The position numbers and the translations under genes are program-made. Shown here in pieces: positions 1 through 64,000 of a DNA stretch of 64,000 nt. The DNA lies in contig NC_134845.1 of the NCBI RefSeq assembly GCF_965363235.1, positions 64,695,261-64,759,260 on the forward strand. The letters are read 5' to 3'. Source of the DNA: Mytilus galloprovincialis. Taxonomy: Eukaryota; Mollusca; Bivalvia; Mytilida; Mytilidae. Under the pieces are notes generated by a model. The model had not been told where the DNA came from, did no database searches, and was given only the letters and a program-made list of their open reading frames with translations. The first letter of the stretch is position 1, and every line of letters starts with the position of its first letter.

Positions 1-200
1 CATCTGCATACATAAGTAAATACAGGTTCAACATTTTTAACTCATAAGGTTGACATCCTTGACTAATAAGCTCTATTTCCATGTCATTTACGTACAATGA
101 ATATAAAAATGGGGATAATGATTCCCCCTGCATTAAACCAACATTACTATTAAAAAAATTTGAGAAGCTACCATCAAATTTTACACAACATTTATAAGTT
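1..200 (-). pseudogene. Continuation of the LINE reverse transcriptase after a frame break
   Basis: Read on the minus strand in the frame next to that of the main ORF, this segment continues the RT palm: a G-L-M-Q-G-E-S-L-S-P-F-L-F stretch (RT motif 4, usually V-x-Q-G-x-x-L-S-P), a L-Y-V-N-D-M segment, and M-Y-A-D at the window edge, the first residues of the catalytic Y-A-D-D box. A single base gained or lost near 190-200 separates it from the upstream frame. The element continues beyond base 1. Confidence 0.8.
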
Positions 201-2754
201 TTGAATAGATAGATTTTAATACATTTAATAGTTTACCAGTAACACCTAATCTGATAAGTCGTAACCATAACTTCATATGTGTGACACTGTCAAACGCCGT
301 TTTATAGTCAACAAAACAACAATAAAATCTTTTACCAGATCTCAGAGATTTTGAAATTAAAGAATTGAGAGCGAAGATGGCGTCAGTAGTACCATAACCG
401 GGTCGGAAGCCAAACTGGGCATCTGTTAGTACATCATGGTTTCTACTCCATTTAGTAAGTCGAGCGTTGATGAGAGTTGTAAACAGCTTTCCAATATGGG
501 ACACAAGAGATATTCCACGAAAGTTTCCAGGCTGATTAAAGTCACCTTTTTTGAATACAGGGATAATAATACTTTTTACCCACAATTCAGGGAAGTCACC
601 ATTTGTAAGAATACAGTTAAATATTTTACACAACACAGGTTTAATGAAATTTTTACTCATAATAATGTACTCGTTCATCATATTATCGTATCCTGTAGAT
701 TTGTCTCGTTTTAACTTTTTAATACCATCATCAAGTTCTTTTTCCGTAAATGGAGAATCAAGCTCATCGAACACAGTACCTGTATTTTCGCCTGGTAAAT
801 CTTGCGGATGTATATCTGGGTTTGATGTTAATTTCTTAAAATGTTCTTCAAACTGCTCTAAAGTTATATTCGGATGTACAACTTTTTTACGTTTCTTAAA
901 TTTCCTATAGAATTGCTTCGGATTAGTCCTTTTTAACGAAGCCATCATGTTACCTCTTTGATTCTTATATTGTCTTTTCAGTTTATTTTCAAGCCACTTA
1001 TATTTCTGTTTTGCTAAATTAAGACTGAGTCTATTTTCATTGGACCTGTACTTATTAAAAGTTCCTAGTGCCTGTTGGTAAGCATTATATAAGTTTTTAC
1101 ATTCATCTGTAAACCAGGGTTTATCCGTTGTAGTTTTAAATTGTTTATAATCATCAGTACATATATCACAGTATTTTTTATGTCTAATTTCTGACTTTGT
1201 AAACTGTTCAAAAATATCAGACAAAAGTTTATTTAATTCATCCACGCAGATATTGGTGTCACTATTTTCATCTATATTGGTCAACATATCCTCAAACTGC
1301 TGGGCGTTAGCCAACAAACTCTCTCTGACGTCATCTTCGCACTCGTTTCTCCATTTAAAAGTATTATAAACATGTTTACTACATGAGCATTGATCTTTGA
1401 TCAAGTTTACAGTATTGTCCCTAAGGTAAAATTGAACTGACAATGGAGCGTGACATGAAAAACTAGTAAACATTCCTACGTGAAAACTCTTTACCATCTT
1501 AAACATATTCTCATATAATAATAAATAGTCAATTACACTACAACCATTTTTATTATTAAAAGTTATTTTACCACTATCTTCGCCAAAACGTCCGTTACAG
1601 ATGCGTAACCCGGAGGATTTACATAATTGTAAAATTCTTTGTCCGAAACTGTTGGGCGCTTTTGTATCCTCGGAATGTCTCTGTACAAAATCTTGCCTAT
1701 CATTTTCATAATCAATAAATGAGATATTGTCTAGTAATAATGGATCTAAGAAATCGTTCAATAAATAGTCCGGTTTCAAACCAACACGACCATTTAGGTC
1801 TCCTAAAACAGCTACTGTACCAATATTATAAAGAGATTCTATTTGTTCTTGCAAAATGTCAAATACATCACAGTTATATTTACGATAAAACACATTTTTA
1901 ACAGGAGGCATATATATAGAGCATATGTATAAATCTAAATTATCAAGTGTTATACTTTTATCAATTTTAAACCAAATCATACAATCCACACAACATTTCA
2001 CAATTTCAATAAATGGGCTAATCCATTTTTTATAAAACACTACTATTCCACCCCCGTTACATTTCTCTCTGTATAAACATTTTTTGTCGTAACCTTTTAG
2101 ATCAAATTCTCCAGGGAATTTGACCCAGCACTCATTGAAACACAGAATATCGTATTTCTTTATAATTTTCAAAAAATTTCCATCTTTTAGCTTTCGTATT
2201 ATTCCTTTCGAAATATTCCAAGAACACACATTTAAACACTCATGATTTCCCGTTTTAATATTACATTTGTTTTGTTTGACATCACACTCCGCTGGTCCCC
2301 ACTCCTTCCACAATTGACCGTTAACAAATAACTTATCGCCGAAAATATATGCCTTCTTATGATTTTTCCGCTGTTGTTTCATTATTGGAATAAGCTTTTT
2401 ACGTTTTTCAAGTACAACCTTTGGATAATGGGGGCTTATACCAAAATGTGTGTCCTTTTGGCGATTCGATACACTGCGGACATACTCCCTGTCGGACATA
2501 TCGCAGAATTTAGCCACGATTGGTCTAGGCTTTGACGCGTTAGTGTTGGGTTTTCCTAATCGGTATGCCTTTTCAATTTTAATTTTGTGCCTAGCATTTT
2601 CAATGTTGAGAAATTGTTCACCAAAATTAAGCACTGTGTCGATACAGTTTTCACTCTCTTGTACCGCGTCACTCTTCTTATCCACTGTTCCCGTTGTACC
2701 CCCCCTTATTTTCATCATTTGTTTCAACATTGTCATATTTTTCTTCCAGCGCAA
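181..2754 (-). pseudogene. LINE ORF1 C-terminal region fused in frame to endonuclease and reverse transcriptase
   Basis: Open for 857 codons, but the first codon is not ATG: the open frame simply begins at the upstream frame break. Residues ~30-160 resemble the RRM and C-terminal part of LINE ORF1 proteins (A-Y-R-L-G-K, then R-P-I-V-A-K-F, then R-K-K-L-I-P). An AP endonuclease follows at ~175-445 (N-V-C-S-W-N-I, N-E-C-W, G-D-L-N-G-R at ~318, S-C-H-A-P near its end), then a linker and the RT from ~670 (K-S-T-G-Y-D, I-I-P-V-F-K-K-G, F-R-G-I-S-L, A-Q-F-G-F-R-P-G-Y-G-T, F-V-D-Y-K-T-A-F-D). It stops at a frame break just before the catalytic Y-A-D-D. No stop codon separates the ORF1-like part from the endonuclease, which is unusual: the two are normally separate ORFs. 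Confidence 0.85.
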
Positions 2755-3424
2755 AGAACAGAAGGTTTTGTTTCAGATTATCTGTTTCTATGTCTATCAG
2801 TTTGTCTCGGACAAATATTGTGTCTGTTTTTGTCGTCTCAATACCATTGTTGATACAATCAACCCTCTTTTTAAGGGCTATGTGTTCATCTTTTATATCT
2901 GATAAAAATTGTGCACTTTCTTCCAACTTGCTTATTCTGTCTTTGCATTGGATCATTTCGTTATCAAGTTTATTGTGTTTTGTGTCCATCTTTTCTAAAC
3001 GTTCTTCAATTTTATCTAGAGTGCTTAGTTTTTTCTCGACTCTTGTCATACGATGGCAGAGCTCTTTGAAATAATTTTCAATTGCGGGTGGTATGGGGGA
3101 TGGCGGCATTGGTGTTGTCATCATCGGCGGAGGGTACGACATGTATTGGGGCATACTTTGAAATCCCATAGGTGTACTTGTCATTTGTGTGTAACTTCCT
3201 TGATTTAGTGAGTTATTCATTGCCATGCTTGTATATTGATCGGAACTTGAGTTGTCTTCACTAAGTGTGTCTGAACGTACCTTGTTTTTGTTGTTGTTTT
3301 CTTTGTTTACGTCCGTACACTGTCTTTTGTTCACTAAACCAGATAGGTCCGATGAGGAAGAATTTTCAGATTTGTGTTTTTGAGCTGTTGATCGCCGTGG
3401 ACGATTTCGCTTTCTCCCGGGCAT
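2678..3424 (-). CDS. LINE ORF1, N-terminal coiled-coil part
   Basis: About 248 codons from the ATG at 3424; the codon just before it is GTG and less likely to be the start. Residues 1-35 are basic (R/K-rich, probable nucleic-acid binding). A Met/Pro-rich linker follows, then a heptad-like Leu/Ile region from ~115 to ~215, a likely coiled coil for trimer formation as in other LINE ORF1 proteins. It ends with N-L-L-F-F, which usually starts the RRM-like domain, and then hits a stop just after the G7 run. The rest of the RRM is in the neighbouring frame, so this protein is probably cut short by a homopolymer indel. Confidence 0.7.
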   Translation of the reverse strand: MPGRKRNRPRRSTAQKHKSENSSSSDLSGLVNKRQCTDVNKENNNKNKVRSDTLSEDNSSSDQYTSMAMNNSLNQGSYTQMTSTPMGFQSMPQYMSYPPPMMTTPMPPSPIPPAIENYFKELCHRMTRVEKKLSTLDKIEERLEKMDTKHNKLDNEMIQCKDRISKLEESAQFLSDIKDEHIALKKRVDCINNGIETTKTDTIFVRDKLIDIETDNLKQNLLFFALEEKYDNVETNDENKGGYNGNSG

Positions 3425-3514
3425 CACTTACACTGTTTTTGTCACAAATTGAGTTAAAGATCAGTTCACACAATTATGTTTGTCACAGATAGAAACCTTA
3501 CCTAAATGTCTATG

Positions 3515-3990
3515 TTATAGAATTTTTAAAAATAATCTGAAATTTGAGAATTATCTCAACATATTTGCCTAACAATTTATTATTTGTATACTGCAAATTT
3601 AGATACGGTAGTCACCGTTTACCAATTGAGACGGGAAGATGGCGAGGCTTGTCACGAAACGACAGATTTGTCATCTATGCAATTCAAGTGAAATCGGTGA
3701 CGAATATCATTATATAATGACTTGTAAATCTTTAGATTTAGAGAGAAAGAAATTTTTAACTGAATATTGCTGTAAAAATCCAAATACATACAAATTTGAT
3801 AGTTTATTTAATTCATCCAATATTATCATTTTAGAAAAATTATGTAAGTTTATAAAAACAGTACAGGTGAAAGTCAGTCCTCCAAGTTAAGTTACGTTTT
3901 GTTTTGTTCACACATGTGCATGCTTATATAATCATATATGTAATTGTAAATATATGTTTTCTCTGTAACTATGACATGTAGTTTTGTGAG
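3515..3990 (+). pseudogene. 5'-truncated LINE: ORF2 C-terminus and 3' tail
   Basis: Plus-strand remnant of the end of a LINE ORF2. One frame gives Y-G-S-H-R-L-P-I-E-T-G-R-W (3603-3640). A neighbouring frame then gives the C-x2-C...E-Y-H-Y...C zinc-knuckle-like tail seen at the end of many LINE ORF2 proteins (3670-3735) and stops at 3890. Stops near 3580-3600 and the frame change show it is dead. Its tail shares GTGAAAGTCAGTCCTCC with the fragment near 35.26 kb, so both come from one family. It abuts the 5' side of the minus-strand LINE. Confidence 0.75.
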
Positions 3991-4034
3991 AATAAAGTTC
4001 ATTCATATGTATTGCTATGAACTAGAAAAAAGTA

Positions 4035-4215
4035 AAATCACAAAAATACTGAACTCAGAGGAAAATCTAATCGGAAAGTCCTTAATCACATGGCAAAATC
4101 AAACGACAAAATACATCAAAAACGAATGGACAAGAACTGTTTTGTTTCGGTCCTCATATAGATGTTCGGTGACCTGTATACATATGAATTTGACATTTAT
4201 GGTTCAATACAACCT
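4035..4215 (+). repeat. Dispersed repeat family C, partial copy
   Basis: Shares the run ACTGAACTC(A/C)GAGGAAA... GGAAAGTCC(T/C)TAATCA... GGCAAAATCAAA with a longer copy at 37.7 kb. Degenerate copies or parts lie at about 15.3, 39.3 and 45.0 kb. Confidence 0.6.
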
Positions 4216-4229
4216 TAAGGTCTACTAGA

Positions 4230-5790
4230 GATAAAAAAAAACCAAAAAAAAACAGAAAAAGCTAGTTAATTGGAATCTAGTTTAAATGTTTTATGATATT
4301 TTTTTATTGTCCTTATTTTCGTCAAATGTAATGTAATTCAGTTTAAGGAGGTTCGTTTTCTATTAAATGAAAGAAGATTGGAGCTTTTGAAAAAAATCAA
4401 TAAAGTAAATTATCTCAAAATCATGAGGCAAGTGAAAAATAATTTAAAAAAAAGGATAATTGAATAATGAATACTGATCAATCTGATAGACTAATGCTTT
4501 GGAATTTATATTTTATGTTTGCAGGAATATGGGATTAACACTTACTAGTATCGGCACTCAGGAGTTACAAGATACATTTACGAGAAAATTTTACAGCCAT
4601 TGTTTGTCAGTTTTCATTGTGTATTGTTACCTAAACAATGTTTACCAACGTAAAACTGTGTTAATTTAGATTGATGGGGAGTTGTTTACTTTGGTTTGGT
4701 GAGAGTTGACCTTTTAATTCTAAAATGTATAATTAGGACGGGAAACGATATATAAAAAGTCATTTAATAATTCACCATTTCAAAATTCAATATATTCAGG
4801 ATAGTAGTTCTTAAAATATACACCAATAACCATCACCAAACATGGGAAGGTCAATTAATGATATATTAGTTTTAGACTTGCACTTAGGTACGTACAATGT
4901 ACTATATATATTAATAAGTACTCATCGACCTCTAGATCTTGATTCTGAGACGTCTAATTTCCGAAAGGAATATTCAACAGGTGGCTAATAGGTTTATACT
5001 GTTACTTGCCCATGTGGAATTATGAGTAGGGTATAACAGGTTTGGTAGGAACCTTATTAATTAGTACTTTCCTCATTTATTGGTATTATGCTCCAAAACT
5101 GGTATCAAATTTCAGTGATAAAATTTTAATTAAGATTTACAGATATTTTCTGGGATAGCGCAAACATAAAGGATCAGGGCGACGTTTTTCCTTAATAAAA
5201 GTTATATCCTAAAAGGAGGATTTTTGGATGCCATTATATCTGTATTCAGTACTCATTGAAACTATTGTTTTAAAGGGAAAATGTTGCAATTTATTTAAAT
5301 ACTTGCGCCCTGACAACTGTCATGATGAAAAACAATTTTTTTTTATCACTACACTTGTTGACCCGAATTTTGGTATGTACCCATTAATGAGGATAATCCC
5401 AACCATGTCTAAAGGTGTTTTTTTTTTTTTTTGCATTTGTAGGTCGTTTACCAATAATGTGTTGCATAGATTAAAAGTTTTGGGTAGGAAGTAACTCGTA
5501 AATAAGTGCATTAAATTCTGAACAGACTGTACATTCAGTAATAAAAGATTGTTTCATCTTTTTTTACTTCAAATTTCTGTCTAATTTTTTGTTACGATTT
5601 CCAGTTCGTTATATTTTTAGCCACATTGTGTTCTTTTCTATGTTTTAGGTTCTTAACTTCTATTTTATTAACCTGATACATTTCATTATTAATCAGTTAG
5701 TTTCTATAAAGTAAAAGGTATATTGGTATTATATTCTTTTGATACCTTATATTTCCATTCAATATTTTATATGTATGTAAATAAAATCAT
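4230..5790. other. A/T-rich stretch without recognised gene
   Basis: Short open frames only, none with recognisable motifs or good splice structure. Homopolymer A/T runs are common. No repeat shared with the rest of the window was seen. Confidence 0.5.
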
Positions 5791-5794
5791 CAAA

Positions 5795-5935
5795 GATACC
5801 AGGATTGACATTTTGTATTTACGCTGGACGCGCGTTTCGTCTACAAAAGACTTACAAGTAACGCTCGAATCAAAAAAGTTAAAAAGGCCCATAAAGTAAA
5901 ACGTTGAAGAGCTGATACACTTTCGTACTTTTTAT
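5795..5935 (+). repeat. Dispersed repeat family E
   Basis: Contains GACGCGCGTTTCGTCTACA, then a block (ACGCTC...AAAAGTTAAAAAGGCC...GTTGAAGAGC) also found at 10.75 kb and, inverted, at 24.65-24.79 kb. No coding capacity was seen; possibly SINE-like. Confidence 0.65.
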
Positions 5936-6069
5936 TTTTTTCTATCGTATTATATATCTTCACGATAAAGATAAACCCAGAAATACCCTCCGAATGTAAA
6001 GGAAAATATAAAAGTACTTTTCCTATTTACAAGCACTGAATCGTCATTGACATGATTGATCATGTAAAA

Positions 6070-6290
6070 GAGGGACTAAATATACCAGAGGGAAAGTCAA
6101 ACTAAACTGACAACGCCATGGCTAAAAATAAAAGGACAAACATACACATATTAGTACGGAAGACAAAACATAGAAAACTAAAGACTAAGCAACACGAACC
6201 TTTCCAATAACTGGGGTGATCTCATGTTTTCCGAAAGGATAAGCAGATCCTGCTCCACCTTTGGCACCCGTCGTGTTGCTTATCTTATTA
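6070..6290 (+). repeat. Dispersed repeat family F
   Basis: Shares blocks (AACTGACAACGCCATGGCTAA, GCAGATCCTG, ACCCGTCGTGTTGCT) with copies at 13.75, 16.19 and, inverted, 26.15 kb. Confidence 0.65.
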
Positions 6291-6406
6291 CAATCGTTTT
6301 TTTCCTAGATATGTTTTGAAAATTACTGGTAAGAAAATAAGTATCAGGTAAAAAAAAAACAGATTTATTTTTGTCCTAAAAAAAATCTAAATTTCCAAAC
6401 AATATA

Positions 6407-6796
6407 CTAAAAATTATACGTACAATGCTGTCCTTCAAATTGCGTCAGTTTTAAAACGCCGTTTGACGGCGTTGTTGGTAGGTTGCAACATCCGGTTATA
6501 TCTACATGACACTCTAACTTCGCTGCATCATAGAAAGAAGCACACAGACCGCTCTCAACAAGTAATCGAGCACATCGGAAAGCAGACGACGTTTTAGTTT
6601 TATTAAACACAGATGAATTTTTAATAAAGCCTGTATTTTTTGCAACAGAATATTTTCCGAACTTAATTTCTGTCAGTCCACATCGAATTTGCATGCCAAA
6701 AGCACATATTAATAAGTGCACATGTAAACGGATCTTGCTACTGAAATATTGAATCTGCATCTTATTGTCAGCGATCATGGAATGAGTTTGAGACAT
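6407..6796 (-). CDS. Small cysteine-rich PAN/apple-like protein, paralogue 1
   Basis: 129 codons from a true ATG at 6796. A hydrophobic stretch (~24-37) ahead of the first conserved Cys could be a signal peptide if translation starts at M1 or M13. The core has conserved Cys at 39, 75, 85, 96, 103, 104 and 125, with R-C-A-R-L-L-V-E-S-G-L-C-A-S-F-Y-D in the middle, a pattern like PAN/apple domains (C...C-x-S-F). It ends C-T-Y-N-F-stop. A clear paralogue lies at 31.36-31.73 kb, sharing the core, the C-terminal five residues and some 3' sequence. Conservation of the frame between diverged copies supports a real coding sequence. It could be a single-exon gene or the last exon of a longer one. Function unknown; probably secreted carbohydrate or protein binding, by inference. 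Confidence 0.6.
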   Translation of the reverse strand: MSQTHSMIADNKMQIQYFSSKIRLHVHLLICAFGMQIRCGLTEIKFGKYSVAKNTGFIKNSSVFNKTKTSSAFRCARLLVESGLCASFYDAAKLECHVDITGCCNLPTTPSNGVLKLTQFEGQHCTYNF

Positions 6797-7209
6797 GAAT
6801 TGAAATGTATTGATTTTCTTTAAAAGGCGTATCTTTCAAATTTGTTTACAAATTAAATTTAATCATATTCTCAAAAATTCCTGTAATTATCAAAACCAAT
6901 TATAGTATTACATATATCACGTAATGAATGAACAGACAGATCGAAGATGAAGCATTAAAGTTTATTGCTACAGCATTCGCATATAAAGACAATATGGATA
7001 GCCGATCTTTTCTTACATAATAATCAATTTTTGAAATGGAAATTATCAAAGGTAATACTCCAAATAACCATTTAAAACATTGGCAAATTGTATAAAAGTA
7101 GATGTAAATACTACTCACTATAAAGTACAAACTTGCCAACGGGATGGTCAATGTCGATAAAGACAGACTTTTCCCTAACACAAACATCAAAGGCTTCAAA
7201 ATACCATCG

Positions 7210-7335
7210 TCAGTGGCGGATCCAGGGAAAAAAGAAGGTAGGGGTGGCTCCAGGGGTTGTAACCACCCTTTTTGACATTGAAGGCTATCGAATGGGGACA
7301 CGTGGCTTGAAACCCCTGTATCCTGGGTAAGAACC
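7210..7335 (+). repeat. Short dispersed repeat (CAGTGGCGGATCCAGGG type)
   Basis: Begins CAGTGGCGGATCCAGGG. The inverted end of a similar repeat lies at 59.53-59.64 kb (CTGGATCCACCACTG). Non-coding. Confidence 0.45.
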
Positions 7336-7494
7336 CATCCCTTTTATAAATTGGCTGTATCTGCCTCTTCATCGTGCATAGGTGAGGAGTGAGGAGAGAA
7401 TCATTCTACCCAAGAACAATTAGAGACTAAAATGCACTACCACTTACCGCCACCAGTGCTGGTTGGCTTGAATGCTTTAATGAGTTGCATCTGC

Positions 7495-7710
7495 TGAAGA
7501 CATAATCACTCAATCAGTTTAATTGAGATCTGGATCTGTCATATCAGTAACTGCTAGTAGTCCTTTGTTAGTTTGTGTATCATTACCATTTTGTTTAGTT
7601 TCTTTTGTTATCCATCCTAATATCGGACACAGACTTCCTTAAACTGACTCAGGAGTCTTAGGCCTTTGTATAAATTTTTGTTTTTCCAGTCTCAATTTTA
7701 TTCAAGACCC
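7495..7710 (+). repeat. Dispersed repeat family A, partial copy
   Basis: Contains CTGCTAGTAGTC...TTTGTTAGTTTGTGTA...CATTTTGTTTAGTTTCTTTTG, as in the full copies at 17.16 and 38.64 kb. It is truncated after the GACATCGGAC-like block. Confidence 0.55.
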
Positions 7711-7714
7711 ACCT

Positions 7715-8446
7715 GTATGAGACGATTTAGACCACCGTTAAGTAAGCTTTTGACTTCACTTTATATAGAATGAATATCACAGATCTGGTTCTTTTCTTTT
7801 AGATATTCACATGCGCATACACAAGTGGCAACAGAATCAGTTTATTTATGATGTAATGGTAGAAATTCTTAATATAAGACTGTGTTTTATTGCAGAATTG
7901 AAAATACACAGATGCCAAGAAAATAATTAACTACGATTTATAAAAATTGATTTAAATTTTAAATATTTAGGAGGTGGGAAATAAATTAAAAACATTAAAA
8001 AGTGTTCAAAAATCACTCAGACCAGAAACATATAGTAAGATATACTGTTCCCAGCTCTAACACATGTCACAGGCAGCATTGACAAAAGTTTTGATTCAGT
8101 CAATGATCAACAATTACAGAATAAGAAAATTATTCATTAGTGGTGCACCGACAATATTGAAAAATTCAATAACAGCAAATAAGGAACGTTTATTTACAGT
8201 GCAACGCCACATTGACAACAAGCAACATTTCATTGACACCCTATAACGAAAATTCGTTCACACGCAATATAAATAAATTGAAGGTGTTTGGAAATGAAAA
8301 ATGGCACAAATAAAATAGGGACACAAGCAGAACATAACAGTGAAGAACTGAGATATCTTTATATGAAGCAGACTTAACTGTATCTGTTGTATCTTTTATC
8401 TCAAGTTCAATGATAGATGCGTTGAATAGAGTCATCAAATTATGCA
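7715..8446. other. Non-coding A/T-rich stretch
   Basis: No supported gene. Short frames lack motifs and flank the TTAA element that starts at 8451. Confidence 0.4.
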
Positions 8447-8450
8447 TTAA

Positions 8451-9049
8451 GGTAGATTCATGGTATACCGCCATCATGGATTGTACAATCGCAGTACAAA
8501 ATCGGTCTAGTTATTTGAGAAAATCTGCAAAATTGGAGACAGATTTGCCATGTCACGGTAAGAATGTTTATTTATATAAAGAAACCTTGGTGATTTATTG
8601 TATTATTCAAAATATTTAAACAAATATTATTTTTTGTTTTTGTTTTTAGAAATCATTTTTTCAAATGAGCACTTTGAGGGAAGATAAGTCTTTAAATAAA
8701 AAAAATATACTGGACTAATAGGGAAATTTTTGATTTTCACTTGTAGCATGAAAACAAGTTCGGTGACACCATTTTTTTCTTTTTGTTTTCTTAAAACATA
8801 TAATAAAACCTATCTTCTCAGAATTTATTTCAAAATTCTATCTCATAGAAAATTTTTTATGCACACAAATGTGTTTTTTCATGAACAATCTAACCAAATT
8901 TAGGCAATTTTCGACGACCCATAGCTTGAAAAATAGCACGTTGACCCATACTTTGTATTATGTTTAAAAAAAAAAAAGCATAGTTAAATCTTCATTTTGG
9001 CAGAATATAAGAAATTTCTGTCTCAAAAACTATATACTTATGATCTACC
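8451..9049 (+). mobile_element. Non-autonomous TIR element, TTAA type, family D copy 1
   Basis: Starts GGTAGATTCATGG after TTAA (8447-8450) and ends ATGATCTACC. The right-hand TTAA has decayed to TAAA. It is alignable over its length to 48.67-49.26 kb, where the TTAA pair is intact, and inverted to ~21.10-21.64 kb. It encodes no transposase. TTAA duplications are known for piggyBac and Kolobok superfamilies; which one applies is not shown. Confidence 0.7.
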
Positions 9050-10740
9050 TAAACATTTCTGGTAAATCACTGCGAATTGATCAGTAGACCAAGGTTACTG
9101 TACCGGTAGGAAGATGATAAAGATCATTTGTAAACTTCAAGATCGTCAAAAGGTGAAAAACGTGGGTTTGGGATTTTTGTTCCTTACGCTGTAAATTGTT
9201 TTTTTGTAATCTCTCTGCATGCCTTTTCCATAGATTAATTAATCAAAAGTACGACTCAGCTTTCCCTCTATTTCTTGGTGTATTATAAAAACTCAACTTA
9301 ATCTTAGGTAAAGAAATCTTTTAATATTCTTTTTTCAAGTTTTATAATTGTCATTTAGTTTATAATGAATTACTATCAATCAATTTAATGCATATGAGAA
9401 TATGTCAGCTTTCTCTATCAAAAAATATTTCTTATTAATTGTTCATCTCAAAAAAGAATTACAATAAACAGACAATTATTTTACAATTTTCTATAAAAAA
9501 AAATTTAAACATTCAATTTGTATTCCTAATTAAGAAATGTTTCGTCGTCGTGACAATTTTAAATTTTAAATAAAGCCATCACAGACATATTCCTCTCCAA
9601 TTATTGGTAATAACTAATTATATTTACTTATCTGCAAATTTTTATGGCCGTTATTGGTACAAGTCATCGGAAATCAAAATTCTGAAAACTCCTAAGAACG
9701 TTAAGCAATTTAATCAATTCTACACTAATTGGTTGGTTCTCTGCTAGTTTAAAATTTAACAACGCAAGAAATGTTTTGGCAGGTATTGATGCAATTGGAA
9801 AGTGTAAATATGCTTGAATTATTTAAAATCGCTTTCGTATACGAGAAATTGATGCATTTTACGTTGAAATAAATACCTGTGCCAGTTTTGGCAAAATGCA
9901 CTCTCTGTAAATTAATTCGGACAAAAACAGCAGATAGACATTTTATTTTTCGATGATCCTGTTTGTAGGACAGCAAGTTTCAATAAATTATTTTAATATC
10001 ATAATAGTAAAACATTAAAGTTGAAAGATTCTCCAAAGACCAAAGAGTCCAAAATAAATCAGTTCATCTTAACAAATCATATCATCCTATATATGAGGTT
10101 TGTAAAACAATTAATTACAGATAATACGCATGTCATTAATCAACCGCTGTTGAGGTAATCATAATCCATTACACATGTGACATCGTTAAGTCTAGGCTAG
10201 CGGCCTATTCATAAGCCTTTTTACAACTACATACACAAACAATACACATCTTGTCGACACTTTATCAAAATATAACTTCAAAATGGTTCCGAGGAGCTCA
10301 ATTACTGTTGATGGTAATGCTTTACATTCACTTTTAGTATTTCTTGTGAAGAGATTGATTGTTGCTTATCGTCCATGATTTTGAACAATTTAGTATAAAT
10401 GCAAATTTTATCGAACAAAATATCTTACTGGTAAATCAATGTTTACTATAGTTGTAAATGAGGAATTATTTTTAAAGAAATACAGGCTTAAGCTTTATAT
10501 CAGAAAAAATATTTATTGGAAATCAGAATATTTTTATTTGCAATCTCAGATCATCCTTGTGAGATGTAATACCACTATTGGTTTTAAAAAAAACTGTGCA
10601 GAATTTATCTTTGTTTCAAATTGAGAAATACTTGGAATTTTAAACTGATCAGTATAATTGAAAAAAATTCACATAATGCTTCATTGCATACCAGAAAATA
10701 ACAACTACTGGAAGTTAACAAATCAAATATTCACTTTTTT
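9050..10740. other. A/T-rich intergenic DNA
   Basis: No exon with credible splice sites or motif was found. Its 9.54-9.77 kb part is loosely repeated at 11.37-11.65 kb (AAACATTA...TTGGTAATAACTAATTAT...GTCATCGGAAATCA), a diverged dispersed repeat that also appears near 35.9 kb. Confidence 0.4.
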
Positions 10741-10747
10741 TCTCTTC

Positions 10748-10890
10748 AGACGCGTGTTTCGTCTACATAAGACTCGTCAATGACGCTCTGATCAATAGTT
10801 AGAAAGCCTAACAAGTATAAGGTTGAAGAGCATTTAGGACCCAAAAGTTATGCCAAATCCGGTTATGGTAATGTACGCATGGGATAAGAA
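10748..10890 (+). repeat. Dispersed repeat family E
   Basis: Contains ACGCGTGTTTCGTCTACATA and the downstream GTTGAAGAGCATT block shared with 5.80 kb. Confidence 0.65.
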
Positions 10891-11789
10891 AGTGACACAG
10901 ATTGTTTTTACTGCAATGAAACGTAGGATAAATTTCCTATAACTTTCAAAATTTCAAATTCAAGGGATTATATTTTTCGGTCTTTTTTCGTATGCAACCA
11001 GATGTGACGTACTGTTAGTTGGTGGTATTACACCTTCACTTTCACAACTATGAGGTTTCGGTCTGTTTTTCCATTAGAAAGTGAAGACACTGTTTTGCTT
11101 CCTGCGTAGGATCGAGGTATACATGTTCAGTGCCTAATATGGTCAGAAAACACAGTTAATATTATTGAATTTCTTTTATGATTCATTACTTTCAATCAAT
11201 TACATGCATTTGAAAATATTTGAGATATGTCAATTTTATCTATTTAAAAAAATTAATTGTTCATATCTAAAAAAAAAAAAAACAAAAAAAAAAAAACAAT
11301 CATAGACAGTTAATTATTTTATAATTTTCTTTATTTCTATTTATTACATATTGTGTTATATTTTAAGAAATACGTCGTTAATAGAAATGTATGATTCATC
11401 ATCGAGACTCATTTAAATAAACCAATCACAGCCATAATTCTCTTCCATTGTTGGTTATAACTAATTATGTTTACTTATTTGCATGTTTTCATTGATGTAG
11501 TTGGTAAAAGTGATCGGAAATCAGAGTTCTGAAAAATCGTTATAACGTTCATCAATTTTCAAAAGTAATTTTACACTAATTGGTTCTTTTTTGTTAGTTA
11601 GAAATTTGTACAACGTAAGGAAAGTACTGGAAACTAGTAATGTACTTGAACAATGTAAATATGCTTGGGCTATTCAGTATACTGGTAATTGATGCTTCTG
11701 ACGTTGGAACTGATATCCGGTACCAGTATTTTTTAGTTTCTGTAAATTTACTTTAAAAAAAGTAAAATAAAAAAAAATTATTCATTTTT

Positions 11790-11985
11790 GTACATAAGTT
11801 AGGCCGTTAGTTTTTTCGAATGAATTGATTTACATGTGTCATTCGGGACTCTTTATAACTGAATATGTGCTATGGGCTTTGATCATTGTTGAATGCCGGA
11901 AGGTGGCCTATAGTTGTTTTTTTCTGTGTCATTTTGGTCTCTTGTGGAGAGTTGTCTCATTGGCAATCATACCACTTTTTCATAA
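11790..11985 (-). repeat. Dispersed repeat family B (GCCAATGAGACAAC), long copy
   Basis: Minus-strand copy with ATTGCCAATGAGACAAC (read from 11978 leftward) and the AGCAAAGCCCATA-like block diverged. It also carries the TAGGCCGTTAG extension shared with 44.53 kb. Confidence 0.65.
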
Positions 11986-11999
11986 TTTATTTTACCTGC

Positions 12000-13343
12000 C
12001 CTGCCCAATAATTCATACATGAAATATAATGAAATTAATATGGAAATTGTATGCAAAAAAGTTTCTTGATTTGTAATGTCAACACTAGGGACTATATTTG
12101 ACCAAAAATATCAGAGGACCACAACTGTGTCCTCTTATATGGTTAAGAGGGTGTCCATGGAAAAACCAGGCAGTGGATGGCACATGACATATTTTCTCCA
12201 AGTTAAATTTTGTTTTTTTATTAACTGCAACAAATAAAGAGAAAAAAAAAGAAAAAGAAGCACTGAAAATTCATTGAAAAGGGGAGATAACTCTTCATTT
12301 TGTACAAAATTTTGTTGCATTGTTAGTGAACTTTGAAATCAATTTCTGAGCCATCCACTGTTGATTCAAAAATATCTTTGACATATATATCCTTTGTATG
12401 ATATAAACATTGCATTGGAACCAAAAATTCAGTGGGAAAAAAATTATCTTGTGCCACCCATATCATAGGATTTGCCTGATATTTACTTGGACAGCCTCTT
12501 AATTAAAGAATTCCATGTGTCGATTAACTCACGACAGTTAACAGATCTGCTTACTCTTTCAGGTCACTAAGATTTTCATGGTGTTCGTGTTCGTCTTTAA
12601 TTTTTCTGTGTTGTGTTTTGTGTACTTCTGATTGTATATTGGTCTTAATCTTATTTTTAAGCCATGCATGGCTTTATCGGTTTAATTTCGACTTATGAGT
12701 TTGAAGATCCCTCTTTCGTCAATCGGAAGTAGTGTACAGATCTAATAATTCCTTGCACACAGATATGTTTCATTCAACAGCTTCCCCAACAGAAAGATCG
12801 GTGCCAATCAACTGAGAAAATATTGATAATTATGCAAAAAAGAATGTGTAATATGTTTTAAGGATTGATTTGTTAATCTTTTTATGATTGGGTGTACAAT
12901 TTAATTTCACTCATAAAAGTGTGAAATTGTTTTAGAATTTGTATCTTCGTAATGCAAGCTGATTTTGTTTCCAAAGCCAATACTTTAATCTGAAACACTC
13001 AGACACATAAACATGTGTAACAAAAAGTAAAATGCACAATCATATTTATGATATATCAAAGAGCCAACTTCAATAAAGAAATGCATAGCAGATAGTAAAT
13101 CTGTTTACGATGCAGTCTGATAAATGGTCGCATTTTCTTCGTTCTTTCAAATTTTACAAAGTACTTAAAAGTGGTTCAATGGATTCAAATGAGAAATTTT
13201 GTAATTTAAGGGGTATCTCATGCTTGGTGATTTTAAAAACAGCTACTAATAATTGTCTGAAAACGTAGCAAAATTGTATTGGCCTTATAGAAAAGATTTA
13301 GATACAAAAGTTAATAATATATTATAACATTTTGTCGTTTCAA
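12000..13343. other. A/T-rich DNA downstream of the discoidin-like gene
   Basis: 3' flank of the minus-strand gene that ends at 13344. No coding exon was recognised. AATAAA-like signals are too common here to assign a poly(A) site. Confidence 0.4.
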
Positions 13344-13445
13344 TCAGCATTGTCCTGTTATTTCTACTGCATCCATTTCATAATCTTCGTGAGTATTTGT
13401 TGTATCAATCTCAATGTGGACTTCATTTGTAGGAAAGGCAACAGT
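13344..13445 (-). CDS. Discoidin-like gene, last exon
   Basis: 34 codons including TGA. The acceptor is TTGATTTCAG just before 13445 on the minus strand, phase 0. The Asp/Glu-rich tail ends E-I-T-G-Q-C. It matches the usual final strand of the domain (E-x-D-A-V-x-L-x-G). Confidence 0.7.
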   Translation of the reverse strand, partial: TVAFPTNEVHIEIDTTNTHEDYEMDAVEITGQC

Positions 13446-16400
13446 CTGAAATCAAAAATATTTGAAGAATCAATACAGCATTATTCAATTTTCAAAACAT
13501 GTAAACGGTACACTGATTAAAAGATTCTCATATGCGAAATGCATTTTATGTAGGCGGTAATGGTAGAATTTCTGCAATTTCTCTGCCAATTTTGTAAACT
13601 TGGATGTGTTTGATGAGTCTTTCCAAAGCTGAGACATTTTCACATATGTTGTTATTTGTTCACGAAAAAAAAAATCATATTTTAAATCAAAAGGAAATGC
13701 AGTTCTTTGGATAACGGAGGTATAATATACTAAAGAAACATTTAAACTCATTCAGTCGCAGTTAAACTGACAACACCATGGGTAATTAAGAACAAGAACA
13801 ATACAAACAGACAAACAGACAAACATCAGTACAGAAAACATAACATAGAAAACCAAAGACTGAACAACTCAAACCCAACTAATATATTGTGATCTCCGAT
13901 GATCTGGAAGGATTGGCAGATCCTGCTCCACATGTGGCACTCGTACAATATTAAATTACTACTTAATTTTACACATTTATTAATAGATTTTCTGCTCGTA
14001 TCAGCAGAAATGGTTATTCTTTATCTCTTATTTTTCAACATCTAAATTTGGAAATTACAACATGTCCAATATCAGTGCACGGAGATTTTTTGTTTACATT
14101 TTGTATGTGAGTACAATATAAAAAAGAAGATATGGTATGATTGCCAATGAGACAACTATCCACAAAAGACCAAAATGACACAGACATTAACAACTATAGG
14201 TCACCATACGGCCTTCAACAATGAGCAAAGCCCATACCGCATAGTCAGCTATCAAATATGTAACTCATAAACAAACAACAATCACTGAATTACAGGCTCC
14301 TGACTTGGGACAGGCACATACATAAATAATGTGGCGGGGTTAAACATGTTAGCGGGATCCCAACCCTCCCCTAACCTGGGACAGTGGTATAACAATACAA
14401 CATAAGAATGAACTTAAGGCTCGTTAGGCAAATATGGTCGTTGGCCTATATAAAATAGACCAACAATAAATATTGAAGACTACATGTTGAAATTAAGATA
14501 TGTATCATAAATTTGTGTGTCGCTGAATAATTGACAAATACACAATAGTATCATGTTTTGTTATTTTAATAATTTAAACTATGAAGTAATTAATGTAAAT
14601 TTTATTGTCTAATTTCTGGCAAATGATAAAATTTAATACTCAGTCGATACATGCAAATCACGATCAATTAATGAAAGAAAAGAGATAACAATGAACCAAT
14701 TGAAATCATATATACCTGAATGGGTGGAGAGAAAATTCTGCTACTTGTTACAGTGGATAGAGTAGCTCTGTTAACTTCCAATACAGTATGCCAAGTCCCA
14801 TTTGGGGCTTTAAAACTTATTCTCCAAACCGACCCGCCATTATATGTCTCATAGATATTAATACTCTGAATGTATGTTTTCTTCGAATATTCAATCTGTG
14901 AACAAAAGTTATATCGTTAAATCAGTACACATGCAATTTGTATATTAAAATCGGACTAACAACGCAAAAACAACTACGGTTAAGAGGTTCAATTCTCTAA
15001 TAAATAAAGGACATCTGAAGATCAATATTTAAAATTTGTATGCATGCATGCATAACAATCAGTTTGAAAATCGTACCTCTTCATCGTTGTTTTTTCTGTT
15101 CTTTTAAAAAAAATTGAATATGCAACAGTGCAGTCAAATGACTCAGTGTTTTATGCTAATATGCTGTCTATAAGCCCTTGTGCTTTCTTTCTTACATATG
15201 ACGTGGCTGTGTACTTTTACCATGGTTAATGTTTGTTAACATATTTGATTGTCTCTAGAGTGATTAAGAGGACTACACAATGTTTACTGCTGTATCCCTA
15301 TTTTTGAAATATTTACCTATTGTGTTTGTTTGTTCCTGTTTAAAACACATTGTTGTCAATATAATTGAATTTTATGCAACTGTCATAGAAGATAGAGGTT
15401 TAGCTAGCTACAAAACCAGGTTTAATCCACCGTTTTCTAATGTCTCTACCATGCTAGGAATATGACAGTATTTTTGTCATTTTACTTATTTTCCAGGCTA
15501 AATAAAAATCATAATCCATGAACACCATTCAAATTGCTAAGATATGTACATTCTAAATATTGATGTCTTCTTTACATTATCCAGTTAAAGTAGAAGATAG
15601 GATATGGCCAAATAGTTTACCTTTTTTTAATTTGAAAATCCGAAAAGAATTATGAAGCTATAAAAAGGTCCTTTCAAACATCCTATTTTCATGTTACACT
15701 GCAAAACTGCCTGAATAGCATTATTTGAGTTCTTGTTATGTACATATGAAATGAGCGAGCTATAGATTTATTCAAAAATATGTTTTCCAATACTAGTAAC
15801 ACAGTTTATACCGTGTAAAAAATATTCTAAGGTTAAACTCGGACACAGTTGTAATTTCGCCACATGCTATATCTTTAACTTCTTTTTAAGGTGAAATATA
15901 TTAATTTCGACATGTTGACTTTGATTGTATTTTAACAATGACATCTGAAGGTGAAACAAAGCTTAATTTACTAACGACTTTCTTAATTCAGACTAAACGA
16001 TACGATGGTTAAAAAAATAAGTGAAATTCATTTATTGAACAATATAGTCTTTTATCATTTATTCTTTAAAACTTTTTTGTACTTCCTCAATATAAACGTA
16101 CTAAGAAATTGATTAGAAACTCTGGCGAGGATATTGTATTCTCATACAAATGCGATAAATATAAAAAAAAAACAGGCGAAAGTTAACAGAGGGACATTCA
16201 AACTCATAAGTCGATAATTAACTGACAATGCCTTGGCTAAAAATGAAAAGGACAAATAGGCAAACAAAATTACACAAAACTAATGACTGAGCAACGCAAA
16301 CCCCATCAAAATCTGGGGGTGATCTCAGTTGCTCTGGAAGGGTAAACAGATCCTGATCCATATGTGGTACCCGTCGTGTTGCTCATGTTAGTTCAAACCA

Positions 16401-19400
16401 TGTATCTACGAAACAGTACAATACCGTTATATAATGATCAGATGATTCTCCTTTCGGACACCAAGCTCCTTCGATGTCACCATATTGTGGATACACATTA
16501 GGTGGTCCTTTGACTTGAGCTGCTGCCCATCTGAAATTACAAGAAGTCTGTTTTTACAAAAAGTCAGTATATTCAAGCTGTATTAGTAGATGTAAAATAA
16601 AATGTTAAATTCAATTCATCATGGTACAACACGAAAGCTTTGTTTAGATTCGTTAACGTTTCAAGCTACAGACAAATGCTCTATAGAGATTTTAAAAATT
16701 AAATTACATAAATAACGAACGCAAGAGTAAATTTAAACAAGTATGTGTCCCAAGTACACGGATGCCCCATCTGCACTATCATTTTCTATGTTCAGTGGAC
16801 CGTGTAAATGGGATAAAATCTCTAATTTGGCATTATAATTAGCAAAATCATATAATAGAGAACATGTTTACTAAGTTTCAAGTTGATTGGACTTCAACTT
16901 CATCAAAAACTACCTCGACCAAAAACTTTAACCTGAAGCGGGACAGACGGACGGACGGACGAACTGACGGACAAACGAACGAACATACGGACGCACACAC
17001 CAGAAAACAAAATGTCCCAAATGGGGCATACAAAGCCTTTATCGAATACATACAAAAATAAAAACAATTAGATACCACCATAAAGAGAAGCACACATACA
17101 AGCAATGATGGTATGATACTAAACCCCTAACGGGAAGGATTGTGCCTGATGTTCATATGATGAAATCATAATCTTTCAGTCAGTTTAATTGAAGTCTGGA
17201 GCTGGCATGTCAGTTAACTGCTAGTAGTCTGTTGTTATTTATGTATTATTGTCATTTTGTTTATTTTCTTTGGTTACATCTTCTGACATCAGACTCGGAC
17301 TTCTCTTGAACTGAATTTTAATGTGCGTATTGTTATGCGTTTACTTTTCTACATTGGTTAGAGGTAAAGAGGGAGGGTTGAGATCTCACAAACATGTTAA
17401 ACCCCGCCGCATTTTTGCGCCTGTCCCAAGTCAGGAGCCTCTGGCCTTTGTTAGTCTTGTATTTTTTTAATTTTAGTTTCTTGTGTACAATTTGGAAATT
17501 AGTATGGCGTTCATTATCACTGGACTAGTATATATTTGTTTAGGGGCCAGCTGAAGGACGCCTCCGGGTGCAGAAATTTCTCGCTACATTGAAGACCTGT
17601 TGGTGACCCTCTGCTGTTGTTTTTTATTTGGTCGGGTTGTTGTCTCTTTGACACATTCCCCATTTCCATTCTCAATTTTATTAAGTACAAAACAAGTTTT
17701 GCAAACCAATGTATAAATGCTAGCATAACAATAAAAGATATAATGTAATATAGGCAGAGTGAAATAAATGAACAGCGACATTCCCAGAATACTTGTTGAG
17801 ATTATCGCGGGAACATAACGTTCCAACTATTGTACATGTCTATTGTCGACGTCGTATTGTCAGTGACGTGGCCTTGGGCGGAAATACGTACTTGTATATT
17901 AAATGTAATGGCTGAACAGTTGTTGTAATATCGTTGCCTGAACTATCATCTATATTTATGGTGCCTTGACCAATGGATCTCGTAAAATTGAAATCAGTCC
18001 GATCGGGGAACAGAAGCGCTGTTACCAGATTATTCTGAAGATTAGATGAAGCGAAGGAAAATTCGAATTTCGACGAAGAAGAAGTTATTGCAACACTCGG
18101 AAAACTAGTGCAAAAACAAACATTGTTTGAGGACTTAGGTAGCAATAAACAGTTAGAAAAAAATACTAAAATTTGCCCTTATGAGTTTTACCATCCCCTT
18201 TTCATTGCTTTTTTTCAATATCAAGCTTACTGTTTGTGTCATATATGGTCATATGTATTTAAACAGAATCTTCCATATATTTTATATCCAGTATATAAAA
18301 TGGTAAAATATAATTTCTTTTTGGTGTATCCATGGCAACAATCTGCATTTATTCATTATAAAATATTGCAAAAAAAGGGGGGGGGGGGAAAGATGTCACA
18401 TATTTTCCCAAAATTTGGCTAAAAGTAGAATTTCAATCGCTTGAAGTAATACCTTTTCTGAAACTGTGTACATATATCATTCAGCAAATCCAATGAAAAT
18501 CATATGTCTTTCATCTCATTTTTTTTGTAAAATTGCGTCAAAAACTTCGTGTAGAAAAAGAATGTTTGTAAACAGTACATTAATTTCTGGACCGATGGCC
18601 GGTCTAGCTATGAAAATACGGATTGTCAAACAGAAAACAGCCCATAAAACATGTAAAAAATTCGTAAGGGTTCCACGGAACCCAGTGTCTCGCCTACTTT
18701 TGCTGTTAATCGCAGACTCAACAAAAATGATGAAAAACATCAATAAAAATTTCCCTCTCGATACTGTCTTTTGATTGAAAGAAGCTTCCAAGTTTGGTAA
18801 AAAATCCAGAATAGTTTATGAATCTAATAAATGTTTTATAAACTTTAACTGCAGACTGTATGTAATGTTAACTGGAAGAAAAACTAAGTTCATTTATAAG
18901 TAAAATACGGAAAAAGTTAAATTTTTTTTTACAAAATTTACTTCTGAATAATATCTTATGATCAGAAACAAGCTTTTGTCTAAGTTTGGTAGAAATCCAG
19001 GATAGTTTAAGAACATTATAAAAATTTTAAAAACTTAAACCACAGAGTGAATGTTTTGTTTCTGGCAAAAAAAACGAAGTCCATTTATAAGTAAAATACG
19101 GAAAAGTGGAAATTTATTTTTACAAAATTTTCTTCTTGATACTATCTTATGATCATAAACAAGCTTCTGTCCAAGTTTGGTACAAATCAAGGATAGTTTA
19201 TGAAAGTTATTAAAATTTTGAAAACTTTAACCACAGAGTGAATGTAATGTTTCCTCGCAGAAAAACTAAGTCCATTTATAAGTAAAATACGGAAAAAATG
19301 GAATTTTATTTTTACAAAATTTACTTCTGGATACTTTCTTGTGATCATAAACAAGATTCTGTCCAAGTTTGGTAGAAATTCAGTATAGTTTAAGAAAGTT

Positions 19401-22400
19401 ATTAAAATTTCAAAAACTTTAACCACAGAGTGAATATTTGTGGACGCCGCCGACGACGACGACGCCGACGACGACGGAATGTAGGATCGCTTAGTCTCGC
19501 TTTTTCGACTAAAGTCGAAGGCTCGACAAAAATAATCTTGATGCTCTTATAGACCATCTTTGAAGGCTAAATTAGCACTCATCTGTCTAAAAATGAATTT
19601 TATTACACAATAACTTTCCTATTTGAAAAATCCACAGGGGCCAAAATGCGAAAATAACCTCCTAACTGTGTATTGCTACCTTAATAGTAAATATTTTTTT
19701 TCAAATTCTCCCTTTTAACTTATTTTCTGAGTTCTGCTAGCTAATACGAGTAAAATGGCCTTTTATTTTTGAAAATTGGTTGAGTAATGAATATTTTATG
19801 AAGGTTAGCAGTTGACACTGAAACGCGACAAAAACTGATTTTAAAGAAAGGTGCCAAGTCGCAGTGTAAAATCTTGTCTCTACCTCAATTTTTAGCCAAA
19901 TCTTAAAAACTGTACCTCTTTTGTCAGTTTTTTAATGTTGAATATCTTAATAAGATCTCTGATGATGCAACATTGTATAAAATTTAGCAATTTCAAGCAT
20001 AGAAATGTTAATCTTTATGCTTATTGCATACCAAAGACTTGATTAAAAAACTTGGTGATAGGGAATCAATTTCTTACATCTGATTTAACTATACATTTAA
20101 TATATGCCAAAATGTAACATGAAATCTTGATAAAAACAATAATTTGGTATATTCGCAAGAAAAAAACCAACGCGTTCAATACTCAGGCTACTACATGCAG
20201 CCCAATCCATCAGAAGCAAGATTTAAGCCGATAGAGTACAAATATAAGCCTTGTGTCAAAATGTCTAATTTTGGTTGCTAAGGACTGTAAACAATAAAAT
20301 TGACATATATTGTCATTCTTAAACACTTAATTTACTCAGAAGTTGATGTAGAATCTAAATATCAATAGATTTGTGGCATAAAAAGTCTTAAATTATACAA
20401 TTCTGAGCTTGGTAAGTATGCCATAAGGTAGCAATAAACAGTTAGAAAAAAATAATAAATTTGCCCTTATGAATTTTACCATCCCCTTTTCATTGCTTTT
20501 TTTCAATATCAAGCTTACTGTTTGTGTCATATATGGTCATATGTATGTAATCAGAATCTTCCATATATTTTATATCCAGTATATAAAATGGTAAAATATA
20601 ATTTCTTTTTGGTGTATCCATGGCAACAATCTGCATTTATTCATTATAAAATATTGCAAAAAGAGGGGGGGGGGGGAAAGATGTCACATATTTTCCCAAA
20701 ATTTGGCTAAAAGTAGAATTTCAATCGCTTGAAGTAATACCTTTTCTGAAACTGTGTACATATATCATTCAGCAAATCCAATGAAAATCATATGTCTTTC
20801 ATCTCATTTTTTTGTAAAATTGCGTCAAAAACTTCGTGTAGAAAAAGAATGTTTGTAAACAGTACATTAATTTCTGGACCGATGGCCGGTCTAGCTATGA
20901 AAATACGGATTGTCAAACAGAAAACAGCCCATAAAACATGTAAAAAATAATCTTGATTCTCTTATAAACCATCTTTGAAGGCTAAATTAGCACTCATCTG
21001 TCTAAAAATGAATTTTATTACACAATAACTTTCCTATTTGAAAAATCCACAGGGGCCAAAATGCGAAACTAAACTCCTAACTGTGTATTGCTACCTTAAG
21101 GTAGATGGGGTGTCTAAATTATAATCCATAGAATCTTTTAATAATTTGCCAAAATGGAGTTCATATCCTGCTTGTTTAAAAACATTAATAAAAAGAATGG
21201 GTCACCAGACTTATTTTCACGCTACAGGTTGTTCAAAATTGTCAAGATTTTGTATAGATTATGCATGGAAAACCCATTTTTCCGCCATGAAACGCAAACC
21301 ACACCATAGAATTTTGAGATAAAATATGAGAAGATAGCTTCAATATTATGCTTTCAGATAAGAAAAAGAAAAAATGGGGTCACCGGACTCGTTTTCTTGC
21401 TGCATGTAAAAATGGGTAAATTCCTAACACATTCTATTGTAAAAGTAACACTATCTGAATTATCTGCCCTTGCATTTGAGTTGCCTCCCCTTATTTGTCA
21501 AAGTTTGAAAAAAATGAATCAAACAAAAGAATTCTTATTTTTGTAAAATACAATAATAAATATGATCAAACAAGGCATTTTCTATATTATAATGAAAATT
21601 CTTACACATGAATTACCCACTACTATAAAAATTTGCACATTTCATCAAAGATCTAGACCTTGTTTTCTAGTATTTCAAAATCCAAGATGGAGGAAGACAC
21701 CCTATCTACCTTAAACGAACAAATTCTAAAGTTAACAGAACCGGAAAATGTGGAAAATGAGATAATAGATTCAGATGAATATTCAGTGGATATGGAAACA
21801 AAGATTCGCCACATACGTAAGTTCATACAAAATGTCCAAACACCACAGTCCCGTCATATTGATTCACATACAACAACCCACACATTAAATCCAGAAACTA
21901 TACCGTTTGTTCCAACGCACAACATAGCCAACCCACACAACGCACAGTCGTTTGAGAACCCATCTGTACAAGCCAGTCATACGTTCAACACACAGCAAAG
22001 TACATTTTCGTCAGCTAGTAGTCACCGCCTACCAAAACTTTCGCTTCCAATATTCTCAGGCAACATCTTAGAATGGCAAACTTTCTGGGACTCATATGAG
22101 TCGGCCGTACACCTTAACTTGTCACTTACAAATGTACAAAAATTCAATTACTTGAAAGCACAGCTAGAACATGAAGCACTAGATTCTATAACAGGGTTCG
22201 CACTAACAAATGTTAACTACGATGAAGCCGTAAATTTGCTAAAAGAGAGGTTCGGTCAACAAGACAAAATCATAAATGCATACATGCAGGCATTATTAGA
22301 AATCCCTTCGCCTAGAAATCAACTTACAAGCTTACGAAGATTTTACGATAAAATGGAAAGTTACGTCAGGGGATTAGAAGCTTTAGGTCAGACATAAGAA

Positions 22401-25400
22401 ACATACGGTACTCTGCTTGTTCCAATTATTATGAAGAAATTACCCGGGGAAGTCAGACAACATCTCGCGCGAGAACATAGAATACAAACTTGGGTATTAC
22501 GGGACCTCCGTAAAAGCATTTTAGATGAAATTAATATAATAGACGCAGGACAAGAGATAGAGTCGACAAACCATTTGCCCACAACATCGTCTTTTTTTGC
22601 CGGAGCGAAATCGGCAAAGTCCAAATCTTTCAAGAATATTGAGACAAGACCTTGTGTGTTTTGTCATGAAATACACGCACCTACCCAGTGCAGTAAAATA
22701 ACAGACACAGAATCCCGTATGATCATAGTAAAACGAGATAAGTTATGCTTTAACTGCCTTGGTAACCACAGACTCAACGAATGTAAATCTGAGAATACAT
22801 GTAGATATTGTAACAGAAAACACCATACAAGCTTATGTAATGCCCACAAAACAAACGACATAAGACCAGGTAATGAAGAAAGCTATAGAAATGGAGGTAA
22901 TACTTCAACGCATACGAATTTCCGCGCAAATGATAACCAGAGCAGCAACCCGCTAAACCCGCCATCTTTGAATTCGACAAACGTTCACCTTGTAAATGAT
23001 AGTCATACAACGGAACAAGATACTACCATTTTGTATTCAAAATCGAAAGAATCACGATCAAATGTACTGTTGAAAACCGCCGTAGCACAAGTTGGATCGA
23101 ACCAGCACTTTATGGATACGAATATTCTCCTTGACGAAGGAGCGCAAAGATCGTTTTTAACGCAGGAAGTAGCGAATAAACTTCACTTACAGATAGAGGG
23201 AACAGAAATTACAGTTATCGGCATTTGAAGGTAAAGAGAAAACCGCTAGACACTTACAAAAGACAACAGTCTACCTGAAAACCGATGCAGGACACGTAAT
23301 GCCAATCAAAGTACTGATAGTACCTTTCATTGCTATGCCTCTACAGAATCAAATGAGTAACATTGATACGAAATATGAATATTTACGTGGTTTGAAGTTA
23401 GCGCACACGATGACACAGCAAGATTCATTCGAGATATCGTTGCTAGTAGGCGCAGATCACTACTGGGACATTGTAGAAGACCATATAGTACGGGGAAACG
23501 GTCCGACAGCCGTGAAATCTAAGATAGGATATTTGCTTTCAGGACCTACATACGGTAAAGAGATCGTCACGTCGAACAATAACACGCTTAATATTTCACA
23601 CATTGCTGTAGATTACAATCTAGAGAGACATCGAAAATTGGAGTCAATAGGTTATAGTAAGGAGATAGACAAAGACGATGATGCATGTATTAAAGCCTAT
23701 CAGGACAGATCAATTGAGTTATGTGCGCGTGGAAATAAAGATTACGCTATGCTACCAGGGAAACAAGACGTTGATGATTTATCTACAAATTTAACCGTTA
23801 CGAGGAGAAGGACAGAAAACGTCACTACAAGACTCGCCCAAATTCCAGATATGTTGAAGGGAGACATTATACAAAAACAGAAAGGACGGGGATTCAGAAA
23901 GAAGGTGACTAAAATCACAGAAACTTCAAGAAAGGACAATCCTTATCATCCAGTACATAGGAAATCGAGCATCACTCGTATCAGAATTGTTAACAACTGC
24001 AGAAAAAGGAAAAGATGGAAATCCGAATACCATGTCGTTACGTAAATTTTATGGGACAACCGGTAATAATGAACAATTCAGTACAAAACTTCCAGAAAAT
24101 TCCGTGAAGAAATAGTCCGTGAGACCATACCGAATTGGATACATCAGTGATGTCACGTTTAGCGCAAAGTTGAATTTTATTTTATTTCATGAGAGACTTT
24201 AATTGAATTTAATCGCTAAATGTAATTTCCGTTTTATATGATTTGCTCAGTATTACAAAGAAAAACACAACGCGAGAGACAATTTCAAAGTGATATTATT
24301 TTTAATGGACAATTGAGATTTTTATACAATTGTGATAATTTTTACTTTTTCGCGGCCCCAGTATGTTGAGATTATCGCGGGAACATAACGTTCCAACTAT
24401 TGTACATGTCTATTGTCGACGTCGTATTGTCAGTGACGTGGCCTTGGGCGGAAATACGTACTTGTATATTAAATGTAATGGCTGAACAGTTGTTGTAATA
24501 TCGTTGCCTGAACTATCATCTATAATACTGTTGGCCTGCTTTTAGTGTTAGTTAATCGAAGAATATGGAGGATTGTGTGTGTAAAGCTAGACCTACTTAT
24601 TCTGTTACAAGTTTACTCTTTAAAAGCTAGAGTGCTTCACAGTATAAAGTCAGATTTTTTTTCGTGTTTTTGTGACTTATCAACTTTGTACTTGTTTGTC
24701 TTTATAAATATTTTGATATGAGCGTCACTGATGAGTCTTATGTAGACGAAACGCGCGTCTGGCGTACTAAAATATAATCCTGGTACCTTTGAAAACTATT
24801 ATAGAGTTTTGATATTGATCACCAGAAGATGTTTATTACATTTTTTTATTTACTTGTTTCAGTTTCATTATAAGTAGTATTAGTTATAATGAAAAATGCA
24901 ACCTAACATTGAGTATCTCTTTGGTGAGACAAACACACGATATCGTTTGTTCTGACTGTATATTTTTACCCTATTTTCTGCTAATACAAATCATCTTAGT
25001 ACTATAATCTATTCTTATTTCGATTTTGGAATTGTGAGTTTTTCTCCCCATAGCAGCAATATTTAAACTTTGCCAGTATATGGAATATACATTATTTAAG
25101 TCATACGATATTCAAAAGTTGCAGTTGCTACCTATACTTGTAAAACGTCATCGGTGCCATGGCAAAATATTTCTTACAAAGTTCACCGGCAAGTAATCAG
25201 ACCAAATAGCTACATAATTACTACATAATGGTCTTGAATTATAGATTATAGGAGCTGACGTTGTGTATCCGTTTGTTTACTTTACAGTTTTTCCTATACC
25301 TGTCTTTGTACGATTAAATCTTTTTGTGTTGTATGATTCTTGAGTGACTCGGTATTTGTCCATCCAGCTCTCGTTTATTTTTGGCTATGGGCGTTCCTGA

Positions 25401-26111
25401 TTCAATTGGTCCAGTGTAGCGATTCAGTTGCATGAGGTTTTGAAAGTGTTGTTTTCATTTGTTTAGCGTTGTATTTATATTTAGCTCAAATTGTACTTTC
25501 CGGGTACGTGTATTTATTTTACGATACTGTATTTATTATCAACTATTTTGTCATTGTGTGTCTGTGGCGGATGTGAACACAGTTCTGGAAGATATATCCC
25601 AATTATTGGGAAAGTTTGTATGCTATAAAATACTGATTGTACTATCAACTATAAAAACCTTCATTTTTGTTTGCATCTTGTTAGATTTGTTTCTTTAAGC
25701 AGACGTTGTATGATTGCCAATTAGACAACAATTCATCGTAGTTCAAATAGAGTGTATATTTGTTTGAATTTCCAAATCAGTAACTATTGTGGTTGTATGT
25801 CTATGATGGCTCATGATTTCTAATTATTGGTACGTTTTCTATTTATGTCTACTTGGAATGCAATTTTGTAGATATAAAGGAAGTAAAAACAACTGCCATA
25901 CAAGTGGCAGGTTCAGCTAGCTATCGATCTTTTTTTTAGGGAAAACGAAAGTTGTTTACCTATTGTCATCCCACTGAGATGAGTTACGTTCACCGCGTGT
26001 CATTGTATTACTATGATAGTCCCCTACAGTTACATTGAAAATAATAATCAGCTTACCCATTGTCATCCCACTGCGATTTGAAGCCTGTTACTTTTGACAC
26101 CCATTGGCGAT
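13344..26111 (-). CDS. Spliced gene for a discoidin-like (FBXL4-type galactose-binding fold) domain
   Basis: Joined by eye from minus-strand exons 26057-26111 (or 25960-26023), 16425-16530, 14716-14895 and 13344-13445. All junctions have GT/AG and compatible phase, giving ~146 residues to a stop at 13344-13346. The product holds the F5/8C-related domain known from FBXL4: S-Q-W-D-D-N, A-A-A-Q-V-K-G-P-P-N-V-Y-P-Q-Y-G-D, a buried G-A-W-C-P, I-N-I-Y-E-T-Y-N-G-G, then R-I-F-S-P-P-I-Q and an acidic end with E-M-D-A-V-E-I-T-G. No F-box or LRR exon is seen, so it is not FBXL4 itself. The visible 5' exon starts in phase 1, so at least one more upstream exon exists and was not found. Introns hold TTAA elements, a BEL remnant and several dispersed repeats. 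Role unknown; such domains bind ligands on proteins or surfaces. Confidence 0.7.
13750..13965 (+). repeat. Dispersed repeat family F
   Basis: AAACTGACAACACCATGG... GGCAGATCCTGCTCCA... copy, lying just upstream (on the gene's strand) of the last discoidin exon, in intron. Confidence 0.6.
14121..14420 (+). repeat. Dispersed repeat family B, long copy
   Basis: The best-kept copy: TGGTATGATTGCCAATGAGA, then ACTATAGGTCACCATACGGC, then the CTCCTGACTTGGGACAGGCA and GGCGGGGTTAAACATGTT blocks, which are the inverted form of part of family A. Confidence 0.7.
14716..14895 (-). CDS. Discoidin-like gene, central exon
   Basis: 60 codons, phase 0 at both ends; donor CAG|GTATAT, acceptor TTCACAG|ATT. It carries Y-I-Q-S-I-N-I-Y-E-T-Y-N-G-G, the hallmark of the FBXL4-type discoidin domain. 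Confidence 0.75.
15230..15480 (-). repeat. Dispersed repeat family C, inverted copy
   Basis: CCAGGTTTAATCCACC and AGGAATATGACAGT blocks shared with 39.3 kb, matching the inverted end of the 37.7 kb copy (TGGATTAGACATGGTTTTAT). Confidence 0.55.
16190..16390 (+). repeat. Dispersed repeat family F
   Basis: GGCTAAAAATGAAAAGGACAA ... GGGGGTGATCTC ... CCCGTCGTGTTGCTCATGTT. It ends about 35 bp before the discoidin exon at 16425. Confidence 0.65.
16425..16530 (-). CDS. Discoidin-like gene, second visible exon
   Basis: 106 nt: one base completes the codon split with the previous exon, then 35 codons; donor ACG|GTATTG, acceptor TTTCAG|ATGG. Encodes W-A-A-A-Q-V-K-G-P-P-N-V-Y-P-Q-Y-G-D and G-A-W-C-P-K-G. 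Both alternative upstream exons leave two bases that fit its phase. Confidence 0.72.
16738..17035 (+). mobile_element. Pearl-like non-autonomous element, one core unit
   Basis: Left end GTACACGGATGCCCCATC, one ~169-bp core (GTTTCAAGTTGATTGGACTT ... CTCGACCAAAAACTTTAACC), an ACGG-type microsatellite (16943-16995), and a right end with AAATGGGGCAT. The left ATGCCCCAT and right ATGGGGCAT are inverted. The layout (flank, tandem core, microsatellite, flank) resembles the 'pearl' elements described from bivalves. It carries a short frame with no recognised protein. Confidence 0.7.
17160..17690 (+). repeat. Dispersed repeat family A, near full copy
   Basis: Begins AATTGAAGTCTGGAGCTGGC and runs through CCCCGCCGCATTTTTGCGCC, GTCCCAAGTCAGGAGCC, AGGGGCCAGCTGAAGGACGC and GACCTGTTGGTGACC to GTCTCTTTGACACATTCCCC. 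It is over 500 bp with no long frame. Copies lie at 7.5, 32.0, 38.6, 41.9 and 48.5 kb. Confidence 0.75.
17795..17953 (+). repeat. 158-bp exact direct repeat, copy 1
   Basis: From TGTTGAGATTATCGCGGGAA to CTGAACTATCATCTATA, identical by eye to 24364-24523. Copy 2 starts right after the end of the BEL/Pao remnant and begins with TG, so this may be the start of an LTR. Alternatively a piece of a host exon and intron was duplicated. Confidence 0.75.
17880..18105 (-). other. Exon-like open segment of uncertain status
   Basis: On the minus strand an open segment lies between a good acceptor (TTTGTTTTTGCACTAG) and a donor (ACAA|GTACGT) and would encode about 70 residues, phase 2 at both ends. That phase would allow it as a cassette between the first and second visible discoidin exons, but it would split the domain. 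The coding-like part overlaps the 158-bp direct repeat, so it may instead be LTR sequence. No family recognised. Confidence 0.3.
18661..19527 (+). mobile_element. 867-bp Helentron- or pearl-like insertion with tandem 191-bp units
   Basis: It is absent from the sister copy, whose uninterrupted site is at ~20941-20950, so both ends are exact: five A on each side (18656-18660 and 19528-19532). Near the left end is a perfect hairpin (18668-18683, GGGTTCC/GGAACCC). Then come ~3.6 units of 191 bp, a GACGCC/GACGAC microsatellite (19443-19478) and a right-end hairpin (19504-19519, TTCGACT/AGTCGAA). Hairpins, internal tandem units, a microsatellite and an A-tract target are traits reported for Helentron-derived and pearl elements. 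No protein. Confidence 0.75.
18750..19440 (+). repeat. 191-bp tandem repeat, about 3.6 units
   Basis: TAAAATACGGAAAA recurs at 18901, 19092 and 19283 (steps of exactly 191). The first unit is partial and the last is cut by the microsatellite. 191 is not a multiple of three, so the short open frame across it is not a conserved protein. Confidence 0.85.
19681..20426. other. Sequence between two TTAA elements
   Basis: A/T-rich with no gene recognised. It lies between copies 1 and 2 of the GGTAGCAATA element, in the intron between discoidin exons at 16.5 and 26.1 kb. Confidence 0.4.
20427..21095 (+). mobile_element. GGTAGCAATA-family TIR element, copy 2 (uninterrupted)
   Basis: 669 bp, flanked by ATAA on the left and TTAA (21096-21099) on the right. 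It keeps the empty site for the 867-bp insertion of copy 1. Its right TTAA is shared with the start of the next element (GGTAGATGGGG at 21100). Confidence 0.8.
21100..21640 (-). mobile_element. Family D element, inverted diverged copy
   Basis: Starts GGTAGATGG straight after TTAA and aligns in reverse with 8451-9049: GTCACCGGACTCGTTTTC, AGATAAAATATGAGAAGATAG and TTTGCCAAAATGGAG blocks. The far end is not clear and seems to run close to the BEL gag start. Confidence 0.55.
21687..24045 (+). pseudogene. BEL/Pao-type LTR retrotransposon gag-pol remnant
   Basis: ATG at 21687 (an earlier TTG is not a likely start). Gag has the DUF1759-like core: L-P-K-L-S-L-P-I-F-S-G, E-W-Q-T-F-W-D-S-Y, N-Y-L-K-A-Q-L. 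An in-frame TAA at 22395-22397 breaks it; the frame then goes on with L-P-G-E-V-R-Q-H-L. Three CCHC-like knuckles follow (C-V-F-C...H...C, C-F-N-C...H...C, C-R-Y-C...H...C; 22650-22840), then an aspartic-protease-like segment whose motif reads L-D-E-G-A instead of D-S/T-G. A frame shift at ~23219 and loss of most of the RT leave only its N-terminal approach (I-P-D-M-L...P-Y-H-P-V-H). RNase H, integrase and a clear LTR pair are absent. Non-functional. Confidence 0.85.
24364..24523 (+). repeat. 158-bp exact direct repeat, copy 2
   Basis: Same sequence as 17795-17953. It follows ...CGCGGCCCCAGTA and begins TGTTGAG. It diverges after CATCTATA. It could be the truncated start of a 3' LTR of the BEL element. 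Confidence 0.75.
24650..24790 (-). repeat. Dispersed repeat family E, inverted copy
   Basis: TGATGAGTCTTATGTAGACG AAACGCGCGTC block, reverse of the 10.75 kb copy. Confidence 0.65.
24800..25955. other. A/T-rich intron sequence
   Basis: No exon recognised. A short scrap of family B (GATTGCCAATTAGACAAC) sits at 25.71 kb. Confidence 0.4.
25960..26023 (-). CDS. Discoidin-like gene, alternative version of the first visible exon (1b)
   Basis: 64 nt on the minus strand between CTGTAG and GTAAAC, phase 1 in, phase 2 out. It ends S-S-Q-W-D-D-N with the same 15 bases (CAGTGGGATGACAAT) as exon 1a and would read into the exon at 16530 just as 1a does. It lies only 33 nt beyond exon 1a, too close to be joined to it by a normal intron, so the two are probably mutually exclusive, or this one is a dead duplicate. 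Confidence 0.55.
26057..26111 (-). CDS. Discoidin-like gene, first visible exon (1a)
   Basis: 55 nt between TTTTGTTTTACAG and GTAAGC, phase 1 in, phase 2 out. It encodes R-Q-W-V-S-K-V-T-G-F-K-S-Q-W-D-D-N and joins to W-A-A-A-Q at 16530. It corresponds to the start of the discoidin fold; the exon before it was not found. Confidence 0.6.
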
Positions 26112-26149
26112 CTGTAAAACAAAATTAGTACATACTTAATAGGTCTATC

Positions 26150-26265
26150 CTAGGAAGAGCAGCACGACGGGTACCAACTGTGGATCAGGATCTGCTTACC
26201 CTTCCGTCACACCTCAGATCAACACGGTTTATAGTAGAGTTTGCGTTGCTCAGTCTTTTTTTCTT
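26150..26265 (-). repeat. Dispersed repeat family F, inverted copy
   Basis: AGCACGACGGGTACCA, CAGGATCTGCTTACCCTTCC and GTTGCTCAGTC blocks, reverse of 16.2-16.4 kb. Confidence 0.6.
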
Positions 26266-26269
26266 AAAA

Positions 26270-26865
26270 TGTCCTGTACCAAGTTAGAAAAATGGCCATT
26301 AATTGTTATATTATAGTTCGTTTATGTGTGTGTTACATTGTAATGTTGTGTTTCTGTTATGTCGGAGTTCTCCTCTTATATTTGATGTGTTTCCCTCAGT
26401 TTTAGTTTGTAACCCGTTTGTTTTCTTCTCAATCGATTTATGAATTTCGAACAGCGGTATACCACTGTTGCCTTTATTTAGTTTTTATGTTGTTTTGTGT
26501 ATACTGTTTGCCTTTTGGTATTTTTTTGGCAGCATTGTCAGGTTATTTCCGACTTTATCCTCGACGTTGAGGTTGGTTTTTTTTTATCATACACCTTTTT
26601 CCGCTCTAACCGGGTGCTAGGGATGGTCTAGAAACTGTCATTGAGACGATAGATTTAGTTTGGTTTTAAATGCCTTTGTGTTTATTTGAGATGAAGATCA
26701 GCAATTAGATACTGTTCATTCACTTGTATTTATTGATGTTGTGTCATTGATTTATATCATTTCTTTTATTATTTTGTCTTATTGGGTCCTTTGACATGTT
26801 TGAGAGTTTATGGACTGTTTGTTCATATCCCAAAGCACAATATAGATATAGGCTTCGCTTCTTTC
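26270..26865. other. Non-coding stretch
   Basis: T-rich. No gene was recognised in this interval. Confidence 0.35.
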
Positions 26866-26868
26866 TAG

Positions 26869-27310
26869 AATGAAATTCAAAACAGTGTGGCTGTGGCCAT
26901 TGATTGACACATTAAATTCATCCATTGACTGGAACAATTTACGTGAACGTTTGTCTGTAACGACCACTGTTAACGACGTACCTACGATAGACATTTAAAC
27001 TGTGGGGTCACCAAAGGTTTCTTAACGCCTTTAATTATAAAATAATTCGAAAAATTAATCAGGAATAACCTTTATGTTTTGATTTATATAATTGGTATAA
27101 ATCAAACATCGTGTTATTTCTGATTATTTTTTCGAATTACTTTATTAAGGTGTTGAGAACATTTGGTGACCCCATAGTTTAAGTGTCTTTGAAAAGTACA
27201 TAGTGAGCAGTGGTCGTTACATACAAACGTTCACCTAAATTGTCCCAGTCAATGGATGAATTTAATGTGTCAATCAATGGCCACAGCCACACTGTTTTGA
27301 ATTTCATTTT
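26869..27310. repeat. 442-bp imperfect palindrome (foldback)
   Basis: The left arm from AATGAAATTCAAAACAGTGT matches the reverse complement of the right arm ending ACTGTTTTGAATTTCATT. Matching blocks include GGGGTCACCAAA, the CAATGGATGAATTTAATGTG block and TTTGATTTATA on each side of a centre at about 27090. The left arm is open on the minus strand (start at 26994); no known protein. This could be a foldback transposon or an inverted duplication. Confidence 0.8.
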
Positions 27311-27857
27311 ATATACTTTTTATTAAATGACTGACTGGTATTTAGACAGCTTTATAGCTATCAGCATCATAACAGTAGATTTTGTTGCTGCAACTAGTCC
27401 ATGACATATGTTTGATAGGGTTTTTAATTGACCTTTGCATTTAGTGATCTTTGAACCCTTTAGATTTGTTGCATGAAGATAATAGATAACGCCCTCTTAA
27501 AATATCGAACTTGAAATTTGCATAATAAGAGAATATATGATGGTCGCGTTTGTGTGATTTTACGTTGTTGCCATTAATATTTTTCATTAATCGCAAATTC
27601 GAAAAGGTGATACAGATCTTGCTTCGCGTTTCCAACTTTCAAATTCATTGATAAAAAAAATAATACCAGTTTAAAAAAAAAAACACACCTTTGTCAGAAG
27701 CCTAAATTCTAATTCTAATTTTTAAAAAAAGATATTTTTTAATAGAAATTAAATTCGATTTAATTCATTACAATAAAGCACATAAAAATGTACAAACAGA
27801 TGCTGAAAATAAATGATTAAACTGTTGTTTATTTGAATTTTTCAACATTGATATATA
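27311..27857. other. A/T-rich DNA between two inverted-repeat structures
   Basis: No gene recognised. Confidence 0.35.
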
Positions 27858-28151
27858 CACTGGTATTAAAGAGATAATAGTAACTGCAATTACGATTATC
27901 CCAATATGGCGACGGTAGATATAGGTAAAATCTTTACACTCATTTTTCTTAAATGTAGCATGTTTTTGTCAATAGTTACTCAGCTGCAAGGTTTATCTAT
28001 ACCATTTCATCATATTTGAATCGTAACGGTGCACTGGAATTGTCTAAGCGCTTTGAAAATAGCCGTTGAAAAATTCGGGATGATAATCGTAACTCGGAAA
28101 AAAGATAATCGTAATTATGGTATTTAAAAATAAAAAAGATAATCGTAACTG
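27858..28151 (+). repeat. Left terminal inverted repeat
   Basis: Matches 30541-30821 in reverse with a few changes and one indel block. It carries GATAATCGTAAYT motifs near 27892 (inverted), 28082, 28103 and 28137, a start codon at 27906 and a splice donor at 27925. Confidence 0.85.
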
Positions 28152-28767
28152 GAAACTGTTTTATTGATATTGACACTAAAAACGTATATCTGATAGCATA
28201 TTATGAAATTATGGCGATGAATTATTTACGAAACGTCCCAACATCTTATGACATTTCTTTTTATGCATATATAATTAATTGTTCTTATGAAAACAGCTAC
28301 ATACTAGTATATTATAAAATTGGAAGGGTGAACAAGCTTTAAGAAATTTGGAAATCATAATGGGAAAACACGAACTTTGTTAATATACAGAAATTTATTG
28401 AACTAGGTATGCCACAAAATATGTGAATGAGCGATGGAAATTATGATACATGACAATAATTGTCAGGCGACACGCATGTGTCACCTTACATCAGATTTCT
28501 GATTAAGACAGTAAACAAAAAATAATTTATCCTGAAGTAAATAGTAAATATAGTTAATATTGTTTAAATTATTTTATTGTAGGTGGTTATATGTGCTATT
28601 TCTGCCCCCGGGAAGCCACTGCTGATTTAATTCTAGAACATACCCTATTATGCCATAACGAAGTAGGAAAGACATTTAGTATTCGTCAAAAACCGTTTGA
28701 CGAGAAATTAGTGGCTACAGTTTTCATGTCACTTCGATCATTTTTCATGGATGATATCACAACTTAA
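27906..28767 (+). CDS. Small spliced zinc-finger protein encoded by the TIR element
   Basis: Exon 1 (27906-27924) lies in the left inverted repeat: ATGGCGACGGTAGATATAG, then donor GTAAAA. Exon 2 (28583-28767) follows acceptor TTTTATTGTAG. The phase fits (one base plus two), giving 67 residues to TAA. Residues 11-31 hold C-x2-C-x11-H-x3-C-H, a C2H2 or C2HC-like finger. The tail has F-D-E-K-L-V-A-T-V-F-M. Nothing else in the element is clearly a transposase. The open frame, finger and phase agreement support it, but no transcript evidence is available. It may be the N-terminus of a longer lost protein. Confidence 0.5.
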
Positions 28768-28814
28768 AAGTTATGATGAACAAGGGATAACTTTGAAAAG
28801 TGTTTTACAGTGTC

Positions 28815-28951
28815 ATTTCTTTTATAGCTGACTATGCGGTATGGGCTTTGTTCATTGTTGAAGACCGTACGGTGACCTATATTTGTTAATTTCTGAGTCA
28901 TGTTGGTTTCTTGTGGAAAGTTGTCTCATTGGCAAACATACCACATCTTCT
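28815..28951 (-). repeat. Dispersed repeat family B
   Basis: Reverse copy with GACTATGCGGTATGGGCTTTG and GTTGTCTCATTGGCAAACAT, lying inside the 3-kb TIR element. Confidence 0.65.
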
Positions 28952-29671
28952 TATTCATATTAGCTACTTCATGACTGTCACTGAAATTTCAGTATCTCAG
29001 ATATAAACTATAAACAACACAAATTCAATTTTGAATTATGATAATACTAGTATGACATCCTCAAAACATTTAATGCTATATAAGACTAGAGAATGTTTGG
29101 CCCTAAATGGGATTCTTTGTGTATTATGAAATTAAGTAACGTGGAGTTCATTGTCAAACATGGATTTGTGTTCTTTTATAGTTTGGCCAAAAGCCCGAAA
29201 ATCAAAAAATAAAATTGATGTAGCTTTAAATTTTCTTACAAGAAATACTTATTCAAAGAATGACTGCAAAGATGAGAATAAAATAACGCATATTCCGCAA
29301 AATTAGAAACAAACTTATTAAAAATTCATAAATACTCGGTATATGAAAAGTATGCTGCATACATATGCATGGAAGATATTGTAGAGAAAAATATTGAAGG
29401 TACTAAACAAGGAACATTTTTGTATTTGCATACTTGCCATATAATTAGTACTTTTCTATTAAATGAAAACATAAATTAGCCTTTCCTAATTTTCATGCAT
29501 TTTTCTGAAGCACAAAATATTTGTTTTAAAATCTATAAAAATCTTTGTAATTAAACCAGTTCCGACTGTGATAATCTACATGTTTGGCCCTTTGATGTAA
29601 TTTATCAATATACATATTTGTGTTTTTTTTCGTCTGTCAAATGCTTCGTAAGACTATAGGTAAGGCTAATA

Positions 29672-29763
29672 AAAACAAAAAATAAAAGTAACAATAAACA
29701 AAAGTAACAATAAACAAAAGTAACAAAAAACAAAAGTGACAATAAACAATAGTAACAATAAAC
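29672..29763 (+). repeat. Short A-rich minisatellite
   Basis: About six units of AAAAGTAACAATAAAC (16 bp). Confidence 0.8.
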
Positions 29764-29848
29764 TGGTAACTATTCTAGATCCTTTACCATCCACACTGTT
29801 TAAAGAAACGTCCTAAAATACATGGGAATTTGATCAAAACATTTGAAT

Positions 29849-30285
29849 TTAATTTTTAAAATCATATATCAGTATAAAATAGAAAAAAGTGAATCCAAAG
29901 GAAACATATGGACGGCTGAATTTATAGATAAGAACTAAATCATCAGCGTATAACAGATATGATATATCATTATCATTTAACTTGGGTGGTTCACATGTTG
30001 AGTCAAAAATAGATGGTAAATCATTAATATATAAAGAAAATAATGTAGGGCTTAAAATACACCCTTGTTTTACCCCAACTGAGGAATTAAAAAAATCAGT
30101 GATACCTTCCGAGATCTTTACCAAGTACAAAACCTCTTTATACATATCTTTCATTATACTAAAAAAAAGGGACCATCTATGTTGTAATAAGACAATTTGT
30201 AAAAGAGGGCATCTATATTAATAGTATCAAATGCCTTCCTGAAATCAATGAAACAGGCATATATCTTTTTTGACATATGAAAATG
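29849..30285 (-). pseudogene. LINE reverse-transcriptase fragment
   Basis: Minus strand. An upstream frame has A-C-F-I-D-F-R-K-A-F-D (RT motif A) at ~30200-30260. A second frame from 30154 has G-V-K-Q-G-C-I-L-S-P-T-L-F-S-L and L-L-Y-A-D-D-L-V-L (catalytic Y-A-D-D). A frame break lies near 30155-30165. Both ends are missing. It sits inside the TIR element and is clearly dead. Confidence 0.8.
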
Positions 30286-30540
30286 TGGTATACGTGACTT
30301 TCATTTTGAGCAATGAATTGAAAGGATTGCACTTTTGGAATATGGGATATAGCTAATCCATCCTTTTTCTCATCAATTAGAGATATATAGGTAAATTTAT
30401 CCTAGATATTAACCTGTAAGTTTCTTCATTTATTTTTATATGCGTTAATGTCATCGTTTAACTGGGCATTTACATTTTTAACACACAAAATACCATTGAA
30501 ATGCTGAAAGACACATTTATTATGTTTCAGTTACTATTAT

Positions 30541-30821
30541 CATATAAAGAAAATTACGATTATCAAAGAAGAAAAATACCATAGAGTTACGATTATCATC
30601 CCGAATTTTTCAACGGCTATTTTCACAGCTCTTAGACAATTCCAGTGCACCGTTACGATTCAAATATGATGTAATGGTATAGATAAACCTTGCAGCTGAG
30701 TAACTATTGACAAAAACATGCTACATTTAAGAAAAACGAGTGTAAAGATTTTACCTATATCTACCGTCGCCATATTGGGATAATCGTAATTGCAGTTACT
30801 ATTATCTCTTTAATACCAGTG
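30541..30821 (-). repeat. Right terminal inverted repeat
   Basis: Reverse complement of the left repeat, including the same ATG, 19-nt coding start and GTAAAA donor read on the minus strand (ATG at 30771-30773 approx.). Motif GATAATCGTAA occurs near 30555, 30586 and 30777. Confidence 0.85.
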
Positions 30822-30829
30822 TATATATT

Positions 30830-31350
30830 TGATATTCATTCTCAAATCAACATTTAGAAAAAACAATCATTATAGCCTACACATGCATATGAAAGTGTTT
30901 GGGTTAAAATTTCAAAAAACCTACAAAACATGCATAGGTTTGAGGTTTTCCCTAGACATTTTAAAAAAATGTGACCGAAACCACAACGTAAGGACTGGTA
31001 GTTAAGTTTGCAAACACCTTTGATAAAAATTCTGTAGCAAAGTTGAAGATAGAAGAATTCCATCTATCAAAAACTGACTATAATTCCCTTATTTTAGTCC
31101 AGGCTTATCAAAGAAAATAAATTAGGTCAATATTAAATAGCTAAATCTGTGAAATTTAAACTATATCATTACAAATAAAACGTTATTTATTGTTTGCAGG
31201 GAAACTCATACCATCTGCATTTAAAAAAAATTATATACTACTAACGGTTAACGAGGCCGGGATAAGGTACCGGTATTTGATGTATCCATTAACAAATGTC
31301 AAAACTATCAATAAAATATGATTTACTTAAAAAAAAAAAAAAAAAAAAAA
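30830..31350. other. Non-coding spacer ending in a 20+ A run
   Basis: No gene seen. The A run at 31329-31351 lies just past the stop of the next gene. Confidence 0.4.
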
Positions 31351-31355
31351 ATATG

Positions 31356-31727
31356 CTAAAAATTATACGTACAAAAAAGTCCTGAATATTGCCTCAGTCT
31401 AACAGATCCAATCGAGTGCTTTCCCGGCGAGTCACAACAGCCAGAGGTATCCAGATAACACTCCAACTTCGTTGAATCATAGAAAGACGCACAAAGACCG
31501 CTTTCCACAAGTAAGCGAGCACATCGTAACGCAGATAACTTTTTTGATAAAGTGAACACGGGTGAATTTTCAATAAAACCAATATTTTTGTCAACTGAAA
31601 ATTTTCCGCTTTTAATCTCTGTTAGCCCACATGTTATTTTTGTGAAAGTAGTTAATACTAAAAGGTGTTCGTAAAAACGGATCATGCTGTTAAAAGTTTT
31701 TATCTGGAACTGTTTGTTAATGATCAT
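31356..31727 (-). CDS. Small cysteine-rich PAN/apple-like protein, paralogue 2
   Basis: 123 codons from ATG 31727; M15 (M-I-R-F-Y-E-H-L-L-V-L-T) could also start a signal peptide that ends before the first conserved Cys (33). It shares L-R-C-A-R-L-L-V-E-S-G-L-C-A-S-F-Y-D, the C-C pair, the C-T-Y-N-F end and 3' flank with the gene at 6407-6796. Cys spacing is kept although many other positions differ, which suggests selection on the protein. No close neighbour links it to a pathway. It probably arose by dispersed duplication and is probably secreted. Whether it is single-exon is unproven. Confidence 0.6.
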   Translation of the reverse strand: MIINKQFQIKTFNSMIRFYEHLLVLTTFTKITCGLTEIKSGKFSVDKNIGFIENSPVFTLSKKLSALRCARLLVESGLCASFYDSTKLECYLDTSGCCDSPGKHSIGSVRLRQYSGLFCTYNF

Positions 31728-31994
31728 GAGTAGATTTTGAAAAAGTACGAAATAGATTTTCTAAGACGAATGATGGTCTTTTAAATTTGATTACAAAGTC
31801 AACAAAAATTAAACTCTCTTAAGGTCGTATGATTATCGTAATCAATAACACAATCTTAAGTAAATCATTCTTATTCAACCAAAAACAAAAACAGACCTAA
31901 GGCGATGTTCTTAACGCCTAAGTAAACAAAAAAATAGAAAATCATTTGTTCATAAATTCCAAGGTAACACTTTGATTGAACAGAATAAAAAGGC

Positions 31995-32315
31995 TATTGA
32001 GATCTGATCAACATGTTTAACCCCGCCGCATTTTTGTGTCTGTCCCAAGTCAGGAGCCTCTGGCCTTTGTTAGTCTTGTATTATTTTTATTTCTAGTTTC
32101 TTGTGTACAATTTGGACTTTGGTATGGCGTTCATTAACACTGAACATGCTGAACTAGTATATGTATTTGTTTAGGGGCCAGCTGAAGGACGCCTCCGGGT
32201 GCGGGAGTTTCTCGGTGCATTGAAGACCTGTTGGTGACCTTCTGCTGTTGTCTGTTCTATGGTCGGGTTGTTGTCTCTTTGACACATTCCCAATTTCCAT
32301 TCCCAATTTTATGAA
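31995..32315 (+). repeat. Dispersed repeat family A, 3' part
   Basis: From CATGTTTAACCCCGCCGCAT to GACACATTCCCAATTTCCAT; the 5' third of the family is missing. Confidence 0.7.
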
Positions 32316-32569
32316 ATATATTTTGAAGAAAAAAAACTTGTTAATCGAAAATTATCATAAAAGGATGTTTATTGGTAAAATGAGAAAGAAAAATTGAGAA
32401 AATGTCAAGAAAATATAGAAAAGCTACTAAGCAAAGATTAATAATAAACAGTGTTTGTTGAGGGAAAAGGCAGAAATTAAGAACGTGTGAATAAAAAGGA
32501 ATGCAACACTTTTGGAGACAGCAAAGTAAGCATGAGTTAAACTCGATTCAGTCTTCACCAATTCGGAGT

Positions 32570-34730
32570 CAATAAAGAAGATTCATTTACATTATACTGA
32601 ACTAACAAGGAACGTTCCTAAGCAGTAAACTGCAACATTCATTAACAGTACATCGACCAACAAGGAATTGAATTAATAGTGCAATGTAAACAAGGAAAAT
32701 TCTGTAACAGTACCTTGCAATGAAGGAACATTCATTAACAGCATACTGACCAACAAGGAACATTGATTACCAGTACCCTGTAATCAATGAACATTCATTA
32801 ACAGTATACTGACCAACAAGGAACATTAATTACCAGTACCCTTCAATCAATAAACATGAATCAACAGTTTAACTTTTGGATGCTTATTTGATTTGCAGTA
32901 TCAAACAAGAATGTGTCCCCAGTACACGGATGTCCCATCCGCATTATCATTTTCTGTGTTCAGTGGACCGTGAAAATGGGATAAAATCTCTAATATGGCA
33001 TTAAAATTAGAAAGATCATATCATATGGAATATGTGTACCAAGTTTCGAGTTGATTGGACTTCGACTTCATCAAAAACTACCTCGACCAAAAACTTTAAC
33101 CTGAAACTTGCACTATTATTTTCTATGTTCAGTAGACCATTACATTGGGGTCAAAACTCTAATTTGGCATTAAAATTAGAAAGATTAAATCATAAGGAAC
33201 ATGCGTAGTAAGTTTAAAGTTGATTGGACTTCAACTTCATCAAAAACTACCTCGACCAAAAATTTTAACCCGAAGCGGGGCGAACGGACGGACGGACGAA
33301 CGGACGAACAAACAGACGGGCGAACGGACCCACAGACCAGAAAACATAATGCCCATAAATGGGACATAAAAAGGAACATTTATTATCGGTACCCTACAAT
33401 CAATGAACATTCATTAACAGTATACTGACCAACAAGGAACATTAATTACCAGTACCCTACAATCAATGAACATTCATTAACAGTATACTGACCAACAAGG
33501 AACATTAATTATCAGTACCCTACAATCAAGGAACATTCATTAACAGTATACTGACAACAAGGAACATTAATTACCAGTACCCTACAATCAAGGAACATTC
33601 ATTAACAGTATACTGACCAACAAGGAACATTAATTAACAGTATACTGACCAACAAGGAACATTAATTACCAGTACCCTACAATCAAGGAACATTCATTAA
33701 CAGTATACTGACCAACAAGGAACATTAATTATCAATACCCTACAATCAAGGAACATTCATTAACAGTATACTGACCAACAAGGAACATTTATTATCAGTA
33801 CCCTACAATCAATGAACATTCATTAACAGTATACTGACCAACAAGGAACATTAATTATCAGTACCCTACAATCAAGGAACATTCATTAACAGTATACTGA
33901 CCAACAAGGAACATTAATTATCAGTACCCTACAATCAAGGAACATTCATTAACAGTATACTGACAACAAGGAACATTAATTAACAGTATACTGACCAACA
34001 AGGAACATTAATTATCAGTACCCTACAATCAAGGAACATTCATTAACAGTATACTGACAACAAGGAACATTAATTACCAGTACCTTACAATCAATGAACA
34101 TTCATTAACAGTATACTGACAACAAGGAACATTAATTATCAGTACCCTACAATCAATGAACATTCATTAACAGTATACTGACCAACAAGGAACATTAATT
34201 ATCAGTACCCTACAATCAAGGAACATTCATTAACAGTATACTGACCAACAAGGAACATTAATTAACAGTATACTGACCAACAAGGAACATTAATTACCAG
34301 TACCCTACAATCAAGGAACATTCATTAACAGTATACTGACCAACAAGGAACATTAATTATCAATACCCTACAATCAAGGAACATTCATTAACAGTATACT
34401 GACCAACAAGGAACATTTATTATCAGTACCCTACAATCAATGAACATTCATTAACAGTATACTGACAACAAGGAACATTAATTATCAGTACCTTACAATC
34501 AAGGAACATTCATTAACAGTATACTGACCAACAAGGAACATTTATTATCAGTACTCTACAATCAAGGAACATTCATTAACAGTATACTGACCAACAAGGA
34601 ACATTAATTATCAGTACCCTACAATCAAGGAACATTCATTAACAGTATACTGACCAACAAGGAACATCAATTATCAGTACCCTATAATCCACGAACATTC
34701 ATAAACAGCATGCTGAACAACAAGAAACAT
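32570..34730 (+). repeat. Satellite array, ~63-bp unit with higher-order structure
   Basis: Units alternate GGAACATTCATTAACAGTA-TACTGACCAACAA and GGAACATTAATTATCAGTA-CCCTACAATCAA. The first ~300 bp and last ~60 bp are diverged. Marker variants (ATCAATACCC at 33731 and 34359; TAATTAACAG at 33631 and 34259) recur at exactly 628 bp, so ten units form a higher-order unit. A pearl-like element interrupts it at 32.9-33.37 kb. Confidence 0.9.
32905..33368 (+). mobile_element. Pearl-like non-autonomous element, two core units
   Basis: Left end ACGGATGTCCCATCC, two cores ~169 bp apart (CCTCGACCAAAAA near 33081 and 33250), ACGG microsatellite (33285-33330), right end AAATGGGACATAAAA. The inverted pair is ATGTCCCAT/ATGGGACAT. 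Confidence 0.7.
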
Positions 34731-34734
34731 AAAT

Positions 34735-35020
34735 TAACAGTGCAATGCAGACAAGGAAATTATTTTAACAGTTTACGTTAACTAGGTGGATATCATATAT
34801 AAATATATATCATTGTGGTATGTCCAATATATAGAATGCACAGTTTGCTGATATATGGATGTCCAAATATATAGAGCAAAAAAAAACCCTAAAAAATCAG
34901 TTCCAAGAATGCTATTTTTGTTGTTGCAGAATCGCTTAAACTTTATGTTATCGTTTACGTATGTTTTAAAATGATTTGCAATTCGAAAGATATTTTTCAT
35001 TTTTACCTCATAAGTTTATT
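34735..35020. other. Short non-coding spacer
   Basis: No gene recognised. Confidence 0.35.
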
Positions 35021-35029
35021 TATACATTA

Positions 35030-35390
35030 TGCAAATACAGATGTGGTAGTCACCATCTGTCGATTGAGTCTTGAAGGTGACAGGGTTTACCGAGAGAATT
35101 TGCAGTCTCTAAGACTCAAATTACATTGGTGGCGAGTACCATTACGTTATAAATTGTAGAAAATTTGAAATAGAAAGAAAATAAATTTTATCAACTGTTC
35201 AACTCATCAAATATTGTAATATTAGAAAGAAAAATTGTGTTAATTTATCAAAGTTATAAATGTGAAAGTCAGTCCTCCTAGATAATTTTATTGTATTGCT
35301 CACACAAACATGTAATAATTGTATTTTATAGATACTGTATGTTTATATATGTTCTCTATAACTATGTGATTGAAGTTAAATGAGAAATAA
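35030..35390 (+). pseudogene. 5'-truncated LINE 3' end
   Basis: Keeps G-S-H-H-L-S-I-E in one frame (35045-35070), matching the ORF2 C-terminal block at 3.6 kb, and the shared tail GTGAAAGTCAGTCCTCC (35261-35277). The CxxC part is lost. Confidence 0.65.
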
Positions 35391-35728
35391 CGTATTCGTA
35401 CCAACCAACAAGAAATATACACAAACAGTGCAATCCAAAATAAAAATAATTAAAAAAGTACATGACTGTTCTTTCATAGTTTTTCTTACATCTGACATAT
35501 TTTGCCTACCAAATTATCTTCGAATCTTAATTATTTCGTACATATGCGCATTCCTCATCTTTTTCTTTTTCAAAATGTCTAATTTATAAACTGATAATTT
35601 CTATAAAAAAAGTTACGTGACGATTTATTTATAAATAATTTGCTTATCCCATTTTTGATTATAACTTACTTTTATATTTTTTTTTAACAAAACAGAGATC
35701 CTTTGTTGTCAAAAATACTGTAAGTATA

Positions 35729-35866
35729 AAAAAAAGAAGATTTGGTATAATTGCCAATGAGACAACTCTCGACAAGAAACCAAATGACACAGAAATTTTA
35801 ACAACTATAGGTCACTGTATGGCCTTCAACAGTGAGCATAGCCCAAACCGCTTAGTCAGCTAGAAA
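35729..35866 (+). repeat. Dispersed repeat family B
   Basis: TTGGTATAATTGCCAATGAG ... ACTATAGGTCACTGTATGGC ... CTTAGTCAGCT. Confidence 0.65.
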
Positions 35867-35869
35867 AGA

Positions 35870-36410
35870 ATGAATTGCGGAAATAATCTTTCTTAAAAGT
35901 ACAGACAGACCTCTCATCAACTATTGGTTAAAACTAATGATGTTTACTTTTCTGTTTGTTTTCATGGCCGTTCTTTGTATAAGTTATCGGAAATCAAAAT
36001 TATAGAACTACCCTTGTTTGTGCTATGTAATTAATTCTACGTCATATTTGTTTGTTTTCGGAATAAACAATTGCAACGTTTGATATGTAAATACCTCGCA
36101 CGAGAATTAGTTACGTTCAAATCATATGTACATGCACTTAACTTGAACTAAGATAATCTTCGTCACAAGTTGTAGAAACCTGTATAAACATAAATAATGT
36201 TATCATATATATAAGGATAATAGTATTGAAAAATTAATATTGAGTGCAATCGACATTATTGACTTTTAACGTTTACTCCTTATTCAAGTTGAATATACAG
36301 GTTATTTTGACTTGTATATGATATTTTTCTGTATATTGTGAAACACTTTTTAGAAACCTCTGTTGAAAATCCGTCAAGCACTTTTCATGTGTTTGAATTA
36401 AAGAGGATTT
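35870..36410. other. A/T-rich spacer
   Basis: Contains a diverged piece of the repeat also seen near 9.6 and 11.4 kb (GGTTAAAACTAATGATGTTTAC). No gene recognised. Confidence 0.35.
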
Positions 36411-36412
36411 TG

Positions 36413-36745
36413 CTATTCTTTTATGTCCCTTTTCGTCATAGAGCTGTTCATGAAATTTGAGATTTTGAACGTTTCTGATGAAGGTTTATCAAGTAATTTG
36501 GGTGTTCCAAATCTATATAATACCAATTTTAATATAAGACATTTGCGATGTACTTGTAATTGGAAGCAGGCTTTTAATTTAAACGACTTCTGTTCAAAAA
36601 TACTTCTATTGAAATGTGTCGATAATATTAACAATTCGTTTACCGTCTGAAAGTCACTAACAATATCTAGATACCGTTTTAGTCGTCTGATTTTAATTCC
36701 ATCAGTTGTGCATTTTGGCTTAGTCATGATAGTCTGAATTAGCAT
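36413..36745 (-). CDS. Unrecognised open frame
   Basis: 111 codons from an ATG at 36745, Lys/Arg-rich N-terminal half, no signal peptide, membrane span or known motif. It is longer than most chance frames here, but no splice sites, paralogue or regulatory signs back it. It may be chance or a repeat remnant. Confidence 0.2.
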   Translation of the reverse strand: MLIQTIMTKPKCTTDGIKIRRLKRYLDIVSDFQTVNELLILSTHFNRSIFEQKSFKLKACFQLQVHRKCLILKLVLYRFGTPKLLDKPSSETFKISNFMNSSMTKRDIKE

Positions 36746-36952
36746 AGGTGTCAACGTGTAACTGCAAAGCAGTAGCCTCCTCCCTTACTTACCCCGTCGA
36801 CCATCGATCTCACCCTTTTTTGAGTTTATGCAATTCCTTCAATATGACCTTGATTAATCTCTTCATACTCGATTCAAACGATTTGAATATCGGTGAACTA
36901 CAAAACTGTTGCCTTTGATGTATTGTGTAGTCACGAAAAGTATATATGTTAG

Positions 36953-37080
36953 CGGCGATAATTATAGATTATCGTTGATCATCTCAACGAGATTGATTTT
37001 CTCGCTTGAGCCGGGACGGCGAAAGCGAGAAAGGCAATCGAGTTGAGATGACTAATGATAATCTGTTTATCGCTATTTTA
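36953..37080. repeat. Palindromic element
   Basis: Arms AGCGGCGATAATTATAGATTATC...TCTCAACGAGATTGATTTTC and the reverse ending GATAATCTGTTTATCGCTA; inner arms end in TCTCGCTT / AAAGCGAGA around 37010-37020. Probably a foldback MITE; AATAGCGATAAA recurs at 37.22 kb. Confidence 0.6.
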
Positions 37081-37689
37081 CCTATGAAGACGTTGTCAAT
37101 TTCATGTCAATTTCGTTAGCAACGCCACGTGCCTGCTTAGTTTCTAGCAATAATTTTTCCATCTCAAGCGAGTAGCATGATATGAAAATTATCACAAAAA
37201 AAGATCAAACGAAAAATGCACAAAATAGCGATAAAAGAAATTAGACATTAACCTTAAATCATAGGCAATAAGCTAACGGCGCCTGTAAGTCTATTGTCTA
37301 AATGATATTAGGGATTAGTTTTAAATCCTTGTATATACATGTGTAAAGGTACCCTAGTAAAATCGACTGTATATAGTAAAATGTACCCACCGGACTGTTT
37401 CCTCAGGAAGTACTTGTCCAGAATTGAGTAGGACGATCAAGTTTCAATACTTATTTTCCAAGAACCCAGATGTAGTGAAAGATGTCTGGTTTCAGGACTT
37501 TTTAGATTGAAAAGATTTTAACATTTTTTTTTTCATTTTTTTTGTTTACTATTCACAAACGTTTACTTGGAAAATAAATATAAATGCAATTCAATAATAA
37601 AGATCGGAGATTCACAGTTAATACCACCTACTAAGCTAATGTATACCATATATAACAAGGACTTAAAAATTGAAAGCCAGTTATCATAT

Positions 37690-38030
37690 ATCTATGATAT
37701 AAAAAAAAAGTAAAATCGCAAAAATACTGAACTCCGAGGAAATTCAAAACGGAAAGTCCCTAATCAAATGGCAAAATCAAAGCTCAAACATATCAAACGA
37801 AGGGATACCAACGGTCACGTTTCAGACTTGGTACAGGCATTTTCTAATGCAGAAAATTGTGGATTAGACATGGTTTTATAGCTAGCTAAACCCCTCATTT
37901 GTATGACAGCCGTATAAAATTCCATTATATGGACAACGACGTGTAAATAAAACAAACGAACATAATACATGTAATAGGTATAAATGTAAAAAATACGGGT
38001 ACAGCAACATTGTGTAATAATCTTTTACTC
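37690..38030 (+). repeat. Dispersed repeat family C, longest copy
   Basis: TACTGAACTCCGAGGAAATT ... CAGACTTGGTACAGGCATTTTC ... TAGCTAGCTAAACCCCTCATTT ... GACAACGACGTGTAAATAAA. Confidence 0.65.
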
Positions 38031-38034
38031 TGTA

Positions 38035-38635
38035 ATATATCCATGAACTTACGGATTTGAACTGGAATACATACAGTTTTCTATTGCAGTTTCAATATAA
38101 TGTGGAATTTATGATCATATTTATTTTTTAAAGATTTATTATAGAATGCAACTTTTTAGTAATTCATATTACAAAAAAAGAGTTTGGTAAAATATTCATG
38201 AATTTCAAAATAACATTATATTTACACTATAGAACTATCGCGTATTATCCAGTTAAAGTATGCGTTGCGTCAATTCTGACAAAAGGATAGATTTGATGTC
38301 AATTTTCTTAAGATCATTAACTGGAATGATTATAGAAAAGTTATAAGACGTATCTACATTGATTTGTAGTAAAATCAATATTGCAAACGTCATCACGGTA
38401 TATTTGTCGAAAAATTAGGAAACCAATTTACAATTCAAATACAGATGTGGAACAATAAGGATATTCCATTTGATTACAAGCGAGTCAACCACCCAACGTA
38501 GTCACTGGACATTAGCAAGCAAAAAAATACAAATCAACAAAACAAGAGAACAACTGCCATAATCATATTAACACAACAATTAACAAATATGACAAAGCAA
38601 CAATCGCTGAGAATTTTGAATTCTTGACGTAACAT
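38035..38635. other. Non-coding spacer
   Basis: A/T-rich, no exon recognised. Confidence 0.35.
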
Positions 38636-38639
38636 TTTA

Positions 38640-39135
38640 ATCAGTTTACATTGAGGTCTGGAGCTGGCATTTCAGTTACTACTAGAAGTCGTTTGTTAAT
38701 TTATGCATCATTGTCATTTTGTTTAGTTTCTTTTGTTACATATTCTGACATCGGACTCGGACTTCTTTTAAATTGAGTTTTACTGGGCGTATGGTTATGT
38801 GTTTGTTTTTTTCATACATTGCCTAGAGGTATAGGGTTAAGATCTCTAAAAACATGTTTAACACTGCCGAATTATTGCGACTGTCCCAAGGTCTGGCCAT
38901 GGCCTCTGTTGGTCTTGTATGATTTTTTATTTTAGTTTCTTTTATATATTTCGGAGTTAAGTATGATGTCAATTATCACTGAACTAGTATACATTTTTGT
39001 TTAGGGGCCAGTTGAAGCACGCCTTCGGGTACGGGATTTTTTTCGCTGAATTGAAGATCCATAGGTGGCCTTCGGCAGGTATCTGCTCTTTGGTCAGGTT
39101 GTTGTCACATTCCCCATTTCCATTCTTAATTCTCT
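38640..39135 (+). repeat. Dispersed repeat family A
   Basis: Full-length diverged copy: GAGGTCTGGAGCTGGCATTT ... GGGGCCAGTTGAAGCACGCC ... CACATTCCCCATTTCCATTC. Confidence 0.7.
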
Positions 39136-39254
39136 TTCATATTTGAATTTTCTGACTGCTATTTTGTGTTTCTTTATTGAAAGAGTTATTTGTTCTTATA
39201 GTGATTTAGATTATATTGCACTGTTGACTGTTGTGCCATTTTTTGACATTTTTA

Positions 39255-39430
39255 CCCATTATATCTGTTTGTTTTGCTTGACGCATTGTTGTCAATAAAA
39301 TGGAATTTAGTGAGAGGTTTATCTAGCTATAAAACCAGGTTTAATCCACCATTTTCTACATAAGGAAATGCCTTAACAAGTCAGGAATATGACAGTTGTT
39401 TTCGAGTCGTTAGATATGTTGAAGCTTTTG
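39255..39430 (-). repeat. Dispersed repeat family C, inverted copy
   Basis: GCTATAAAACCAGGTTTAATCCACC ... AGGAATATGACAGTTGTTTTCG; same blocks as 15.4 kb. Confidence 0.6.
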
Positions 39431-39439
39431 ATGTTGCTA

Positions 39440-40430
39440 TTTTATAATAAAGGACTTTCCGTGTTGACTTTGGAATTCGGTATTTGTTGTTATTTTACCT
39501 TTAAGGTATAAGCTCCGGATTTGGGCCAGGCCTCCTCTAATCTTGGACAAAGGTGAATCAGCAAGGATTAAGTGTAAACACTGATATAGCCACTGATTTT
39601 AAACGCTGAAAGAAATGGTATAATAGTAAGTTTTTGATGTCAAGGATAAAACTATAGATACGAGGGTACATTTGAGCTAGTATTTTGTAAAATCAATAAA
39701 GAAAATAAATCTAAGATATCCGAACCAATTATATAGATCTGACTTATAATAACTAGTACGTACAAATTGTTAATCATAAATCACCAAACAGATCGAGATA
39801 GAGTCTACGACAAATGGCACATGCGCATTGTACAAACTACAGTATCTTTAAAACCAATAAATAATAGCATGAAATGAATAATGTCATATTCAACCAAAAA
39901 AATAGTGATATTTTTAACGCACATTTATTAGTTATATTTTATTATTATAATGTTTGTATTATTTTATTATAAAATCTATATTGTCACTTGAACATATTTA
40001 GTTTGTGAAAAAACAAAACGAATCATAGTATAGAAAAAAACATAGAAATTCTAGCAAACTATTTTAAATGTCAGAACACATGGAAAAATAATTATAAGAC
40101 TTCTGCCCTCAGTTTTGATGACTGTTTTAAAAAGCAGCAAATATTTTAACATGTTCCATGATGAAGGGGTTTAGCATTCGTTTACTTTTTGTTTTTGGAC
40201 AAGTTTGGATAAGATACACAAAATTATGAGTAGGTAAACAATTTTGAAACAAACCATCCCTTCGATGGCTCGTCACAAGTAACGATACATGAAAACTATG
40301 AATAAATTTATATTCAATCCTTTATACTGGAAATTGATGAGTTGTTCGGTCACTCGTTCCATATTTTTTCTATATTTGAATTCATGAAATAATTATTCGT
40401 TTTATTACATTGACCTTGGACTTTAACGAG
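39440..40430. other. A/T-rich spacer
   Basis: Holds half of the family seen as a palindrome at 41.16 kb (GTTGTTCGGTCACTCGTT at 40.34 kb). No gene recognised. Confidence 0.35.
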
Positions 40431-40434
40431 GACA

Positions 40435-40778
40435 ATTACAGCAGAATGCATTGAGTGTGTAGGTAAAGGTAATATCTGTGTTTGGCTTGCTTGCTAGCTG
40501 AAGCGTGAAGTCATGATTAGGTTTTGTACTAAACTATCTTCTTTTAAAAGTAGACTACACCTATAGTTGTTAATGTCTGTGTCATTTTGGTCTTTTGTGG
40601 ATAGTTGTCTCATTGGCAATCATACCACATCTTTTTTTTTTATATAGTCCGACATATGTCCAATCTATCTGTCTGTAGGAGTATACCTCACCTAATAATG
40701 ACTTCACGGTTCAGCGGACAAGCAAACTAACCAAAGATTTAACCTTTACCTACACACTCAATGCATTCTGCTGTAATA
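40435..40778. repeat. Inverted-repeat element with ~90-bp arms
   Basis: Left arm from ATTACAGCAGAATGCATTGA to ~40525 is matched in reverse by 40685-40778. The spacer holds a family B copy (40555-40640), so a MITE was probably hit by a repeat. Confidence 0.75.
40555..40640 (-). repeat. Dispersed repeat family B, short copy
   Basis: GTGGATAGTTGTCTCATTGG CAATCATACCACATC, inside the inverted-repeat element. Confidence 0.65.
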
Positions 40779-41157
40779 GAACATGAGAGGAATTATTAAT
40801 TATCCTCTATGCGTTCTCAATATTGTGTTGATGCAACGTCATTGTCGGTTGATGCAAAACTTATTTCGTGCTGATTTCCCGGGTTATGCATTGCGAACCA
40901 ATGTAATAAGATTATTTATTACATTGGTTGCAATGAATTACATTGATTTCCCAGTTAAATAAAAACCGTTATTTTCACATGTGAAATAAACGTGGTTATT
41001 TCACTCTCTGACGTCATACAACAATAGACGTTGTCAAGACGTCGATAACGGCGGATACACTGACAAACAAATTGTGAATGCGTAGAAAAAAGATATAGTT
41101 CCTTACATGTTTTACATTTATTTCTTTTTAAAAAGCCATTTGCCAATGTAATAAAAA

Positions 41158-41315
41158 GAATGACTAATTAAAGAATTCAATATCGAAAAATATTCAACTC
41201 GTGACCGAACAACACTGATAATAAACTCATGCGCTACGCGCATTCGTGAATTAATGTGGTGTTCGGTCACTCGTTGAATATTTTTCTCTATTTGAATTCT
41301 TCGATTAGTTATTCT
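41158..41315. repeat. Palindromic MITE
   Basis: Arms of ~58 bp (GAATGACTAATTAAAGAATT ... GTGACCGAACAACAC and its reverse) around a ~40-bp core with ATGCGCTACGCGCAT. Half copies lie at 40.33-40.41 kb. Confidence 0.75.
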
Positions 41316-41449
41316 ATAATTATTTATTGCGAACCAATGTAATAAGATTATTTATTTATAAGATAAGTAAATCAGACCTAGTAGTTTTGTGGTCAAGTAT
41401 GTATGAAAATAGGTCATGATAGATAACGTATTAGTAGATCCAACAAGTC

Positions 41450-41524
41450 ATGTCGAAAGTCGTTCTCGTTTGTTTGACATTTTTGTCATTAGTGGCTTTA
41501 AATAGTGGCCAGCAGCAGCAGCCG
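41450..41524 (+). CDS. Ly6-like gene exon 1 (signal peptide)
   Basis: 25 codons, phase 0 end, donor CCG|GTAAGT. It ends in four CAG codons and CCG. Confidence 0.78.
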
Positions 41525-44500
41525 GTAAGTTATAATGCTTATAGTATTCAAAAATCATAAGCGACGGAAAATAGTTTCGAATGAGAGAAATCTTGTGATG
41601 GAAAGAATATTTCGTGAGGAAAGATTGTTTGTTAATGGGACAACAACATTTTAAAAAAAATCAAAGGGTCACTGCTAGATATTATACAGTTACTGTGTTT
41701 TGATGAGGTAAATATGTAGTTTTATTGACTTCTGAAAAACTGATATTCACTGAGGCCAACGGCCTCAGTGAATATCAGTTTTTCAAAAGTCATTTTCTTT
41801 GCGCGGTGAATATACTTTTCCGCAGGTGAATACGCTTATTTATTCAATTCCCATTTATATAGAAAACCCTACTAACTTTTTTTGCGCCTTTTCCAAGTGA
41901 AGTCTGGATCCTCTAGCCTTTGTAAATCTTGTATGGGTTTTTTTTATTAATCTTAGTTCATTTATATGTTTCGAATTTTAGTGTGACGTCCATTTTTACT
42001 GAATTTGTACAGATTTTTGTTAAGGGGCCAGCTGATTCCTCAGGGTGCAAGATTTTCTCGCTGTGTTGAAGATCCATTTGTAACCTTGGGATTTTTTGTT
42101 TTGTTCTCTTTGACACATTCCTTATTTCCATTCTTAAATTCCTTAAAAGATGTGATATTCAAGTAAATACAACAAGATTATCCCCTGTTTATATGGGACA
42201 ACATCCCTAATGCGCCTCGAAATGAGGAACCAAAAGTCACGTGTAAAAAAAAAATCTCTGTAGTGATATTGGACATGTTTCTATTTTTTACAAATGACTG
42301 AACTTAACCATTTGTGGTGATTAGGAAAGTAGAGGAACATAGAATAAATGTGTAAAAACTATGGAGCTATTAAATGTGTTCAAAGTATTAAATTTTCAAA
42401 GAACTTATTGTGTTAAAAAGGGGATATGTTCGGGGTATGCTAATTTACGGAAAAAGTAATCTCACTTCGTACCCCGAAAATTTAACCACATATGTGAAAA
42501 TGTCACAGCTTCGAAACGAGCTATCATACATATCCAAGTTTACGATATGTACTGAGCTACAGGAAAAAACGTTACCATTACCGCCTATGTAAAAACAATT
42601 AAAGATTTTGACCCATATGAAAAATTATAATTTTCGTTTTATTCTCTTGCAAGGTTATACTTGTTTCTTTTATATAACATTCTTCGGTATTTGTGTTTCC
42701 ATTTTTATTATTTGTTTTAGATATCGTGTCATTTGTGTAGAGGACCAAAATTTATATGTGAAAGATCTCATGTATCATCAGCCTGTCTAGATCCCAGTCA
42801 ACAATTCTGTATAAACGATGTAGAAAATCTTAAAGATGGCTCAAGATACGTAACCAGAAGGTTTGTTGTCAAATATCTTTGTAAAAACTGTAAGGGAGCT
42901 ACCATTTGATTTTTATGGGGGGCTAGGATGAAAAATTTTGTCCTGCATTTTTTTTTAGCTGTAATATATGTCCTGCCTTTTTATTTTTTCACTCTGTTCG
43001 GTCCTGCCTTTTTTTTTTAGTTTATCCTGACTTAATTTTACCAAATTTGTCGTCCTGACTTTTTTTGCAAGTGTCTCATCCTGCCTTTTTTTTTTTTACT
43101 CAAAACTCCTGTCATGCCTATTTTTTTCAAATTTCATCCTGACGGCAGTTCCACTTAAGTAAGAGAACAGGTAAATAAATCTTTCAGCAAAAAATCACTA
43201 GAATATGCCTATTCAATCTAGGACCCTTACTTTACTAATGATATAAAGTTAAACACACTAAAAATAGTACAAAGAAGGCCTGCCTGATTTGTCACGTACC
43301 GACACCGAAACATCTCAAGTTTCAGTGAAATGGTAAATCATAAAGTGGAACACAGAAGAACCGTAAGACGAACATCTTGTTATGTTTTATAAAATCACAT
43401 ATTTTTCAACTGCTTACAATCACAAACACAGATAGACTTATACAACCACTCAAATAGTCTAGGAACAAAAGCACACACCCTCATACCAAATTCCATCCTT
43501 AAGGGTGTACTTAGGTGAGGTTTTGAAATTTGTTTCAAATGTTCGGACTCCTTGGTGTTTTTCCATACAATACAATGTAAAATATTTTCCCCCATTACAC
43601 CCATTTATTTTTTCATATAAGACTTAATAGCTCATAAAAGATCATTGACCAAAACTTTAGAAGATTCTTGATTTTCTTTCTTTTGTTTTGAGACCCAAAT
43701 AATACCTATGGAAATATAAGGTAAAAGTCCGAGTCAGACTTTTCCCGCCATATTATAAATCTCAAATATCTCGAAAAGGAGGTCCATGACCTACAAATAT
43801 TTTTTTAGCTTATTTTTAGCCTTAACGAATACTCTACCGGGTTATAGTATCAATTTTAAATTCTTGATTTATTAATTTTCAATTAACCTCACCTAAGTAC
43901 ATCCTTAAGAACATATGTTTTCCACTATTAAAACTTGGAACAACCTCAGCCCTCTGAGCATTGTGTAGAGTCATTCAAAGCAGATGTCTCAACCTACACC
44001 TATAGTCTGTAAATGTTTAGGTGTAAATAGTTTTATTTTGATATGAAAAAATTATTTATAGAGTGAAAATGTGAACTATATAAACATGTTAGAACTAATT
44101 TTGTTAATAATTCTTAAATTGCACTGTTCATTTAGTACGTTCCCACTATGCCATGCGTACGTAGTACAAGTGAAATAAACTTCAACGTGTTAAAGGCGGT
44201 CACTACATTGTACAAAGTAGAAAGCAGAAAACAGTAGAAAAAATATATAAACGCCAATGAGACCAATCTCCCATACAGACAGAGTTGTCGTCCAATCTTG
44301 ATTGAGGAGGAAAGGACGATAACTCTGTCTGTATGGGAGATTGCAATGAGACAACAACCGATGAAACGTATTTTCACTGTCTGAGGTTAGGGGAGAGTTG
44401 GGATGCCGCTATCATGTTTAACCCCGCCACATTCTGTAAGTACATTTCTGTCCCAAGTAAGCAGCCTGTAATTAAGTGGTTGTCGTTCTTTGATGTTTTA

Positions 44501-45373
44501 CATAGTTGTTTTTCGTTGATTTTTTTTGTACATAAATTAGGCCGTTAGTTTTCTCGTTTAAATTGTTTTACATTTGTCATTTCGGGGCCTTGTATAGCTG
44601 ACTATGCGGAATGGTCTATGCTCATTGTTGAAGGCCATACGGTGACCTTTAGTTGTTAATTTAAGTGTCATTTGGTCTACAGTGAAGAGTTGTCTCATTT
44701 GCAATCATACCACATCTTTTTTTTTTTTTATTTACTTAACTTTTCTGACGAATATTTTTGCAATGTAATTGTTGTGTGCTAAATTGCAACTATAAAAAAA
44801 AATGTTTCAATGTTGTTAACATGTGCTAATTGATGTATTGATAGGGAGCCGGACAGAAATACAAAAATCTCATCGAAATTTCTATTCAATGTATCAAAAA
44901 ATAAATATTCAGAAAATAGAAATCGATACCAGCGTTAGATTCTGCATGAAACTTTGGGTTTCAAACGAATGGATAACAACTGTCGTTTTCCAGACATGGT
45001 ACATGCATGATCATGAATGTTCTTATATAGAATATGGTGGATTAATCTAGGTTGATTGCTGGCAAACCTCTTACTGGTATGCCAGTCGAATATGATTGCA
45101 AATATTTAAGCAGGAGAACATATTTTTTTTTTGTATTTTTACCATTTGTATAATTATATTTATTTGATATGCAAGTGTTATATATTCAGATGTGCCACAA
45201 AGGCAGAATGTGATAAAGATTGGATAACTGAATCTTCGTACAGAAATGAATGTAGCCATTACAATGTAGTAATCCTGCAAGATGCCCATTTCGAATGTTC
45301 ATTCTGTTGCCAAGGAGACAACTGTAATCTCCAGACTGTGCCAGATAATCTTTACGGATCTGTTGTGGGATAA
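41450..45373 (+). CDS. Secreted Ly6/uPAR (three-finger fold) protein, three exons
   Basis: Exons 41450-41524, 42721-42860 and 45190-45373, all with GT/AG and matching phase (0, then 2/1), give 132 residues. Exon 1 is a signal peptide (M-S-K-V-V-L-V-C-L-T-F-L-S-L-V-A-L) followed by a Gln run, then donor GTAAGT. The mature part begins with C-H-L-C and ends C-C-Q-G-D-N-C-N, the C-C-x4-C-N box of the LU domain. Cys at 28, 31, 38, 47, 55, 73, 79, 93, 108, 111, 112 and 117: twelve, more than the usual 8-10. The short tail after the box is not hydrophobic, so a GPI anchor is unlikely and the protein is probably soluble and secreted. AATAAA-type signals follow the stop at once. Introns hold a LINE fragment, a TTAA MITE and other repeats. 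Partner unknown. Confidence 0.8.
41726..41792. repeat. Near-perfect 32-bp hairpin
   Basis: Arms 41726-41757 and 41761-41792 with one mismatch and a 3-base loop (AAC); the centre is ACTGAGGCC/GGCCTCAGT. It lies in intron 1 of the Ly6-like gene. Probably a small foldback element. Confidence 0.85.
41868..42137 (+). repeat. Dispersed repeat family A, diverged 3' part
   Basis: AAGGGGCCAGCTGATTCCTCAGGGTGC ... GACACATTCCTTATTTCC, in intron 1 of the Ly6-like gene. Confidence 0.6.
42721..42860 (+). CDS. Ly6-like gene exon 2
   Basis: 46 codons plus two bases; acceptor TTATTTGTTTTAG, donor AAG|GTTTGT. Encodes the first two fingers with C-H-L-C and three more Cys. Confidence 0.78.
42905..43145 (+). repeat. 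T-rich degenerate minisatellite
   Basis: Repeats of (G/A)TCCTG(C/A)CTTTTTTTTT with ~25-35 bp spacing; non-coding. Confidence 0.65.
43195..44010 (+). pseudogene. LINE ORF2 C-terminal remnant split by a MITE
   Basis: Plus strand. E-Y-A-Y-S-I-W-D-P and Q-R-R-P-A...F-V-T (43200-43300) match the end of CR1/jockey-like ORF2. After the TTAA element (43503-43904) the line resumes with L-E-Q-P-Q-P-S...S-F-K-A-D-V. Stops and gaps make it dead. It is close in type to the minus-strand copy at 45.56-46.78 kb (E-Y-A-C-S-V-W-D-P). Confidence 0.75.
43503..43904 (+). mobile_element. 402-bp TTAA-type MITE
   Basis: Ends GG(G/A)TGTACTTAGGTGAGGTT inverted, flanked on both sides by TTAA (43499-43502, 43905-43908). 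It interrupts the LINE remnant, so insertion is plain. No transposase; piggyBac or Kolobok type is possible. Confidence 0.85.
44264..44343. repeat. 30-bp hairpin
   Basis: Arms 44264-44293 and 44314-44343 (ATCTCCCATACAGACAGAG and reverse) with one mismatch and a 20-nt loop. It lies at the edge of a family B copy. Confidence 0.75.
44386..44735 (-). repeat. Dispersed repeat family B, long copy
   Basis: Includes CATGTTTAACCCCGCCACAT, TAGGCCGTTAGTTTTCTCG, GCTGACTATGCGGAATGGTC and TTGTCTCATTTGCAATCATA. In intron 2 of the Ly6-like gene. Confidence 0.65.
44925..45085 (+). repeat. Dispersed repeat family C, degenerate copy
   Basis: AACGAATGGATAACAACTGTCG ... AGACATGGTACATGCAT ... GGTGGATTAATCTAGG. 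It is open for a while but repeat-derived. Confidence 0.5.
45190..45373 (+). CDS. Ly6-like gene exon 3
   Basis: One base completes an Arg codon, then 60 codons and TAA at 45371. Acceptor TTATATATTCAG. Holds seven Cys including the final C-C-x4-C-N box. Confidence 0.8.
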
Positions 45374-45564
45374 AATAAAATAAAATAAAACTTTCTTCTG
45401 TCATTTTATTTATTCATTATTCCATTATTAAATTCAACAAGAACGGTTACTGTGTGAACAGACAAGTTTGTAAATCAAGACAGACTAAAGAGTTAGTCTA
45501 TTTTTCTTTATTTCTTAAGGTCATTTTTCTCTATTCTTCAAACTTTTGGCCCATTATTCTCTAT

Positions 45565-46775
45565 TCTTTATACAAGAAATCGTGTTGTGTGTCCTCTAGC
45601 TACGGATGATGTAGTCTGTAGCTCTAGCGTTGGTATTGCTACGAGGCCATGTACTATTCTGTACATTATTACTGCTTTGCAGTTGACCCTCCTCTCGGCT
45701 AGTGGTTTCCACTGTAGAGTTTTTAGCATTGATGTTACACTGCTGGTTTGTTGGTAGTTGTTCAATACAAACCGAGCTGATCTTCTTTGCACACTTACTA
45801 ATTTCTGTATGTTAAGGTTGGTGAACGGGTCCCAGACTGAGCATGCATACTCAAGCAATGGTCTTACTAGCGTTGTGTAGCATACAGATTTTGTTTGTTT
45901 GGGACAGTGCTGAAGATTTCTTTGGATGAAGGCCCTGGTTGAATTAGCATTTTAGCTATGACCTCTATGTGGGTGTTCCAATTAATAGTTTTGTGGATTG
46001 TTACGCCTAGATAGTTTGCCGAGAAAACCAGTTCTAAATTGTGCCCACGAATGTTGTAGCTTGTGAGATGAGGTTTGCGCTTGTTGCTTACGCGTTTCAG
46101 TTGGCATTTGCTTGGATGAAATTCTATTTGCCAATCAGATTCCCATCTGAGCAAGTTGTTCGTGTCTTCTTGTAGTAGATGTGAGTCAGCATCATTTTTA
46201 TCATACTGTATATTACGCAGTCATCTGCAAATAAATGAACTGTTGATGACTGTACATAGTCTGGTAGGTCGTTGATGAACAGAAGGAACATGAGTGGTCC
46301 AAGTACGCTGCCCTGTGATACACCTGATTGGACTGGTGCAGTGTGATATGTTTTACCATCCACAAAGACTCTCTGATTTCTGGAGCTGAGGAAGTCTATG
46401 ATCCACTGGAGTGTTGGCCCGCTGATACCATAGTACTCTGCTTTGTACAATAGTCTCTCATGGGGACTTTATCGAATGCCTTGAAAAAATCATGCAAGAT
46501 ATTAAGGTCAATTTGTTCACCGAGATTTATGTTTTTAGCCAGCTCCTGTATTGTAAGGATAAGTTGTGACTCGAGGGAACGGTTCTTTCTAAATCCATGT
46601 TGAGCGTCGTTTAGGATACCATGGATATCAAGATGTTTTGCAATACTAATGCATAGTATGTGCTCTAGGATCTTGCATGTGACAACAGTCAATGAAACTG
46701 GACGGTAGTTACTGGTACGTGATTTATCTCCTTTCTTGAAAATTGGAACAATTGGCTTCTTTCCATTCTAGTGGT
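45565..46775 (-). pseudogene. CR1/jockey-like LINE reverse transcriptase remnant
   Basis: Minus strand, at least four frame segments: I-F-K-K-G-D-K, then S-L-T-V-V-T-C-K-I-L-E (46.68-46.76 kb), A-Q-H-G-F-R-K-N-R-S, F-F-K-A-F-D, S-Q-G-S-V-L-G-P-L-M-F and L-F-A-D-D-C-V-I-Y (catalytic box intact), then Y-L-G-V-T-I and the C-terminal E-Y-A-C-S-V-W-D-P. Endonuclease and 5' end are absent (truncated at ~46775). Frame breaks occur at ~46.45, 46.14 and 45.86 kb. Confidence 0.88.
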
Positions 46776-47910
46776 AATTACAATTATAAGAAAAAAAAAT
46801 TAAAAAATACGGTTTTCAACTCCACAAAGAAATTGGTAATTTCGAAAGGCTACAAAACCTTCCTCGGGGTAACCGATCTCTATTGACTAGGATTTTTCAG
46901 TTTTCCTGTCATAGGTCGATGTTTTTTTCAGAGTATTTTTTCTCCACTCATTAACAGAAATTGGCTTAATCTAATCACCAACAATCCAACAAGTAATCAA
47001 TCTCCATTTAACTAAGCACGGATGTTGTAATTTCCTCTTTTAATTTGGACTCGTAACCAATATACTGCATGAGGCTTTGGACACGTTTACAGAACAGAGA
47101 ATAATGGCTTAAAACTGTAGATAAATAGACCAATAGTTGTGAAAAGAGAAAAACAGGCAAAAATATAAAAAAAAAAGGGTAATATAAGGTGCTTTTATGT
47201 AAAGAATAGAAAAATAATTTACAACAACTATAATGAATAGAAAAAAATGACCTAAACATTAAGGAAATAAAGAACACCATCCAGTCCCTTCTGTGTGCTA
47301 TTTGCACAATTGATAAACTACAGTATAATTGCATCACACGTTAGTATTTACTAACGTTTTCTAGTTAGAGATTGGAAGGAAAAAATTGAAACTGGTATAG
47401 AAATTAATTATTCTGTCTGGATATTATGCAAGATCTATGTTTTTGAATTCCGTAATATAGATATTTATATTGCTCAAATATTTGGGAATGAGCTGCTCAA
47501 CTAAATATTCAACTTAATTATTTTACAAATGTCATTTTTATTTGACAAATAATTGAATAGTTATGTTCGAAAAAGAATATCAATTTATTCTACGTGCCTG
47601 CTTCTATAGTTTTAGGTAAAAAAAAATACTATACATTGTTGTCATAATTGAAAACATTTCAGGTATTGTCTTGACTTGTTATCCCGTTATCTACTATGTG
47701 TTAATCTTCTTAATTTTTTATTTCTTTTTCTTTTGTTAGGAGGAGGGTCTCTTGTTTGACCACATGATCAAAAGTTATCTATGAAGACTTCTGATTTATA
47801 GAATATTTTTATCATAAAATTTGATTTCTTTCCCATGCAAATTATATCAAAACTTATGGGGTACAGAACAGTAAGAGTGTAACTCTTTAAAAATCAGTTG
47901 AACATTTTAA
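46776..47910. other. A/T-rich spacer
   Basis: No gene recognised. Confidence 0.35.
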
Positions 47911-47914
47911 TTTA

Positions 47915-48330
47915 TTTATTTATTTATTAATGAAATGCACATTTATACCCCTGGGGGTTGAAGGCATATACAAACAATACAATACAATATACACAATATA
48001 AAAATTAACATATCAAACATCATATATAAAGTGGTAAAACAGTAATATTTATGCAGGCGTTGTGTCCACTCCCCTCAGTGCAAATGACTTTTTAATGAAC
48101 GGAACAGTAAGCTGCATAATATAAAATGAAGATAGAATTAATTGTAATTTATCTGTTTCAGACAAATTAAAGTATTCTGGACATATATTATTTATATCTT
48201 TTTCAAGCTGATTACGTAAAGATTTATTAATTTTACATTTTAAGAAAAAGTGGGTTTCATCTTCAACCGCATTTGAATTACAATGTTTACATATTCTATT
48301 TTCTCTTTGAATTCTTTTATATCTCACATA
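47915..48330 (-). pseudogene. 5'-truncated LINE 3' end with TTTA tail
   Basis: Minus strand: R-E-N-R-I-C-K-H-C...D-E-T-H-F-F-L-K-C (zinc-knuckle-like ORF2 end), followed by a short 3' region and an AAAT simple repeat at 47915-47933. The 83-92 codons are open. Confidence 0.82.
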
Positions 48331-48499
48331 CTGTTAGTAAAGAGAAATCTCAATAATGAAAATTAGTCTTTGTCAACTGCAATTTATATTCAATGTAACT
48401 GTTCCTGCAAATTTTTGGGATCCAATTTCTTGATTTTTTTCTATTATTTTCAACAGTTCTGACATCTTGTGTAAATCAGAGATTGTTATTAATGTATAC

Positions 48500-48645
48500 A
48501 TTTGAACTAGTACACAGTTTGCTAAGGGGGCCAGCTGAAGCCCGCCACCGGGTGCGGGATATTTTCATTGGTGGCCTTCTGCTAATTTCTGCTTTTTTGG
48601 TCGGGTTGTTGTCTCTTTGACACACTTCCCATTTCAATTATCTAT
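48500..48645 (+). repeat. Dispersed repeat family A, 3' end
   Basis: GGGGCCAGCTGAAGCCCGCC ... TTGTCTCTTTGACACAC. Confidence 0.65.
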
Positions 48646-48665
48646 TGTATTTGTTCGTTTCTTAA

Positions 48666-49256
48666 GGTATATTCATGGTATACCGCCATCTTGGATTGTA
48701 CTATCGCATGTACACAATCAGTCTAGTTATTTGCCCAGATCTGCATATTGGTAGACAGATTTACAATTTGTTTGGTTAGACTGTTTATATATATGAAACA
48801 AACTTGCTGATTATTCATAATTGCATTATCCAAAATTTACATTTGTGTTTAACGGAATCAATTTTCTCAACTAAGCCATTAAAGGGGATATAACTCTTAT
48901 ACATTGTAGTAGAAAAATATACTTGACAGAAAGGTATTTTTTTTATTTTTACTTGTAGCAAGGAAACAAGTTCGGTGACACCATTTTTCCTTTTTAATTT
49001 CTTAAAATATATGATAAAACCTATCTTCTCATAATTTATTTTAAAATTCTATCTCATAGATATATTTCTATGCACAGAAAAACGGTTATTTCATGATCAT
49101 TCTAACCAAATTTATACAGTTTTCAACGACATGTAGCTTGCAAAATAGCACGATGACCCATCCTTTTATTATATTTTTAAAAAGAGAATAGTCAAATCTT
49201 CATTTTGGGAAAGTATATGAACTTTCTTTCTCGGAAACATATTCCTATGATCTACC
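48666..49256 (+). mobile_element. Family D TTAA-type element, copy 2
   Basis: GGTATATTCATGGTATACCG to CCTATGATCTACC, flanked by TTAA on both sides (48662-48665, 49257-49260). It matches 8451-9049 along its length. Non-coding. Confidence 0.82.
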
Positions 49257-49394
49257 TTAAACGATAATATTTTTATATATCACGATCATCTTTAAATGAT
49301 ACAAAGTTTGACAGATTAGTCTTAAAGTTGATAATGATGAATACGTGTAGAGGGTACAGAAGTCAATTGTTTGCAGCCATATCACTATATATAG

Positions 49395-49690
49395 ATATAG
49401 GAAGATGTGGTATGAGTGCCAATAAGACAACTCTCCATCCAAATAACAATTTATAAAAGTTAACCTTTATAGGTTAATGTACGGCCTTCAACACAGAGCC
49501 TTGGCTCACACCGAACAACAAGCTATAAAGGGCCCCAAAATTACTAGTGTAAAACCATTCAAACGGGAAAACCAACGGTCTAATCTAAATAAAAAACGAG
49601 AAGCACGTATAAATTACATAAACAAACGACAACTACTGTACATCAGATTCCTGACTAAGGACAGGTGCAATCATTTGCAGCAGGATTAAA
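49395..49690 (+). repeat. Dispersed repeat family B, long copy
   Basis: GATGTGGTATGAGTGCCAAT ... GTACGGCCTTCAACA ... AACAAACGACAACTACTGTA. Confidence 0.6.
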
Positions 49691-49694
49691 CGTT

Positions 49695-50585
49695 TTAAAC
49701 TTTTAATGGTACCAAACCTTCTCCGTTTTTCCGAAACAATAGAATAACATCACAAATTAGAAAAACACTATATATGGGTTTTTTATAGAAATACGTACAC
49801 TTGTACATTTTATCTCTGTGAATATGATTATTTCATGTTTATTGGTAACAAATTTTGCGAGGCAATTACCTGATGACACGGTCTCGATGAAAGCAACGCA
49901 TCTTTAAAGAAAAAGCTTTGCTGTAGGTAACAAAATATGGAAACAAAATATTAAAAATGGAATGCCTTTATGTTATATGAAATCTTCGATATGGAAAAAT
50001 GTTACATTGTAACGGTTAGACAAGTTAGTTCGTGCTTTATAAGCAGAGGATACATATTAACACAATGTTGCTGCTCAAATTTAAACTTTAGAAGATTTAA
50101 TTGAAATGCATATAATATGACTTTTATCAAGGGTTTGTTAACCTTCATTCATAATAAAATACAAACCTGAAGGTCTAGATGGGGTCATTCAGGTCCGTAT
50201 TCTTTTAATGTGTAACCTTTCATTCTCTATTCTATATATATTTTAGCACACCATTATTCTCCATTATTTATTTTATGGTCCGATTCTTTACTCTTGGTCC
50301 ATTATTATCTATTCTGTAAACTTTATCTCGACCCTCAGTTATTGGCATGGCAAACTTCTTAGTCGGTATATGTATCTTGACGTCCTATAGTGAATGATTT
50401 CAGCGCCTGAAAAGAATGGATTCAAGTTGGTATGAAAATAAAAGAAATTTTACAACAAATATCATCACCTAAGTTATATCATTAAACCAATTTACTGTCA
50501 ATCCTGCTTTAAATATAGCTTAGTGCCGTATGATAAATTGTACCTTATAAATCATTTTAATATATAATCAATTGTTTGTTTCTTT
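49695..50585. other. Spacer with T-rich repeat
   Basis: Contains CATTCTCTATTCT/CCATTATT repeats (50.2-50.34 kb) also present near 45.5, 52.1 and 53.0 kb. No exon recognised. Confidence 0.35.
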
Positions 50586-50590
50586 TTTAG

Positions 50591-50728
50591 AGGAAAAGGG
50601 GGGTGAACTCGGAGAGCCTAGAACAAAATACTGATATATCATATCTATCAGACAATATATCAGTCAACATAACTGGTACAATTCGTCAATACAAATCTCC
50701 TTTAATCCCGATTGGGATTGTTCATTGA
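50591..50728 (+). other. Possible terminal exon
   Basis: Follows a strong acceptor (TTTGTTTCTTTTTTAG) and is open for 45 codons to TGA (R-K-R-G-V-N-S-E ... P-I-G-I-V-H). No partner exon and no family recognised; could be chance. Confidence 0.2.
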
Positions 50729-51486
50729 ATCAACTGTAGCCTCGCAGCTATAGAGGGGTGCTCCATTCACGGAGAGATCATCGTGCAATCATACAAATTA
50801 CTTTTGGTAAATATATATCAGGATAAAAATGGTCTATAAGAGGACATGAATAAATATTTAACACTTTGACAGTTTTAAGCAGACTCTCTGAAAATTGAGG
50901 TTCGTGAAGATAATAAAAAAAAATGTTTTGATATTGAAATGTTCTACAAATGACTGTCTTTAAAATTTTGGTTGCTGTCTTCTTTCTTTATATTTCCCAA
51001 TAATAACCACACATAAGTATTAATGTAAATATAATAGTTCGCCGCATGATAAAATATAAATCATTGAACCTGAATATATAATCTGATTTCTTTCGTGAAA
51101 ATTAAAAAAAAATAATCGGTCATCATCAAGGAAAGCTAGACATCTTTGCAGATTGGTCCTCGTGGCATTCAATACGTACTTTTACCAAACTTCTATAGCA
51201 TACGGCTGTCAATGTAAATATTGTTCAAGTCAGAATGAATTTTTTTTTTTTTGTCTGATTTCCAGTGGGAAAAAGTTCATGCATTATCAGTGGGTCAATC
51301 AGGTGATGAATAAAAGAAGAATGGGTATATGATCAAAATCTGTATCAGACACTCATATATATGTTGCAAAGGGCTTAACTTCTTTTTATGCGATAAACGT
51401 GGCGCTATTCCCTCACAAGAAATCAGACTAACTGTCTCTTTACCCAAATGGCAAATAGCGCATAGTTTACAATAGAACGGGCAACA

Positions 51487-52030
51487 ATGTCACCGGGTTG
51501 GCAACATGTCCAACATTTCATCGGAGTATGCACATGTGTCATCAGAATGGGTATCTTGTCATCGGAGTATGCAACATTTTATTGGAATGGTTATTCTGTT
51601 ATCGGGATGGGCAACATGTCATCGGAGTATGCAACATGTCATCGGGATGGGCAACATGTCCAAAATGTCATCGAAGTAGGCAACATTTCAATGGAATGGT
51701 TATCCTGTCATCGGGATGGGCAACATGTCCAAAATATCATCGTAGTATGCACATGTGTCATCAGAATGGGTATCTTGACATCGGAGTATGCAACATTTCA
51801 TTGGAATGGTTATCCTGTCATCGGGATGGGCAACATGTCCAACATGTCGTTGAAGAATGCACATGTTATTGGAATGGGCAACATGTCATCGGAGTATGCA
51901 ACATGTCATAGGGATGGGCAACATGTCCAAAATGTCATTGAAGTATGCACACATGTCATCAGAATGGCCAACATGTCATCAGAATGGGCAACATCTCAAC
52001 GGAATGATATTCTGTTGAGATGTTGCCCAC
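51487..52030 (+). repeat. Minisatellite of ~20-bp units with a terminal hairpin
   Basis: Built from variants of ATGGGCAACATGTCATCGG and AGTATGCAACATGTCATCGG. It is open in two frames because the units lack stops, giving a 205-codon frame that is repeat-derived, not a gene. The end (51986-52028) is a perfect 15-bp hairpin made from an inverted unit. Confidence 0.85.
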
Positions 52031-52235
52031 CCGGATTACCTGTTATTATGATCTTTTATTTCATGAGGGTCTGTTTTGGGGTCGCTCATTTGTGTATTCT
52101 TTAAGCCATTTCTCCATTATTTATATTTTTTTCAATATTTTCTAGTCTTAATAGTTTATGTCCTCGGTATTCTCTATCTTAATCATTAATTTTCCTATTT
52201 TCTCTTTTCTTTATTTTTTTGTCCATTATTTGTAG

Positions 52236-52990
52236 AACTAGAACACACCCGTGATATCACGGGTCCGTGACTGAATTAAAGTATATAATTATGCGCAAGC
52301 CTTATTTTAGTATTAGTATTGTCATCTGATAAAGTAATGCCGATTATAAGATACACAGTTTTTCTCTGCTTTCAAGTCTTTCTGTTTGAACCCGTCGAAC
52401 TGAAACAATAATATTAATTATTTGGAAAACAAAAGGTCCTGGAATGGAGTATTTTTTAATCAACAGCATTGTCCTATATAAGTTATAAATAAAGTTGAAT
52501 TCTTTGCTTCGCTGTTTTACGTCATGCCCACTAACAAATTGAAAACTGTACCTATACGCCTTATTTTTAGTCCAGATTTTTAGTATTCGTATTGTTATCT
52601 TAGAAAGTCTTACTGATTGAAATACTACAATAGGTAACAATTTGACAATTTAGTAGTGTCAACGCTGTGGTTATGACCCGTGTATATAGCAATGCTATTA
52701 ATCCTGAATACAACGTTTGGTGGTGCGCCTGTCAGATGCGGAACGTACAGATAAGGTAATTGGTAACAGGTGAATATACTATTGGTATCGGTAGCGGACT
52801 CGACCCGGAACTTCTTAATTATTGGCAATATTAACTACGTGGAAAACAAAAGGGCCTGGAGTGGTGTAATTTTTAATCTACACCTTTGTACTATATTAGT
52901 TATATATAAAGTTGAATTCTGTGATTCGTCGTTTTTACGTGATGACGGCTGACAAATTGGAGCTCGTAATTTTAGTATTATAGATGGGTC
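52236..52990 (+). repeat. Dispersed repeat family G with internal duplication
   Basis: Begins with an 18-bp perfect palindrome ACCCGTGATATCACGGGT (52247-52264). TGGAAAACAAAAGG(T/G)CCTGGA...TATAAAGTTGAATTCT recurs at 52.42 and 52.84 kb. Non-coding. Confidence 0.65.
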
Positions 52991-52999
52991 TATTATTCT

Positions 53000-53920
53000 C
53001 TATATTATTAACCTAATCTAGATTCTACTTCATTCCTTACCGATTTTTTTCTTACTTTTCGAAGTCCTTCGTTTGGTCCTACAGTTTCCATGCTCTTCAA
53101 AACTAAATTTAGGTAGAACAACCTCCTATGGATATTACTTCCAAGAATCAACTTATAACAACTGTTATCCTCTGACCTTTAACCTGAAATGTAAATTTTG
53201 CTTATGGATTACAATATCCCGATAAAATGTAACTTCTATAAAAGGTACAAAATATAAAGGGAAATTATTTAGTAAAAATAATTCTGCACACAGACAACAA
53301 CAAAATTCAAAAACACACACAGCAATACTATGCAAGGATTGGATAACAAGGTTTTACAGAACTGAGAATGATGTGCGCTAAATTTAAGACTAGAAAAAAA
53401 ACGGTTACATTGTATATTAAACGAGGTATTTGGGTGTAAAGATGTAATGACAGACGTGCACATTTAAAAATATCCGGCTCTCCTTTTTAACTACAACGGA
53501 CCGAGTATTATGCTGAATGTCCTTGATGTTAATGCCTTACTGTAGATAACACACTAATTAGACAAATGAACTTTGAAAATGAGGTCAGTTTGATTTTGCC
53601 ATTTTATAAGGGACTTTCCGTTTTAAATTTTCTTACGAGTTGGAAATTTTTATTGTTGCTTTTGAAAAACTGTCTGAAGGATATGTACATGATGTACTGT
53701 AACGACGTATGTACAAACAACCTTCTAGTATTCTATCAAATAGATTGCTGATATTAAACTCACTGAATCATGAAACTGACAAAACATTGAAAAATGAACC
53801 ATGGCATAAAATAAGGTCAACGTTAGATGAACCGAAACGGACCACACACTTATTAACAATGATTATATGTACCAAAAATAAACTAAAACTAAGTAGAACT
53901 GAAATGTTATAAGGATATAT
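53000..53920. other. Spacer
   Basis: No gene recognised. Confidence 0.35.
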
Positions 53921-53924
53921 AAAA

Positions 53925-54052
53925 AAGAAGATGTGGTATGATTGCCAATGAGACAACTATCCACAAAAGACCAAAATAAAAAACAGACATTTAAAACAAC
54001 TATAGGTCACCGTACGGCCTTCAACAATGAGCAAAGCCCATACCGCATAAGG
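53925..54052 (+). repeat. Dispersed repeat family B
   Basis: GATGTGGTATGATTGCCAAT ... CTATCCACAAAAGACCAAAA ... AAAGCCCATACCGCATAAGG. Confidence 0.7.
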
Positions 54053-54054
54053 TT

Positions 54055-54784
54055 ATATATTTAAGATGTTTAACTGAAACATAATTATGTGGTTGTATAT
54101 GTAAAGCCTTTTGACAGTCAAAAATATCGCCTAGTGTAGGTTTTTTTACTTGATATTTTCAAATACTAGAAGTAGATGCACGTGGACATGCACTAAAGTT
54201 AGCATCTGTTCAAAACATATATTTACTGAATGATAAAAGAAAAACATGCATGTACAACTACAACTAAATAGGATTAATTTAACTATAACAATAACATTTT
54301 CAAATGTTTGTCTGTGGTTAGCTATCAAAGATAAAAACAACAAAACAAAACAACAAAACACAACTTAATGTAAACGGGGGACATTTGAGTATATAATAAG
54401 TGTGATACATGCATGAATTAATTTAGTGTATATAGAAAAGTAAAGTTATTTATAAAATTAAAAAATAAAAAATGAGATAGCTCGTGTAATATATCATCGG
54501 CTTTCAGAAATAAAAGTGCACATACCCCATGCACCCAACAGTAATTGCCACTCCAGGCAAAAAGACGCATTACTGCTAAAAACGTCAAATAATAAAAATT
54601 TCCACATTTACATATTATGTCCTCATTAACTACATGTTTCATGAAATTCTCTTGTGTGGTTTCAAAAGTTGCGATGACAAACTGTTGCGGCAGTTGTATA
54701 GACCAGTCAGTGACAACTCTACAACAGATGTATCCATCGGATCGCCATCAATGATCAATGATGGTGATACATGGCTGTGTACAT
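54055..54784. other. Spacer
   Basis: No gene recognised. Confidence 0.35.
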
Positions 54785-54836
54785 TATGTATATACAACTC
54801 GTCTAAGCATCAACCCAACAATGTTAGATCTGTAAA

Positions 54837-55806
54837 GGACAAGGTTCACTAATGGCACAAAATGGCCTAAAATATCAACTTTATCATAAAACACCAAAAA
54901 GGTCTCAATTTGGTTCGTAAATGGGTCTATTTCTAATCTAACTAAAAACCGATCTCTCATCGCTCCTGTTTCTGATATGTCGCGTGGGAGATCTAACGAA
55001 ACCCGCTTTGAGGTCACATGTGAGTGACCTCGTAGGTGTGTCTTTTTCGACCAATGAAATTGAGTCTTCCACGATCTTGGAAGTTTAACGTAAGGCAAAG
55101 GGATGTAACTCATTTTATTTACGACGAAGTCGTCAGTCATAATAATTCATAAACTTTTTTGATTGGCTTATTAATAGGTCGTCAACTCATTTGCATATCT
55201 TTATAAATTCATGACTTTTAGTTCACTCACATGTGACCTCAAAGCCGGTTTCGTTAGATCTCCCACGCGACATATCAGAAACAGGAGCGATGAGAGATCG
55301 GTTTTTAATTAGATTGGTCTATTTCAAAAGTATAAATGCTAAAAATATCAGTTCTTTTCATAAGACTACAAGATATTCGCCAAAGTAAGCCCATTTTGGA
55401 CATATTGTCAAAATATGATGATTTTGTGCATTTTTCAGACCTAAAAGCTTTTGAAACACCTTGGCCGCAACCTACGATCCAGAATGTGTTGTAACCAAAA
55501 GATTCCAATTTTGATATAGATTTCATCAATATAAAAACTTTTTGGATCGTAGATGGAGGCCAAGGTTAATTATGCCAAAAACAATTAAAATTATTGACAA
55601 AAAGTACCAAAATTGACCTTTTAATACAAATTATGCTCATTTAAGGGGTCATTGCTCCATAAATAGTAAAGGAAAGTGCTAGAAAAAATATTTATGTCTT
55701 ATTAGTATTATTACAAGTATTTCTATGTGACATTTGTAATTTTTTGCTCCAATTTAAAAAACATAAAAAAATCAGGGCCAATTTTAACCCTTCGTGAACC
55801 TTCTCC
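54837..55806. mobile_element. Spy-like non-autonomous TIR element, no target duplication
   Basis: 970 bp, ends GGACAAGGTTCAC and its reverse (one mismatch in 13). It lies between ...TGTAAA and TTTGCTTT... of the SINE; the plus-strand SINE copy shows the uninterrupted TGTAAATTTGCTTT. So nothing was duplicated or lost on insertion at AAA|TTT, the diagnostic trait of the Spy group. It carries a further foldback inside and has no transposase. Confidence 0.78.
54934..55315. mobile_element. Foldback element with ~97-bp arms and 10-bp direct repeats
   Basis: Arms run from AATCTAACTAAAAACCGATC to ~55029 and, reversed, 55220-55315, with about three mismatches. GGTCTATTTC stands on both sides (54924-54933 and 55316-55325). 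A 9-11 bp duplication with long inverted repeats is typical of Mutator-like (MULE) elements. It is nested in the Spy-like element. Non-coding. Confidence 0.72.
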
Positions 55807-55886
55807 TTTGCTTTCGCAAATTTTTTGTTCTTCCCTCGCCGGGATTCGAACCCATGCTACTGTGATATCGTGACACCAAATCGCCT

Positions 55887-55944
55887 GTACTACAGTACAT
55901 GTACAATAACATCTCCATGCCTTATATATCATGTACTGTAGTAC
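55887..55944. repeat. 15-bp perfect hairpin within SINE head
   Basis: Arms 55887-55901 and 55930-55944 (GTACTACAGTACATG and reverse), 28-nt loop. In the plus SINE this place holds only ~14 unrelated bases. Confidence 0.8.
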
Positions 55945-56006
55945 GCCGCTAGATTAAAACTGACGAGGAAAGGTAACACACGGCCACTGAAAGCTTTATT
56001 ATTGTA

Positions 56007-56185
56007 GAGCCCAGGTGGTCGTGTGGTCTAGCGGGACGGCTGCAGTGCAGGCGATTTGGTGTCACGATATCACAGTAGCATGGGTTCGAACCCCGGCGAG
56101 GGAAGAACAAAAAATTTGCGAAAGCAAATTTACAGATCTAACATTGTTGGGTTGATGTTTAGACGAGTTGTGTATATATATATAT
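56007..56185 (+). mobile_element. tRNA-type SINE, plus copy
   Basis: Starts GAGCCCAGGTGGTCG. A box TGGTCTAGCGG (56024-56034) and B box GGTTCGAACCC (56083-56093), both matching RNA polymerase III consensus, sit ~49 bp apart as in tRNA-derived SINEs. The body GGAAGAACAAAAAATTTGCG and tail run into TA repeats. The A-B region does not fold as a clean tRNA with a clear anticodon, so it is not called a tRNA gene. Confidence 0.75.
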
Positions 56186-56242
56186 ATAAACGAGTCTAAA
56201 TTGAAACCTATGATTATATATATATATATATATATATATAAA
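56170..56242. repeat. TA dinucleotide repeats at the SINE end
   Basis: Two (TA)n blocks at the 3' end of the plus SINE, consistent with simple-repeat tailing. Confidence 0.8.
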
Positions 56243-56375
56243 TTTCATTAAATTATGTTGAGTGGTTTTAGACAGGAGTTGCAATTATTAGTTTCGGGGT
56301 GGGGGTTTGGGTATGAAAACTATAGACAATTGCCGATATCATATGTCAAGCAGTAAGTCGGTTAGGTTGAGAGTC

Positions 56376-56664
56376 ATGCTGAGTTCACACGTATAATTCG
56401 AATTAGTTTTACGTCCTACAAACGTCAATTCTAATTCGAGTTGCAATTGCGCGTCAAATTCGCTACATACTGTCCTAACGACGTTAACTTTTAAAATTCG
56501 TATAAACAAAAACGTATTTCGAATGCGAATTGGATAATTCGAATTAGCCAATTAGAATCAATTCGAATTAAATAAAAAAGAAGAATGTTTGTACGCGATT
56601 AGCGAATTTGATTCGCATTCGATTCAAATTCAATTCGAATTAAATGTACGTGTGAACGAGGCAT
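56376..56664. mobile_element. 289-bp MITE
   Basis: Ends ATGCTGAGTTCACACGTA and reverse TACGTGTGAACGAGGCAT. Many internal AATTCGAATT blocks. TCA flanks both inner ends, a possible 3-bp duplication. Non-coding. Confidence 0.65.
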
Positions 56665-58335
56665 CAACACAAAATATTATATGAATGATTATAGCCGCTA
56701 CTAGTATACTAACATTCATTACGTACAATAAAGCATGAAACAAAGACAATTACTAGCGAATTTTATTACAAAGAACAGACAACTCTCAATCAGTCAGCTG
56801 ATATACAGACTGTGCTTTCCAACACTCTAATATAAGCCGCTGTTCCGACGAATGAGTATTACACAGAAACATCACGAAGACAGAAAAAAGTATGATCGAA
56901 GTGAAATGAAGATTGTGTACACAATTTCATAACAGAACGCCAAACCTGCCCGCATGCCACAGCACACACACTCTATTATAAGAGAAAGGGGAGAATAACA
57001 AAAAAAAGGAAGAATAAATCACATACATGTCTGTAGTTGTTCAGTTTAATTTATTCTGATATGTTGCTTACATAACATTCTCTGTTCTTCGCGGCTACTG
57101 TACTTAAGAGTACTTAAATTTTCACATTTCATTTATTTTTTTTAAAGCGTCGACTCTTTAGAAATACATAAATCACCCCTTTAGAAATAACTTTATCTGA
57201 TTATCATCGAACCAGAAAGCTTTATAAAGTCACATTTCAAAATAAAAAATCTCGAAAATTTAGTCACAAATATAATATATAAAACGGACTACTCCCAAAA
57301 ATACAGCGTGAATCAATAAAAGAGACAACTATAAAATTCTTTCGTTTTGTCAAACTCTGATATTTTATACCATTTTTCTCTACTCTTTGTAATTTTATTA
57401 TTCATACTGTATTTTTCTAAGTTCCTAGTATGAAATAAATCATTCTTTTTGCTTAAAACTTGTACAAAGGAGTACGTTCAGTAAGACTTCTTTTTGGCCC
57501 CAAAATATATCAGTTTTACAAAATTGTTATAATGTAAACTTTTAGCTATTGATTGGAAAGTATGATACTTCTGCTACATAAATATGGGCTGTTTTTTACA
57601 ACACAATGCGCATATATCTGGTACTAGCATCATGAAGACATGCTAAATTAATGAAATCTTCACAATTTTAGCATTTGTCTTAAATGGAAGTGACCGTATT
57701 CGTGTTCATTCTTTATATTTCATTTTTGAAAAAAACTATCTGAAAAGTGGCATATTATGGCATGGTTGATAGATTTTTCATATTTAAGCTTGAATATGAG
57801 CGTCTGAAATGACTAAATCAGTATCGACTGATGTAGACACATCAGATGAACCTGAAATTTGACGCCAAAATGGGCCCTTACCGGACCTACTCCTTTCATA
57901 TTATTAATAAATCGATCGACCGAAATAAATCCCAACTCAAAGACACCAATTTATTCTGATAGGTACATAGCGAAATGTTTTCGAGACGTTGTGCTGCTTT
58001 ACGATCTGTCACAAGTTTGTCACAGCTCATGTTTCATAAACGACGACGTCATAGACGAGGAGAATACACAACAACGAAAACATAACAAAAAAAAATGTTC
58101 ATCCGAACAGAAAGTTAACATAGATAATCAAACGAATTAATAAAACATAATAAGGAAAAATCTGCTTAGTTTTAATTCTGTTTTACATTTCTTGTTGACT
58201 TACACATAGATTTGCTAAAACGCTCAACATTCATATCGTCCAATTTTTTGGTTATTGTGTGATCTCGAAATAAACGATGGATTTTCATTAACATTTCAGC
58301 GATGATTTTTTCGGGGAATGGTATATTTTTGTCTT
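56665..58335. other. Spacer
   Basis: No supported gene. A 93-codon frame at 57.86-58.14 kb starts at TTG, not ATG, and shows no motif. Confidence 0.35.
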
Positions 58336-58339
58336 TAAA

Positions 58340-59125
58340 TTGTGTACTATAATAATAATAAAAGAACAGATTATGATCAACAAATGTGTTGTTATTTCAT
58401 ATATGAATATCATTTTTTATTCCAATGTGTTAAATTTAATGATGACCGTAATCATCTATTTCAAAAGATAACTAAAAGTTGCCCCAATTTTTTAACTCTT
58501 AACGCAAGAGATAAACTGATATGGCTTATGAACACAGAAGATAAGTCTATTCTCACTGCTGCATGTAAATTTATTTCGAAAAATTGTTAATGATGTGGCT
58601 TTCTTGTCTGCTTCAGACACGAGGAGGACTGTGTAAACACCACAGCTCCTTGAGTACCGCCCCTTGGTGTCTGTTGCAGTAGGGAAACCTACACTATTCT
58701 CAATACCTATTTACTGCAGTACATGTTATTTGCTGTGAATATAAATGAACTTTTTCCATTTGTGTTTGTTTTTCTGCATCAGATACGAGGAGGATTGTTA
58801 GAGCTTTTAAGATCACAATCCTAGAGCATCGTCCATTGGTGTCTGTTACAGCTAAACAATCATTTATTTTAAATTTTTACATTTTCAGCAAAATATTATA
58901 AAATCAAGTAAATAAATAAATGGGGTTTGCCACATCTCTGGAGTAGCAACTCTCAACTACCTTTTTATTTAACAAATAATACCTGTATGACTATTTCAAT
59001 AGTTTATTTTACAATCTATGTAAAATACTGTATGTCGTATCAATTATATATGTTATGTGTATATGCCCCTCTGGGGACCTAATTTGGAAAATAAAATTTA
59101 TCTTATCTTATCTTATCTTATATAA
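58340..59125 (+). pseudogene. 5'-truncated LINE 3' end with TTATC tail
   Basis: ORF2 C-terminus: E-Y-H-F-L-F-Q-C, F-L-T-L-N-A-R-D-K-L, A-C-K-F-I (stop at 58590). The 3' region holds a ~75-bp block twice (58605-58680 and 58777-58853, CAGA(C/T)ACGAGGAGGA ... TTGGTGTCTGTT) and ends TTTGGAAAATAAAATTTATC plus TTATC repeats. Such simple tails are usual for CR1/L2-like LINEs. Confidence 0.82.
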
Positions 59126-60560
59126 CAATTTTCATATTCTGGATGCAGGAATTTTCTAAAACCTTAGATTGCATATATATGAAGCTTCGTAGGCATTGTC
59201 TGGAAATGCTCGAAATAGACCGCGGTTCTACCAATAATTCAGGCATAAAAAATGAACAAAATAGGAAACAAACAAAAAATACTTCATAGAGTTTTGCAGC
59301 AGTAGTCGGAAATCTATATAATCCGATACACCCATCCCCCTACCCCCTCCCCCCCCCCCAAAAAAACGGGGGGAAATAACAGAAAGGGAGAGTAATGAAA
59401 TGTAAGTAGGTAGCAGTTAGCATTTCCAAATTTTTTCTCATCAATCCTTAAGCTGGTTATTTTGTGGCGTAAAGCTAGCCTACTTTAGAGGGGTTACAGG
59501 GGGGGGGGGGGCTCGTTCTTTTTGTTTGAAAAACTTGGTTGATAATTTTTGAGAATGCCCCAAGTATGACTGGAGTAGGTCCCCTCCAATGCAGTCAGTG
59601 GGCTCCTCGTATGAAAATTTCTGGATCCACCACTGATTACCTATAGAAATTCATATTTTTAACACTAAGTTCAGAACTGCTACTTCGTTTGCAACTTGTT
59701 GATCTTAAAGATGCAGACACAAGTAAACAAAGATGTTTTTAACAATCATGTACCACGGCATACATATATTCAGGATTAAATATAACATTTCTTAAAATTC
59801 ATTCTAGTGTTATACGATTCATTTATTTCTTTTGAAGAGGTACACTTGTTGACAATCATCGCAATCTGGTCTACTTTAATCAGTATATCAGTGTCGTTTG
59901 TTACAAAAGTGGGGCGAAAAATAACAAGAGGGCGAGTCAAATGTAGCATGGTTATTGATAGATCATGATACAAGGAGAATATTCACGAAAAGACATAATA
60001 AGATCTACTTGTTTTGTATAATTATTATCAGTTAACAATACAATGAAAAAAAAAAAAATTGCACAAATTTTCTGAACACCAGACTTTTTATCAATTTTCT
60101 GTGAATAATATTGATAATTTTTAAATGGCGCGATTGTTTAATATCATTGTTGCTAAAGCAATAAAAACGGGATGAAATGATTATTTTTCTGTTTTCTTTC
60201 GTTCCAAACATCAGCAAAAACATTTAATTAACCACAAGCAGACATTTGAAATATATATTTTACTGCATAAAACATTGGTAAATAAATTATTAGCATAATG
60301 ATGGAAATGTCATCTGACTGAAATACAGATAAACACATTGTCGAAACCCTTCTTTCGCAGCGCCTGGAAGTTTTATCCTTCCGTCTTTAGCTTGTATGTT
60401 AAACGCCCTGAATAAAAATATATATTTTTACCACAGCAACACTCACCATAGTGGTCTAATCACAATTTTTTCAGATGCAAAAACACAAATTGTCGTGACG
60501 GCCATTTTGGTTCATTGTTATGAGAGTAGCAACGGGGGTGCTCTCTATCACGTCCGCGTT
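59126..60560. other. 5' flank of the protamine-like gene
   Basis: Contains a G/C homopolymer cluster (59.34-59.37 and 59.50 kb) and the inverted end of the CAGTGGCGGATCC-type repeat (59.53-59.64 kb). TGACG half-sites lie near 60.50 kb. No other gene recognised. Confidence 0.4.
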
Positions 60561-60567
60561 CAAAAAA

Positions 60568-60599
60568 TATAAACAAACGAGTTGTCTGTCCCAGCATCA
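60568..60599 (+). promoter_or_regulatory. TATA box and initiator of the protamine-like gene
   Basis: TATAAA at 60568-60573; initiator TCAGTCTT with A at 60599, 31 bases downstream. This predicts a 5' leader of only 25 bases, as in histone genes. Confidence 0.65.
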
Positions 60600-60623
60600 G
60601 TCTTGTATCACCCAACAAGAAGG

Positions 60624-60938
60624 ATGCCAAGCCCAACTCGTCGTTCATCCAAGTCCAGGTCCAAAAGCAGGAGCAGGAGCAGGTCAGCCTCCGCCTCCCC
60701 CGGAAAGGCAGCAAAACGTGCTCGTTCCAAGACCCCAAGAAGGGGAAAGAAAAGGGCAAGGTCTCCATCCAAAAAAGCAAGAAGGAGGTCTAGGTCTACC
60801 AAGAAGACAGCAGCTAAGAGGAGGAAGAGGTCCTCATCACCAAAGAAAAGGAGGTCTGCTGGAAAGAGGAGAGTAAGAGCAAAGAAAGGAGGAAAGAGAA
60901 GGAGGTCAAGGGGAAAGAAAGCCGCAGCAAAGAAATAA
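60624..60938 (+). CDS. PL-III: Sperm protamine-like protein, Mytilus PL-III (phi2B) type
   Basis: 104 codons from the first ATG; the longer frame from 60582 begins at TTG and is not used. The protein is about half Lys and Arg (51 of 104), rich in Ser, Ala and Pro, with no Asp, Glu or Cys. It begins P-S-P-T-R-R-S-S, then an (R/K-S)n run, S-P-x-K blocks typical of H1-like tails, and a Lys/Arg-rich end (G-K-K-A-A-A-K-K). It binds DNA in the sperm nucleus, replacing histones together with PL-II and PL-IV. No winged-helix is present, as expected for PL-III. Intronless, with TATA, initiator, a short leader and a histone-type stem-loop 36 bases after the stop. The S-P sites are candidates for phosphorylation. 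No other PL gene in the window. The sequence match is from recognition, not a search. Confidence 0.88.
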   Translation: MPSPTRRSSKSRSKSRSRSRSASASPGKAAKRARSKTPRRGKKRARSPSKKARRRSRSTKKTAAKRRKRSSSPKKRRSAGKRRVRAKKGGKRRRSRGKKAAAKK

Positions 60939-60974
60939 GACATGTAGCTGACGACCGCTAGTTTGCCACACAAC

Positions 60975-60990
60975 GGCCCTTTTAAGGGCC
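60975..60990 (+). promoter_or_regulatory. Histone-type 3' stem-loop
   Basis: GGCCCT-TTTA-AGGGCC: a perfect 6-bp stem with 4-base loop, fitting the replication-dependent histone mRNA signal. CAAAAAGAA about 13 bases later could be the U7-binding downstream element. Confidence 0.75.
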
Positions 60991-61084
60991 AACCATATTT
61001 TTCAAAAAGAATTTAGATTTTGTTACATTAGTTCGTATAACCTAATAATTACAAGTTAAAAACGACGCCTAAAACAAAAGATAA

Positions 61085-61395
61085 AACGTAAAACAACCCC
61101 TGTACAAATTAAAGGTACTGTAAAACATAAAACCCCTGTAGATTTGTGTATAATTTAAAGGCAAAGCAAAGAACCTCTGCACAAATTAAAGGTAAAACAA
61201 AACTCCTGTACAAATTAAAGGTAAAGCAGAGAACCCTTGTACAAATTAAAGGCAAAACATAGAACCCGTTTGCAAATTAAAGGCAAAACATAGAACTCCT
61301 GAACAAACCAATATAAAACATAAAACACCTTTACAAATGAAAGGCAAAACATAGAACCTATGGGCAAATTAAAGGCAAAAAACAAAACCCCTCAG
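61085..61395 (+). repeat. ~30-bp minisatellite downstream of PL-III
   Basis: AAATTAAAGG(C/T)AAA recurs at about 61106, 61152, 61183, 61212, 61243 and 61274, mostly 29-31 bp apart, each with AACCCCTGTACA-like filler. About nine degenerate units. Confidence 0.85.
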
Positions 61396-62120
61396 TAATC
61401 ATTATATAAACTTGCATCTCCTTCTACCACCAAAAAAAATCTTTTTCCCCAACACCCCAACAGGAAACACGAAAAGAATTTCGCGTCACTTTAAATCTGT
61501 ATATCAAAATTCACAAATTCCAATAATTACAACAACAAAAATAACAAAAAATAAAAATAATAAGTAGCGGGTTATTTAACAGTGTGCACCACATTTTTTT
61601 ATGTTATTTCGAATAGACAGAAAAAATATTACAGTCATTTCTTATAATTTAATTCTAAATTCCGTAGAAAACCATGAAAAAACGTTCATGACGTCACGGT
61701 CACATGACTAATTTATGTCTATGGGCTCATAACAAAATAACGTCAGCCAATCAGAAGACGCGTTACATCCAAAATTAAATTATATCTAAATAATAAAATA
61801 TTGAACAACTTCAGAAAATTATATTCCCTTCCAAATCTATTTTGCTTATCCAAATCTAATTCCTTTAATTTTCCACCATAAACACAATTATATTGTTTCC
61901 TTTTATCCAATGTTGTTTTTTTTCATTACGAAGTTCCTAACAGTAATTTTTGAAAAAATATGAATATGTTTCAAACTTTTCTTTTTTATCATTGCTGAAT
62001 TGAAAACGAGAAGCTTTTGTTATTCTTTTCCAAAAAGAAATATATAGATTCCTACACTGCAACAAGTGTATTCCGATATTTCTCCACTCGAGACAGTTAA
62101 ATTTTATTATTTAAAGCGCG
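61396..62120. other. Spacer
   Basis: A/T-rich, no gene recognised. Confidence 0.35.
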
Positions 62121-62127
62121 AGGCTCA

Positions 62128-62255
62128 CTGACTTTGCTGTATGGGTTTTTGCTCATTGTTGAAGCCTTGTAGTGACCTTTGGCTGTTAATGCTATGTCAT
62201 TAGGTCTCTGATTAAAATTGTCACATTGGTAATTATAGTTACATGTTCTATTATT
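62128..62255 (-). repeat. Dispersed repeat family B, diverged
   Basis: CTCACTGACTTTGCTGTATG ... GCTCATTGTTGAAGCC ... TTGTCACATTGGTAATTATA. Confidence 0.55.
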
Positions 62256-62511
62256 TATATTTCAACCAGATAGAATGCGAAATTTGCCTCCCCAAAATAG
62301 TTAGTAATCCATGTATAGTTTAAACTATATTAATTTAACTCGCCCTTAACAAAACAGACCTCTCTTTTCTTCCTTTTTCTCGTCTATAATCAAAGAAAAA
62401 TATCCATTCATGGGGGTTTGGATGGAAATTATGTTTTTAATTTTAAAATTTTGTATTCTTCCCATTGTCTTTGTTTTTGTATTTCACTTTTTTGGTTTCT
62501 TCTTTATCTCT

Positions 62512-62577
62512 ATTCTTTTAGTGCCATCAAGAACATTACATCCAATTCTTTTAGTGCCATCAAGAACATTACATCCA
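62512..62577 (+). repeat. 33-bp perfect tandem duplication
   Basis: ATTCTTTTAGTGCCATCAAG...ACATCCA occurs twice in a row with no change, so it is recent. Confidence 0.9.
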
Positions 62578-63055
62578 ATTCTTTTTAACGATTCCAGGTA
62601 CACAAATCAATGAGATATGAATACTGATGAGCTCATGTACATGTGTGTAACAACACAAAAACATAACCAGATTAAAAAAGTACAATTTCACGCTAAAAAT
62701 GTTTTAAAACATTTTCTAATCAGTTGAGATTTGCATACAGTTTCTTTAATATCGTGTTTCAATTTCGATCCCCACCCGCCCTTTTTCATCTGAAGTATTT
62801 TTCATTCGGAAAATGTATGTCCTTCTAAATACTGCACACATTCATCATGATAAATATTCTGTTTGTCTGTAACAGATTAAATCATTTTATAAATCTTACA
62901 AGTGTGGACACAGATGAGTGTGGATAGTATGTATGGATGTTTGACAGTGTCTTATGACAAAATGAGTTCTATGTTTTTTTCTATATGGTGTTATTAACTA
63001 TGTTGCACGATGACAACCAATCTGAGCATTATGAGTGTTATTTATTAAATTTTTT

Positions 63056-63420
63056 ATGCCCCCACCTACAATAGTAGATAGGCATTATGTTTTCTGGTCT
63101 GTGGGTCCGTTCGTTCGTTTGTCCCGCTTTAGGTTAAAGTTTTTGGTCAAGGTAGTTTTTGATGAAGCTGAAGTCCAATCAACTCGAAACTTAGTACACA
63201 TGTTCATTATGATATGATCTTTCTAATTTATAGCCAAATTAGACTTTTGACCCCAATTTCACGGTCCATTAAACATAGAAAATGGAAGTGGGAGTTTCAG
63301 GTTAAAGTTTTTGGTCAAAGTAGTTTTTGATGAAGCTGAATTCCAATCAACTTGAAACTTACTACACTTGTTGCATATGATATGATCTTTCTAATTTCAA
63401 AACTCATAACTGCTCCAAAA
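63056..63420 (-). mobile_element. Pearl-like element, inverted copy, two core units
   Basis: Right end TATGCCCCCACC, microsatellite remnant CCGTTCGTTCGTTTG, cores with AGGTTAAAGTTTTTGGTCAA at 63131 and 63299 (168 bp apart). The far (left) end is not found, so it may be truncated near 63420. Confidence 0.65.
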
Positions 63421-64000
63421 GTAATCTGATAGAATTTCAAGCATTTTAAGCCAATATTATCAACATCTACTAATGAGTCTTAATATGTCTACATATCTAA
63501 AAAGTCATAGTATTCAAAAGGTAATGCAAAATTATTCCTTTTCATTTTTTTTGTTATATGGATACACATTTGAGTGATACATGTACCAATACAATATTTG
63601 TTGTGGTATGAAAGTGCAGTAATTAGCATTTACTGTAACTATGTTAATTCACACAAATTGAAAAATAAACAAATGAATGGACCAGATGCTCCGCAGAGCC
63701 CAGCTTTATACGACTGCAGAGGTCGAAGCCTGAACAGTTGGGGCTAGTATTGACACAACATTCAAGCTGGAAACAGCTCTGAGTTTGAATTGTGATTAAA
63801 TAGATGACACAGCTTAGGTTTCTGACACAGAATGAATGTGGTCTAATGAACTTAAATATTTGTTTTGCTTTTGTGTTAGGAGCAATTCACTATGCTGCTG
63901 AATATTAATCCTTTCAAACAAAAATATCTAAAGAAATTTTCTTTTTAATTTCTGAAATGAGAAACATTTAGAGGAGACAAACTTCAGTTAAGAGATCAGA
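63421..64000. other. Spacer to window end
   Basis: Includes GCTCCGCAGAGCCCAGCTTTATACGACTGCAGAGGTCGAAGC (as GCTCCGCAGAGCCCAGC and CGACTGCAGAGGTCG blocks), which looks repeat-like, but no second copy is in this window. No gene recognised. Confidence 0.35.

Follow-up and report, generated by a model that had tools for sequence, protein, structure and literature searches.

The element and the repeat that it interrupts

The window, which here means the whole 64-kb stretch analysed (G000:C8:64695261-64759260, in an assembly of 1.385 Gb), has an A+T content of 67% and carries two copies of a host repeat, one of which is split by an inserted element. The features on which the argument depends are as follows.

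54705..54836, minus strand: host repeat, interrupted copy, one side
54834..54836, plus strand: target half-site AAA, left flank of the element
54837..55806, plus strand: non-autonomous element of Spy-like type; 970 bp in the window, of which about 578 bp remain once the nested element is removed
54837..54849, plus strand: left terminal inverted repeat, GGACAAGGTTCAC, 13 bp
54924..54933, plus strand: target duplication of the nested element, copy 1, GGTCTATTTC
54934..55315, no strand assigned: nested element of 382 bp whose inverted arms are 131 bp long (85%)
55316..55325, plus strand: target duplication of the nested element, copy 2, GGTCTATTTC
55458..55566, plus strand: internal stem-loop (CCTTGGCC...GGCCAAGG), z of -6.6 for 55440-55580
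55794..55806, minus strand: right terminal inverted repeat, GGAGAAGGTTCAC, 12/13 against the left, with a weaker likeness to about 34 nt
55807..55809, plus strand: target half-site TTT, right flank of the element
55807..55895, minus strand: second part of the interrupted host-repeat copy (tRNA-like)
55903..56180, plus strand: host repeat, whole sister copy
56126..56131, plus strand: unoccupied AAATTT site of the sister host-repeat copy

The 970-bp insert (54837-55806) has TGTAAA on one side and TTTGCTTT on the other, and the sister copy at 56040-56180, which starts 234 bases beyond the end of the insert, reads GCAAATTTACAG at the target site without a break. Interrupted and sister copies share arms of 52 nt (94%) and 89 nt (97%). 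The boundary of the insert cannot slide, because its first base is G and its last is C and its flanks are AAA and TTT. When the joined flanks (120 bases) were used as an empty-site query across the genome, all 40 matches scored of 426 candidates spanned the junction and the full query, 38 at 120 bases, one at 119 and one at 122, as judged by length and identity (97-99%) and not by alignment. The window insertion thus added the element alone, and its zero target duplication is confirmed. A preliminary description had read the site as an insertion between AAA and TTT with no duplication, with an empty sister site, in one of a pair of inverted repeats; for the window copy all of this is borne out, the minus copy being split and the plus copy whole.

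The repeat itself had been called a SINE. What we take to be tRNA-like promoter boxes are indeed present, as judged by eye, but they belong to something longer. Homology with one locus, L065, covers both 55903-56180 and 54705-54836, and the repeat recurs at a spacing of 440-444 bp in places (C7:76197843-76198843, C5:40688083-40688643 and C2:57606669-57607231), so that it forms tandem arrays at other loci and, in the window, an inverted pair; the SINE label is therefore not settled.

The 13-bp inverted ends of the preliminary description are present but imperfect, GGACAAGGTTCAC and GGAGAAGGTTCAC agreeing at 12 of 13 positions; identity of at least 12/13 at the deduced ends has a chance probability of about 2e-6. 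Matches to the end motif with up to two mismatches number two in the window against 1.05 expected, and 30 of 100 shuffles reach that, so two such matches are not unusual by themselves. The length of 970 bp was likewise right for the insert but includes a second, nested element, which leaves about 578 bp for the element proper; the majority sequence, built from the window row together with 46 fetched copies, is likewise 578 bp long. Because that majority sequence has the nested element's target site once and uninterrupted, the 10-bp duplication GGTCTATTTC is confirmed, and from its length we infer that the nested 382-bp element is Mutator-like. The arms of the internal stem-loop also occur in the majority sequence, and GGCCAAGGTT, which resembles an element end, sits within this stem-loop. 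The sole stop-to-stop frame of at least 110 codons over the insert lies on the minus strand (54784-55146) and crosses the insert border; a Pfam search with the 119-residue frame over the window copy gave no match above the cut-off.

The target rule across the genome

The exact left end of the element occurs 277 times genome-wide, against 58 for the reversed control, and is preceded by AAA in 223 of these. The right end extended by one base occurs 182 times against none for its reversed control, and TTT follows it in 152; the 30 without TTT include nine of the AAATTT class described below. AAA has a background frequency of 5% in the window. Exact-motif counts of this kind favour young copies. 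The places listed fall on 14 large contigs. A table of flanks was drawn up from 71 end occurrences in the 70 places read among the first 100 listed exact left ends. AAA stands to the left in 61 of the 71 and is lacking in 10; of the same 71, 53 have a right end that can be recognised, 3 a degraded one and 15 none. Among the 53 two-ended copies the flanks are AAA/TTT in 39, AAA/AAATTT in four and AAATTT/TTT in one (five with a 3-bp pattern), with a different left flank and TTT in five, AAA and a different right flank in three, and neither in one. These counts keep the flank-sharing pairs L015/L016 and L042/L063 and the nearly alike L038 and L051, and L065 entered them at two starts.

Gap-free paralogous empty sites were obtained for five further insertions (L027, L068, L070, L044 and L028; best paralog 80-95%). 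L019 and L060 gave additional gap-free matches over the junction, shorter or in tandem repeats, which are counted outside the six insertions with empty sites. Duplication-free insertion at the AAATTT dyad is thus shown for most copies. The preliminary description had proposed a search of whether every copy sits between AAA and TTT; most do, as the left-end and right-end counts indicate, but a minority follows a 3-bp pattern instead. In G000:C3:68456327-68478613 the element ends recur at steps of about 3.03 kb, as if one insertion had been amplified with a tandem array.

A minority class with a 3-bp duplication

The hexamer AAATTT lies 3' of nine of the 182 right ends and 5' of six of the 277 left ends. 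The complete 3-bp pattern is found in nine copies, five of the former nine having AAA/element/AAATTT (L040, L058, L065, L077 and L082) and four of the latter six having AAATTT/element/TTT. As to the other right ends followed by AAATTT, two form a local duplication at L081, in the first of which the left end is truncated; at L083 the left end is altered and flanked by ATT; and L084 has no recognisable left end. The two other left ends, C5:51450176 and C5:89857372, have AAATTT on the left and ATTGTC or AATATA on the right, and fit neither mode of insertion. The L081 locus (G000:C5:34894530-34895850) is duplicated, with its copies 665 bp apart, and its right flank (FGLHSLRSGGVTQ...) presumably resembles a tyrosine recombinase, to judge by eye.

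Four of the 3-bp insertions are backed by empty sites. That in L065 occupies a host-repeat position identical to that of the window insertion, in the opposite orientation, and the empty copies, namely the one in the window and L065's own neighbour, lack the 3 bp. At L058 all three fetched local paralogs (L095-L097) lack the 3 bp at the junction, as do all five fetched for C5:45405413 (L098-L100, L105 and L106), of which three are otherwise identical to the whole 62-base query. Seven paralogs were fetched for C7:42334411 (L101-L104 and L107-L109); five lack 3 bp there and two, L108 and L109, lack 4 bp. The net length relative to the query among the 40 scored empty-site matches for this class was -3 in 23, -1 in 10, -4 in four, -5 in three and 0 in none. 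From these 40, seven, all of the -3 kind, were fetched first, and then five of the other kinds as a check: three of the five lack 3 bp at the junction, with the difference made up elsewhere, and two lack 4 bp there. A paralogous empty site was searched for and not found for L077 and L017, none for C10:26835807 or L082 was among the 40 scored matches, and the paralogs of L040 are weak (70-77% identity).

These results show that a few copies duplicated 3 bp of the target, either AAA or TTT. The preliminary description had allowed that other copies with clear target duplications would tell against it, and this minority, nine copies of which four have empty-site support, is of that kind; absence of duplication in every copy, as in a strict definition of Spy, does not hold in view of those four. 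A change of the opposite sign may have occurred in L015 and L016, which by their flanks are copies of one insertion and read TCT/element/TTT. Two paralogous sites in L027:2371-2681 (73-75% identical) have an AAA that is missing in L015/L016 (start 1501), and 3 bp (AAA) may have been lost there at or after insertion.

The search for a transposase

The search for an autonomous copy covered 70 places out of the first 100 listed for the exact left end, 30 of them with 1.5 kb on each side and 40 with 4 kb inward of the end and 0.3 kb beyond it, and turned up no such copy. Four longer copies (L033, L056, L060 and L071) resolve into two pieces of the majority sequence that overlap by 4, 6, 9 and 5 bp, respectively, and so look like insertions into the element; that in L060 contains a hAT C-terminal domain. 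L034 measures 1327 bp and has an unexplained middle part. L049 has 23 bp of the end in common and looks like a truncated copy. At 16 listed places the end is followed by a different base; four of these were read (L011, L032, L066 and L075). Neither a tblastn search of a set of fetched loci, in which two PHIS proteins served as queries, nor a Pfam scan of ten ORFs revealed a Spy-clade gene with DDE and HTH domains. PF13359 was listed at 150 places. The genes at the two that were read, L079 and L080, have THAP, HTH_Tnp_4 and DDE_Tnp_4 domains, are ISL2EU-like, and were rejected as partners because they show no matching ends. On C1-C7 none of the 74 listed PF13359 places is near any of the 194 listed end places, the nearest being 59.8 kb away. 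The longer copy with a Spy/IS5-like DDE transposase that the preliminary description suggested looking for did not turn up in these searches, the four longer copies looking like the element plus other insertions. The name Spy accordingly refers to the target signature, as neither an autonomous copy nor a matching transposase was found in them.

Comparison with known transposons

Cut-and-paste transposons usually produce a target duplication of fixed length. Helitrons lack terminal inverted repeats and insert between A and T, unlike the mussel element, which has inverted ends. The closest comparison is with Spy, one of the PHIS members together with PIF/Harbinger, ISL2EU, Pangu and Nuwa, and sister to ISL2EU (PMC4482050, PMC11304231, each as far as covered). 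In the covered parts of the same two papers, Spy prefers AAATTT and makes no duplication, and the Colletes gigas Spy reportedly integrated in human cells without duplications as well; Spy is known from four mollusc species according to the part of PMC11304231 covered, and the part of PMC4482050 covered states that its own search may miss non-autonomous elements. The mussel family resembles Spy in its AAATTT target, its entry between AAA and TTT, the lack of duplication in the larger part of its copies, and its terminal inverted repeats (12/13, within a type whose repeats run from 5 to 691 bp). It differs in being short and without a transposase gene, in its minority with a 3-bp duplication, and in that a partner transposase was not found.

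ISL2EU shares with the family an A+T-rich palindromic target and ends that usually begin GG, but it duplicates the AT within A/AT/T (PMC4482050, in the part covered), and no such duplication is seen in the mussel family at the sites compared with empty copies. Duplications of 3 bp are made by PIF/Harbinger (TWA), Pangu (ANT) and NuwaI (CWG), according to the same portion of PMC4482050. Their length is that of the minority mode seen here; in those groups it is the rule with those motifs, whereas in the mussel family it is the exception and consists of AAA or TTT, so that the TWA of PIF/Harbinger is not matched.

Interpretation of the two insertion modes

Before a mechanism is considered, other origins of these patterns must be weighed. 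That the structure in the window arose by foldback or rearrangement of an inverted pair of host repeats, with no transposon insertion at all, might be suggested by two inverted copies lying close together, but elements with identical ends stand at many other places with different flanks, and the idea can be regarded as refuted. The family could instead be a non-autonomous element of ISL2EU or PIF/Harbinger that has lost its duplication, or in which the duplication was wrongly read. Spy and ISL2EU are sister clades (PMC11304231, as covered), the ends of ISL2EU usually start with GG and its target is A/AT/T (PMC4482050, as covered), and long ISL2EU-like genes (L079 and L080) are present in the genome; against this, no AT or TWA duplication is seen at the sites compared with empty copies, and those two genes do not have matching ends. 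Such an assignment is unlikely.

The 3-bp class also admits readings in which nothing was duplicated. Its targets may already have been AAAAAATTT or AAATTTTTT, with duplication-free insertion beside the usual dyad, in a genome where runs of A and T are common (67% A+T in the window); the lack of an empty site for L077 and L017, and the absence from the 40 scored matches of one for C10:26835807 or L082, leave room for this. Yet the fetched empty sites at L065, L058, C5:45405413 and C7:42334411 lack the 3 bp (4 bp in two of the seven at C7), three of the five C5:45405413 paralogs being otherwise identical over the 62-base query, and four independent prior expansions of 3 bp exactly at the junction would be needed, so that this origin is distinctly improbable. 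Some cut-and-paste transposons take flanking bases along, and the additional 3 bp might similarly have come from a donor site through imprecise excision. Since a donor site has AAA before the element and TTT after it, that origin predicts AAAAAA/element/TTT or AAA/element/TTTTTT; what is observed is AAA/element/AAATTT and AAATTT/element/TTT, and neither a left AAAAAA nor a right TTTTTT appeared in the flanks examined at the places read among the first 100 listed. Carriage from the donor is thus very improbable.

We consider it highly probable that this is a Spy-like non-autonomous family that joins at the AAATTT dyad, usually bluntly and occasionally with a 3-bp stagger, and that depends for its movement on a Spy-like DDE transposase acting in trans. 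It would be a MITE-like cut-and-paste family of about 578 bp, and the transposase would recognise ends starting with GGAC/GAAGGTTCAC together with the palindrome AAATTT. In both modes, a symmetric complex on the palindrome would join one end of the element at the dyad. A second joint directly opposite would give 0 bp and need no fill-in, and a second joint at the edge of the hexamer, 3 bp from the first, would leave a 3-bp gap to be filled in. We lean, with less assurance, toward a single Spy-like transposase with two geometries of strand transfer on one palindrome, 0 bp as the rule and a dyad-anchored minority of 3 bp, which would link the duplication-free Spy to its relatives with 3-bp duplications.

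The preliminary description had named the element a Spy transposon. "Spy-like" is justified by the target rule and the usual lack of duplication, but "a Spy" is not established; the family is filed under the former term because it matches the target rule, departs from a strict "never" and yielded no transposase. The 3-bp class contradicts the published rule that Spy makes no duplication. The portions of the literature covered, among them parts of PMC10294476 and PMC9179366 and exclusive of the founding description of Spy (Genome Biol Evol 2014, evu140), hold no account of this family or of 3-bp Spy products. A family with many recent copies, some of them in high-copy repeats that supply empty sites, allows the geometry of joining to be read from sequence, and the infrequent products with 3 bp suggest a shifted spacing of the two joints, with the same chemistry, as the way in which the duplication was lost. 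Some 3-bp products are predicted in the integration data of active Spy transposases.

Age of the family and other features of the window

Divergence from the majority sequence was tabulated in 47 rows, 46 copies and the window row. Nine of 55 copies fell outside 480-660 bp and were dropped, among them the window copy, which was re-added without its nested insert; L002-L007 come from the best-match list and lean young. Divergence is 0.7-4.6% in 27 of the 47 rows and 6.5-19.6% in 19, with L009 an outlier (0.73). Part of the family is therefore young, and the two groups suggest more than one wave.

The window also contains remains of retroelements:

181-2772, minus strand: retroelement remains, reverse transcriptase domain
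21657-24045: retroelement remains, with a DUF1759 ORF at 21657-22397
46396-46767, minus strand: retroelement remains, reverse transcriptase domain

At 60573-61014 lies what we take to be a sperm protamine-like gene, a short basic ORF rich in Arg, Lys and Ser that has no Pfam hit. The ORF is followed there by a histone 3' stem-loop (Rfam RF00032). Self-comparison of the window also reveals a large tandem array at 32570-34776, with a unit of about 63 bp.
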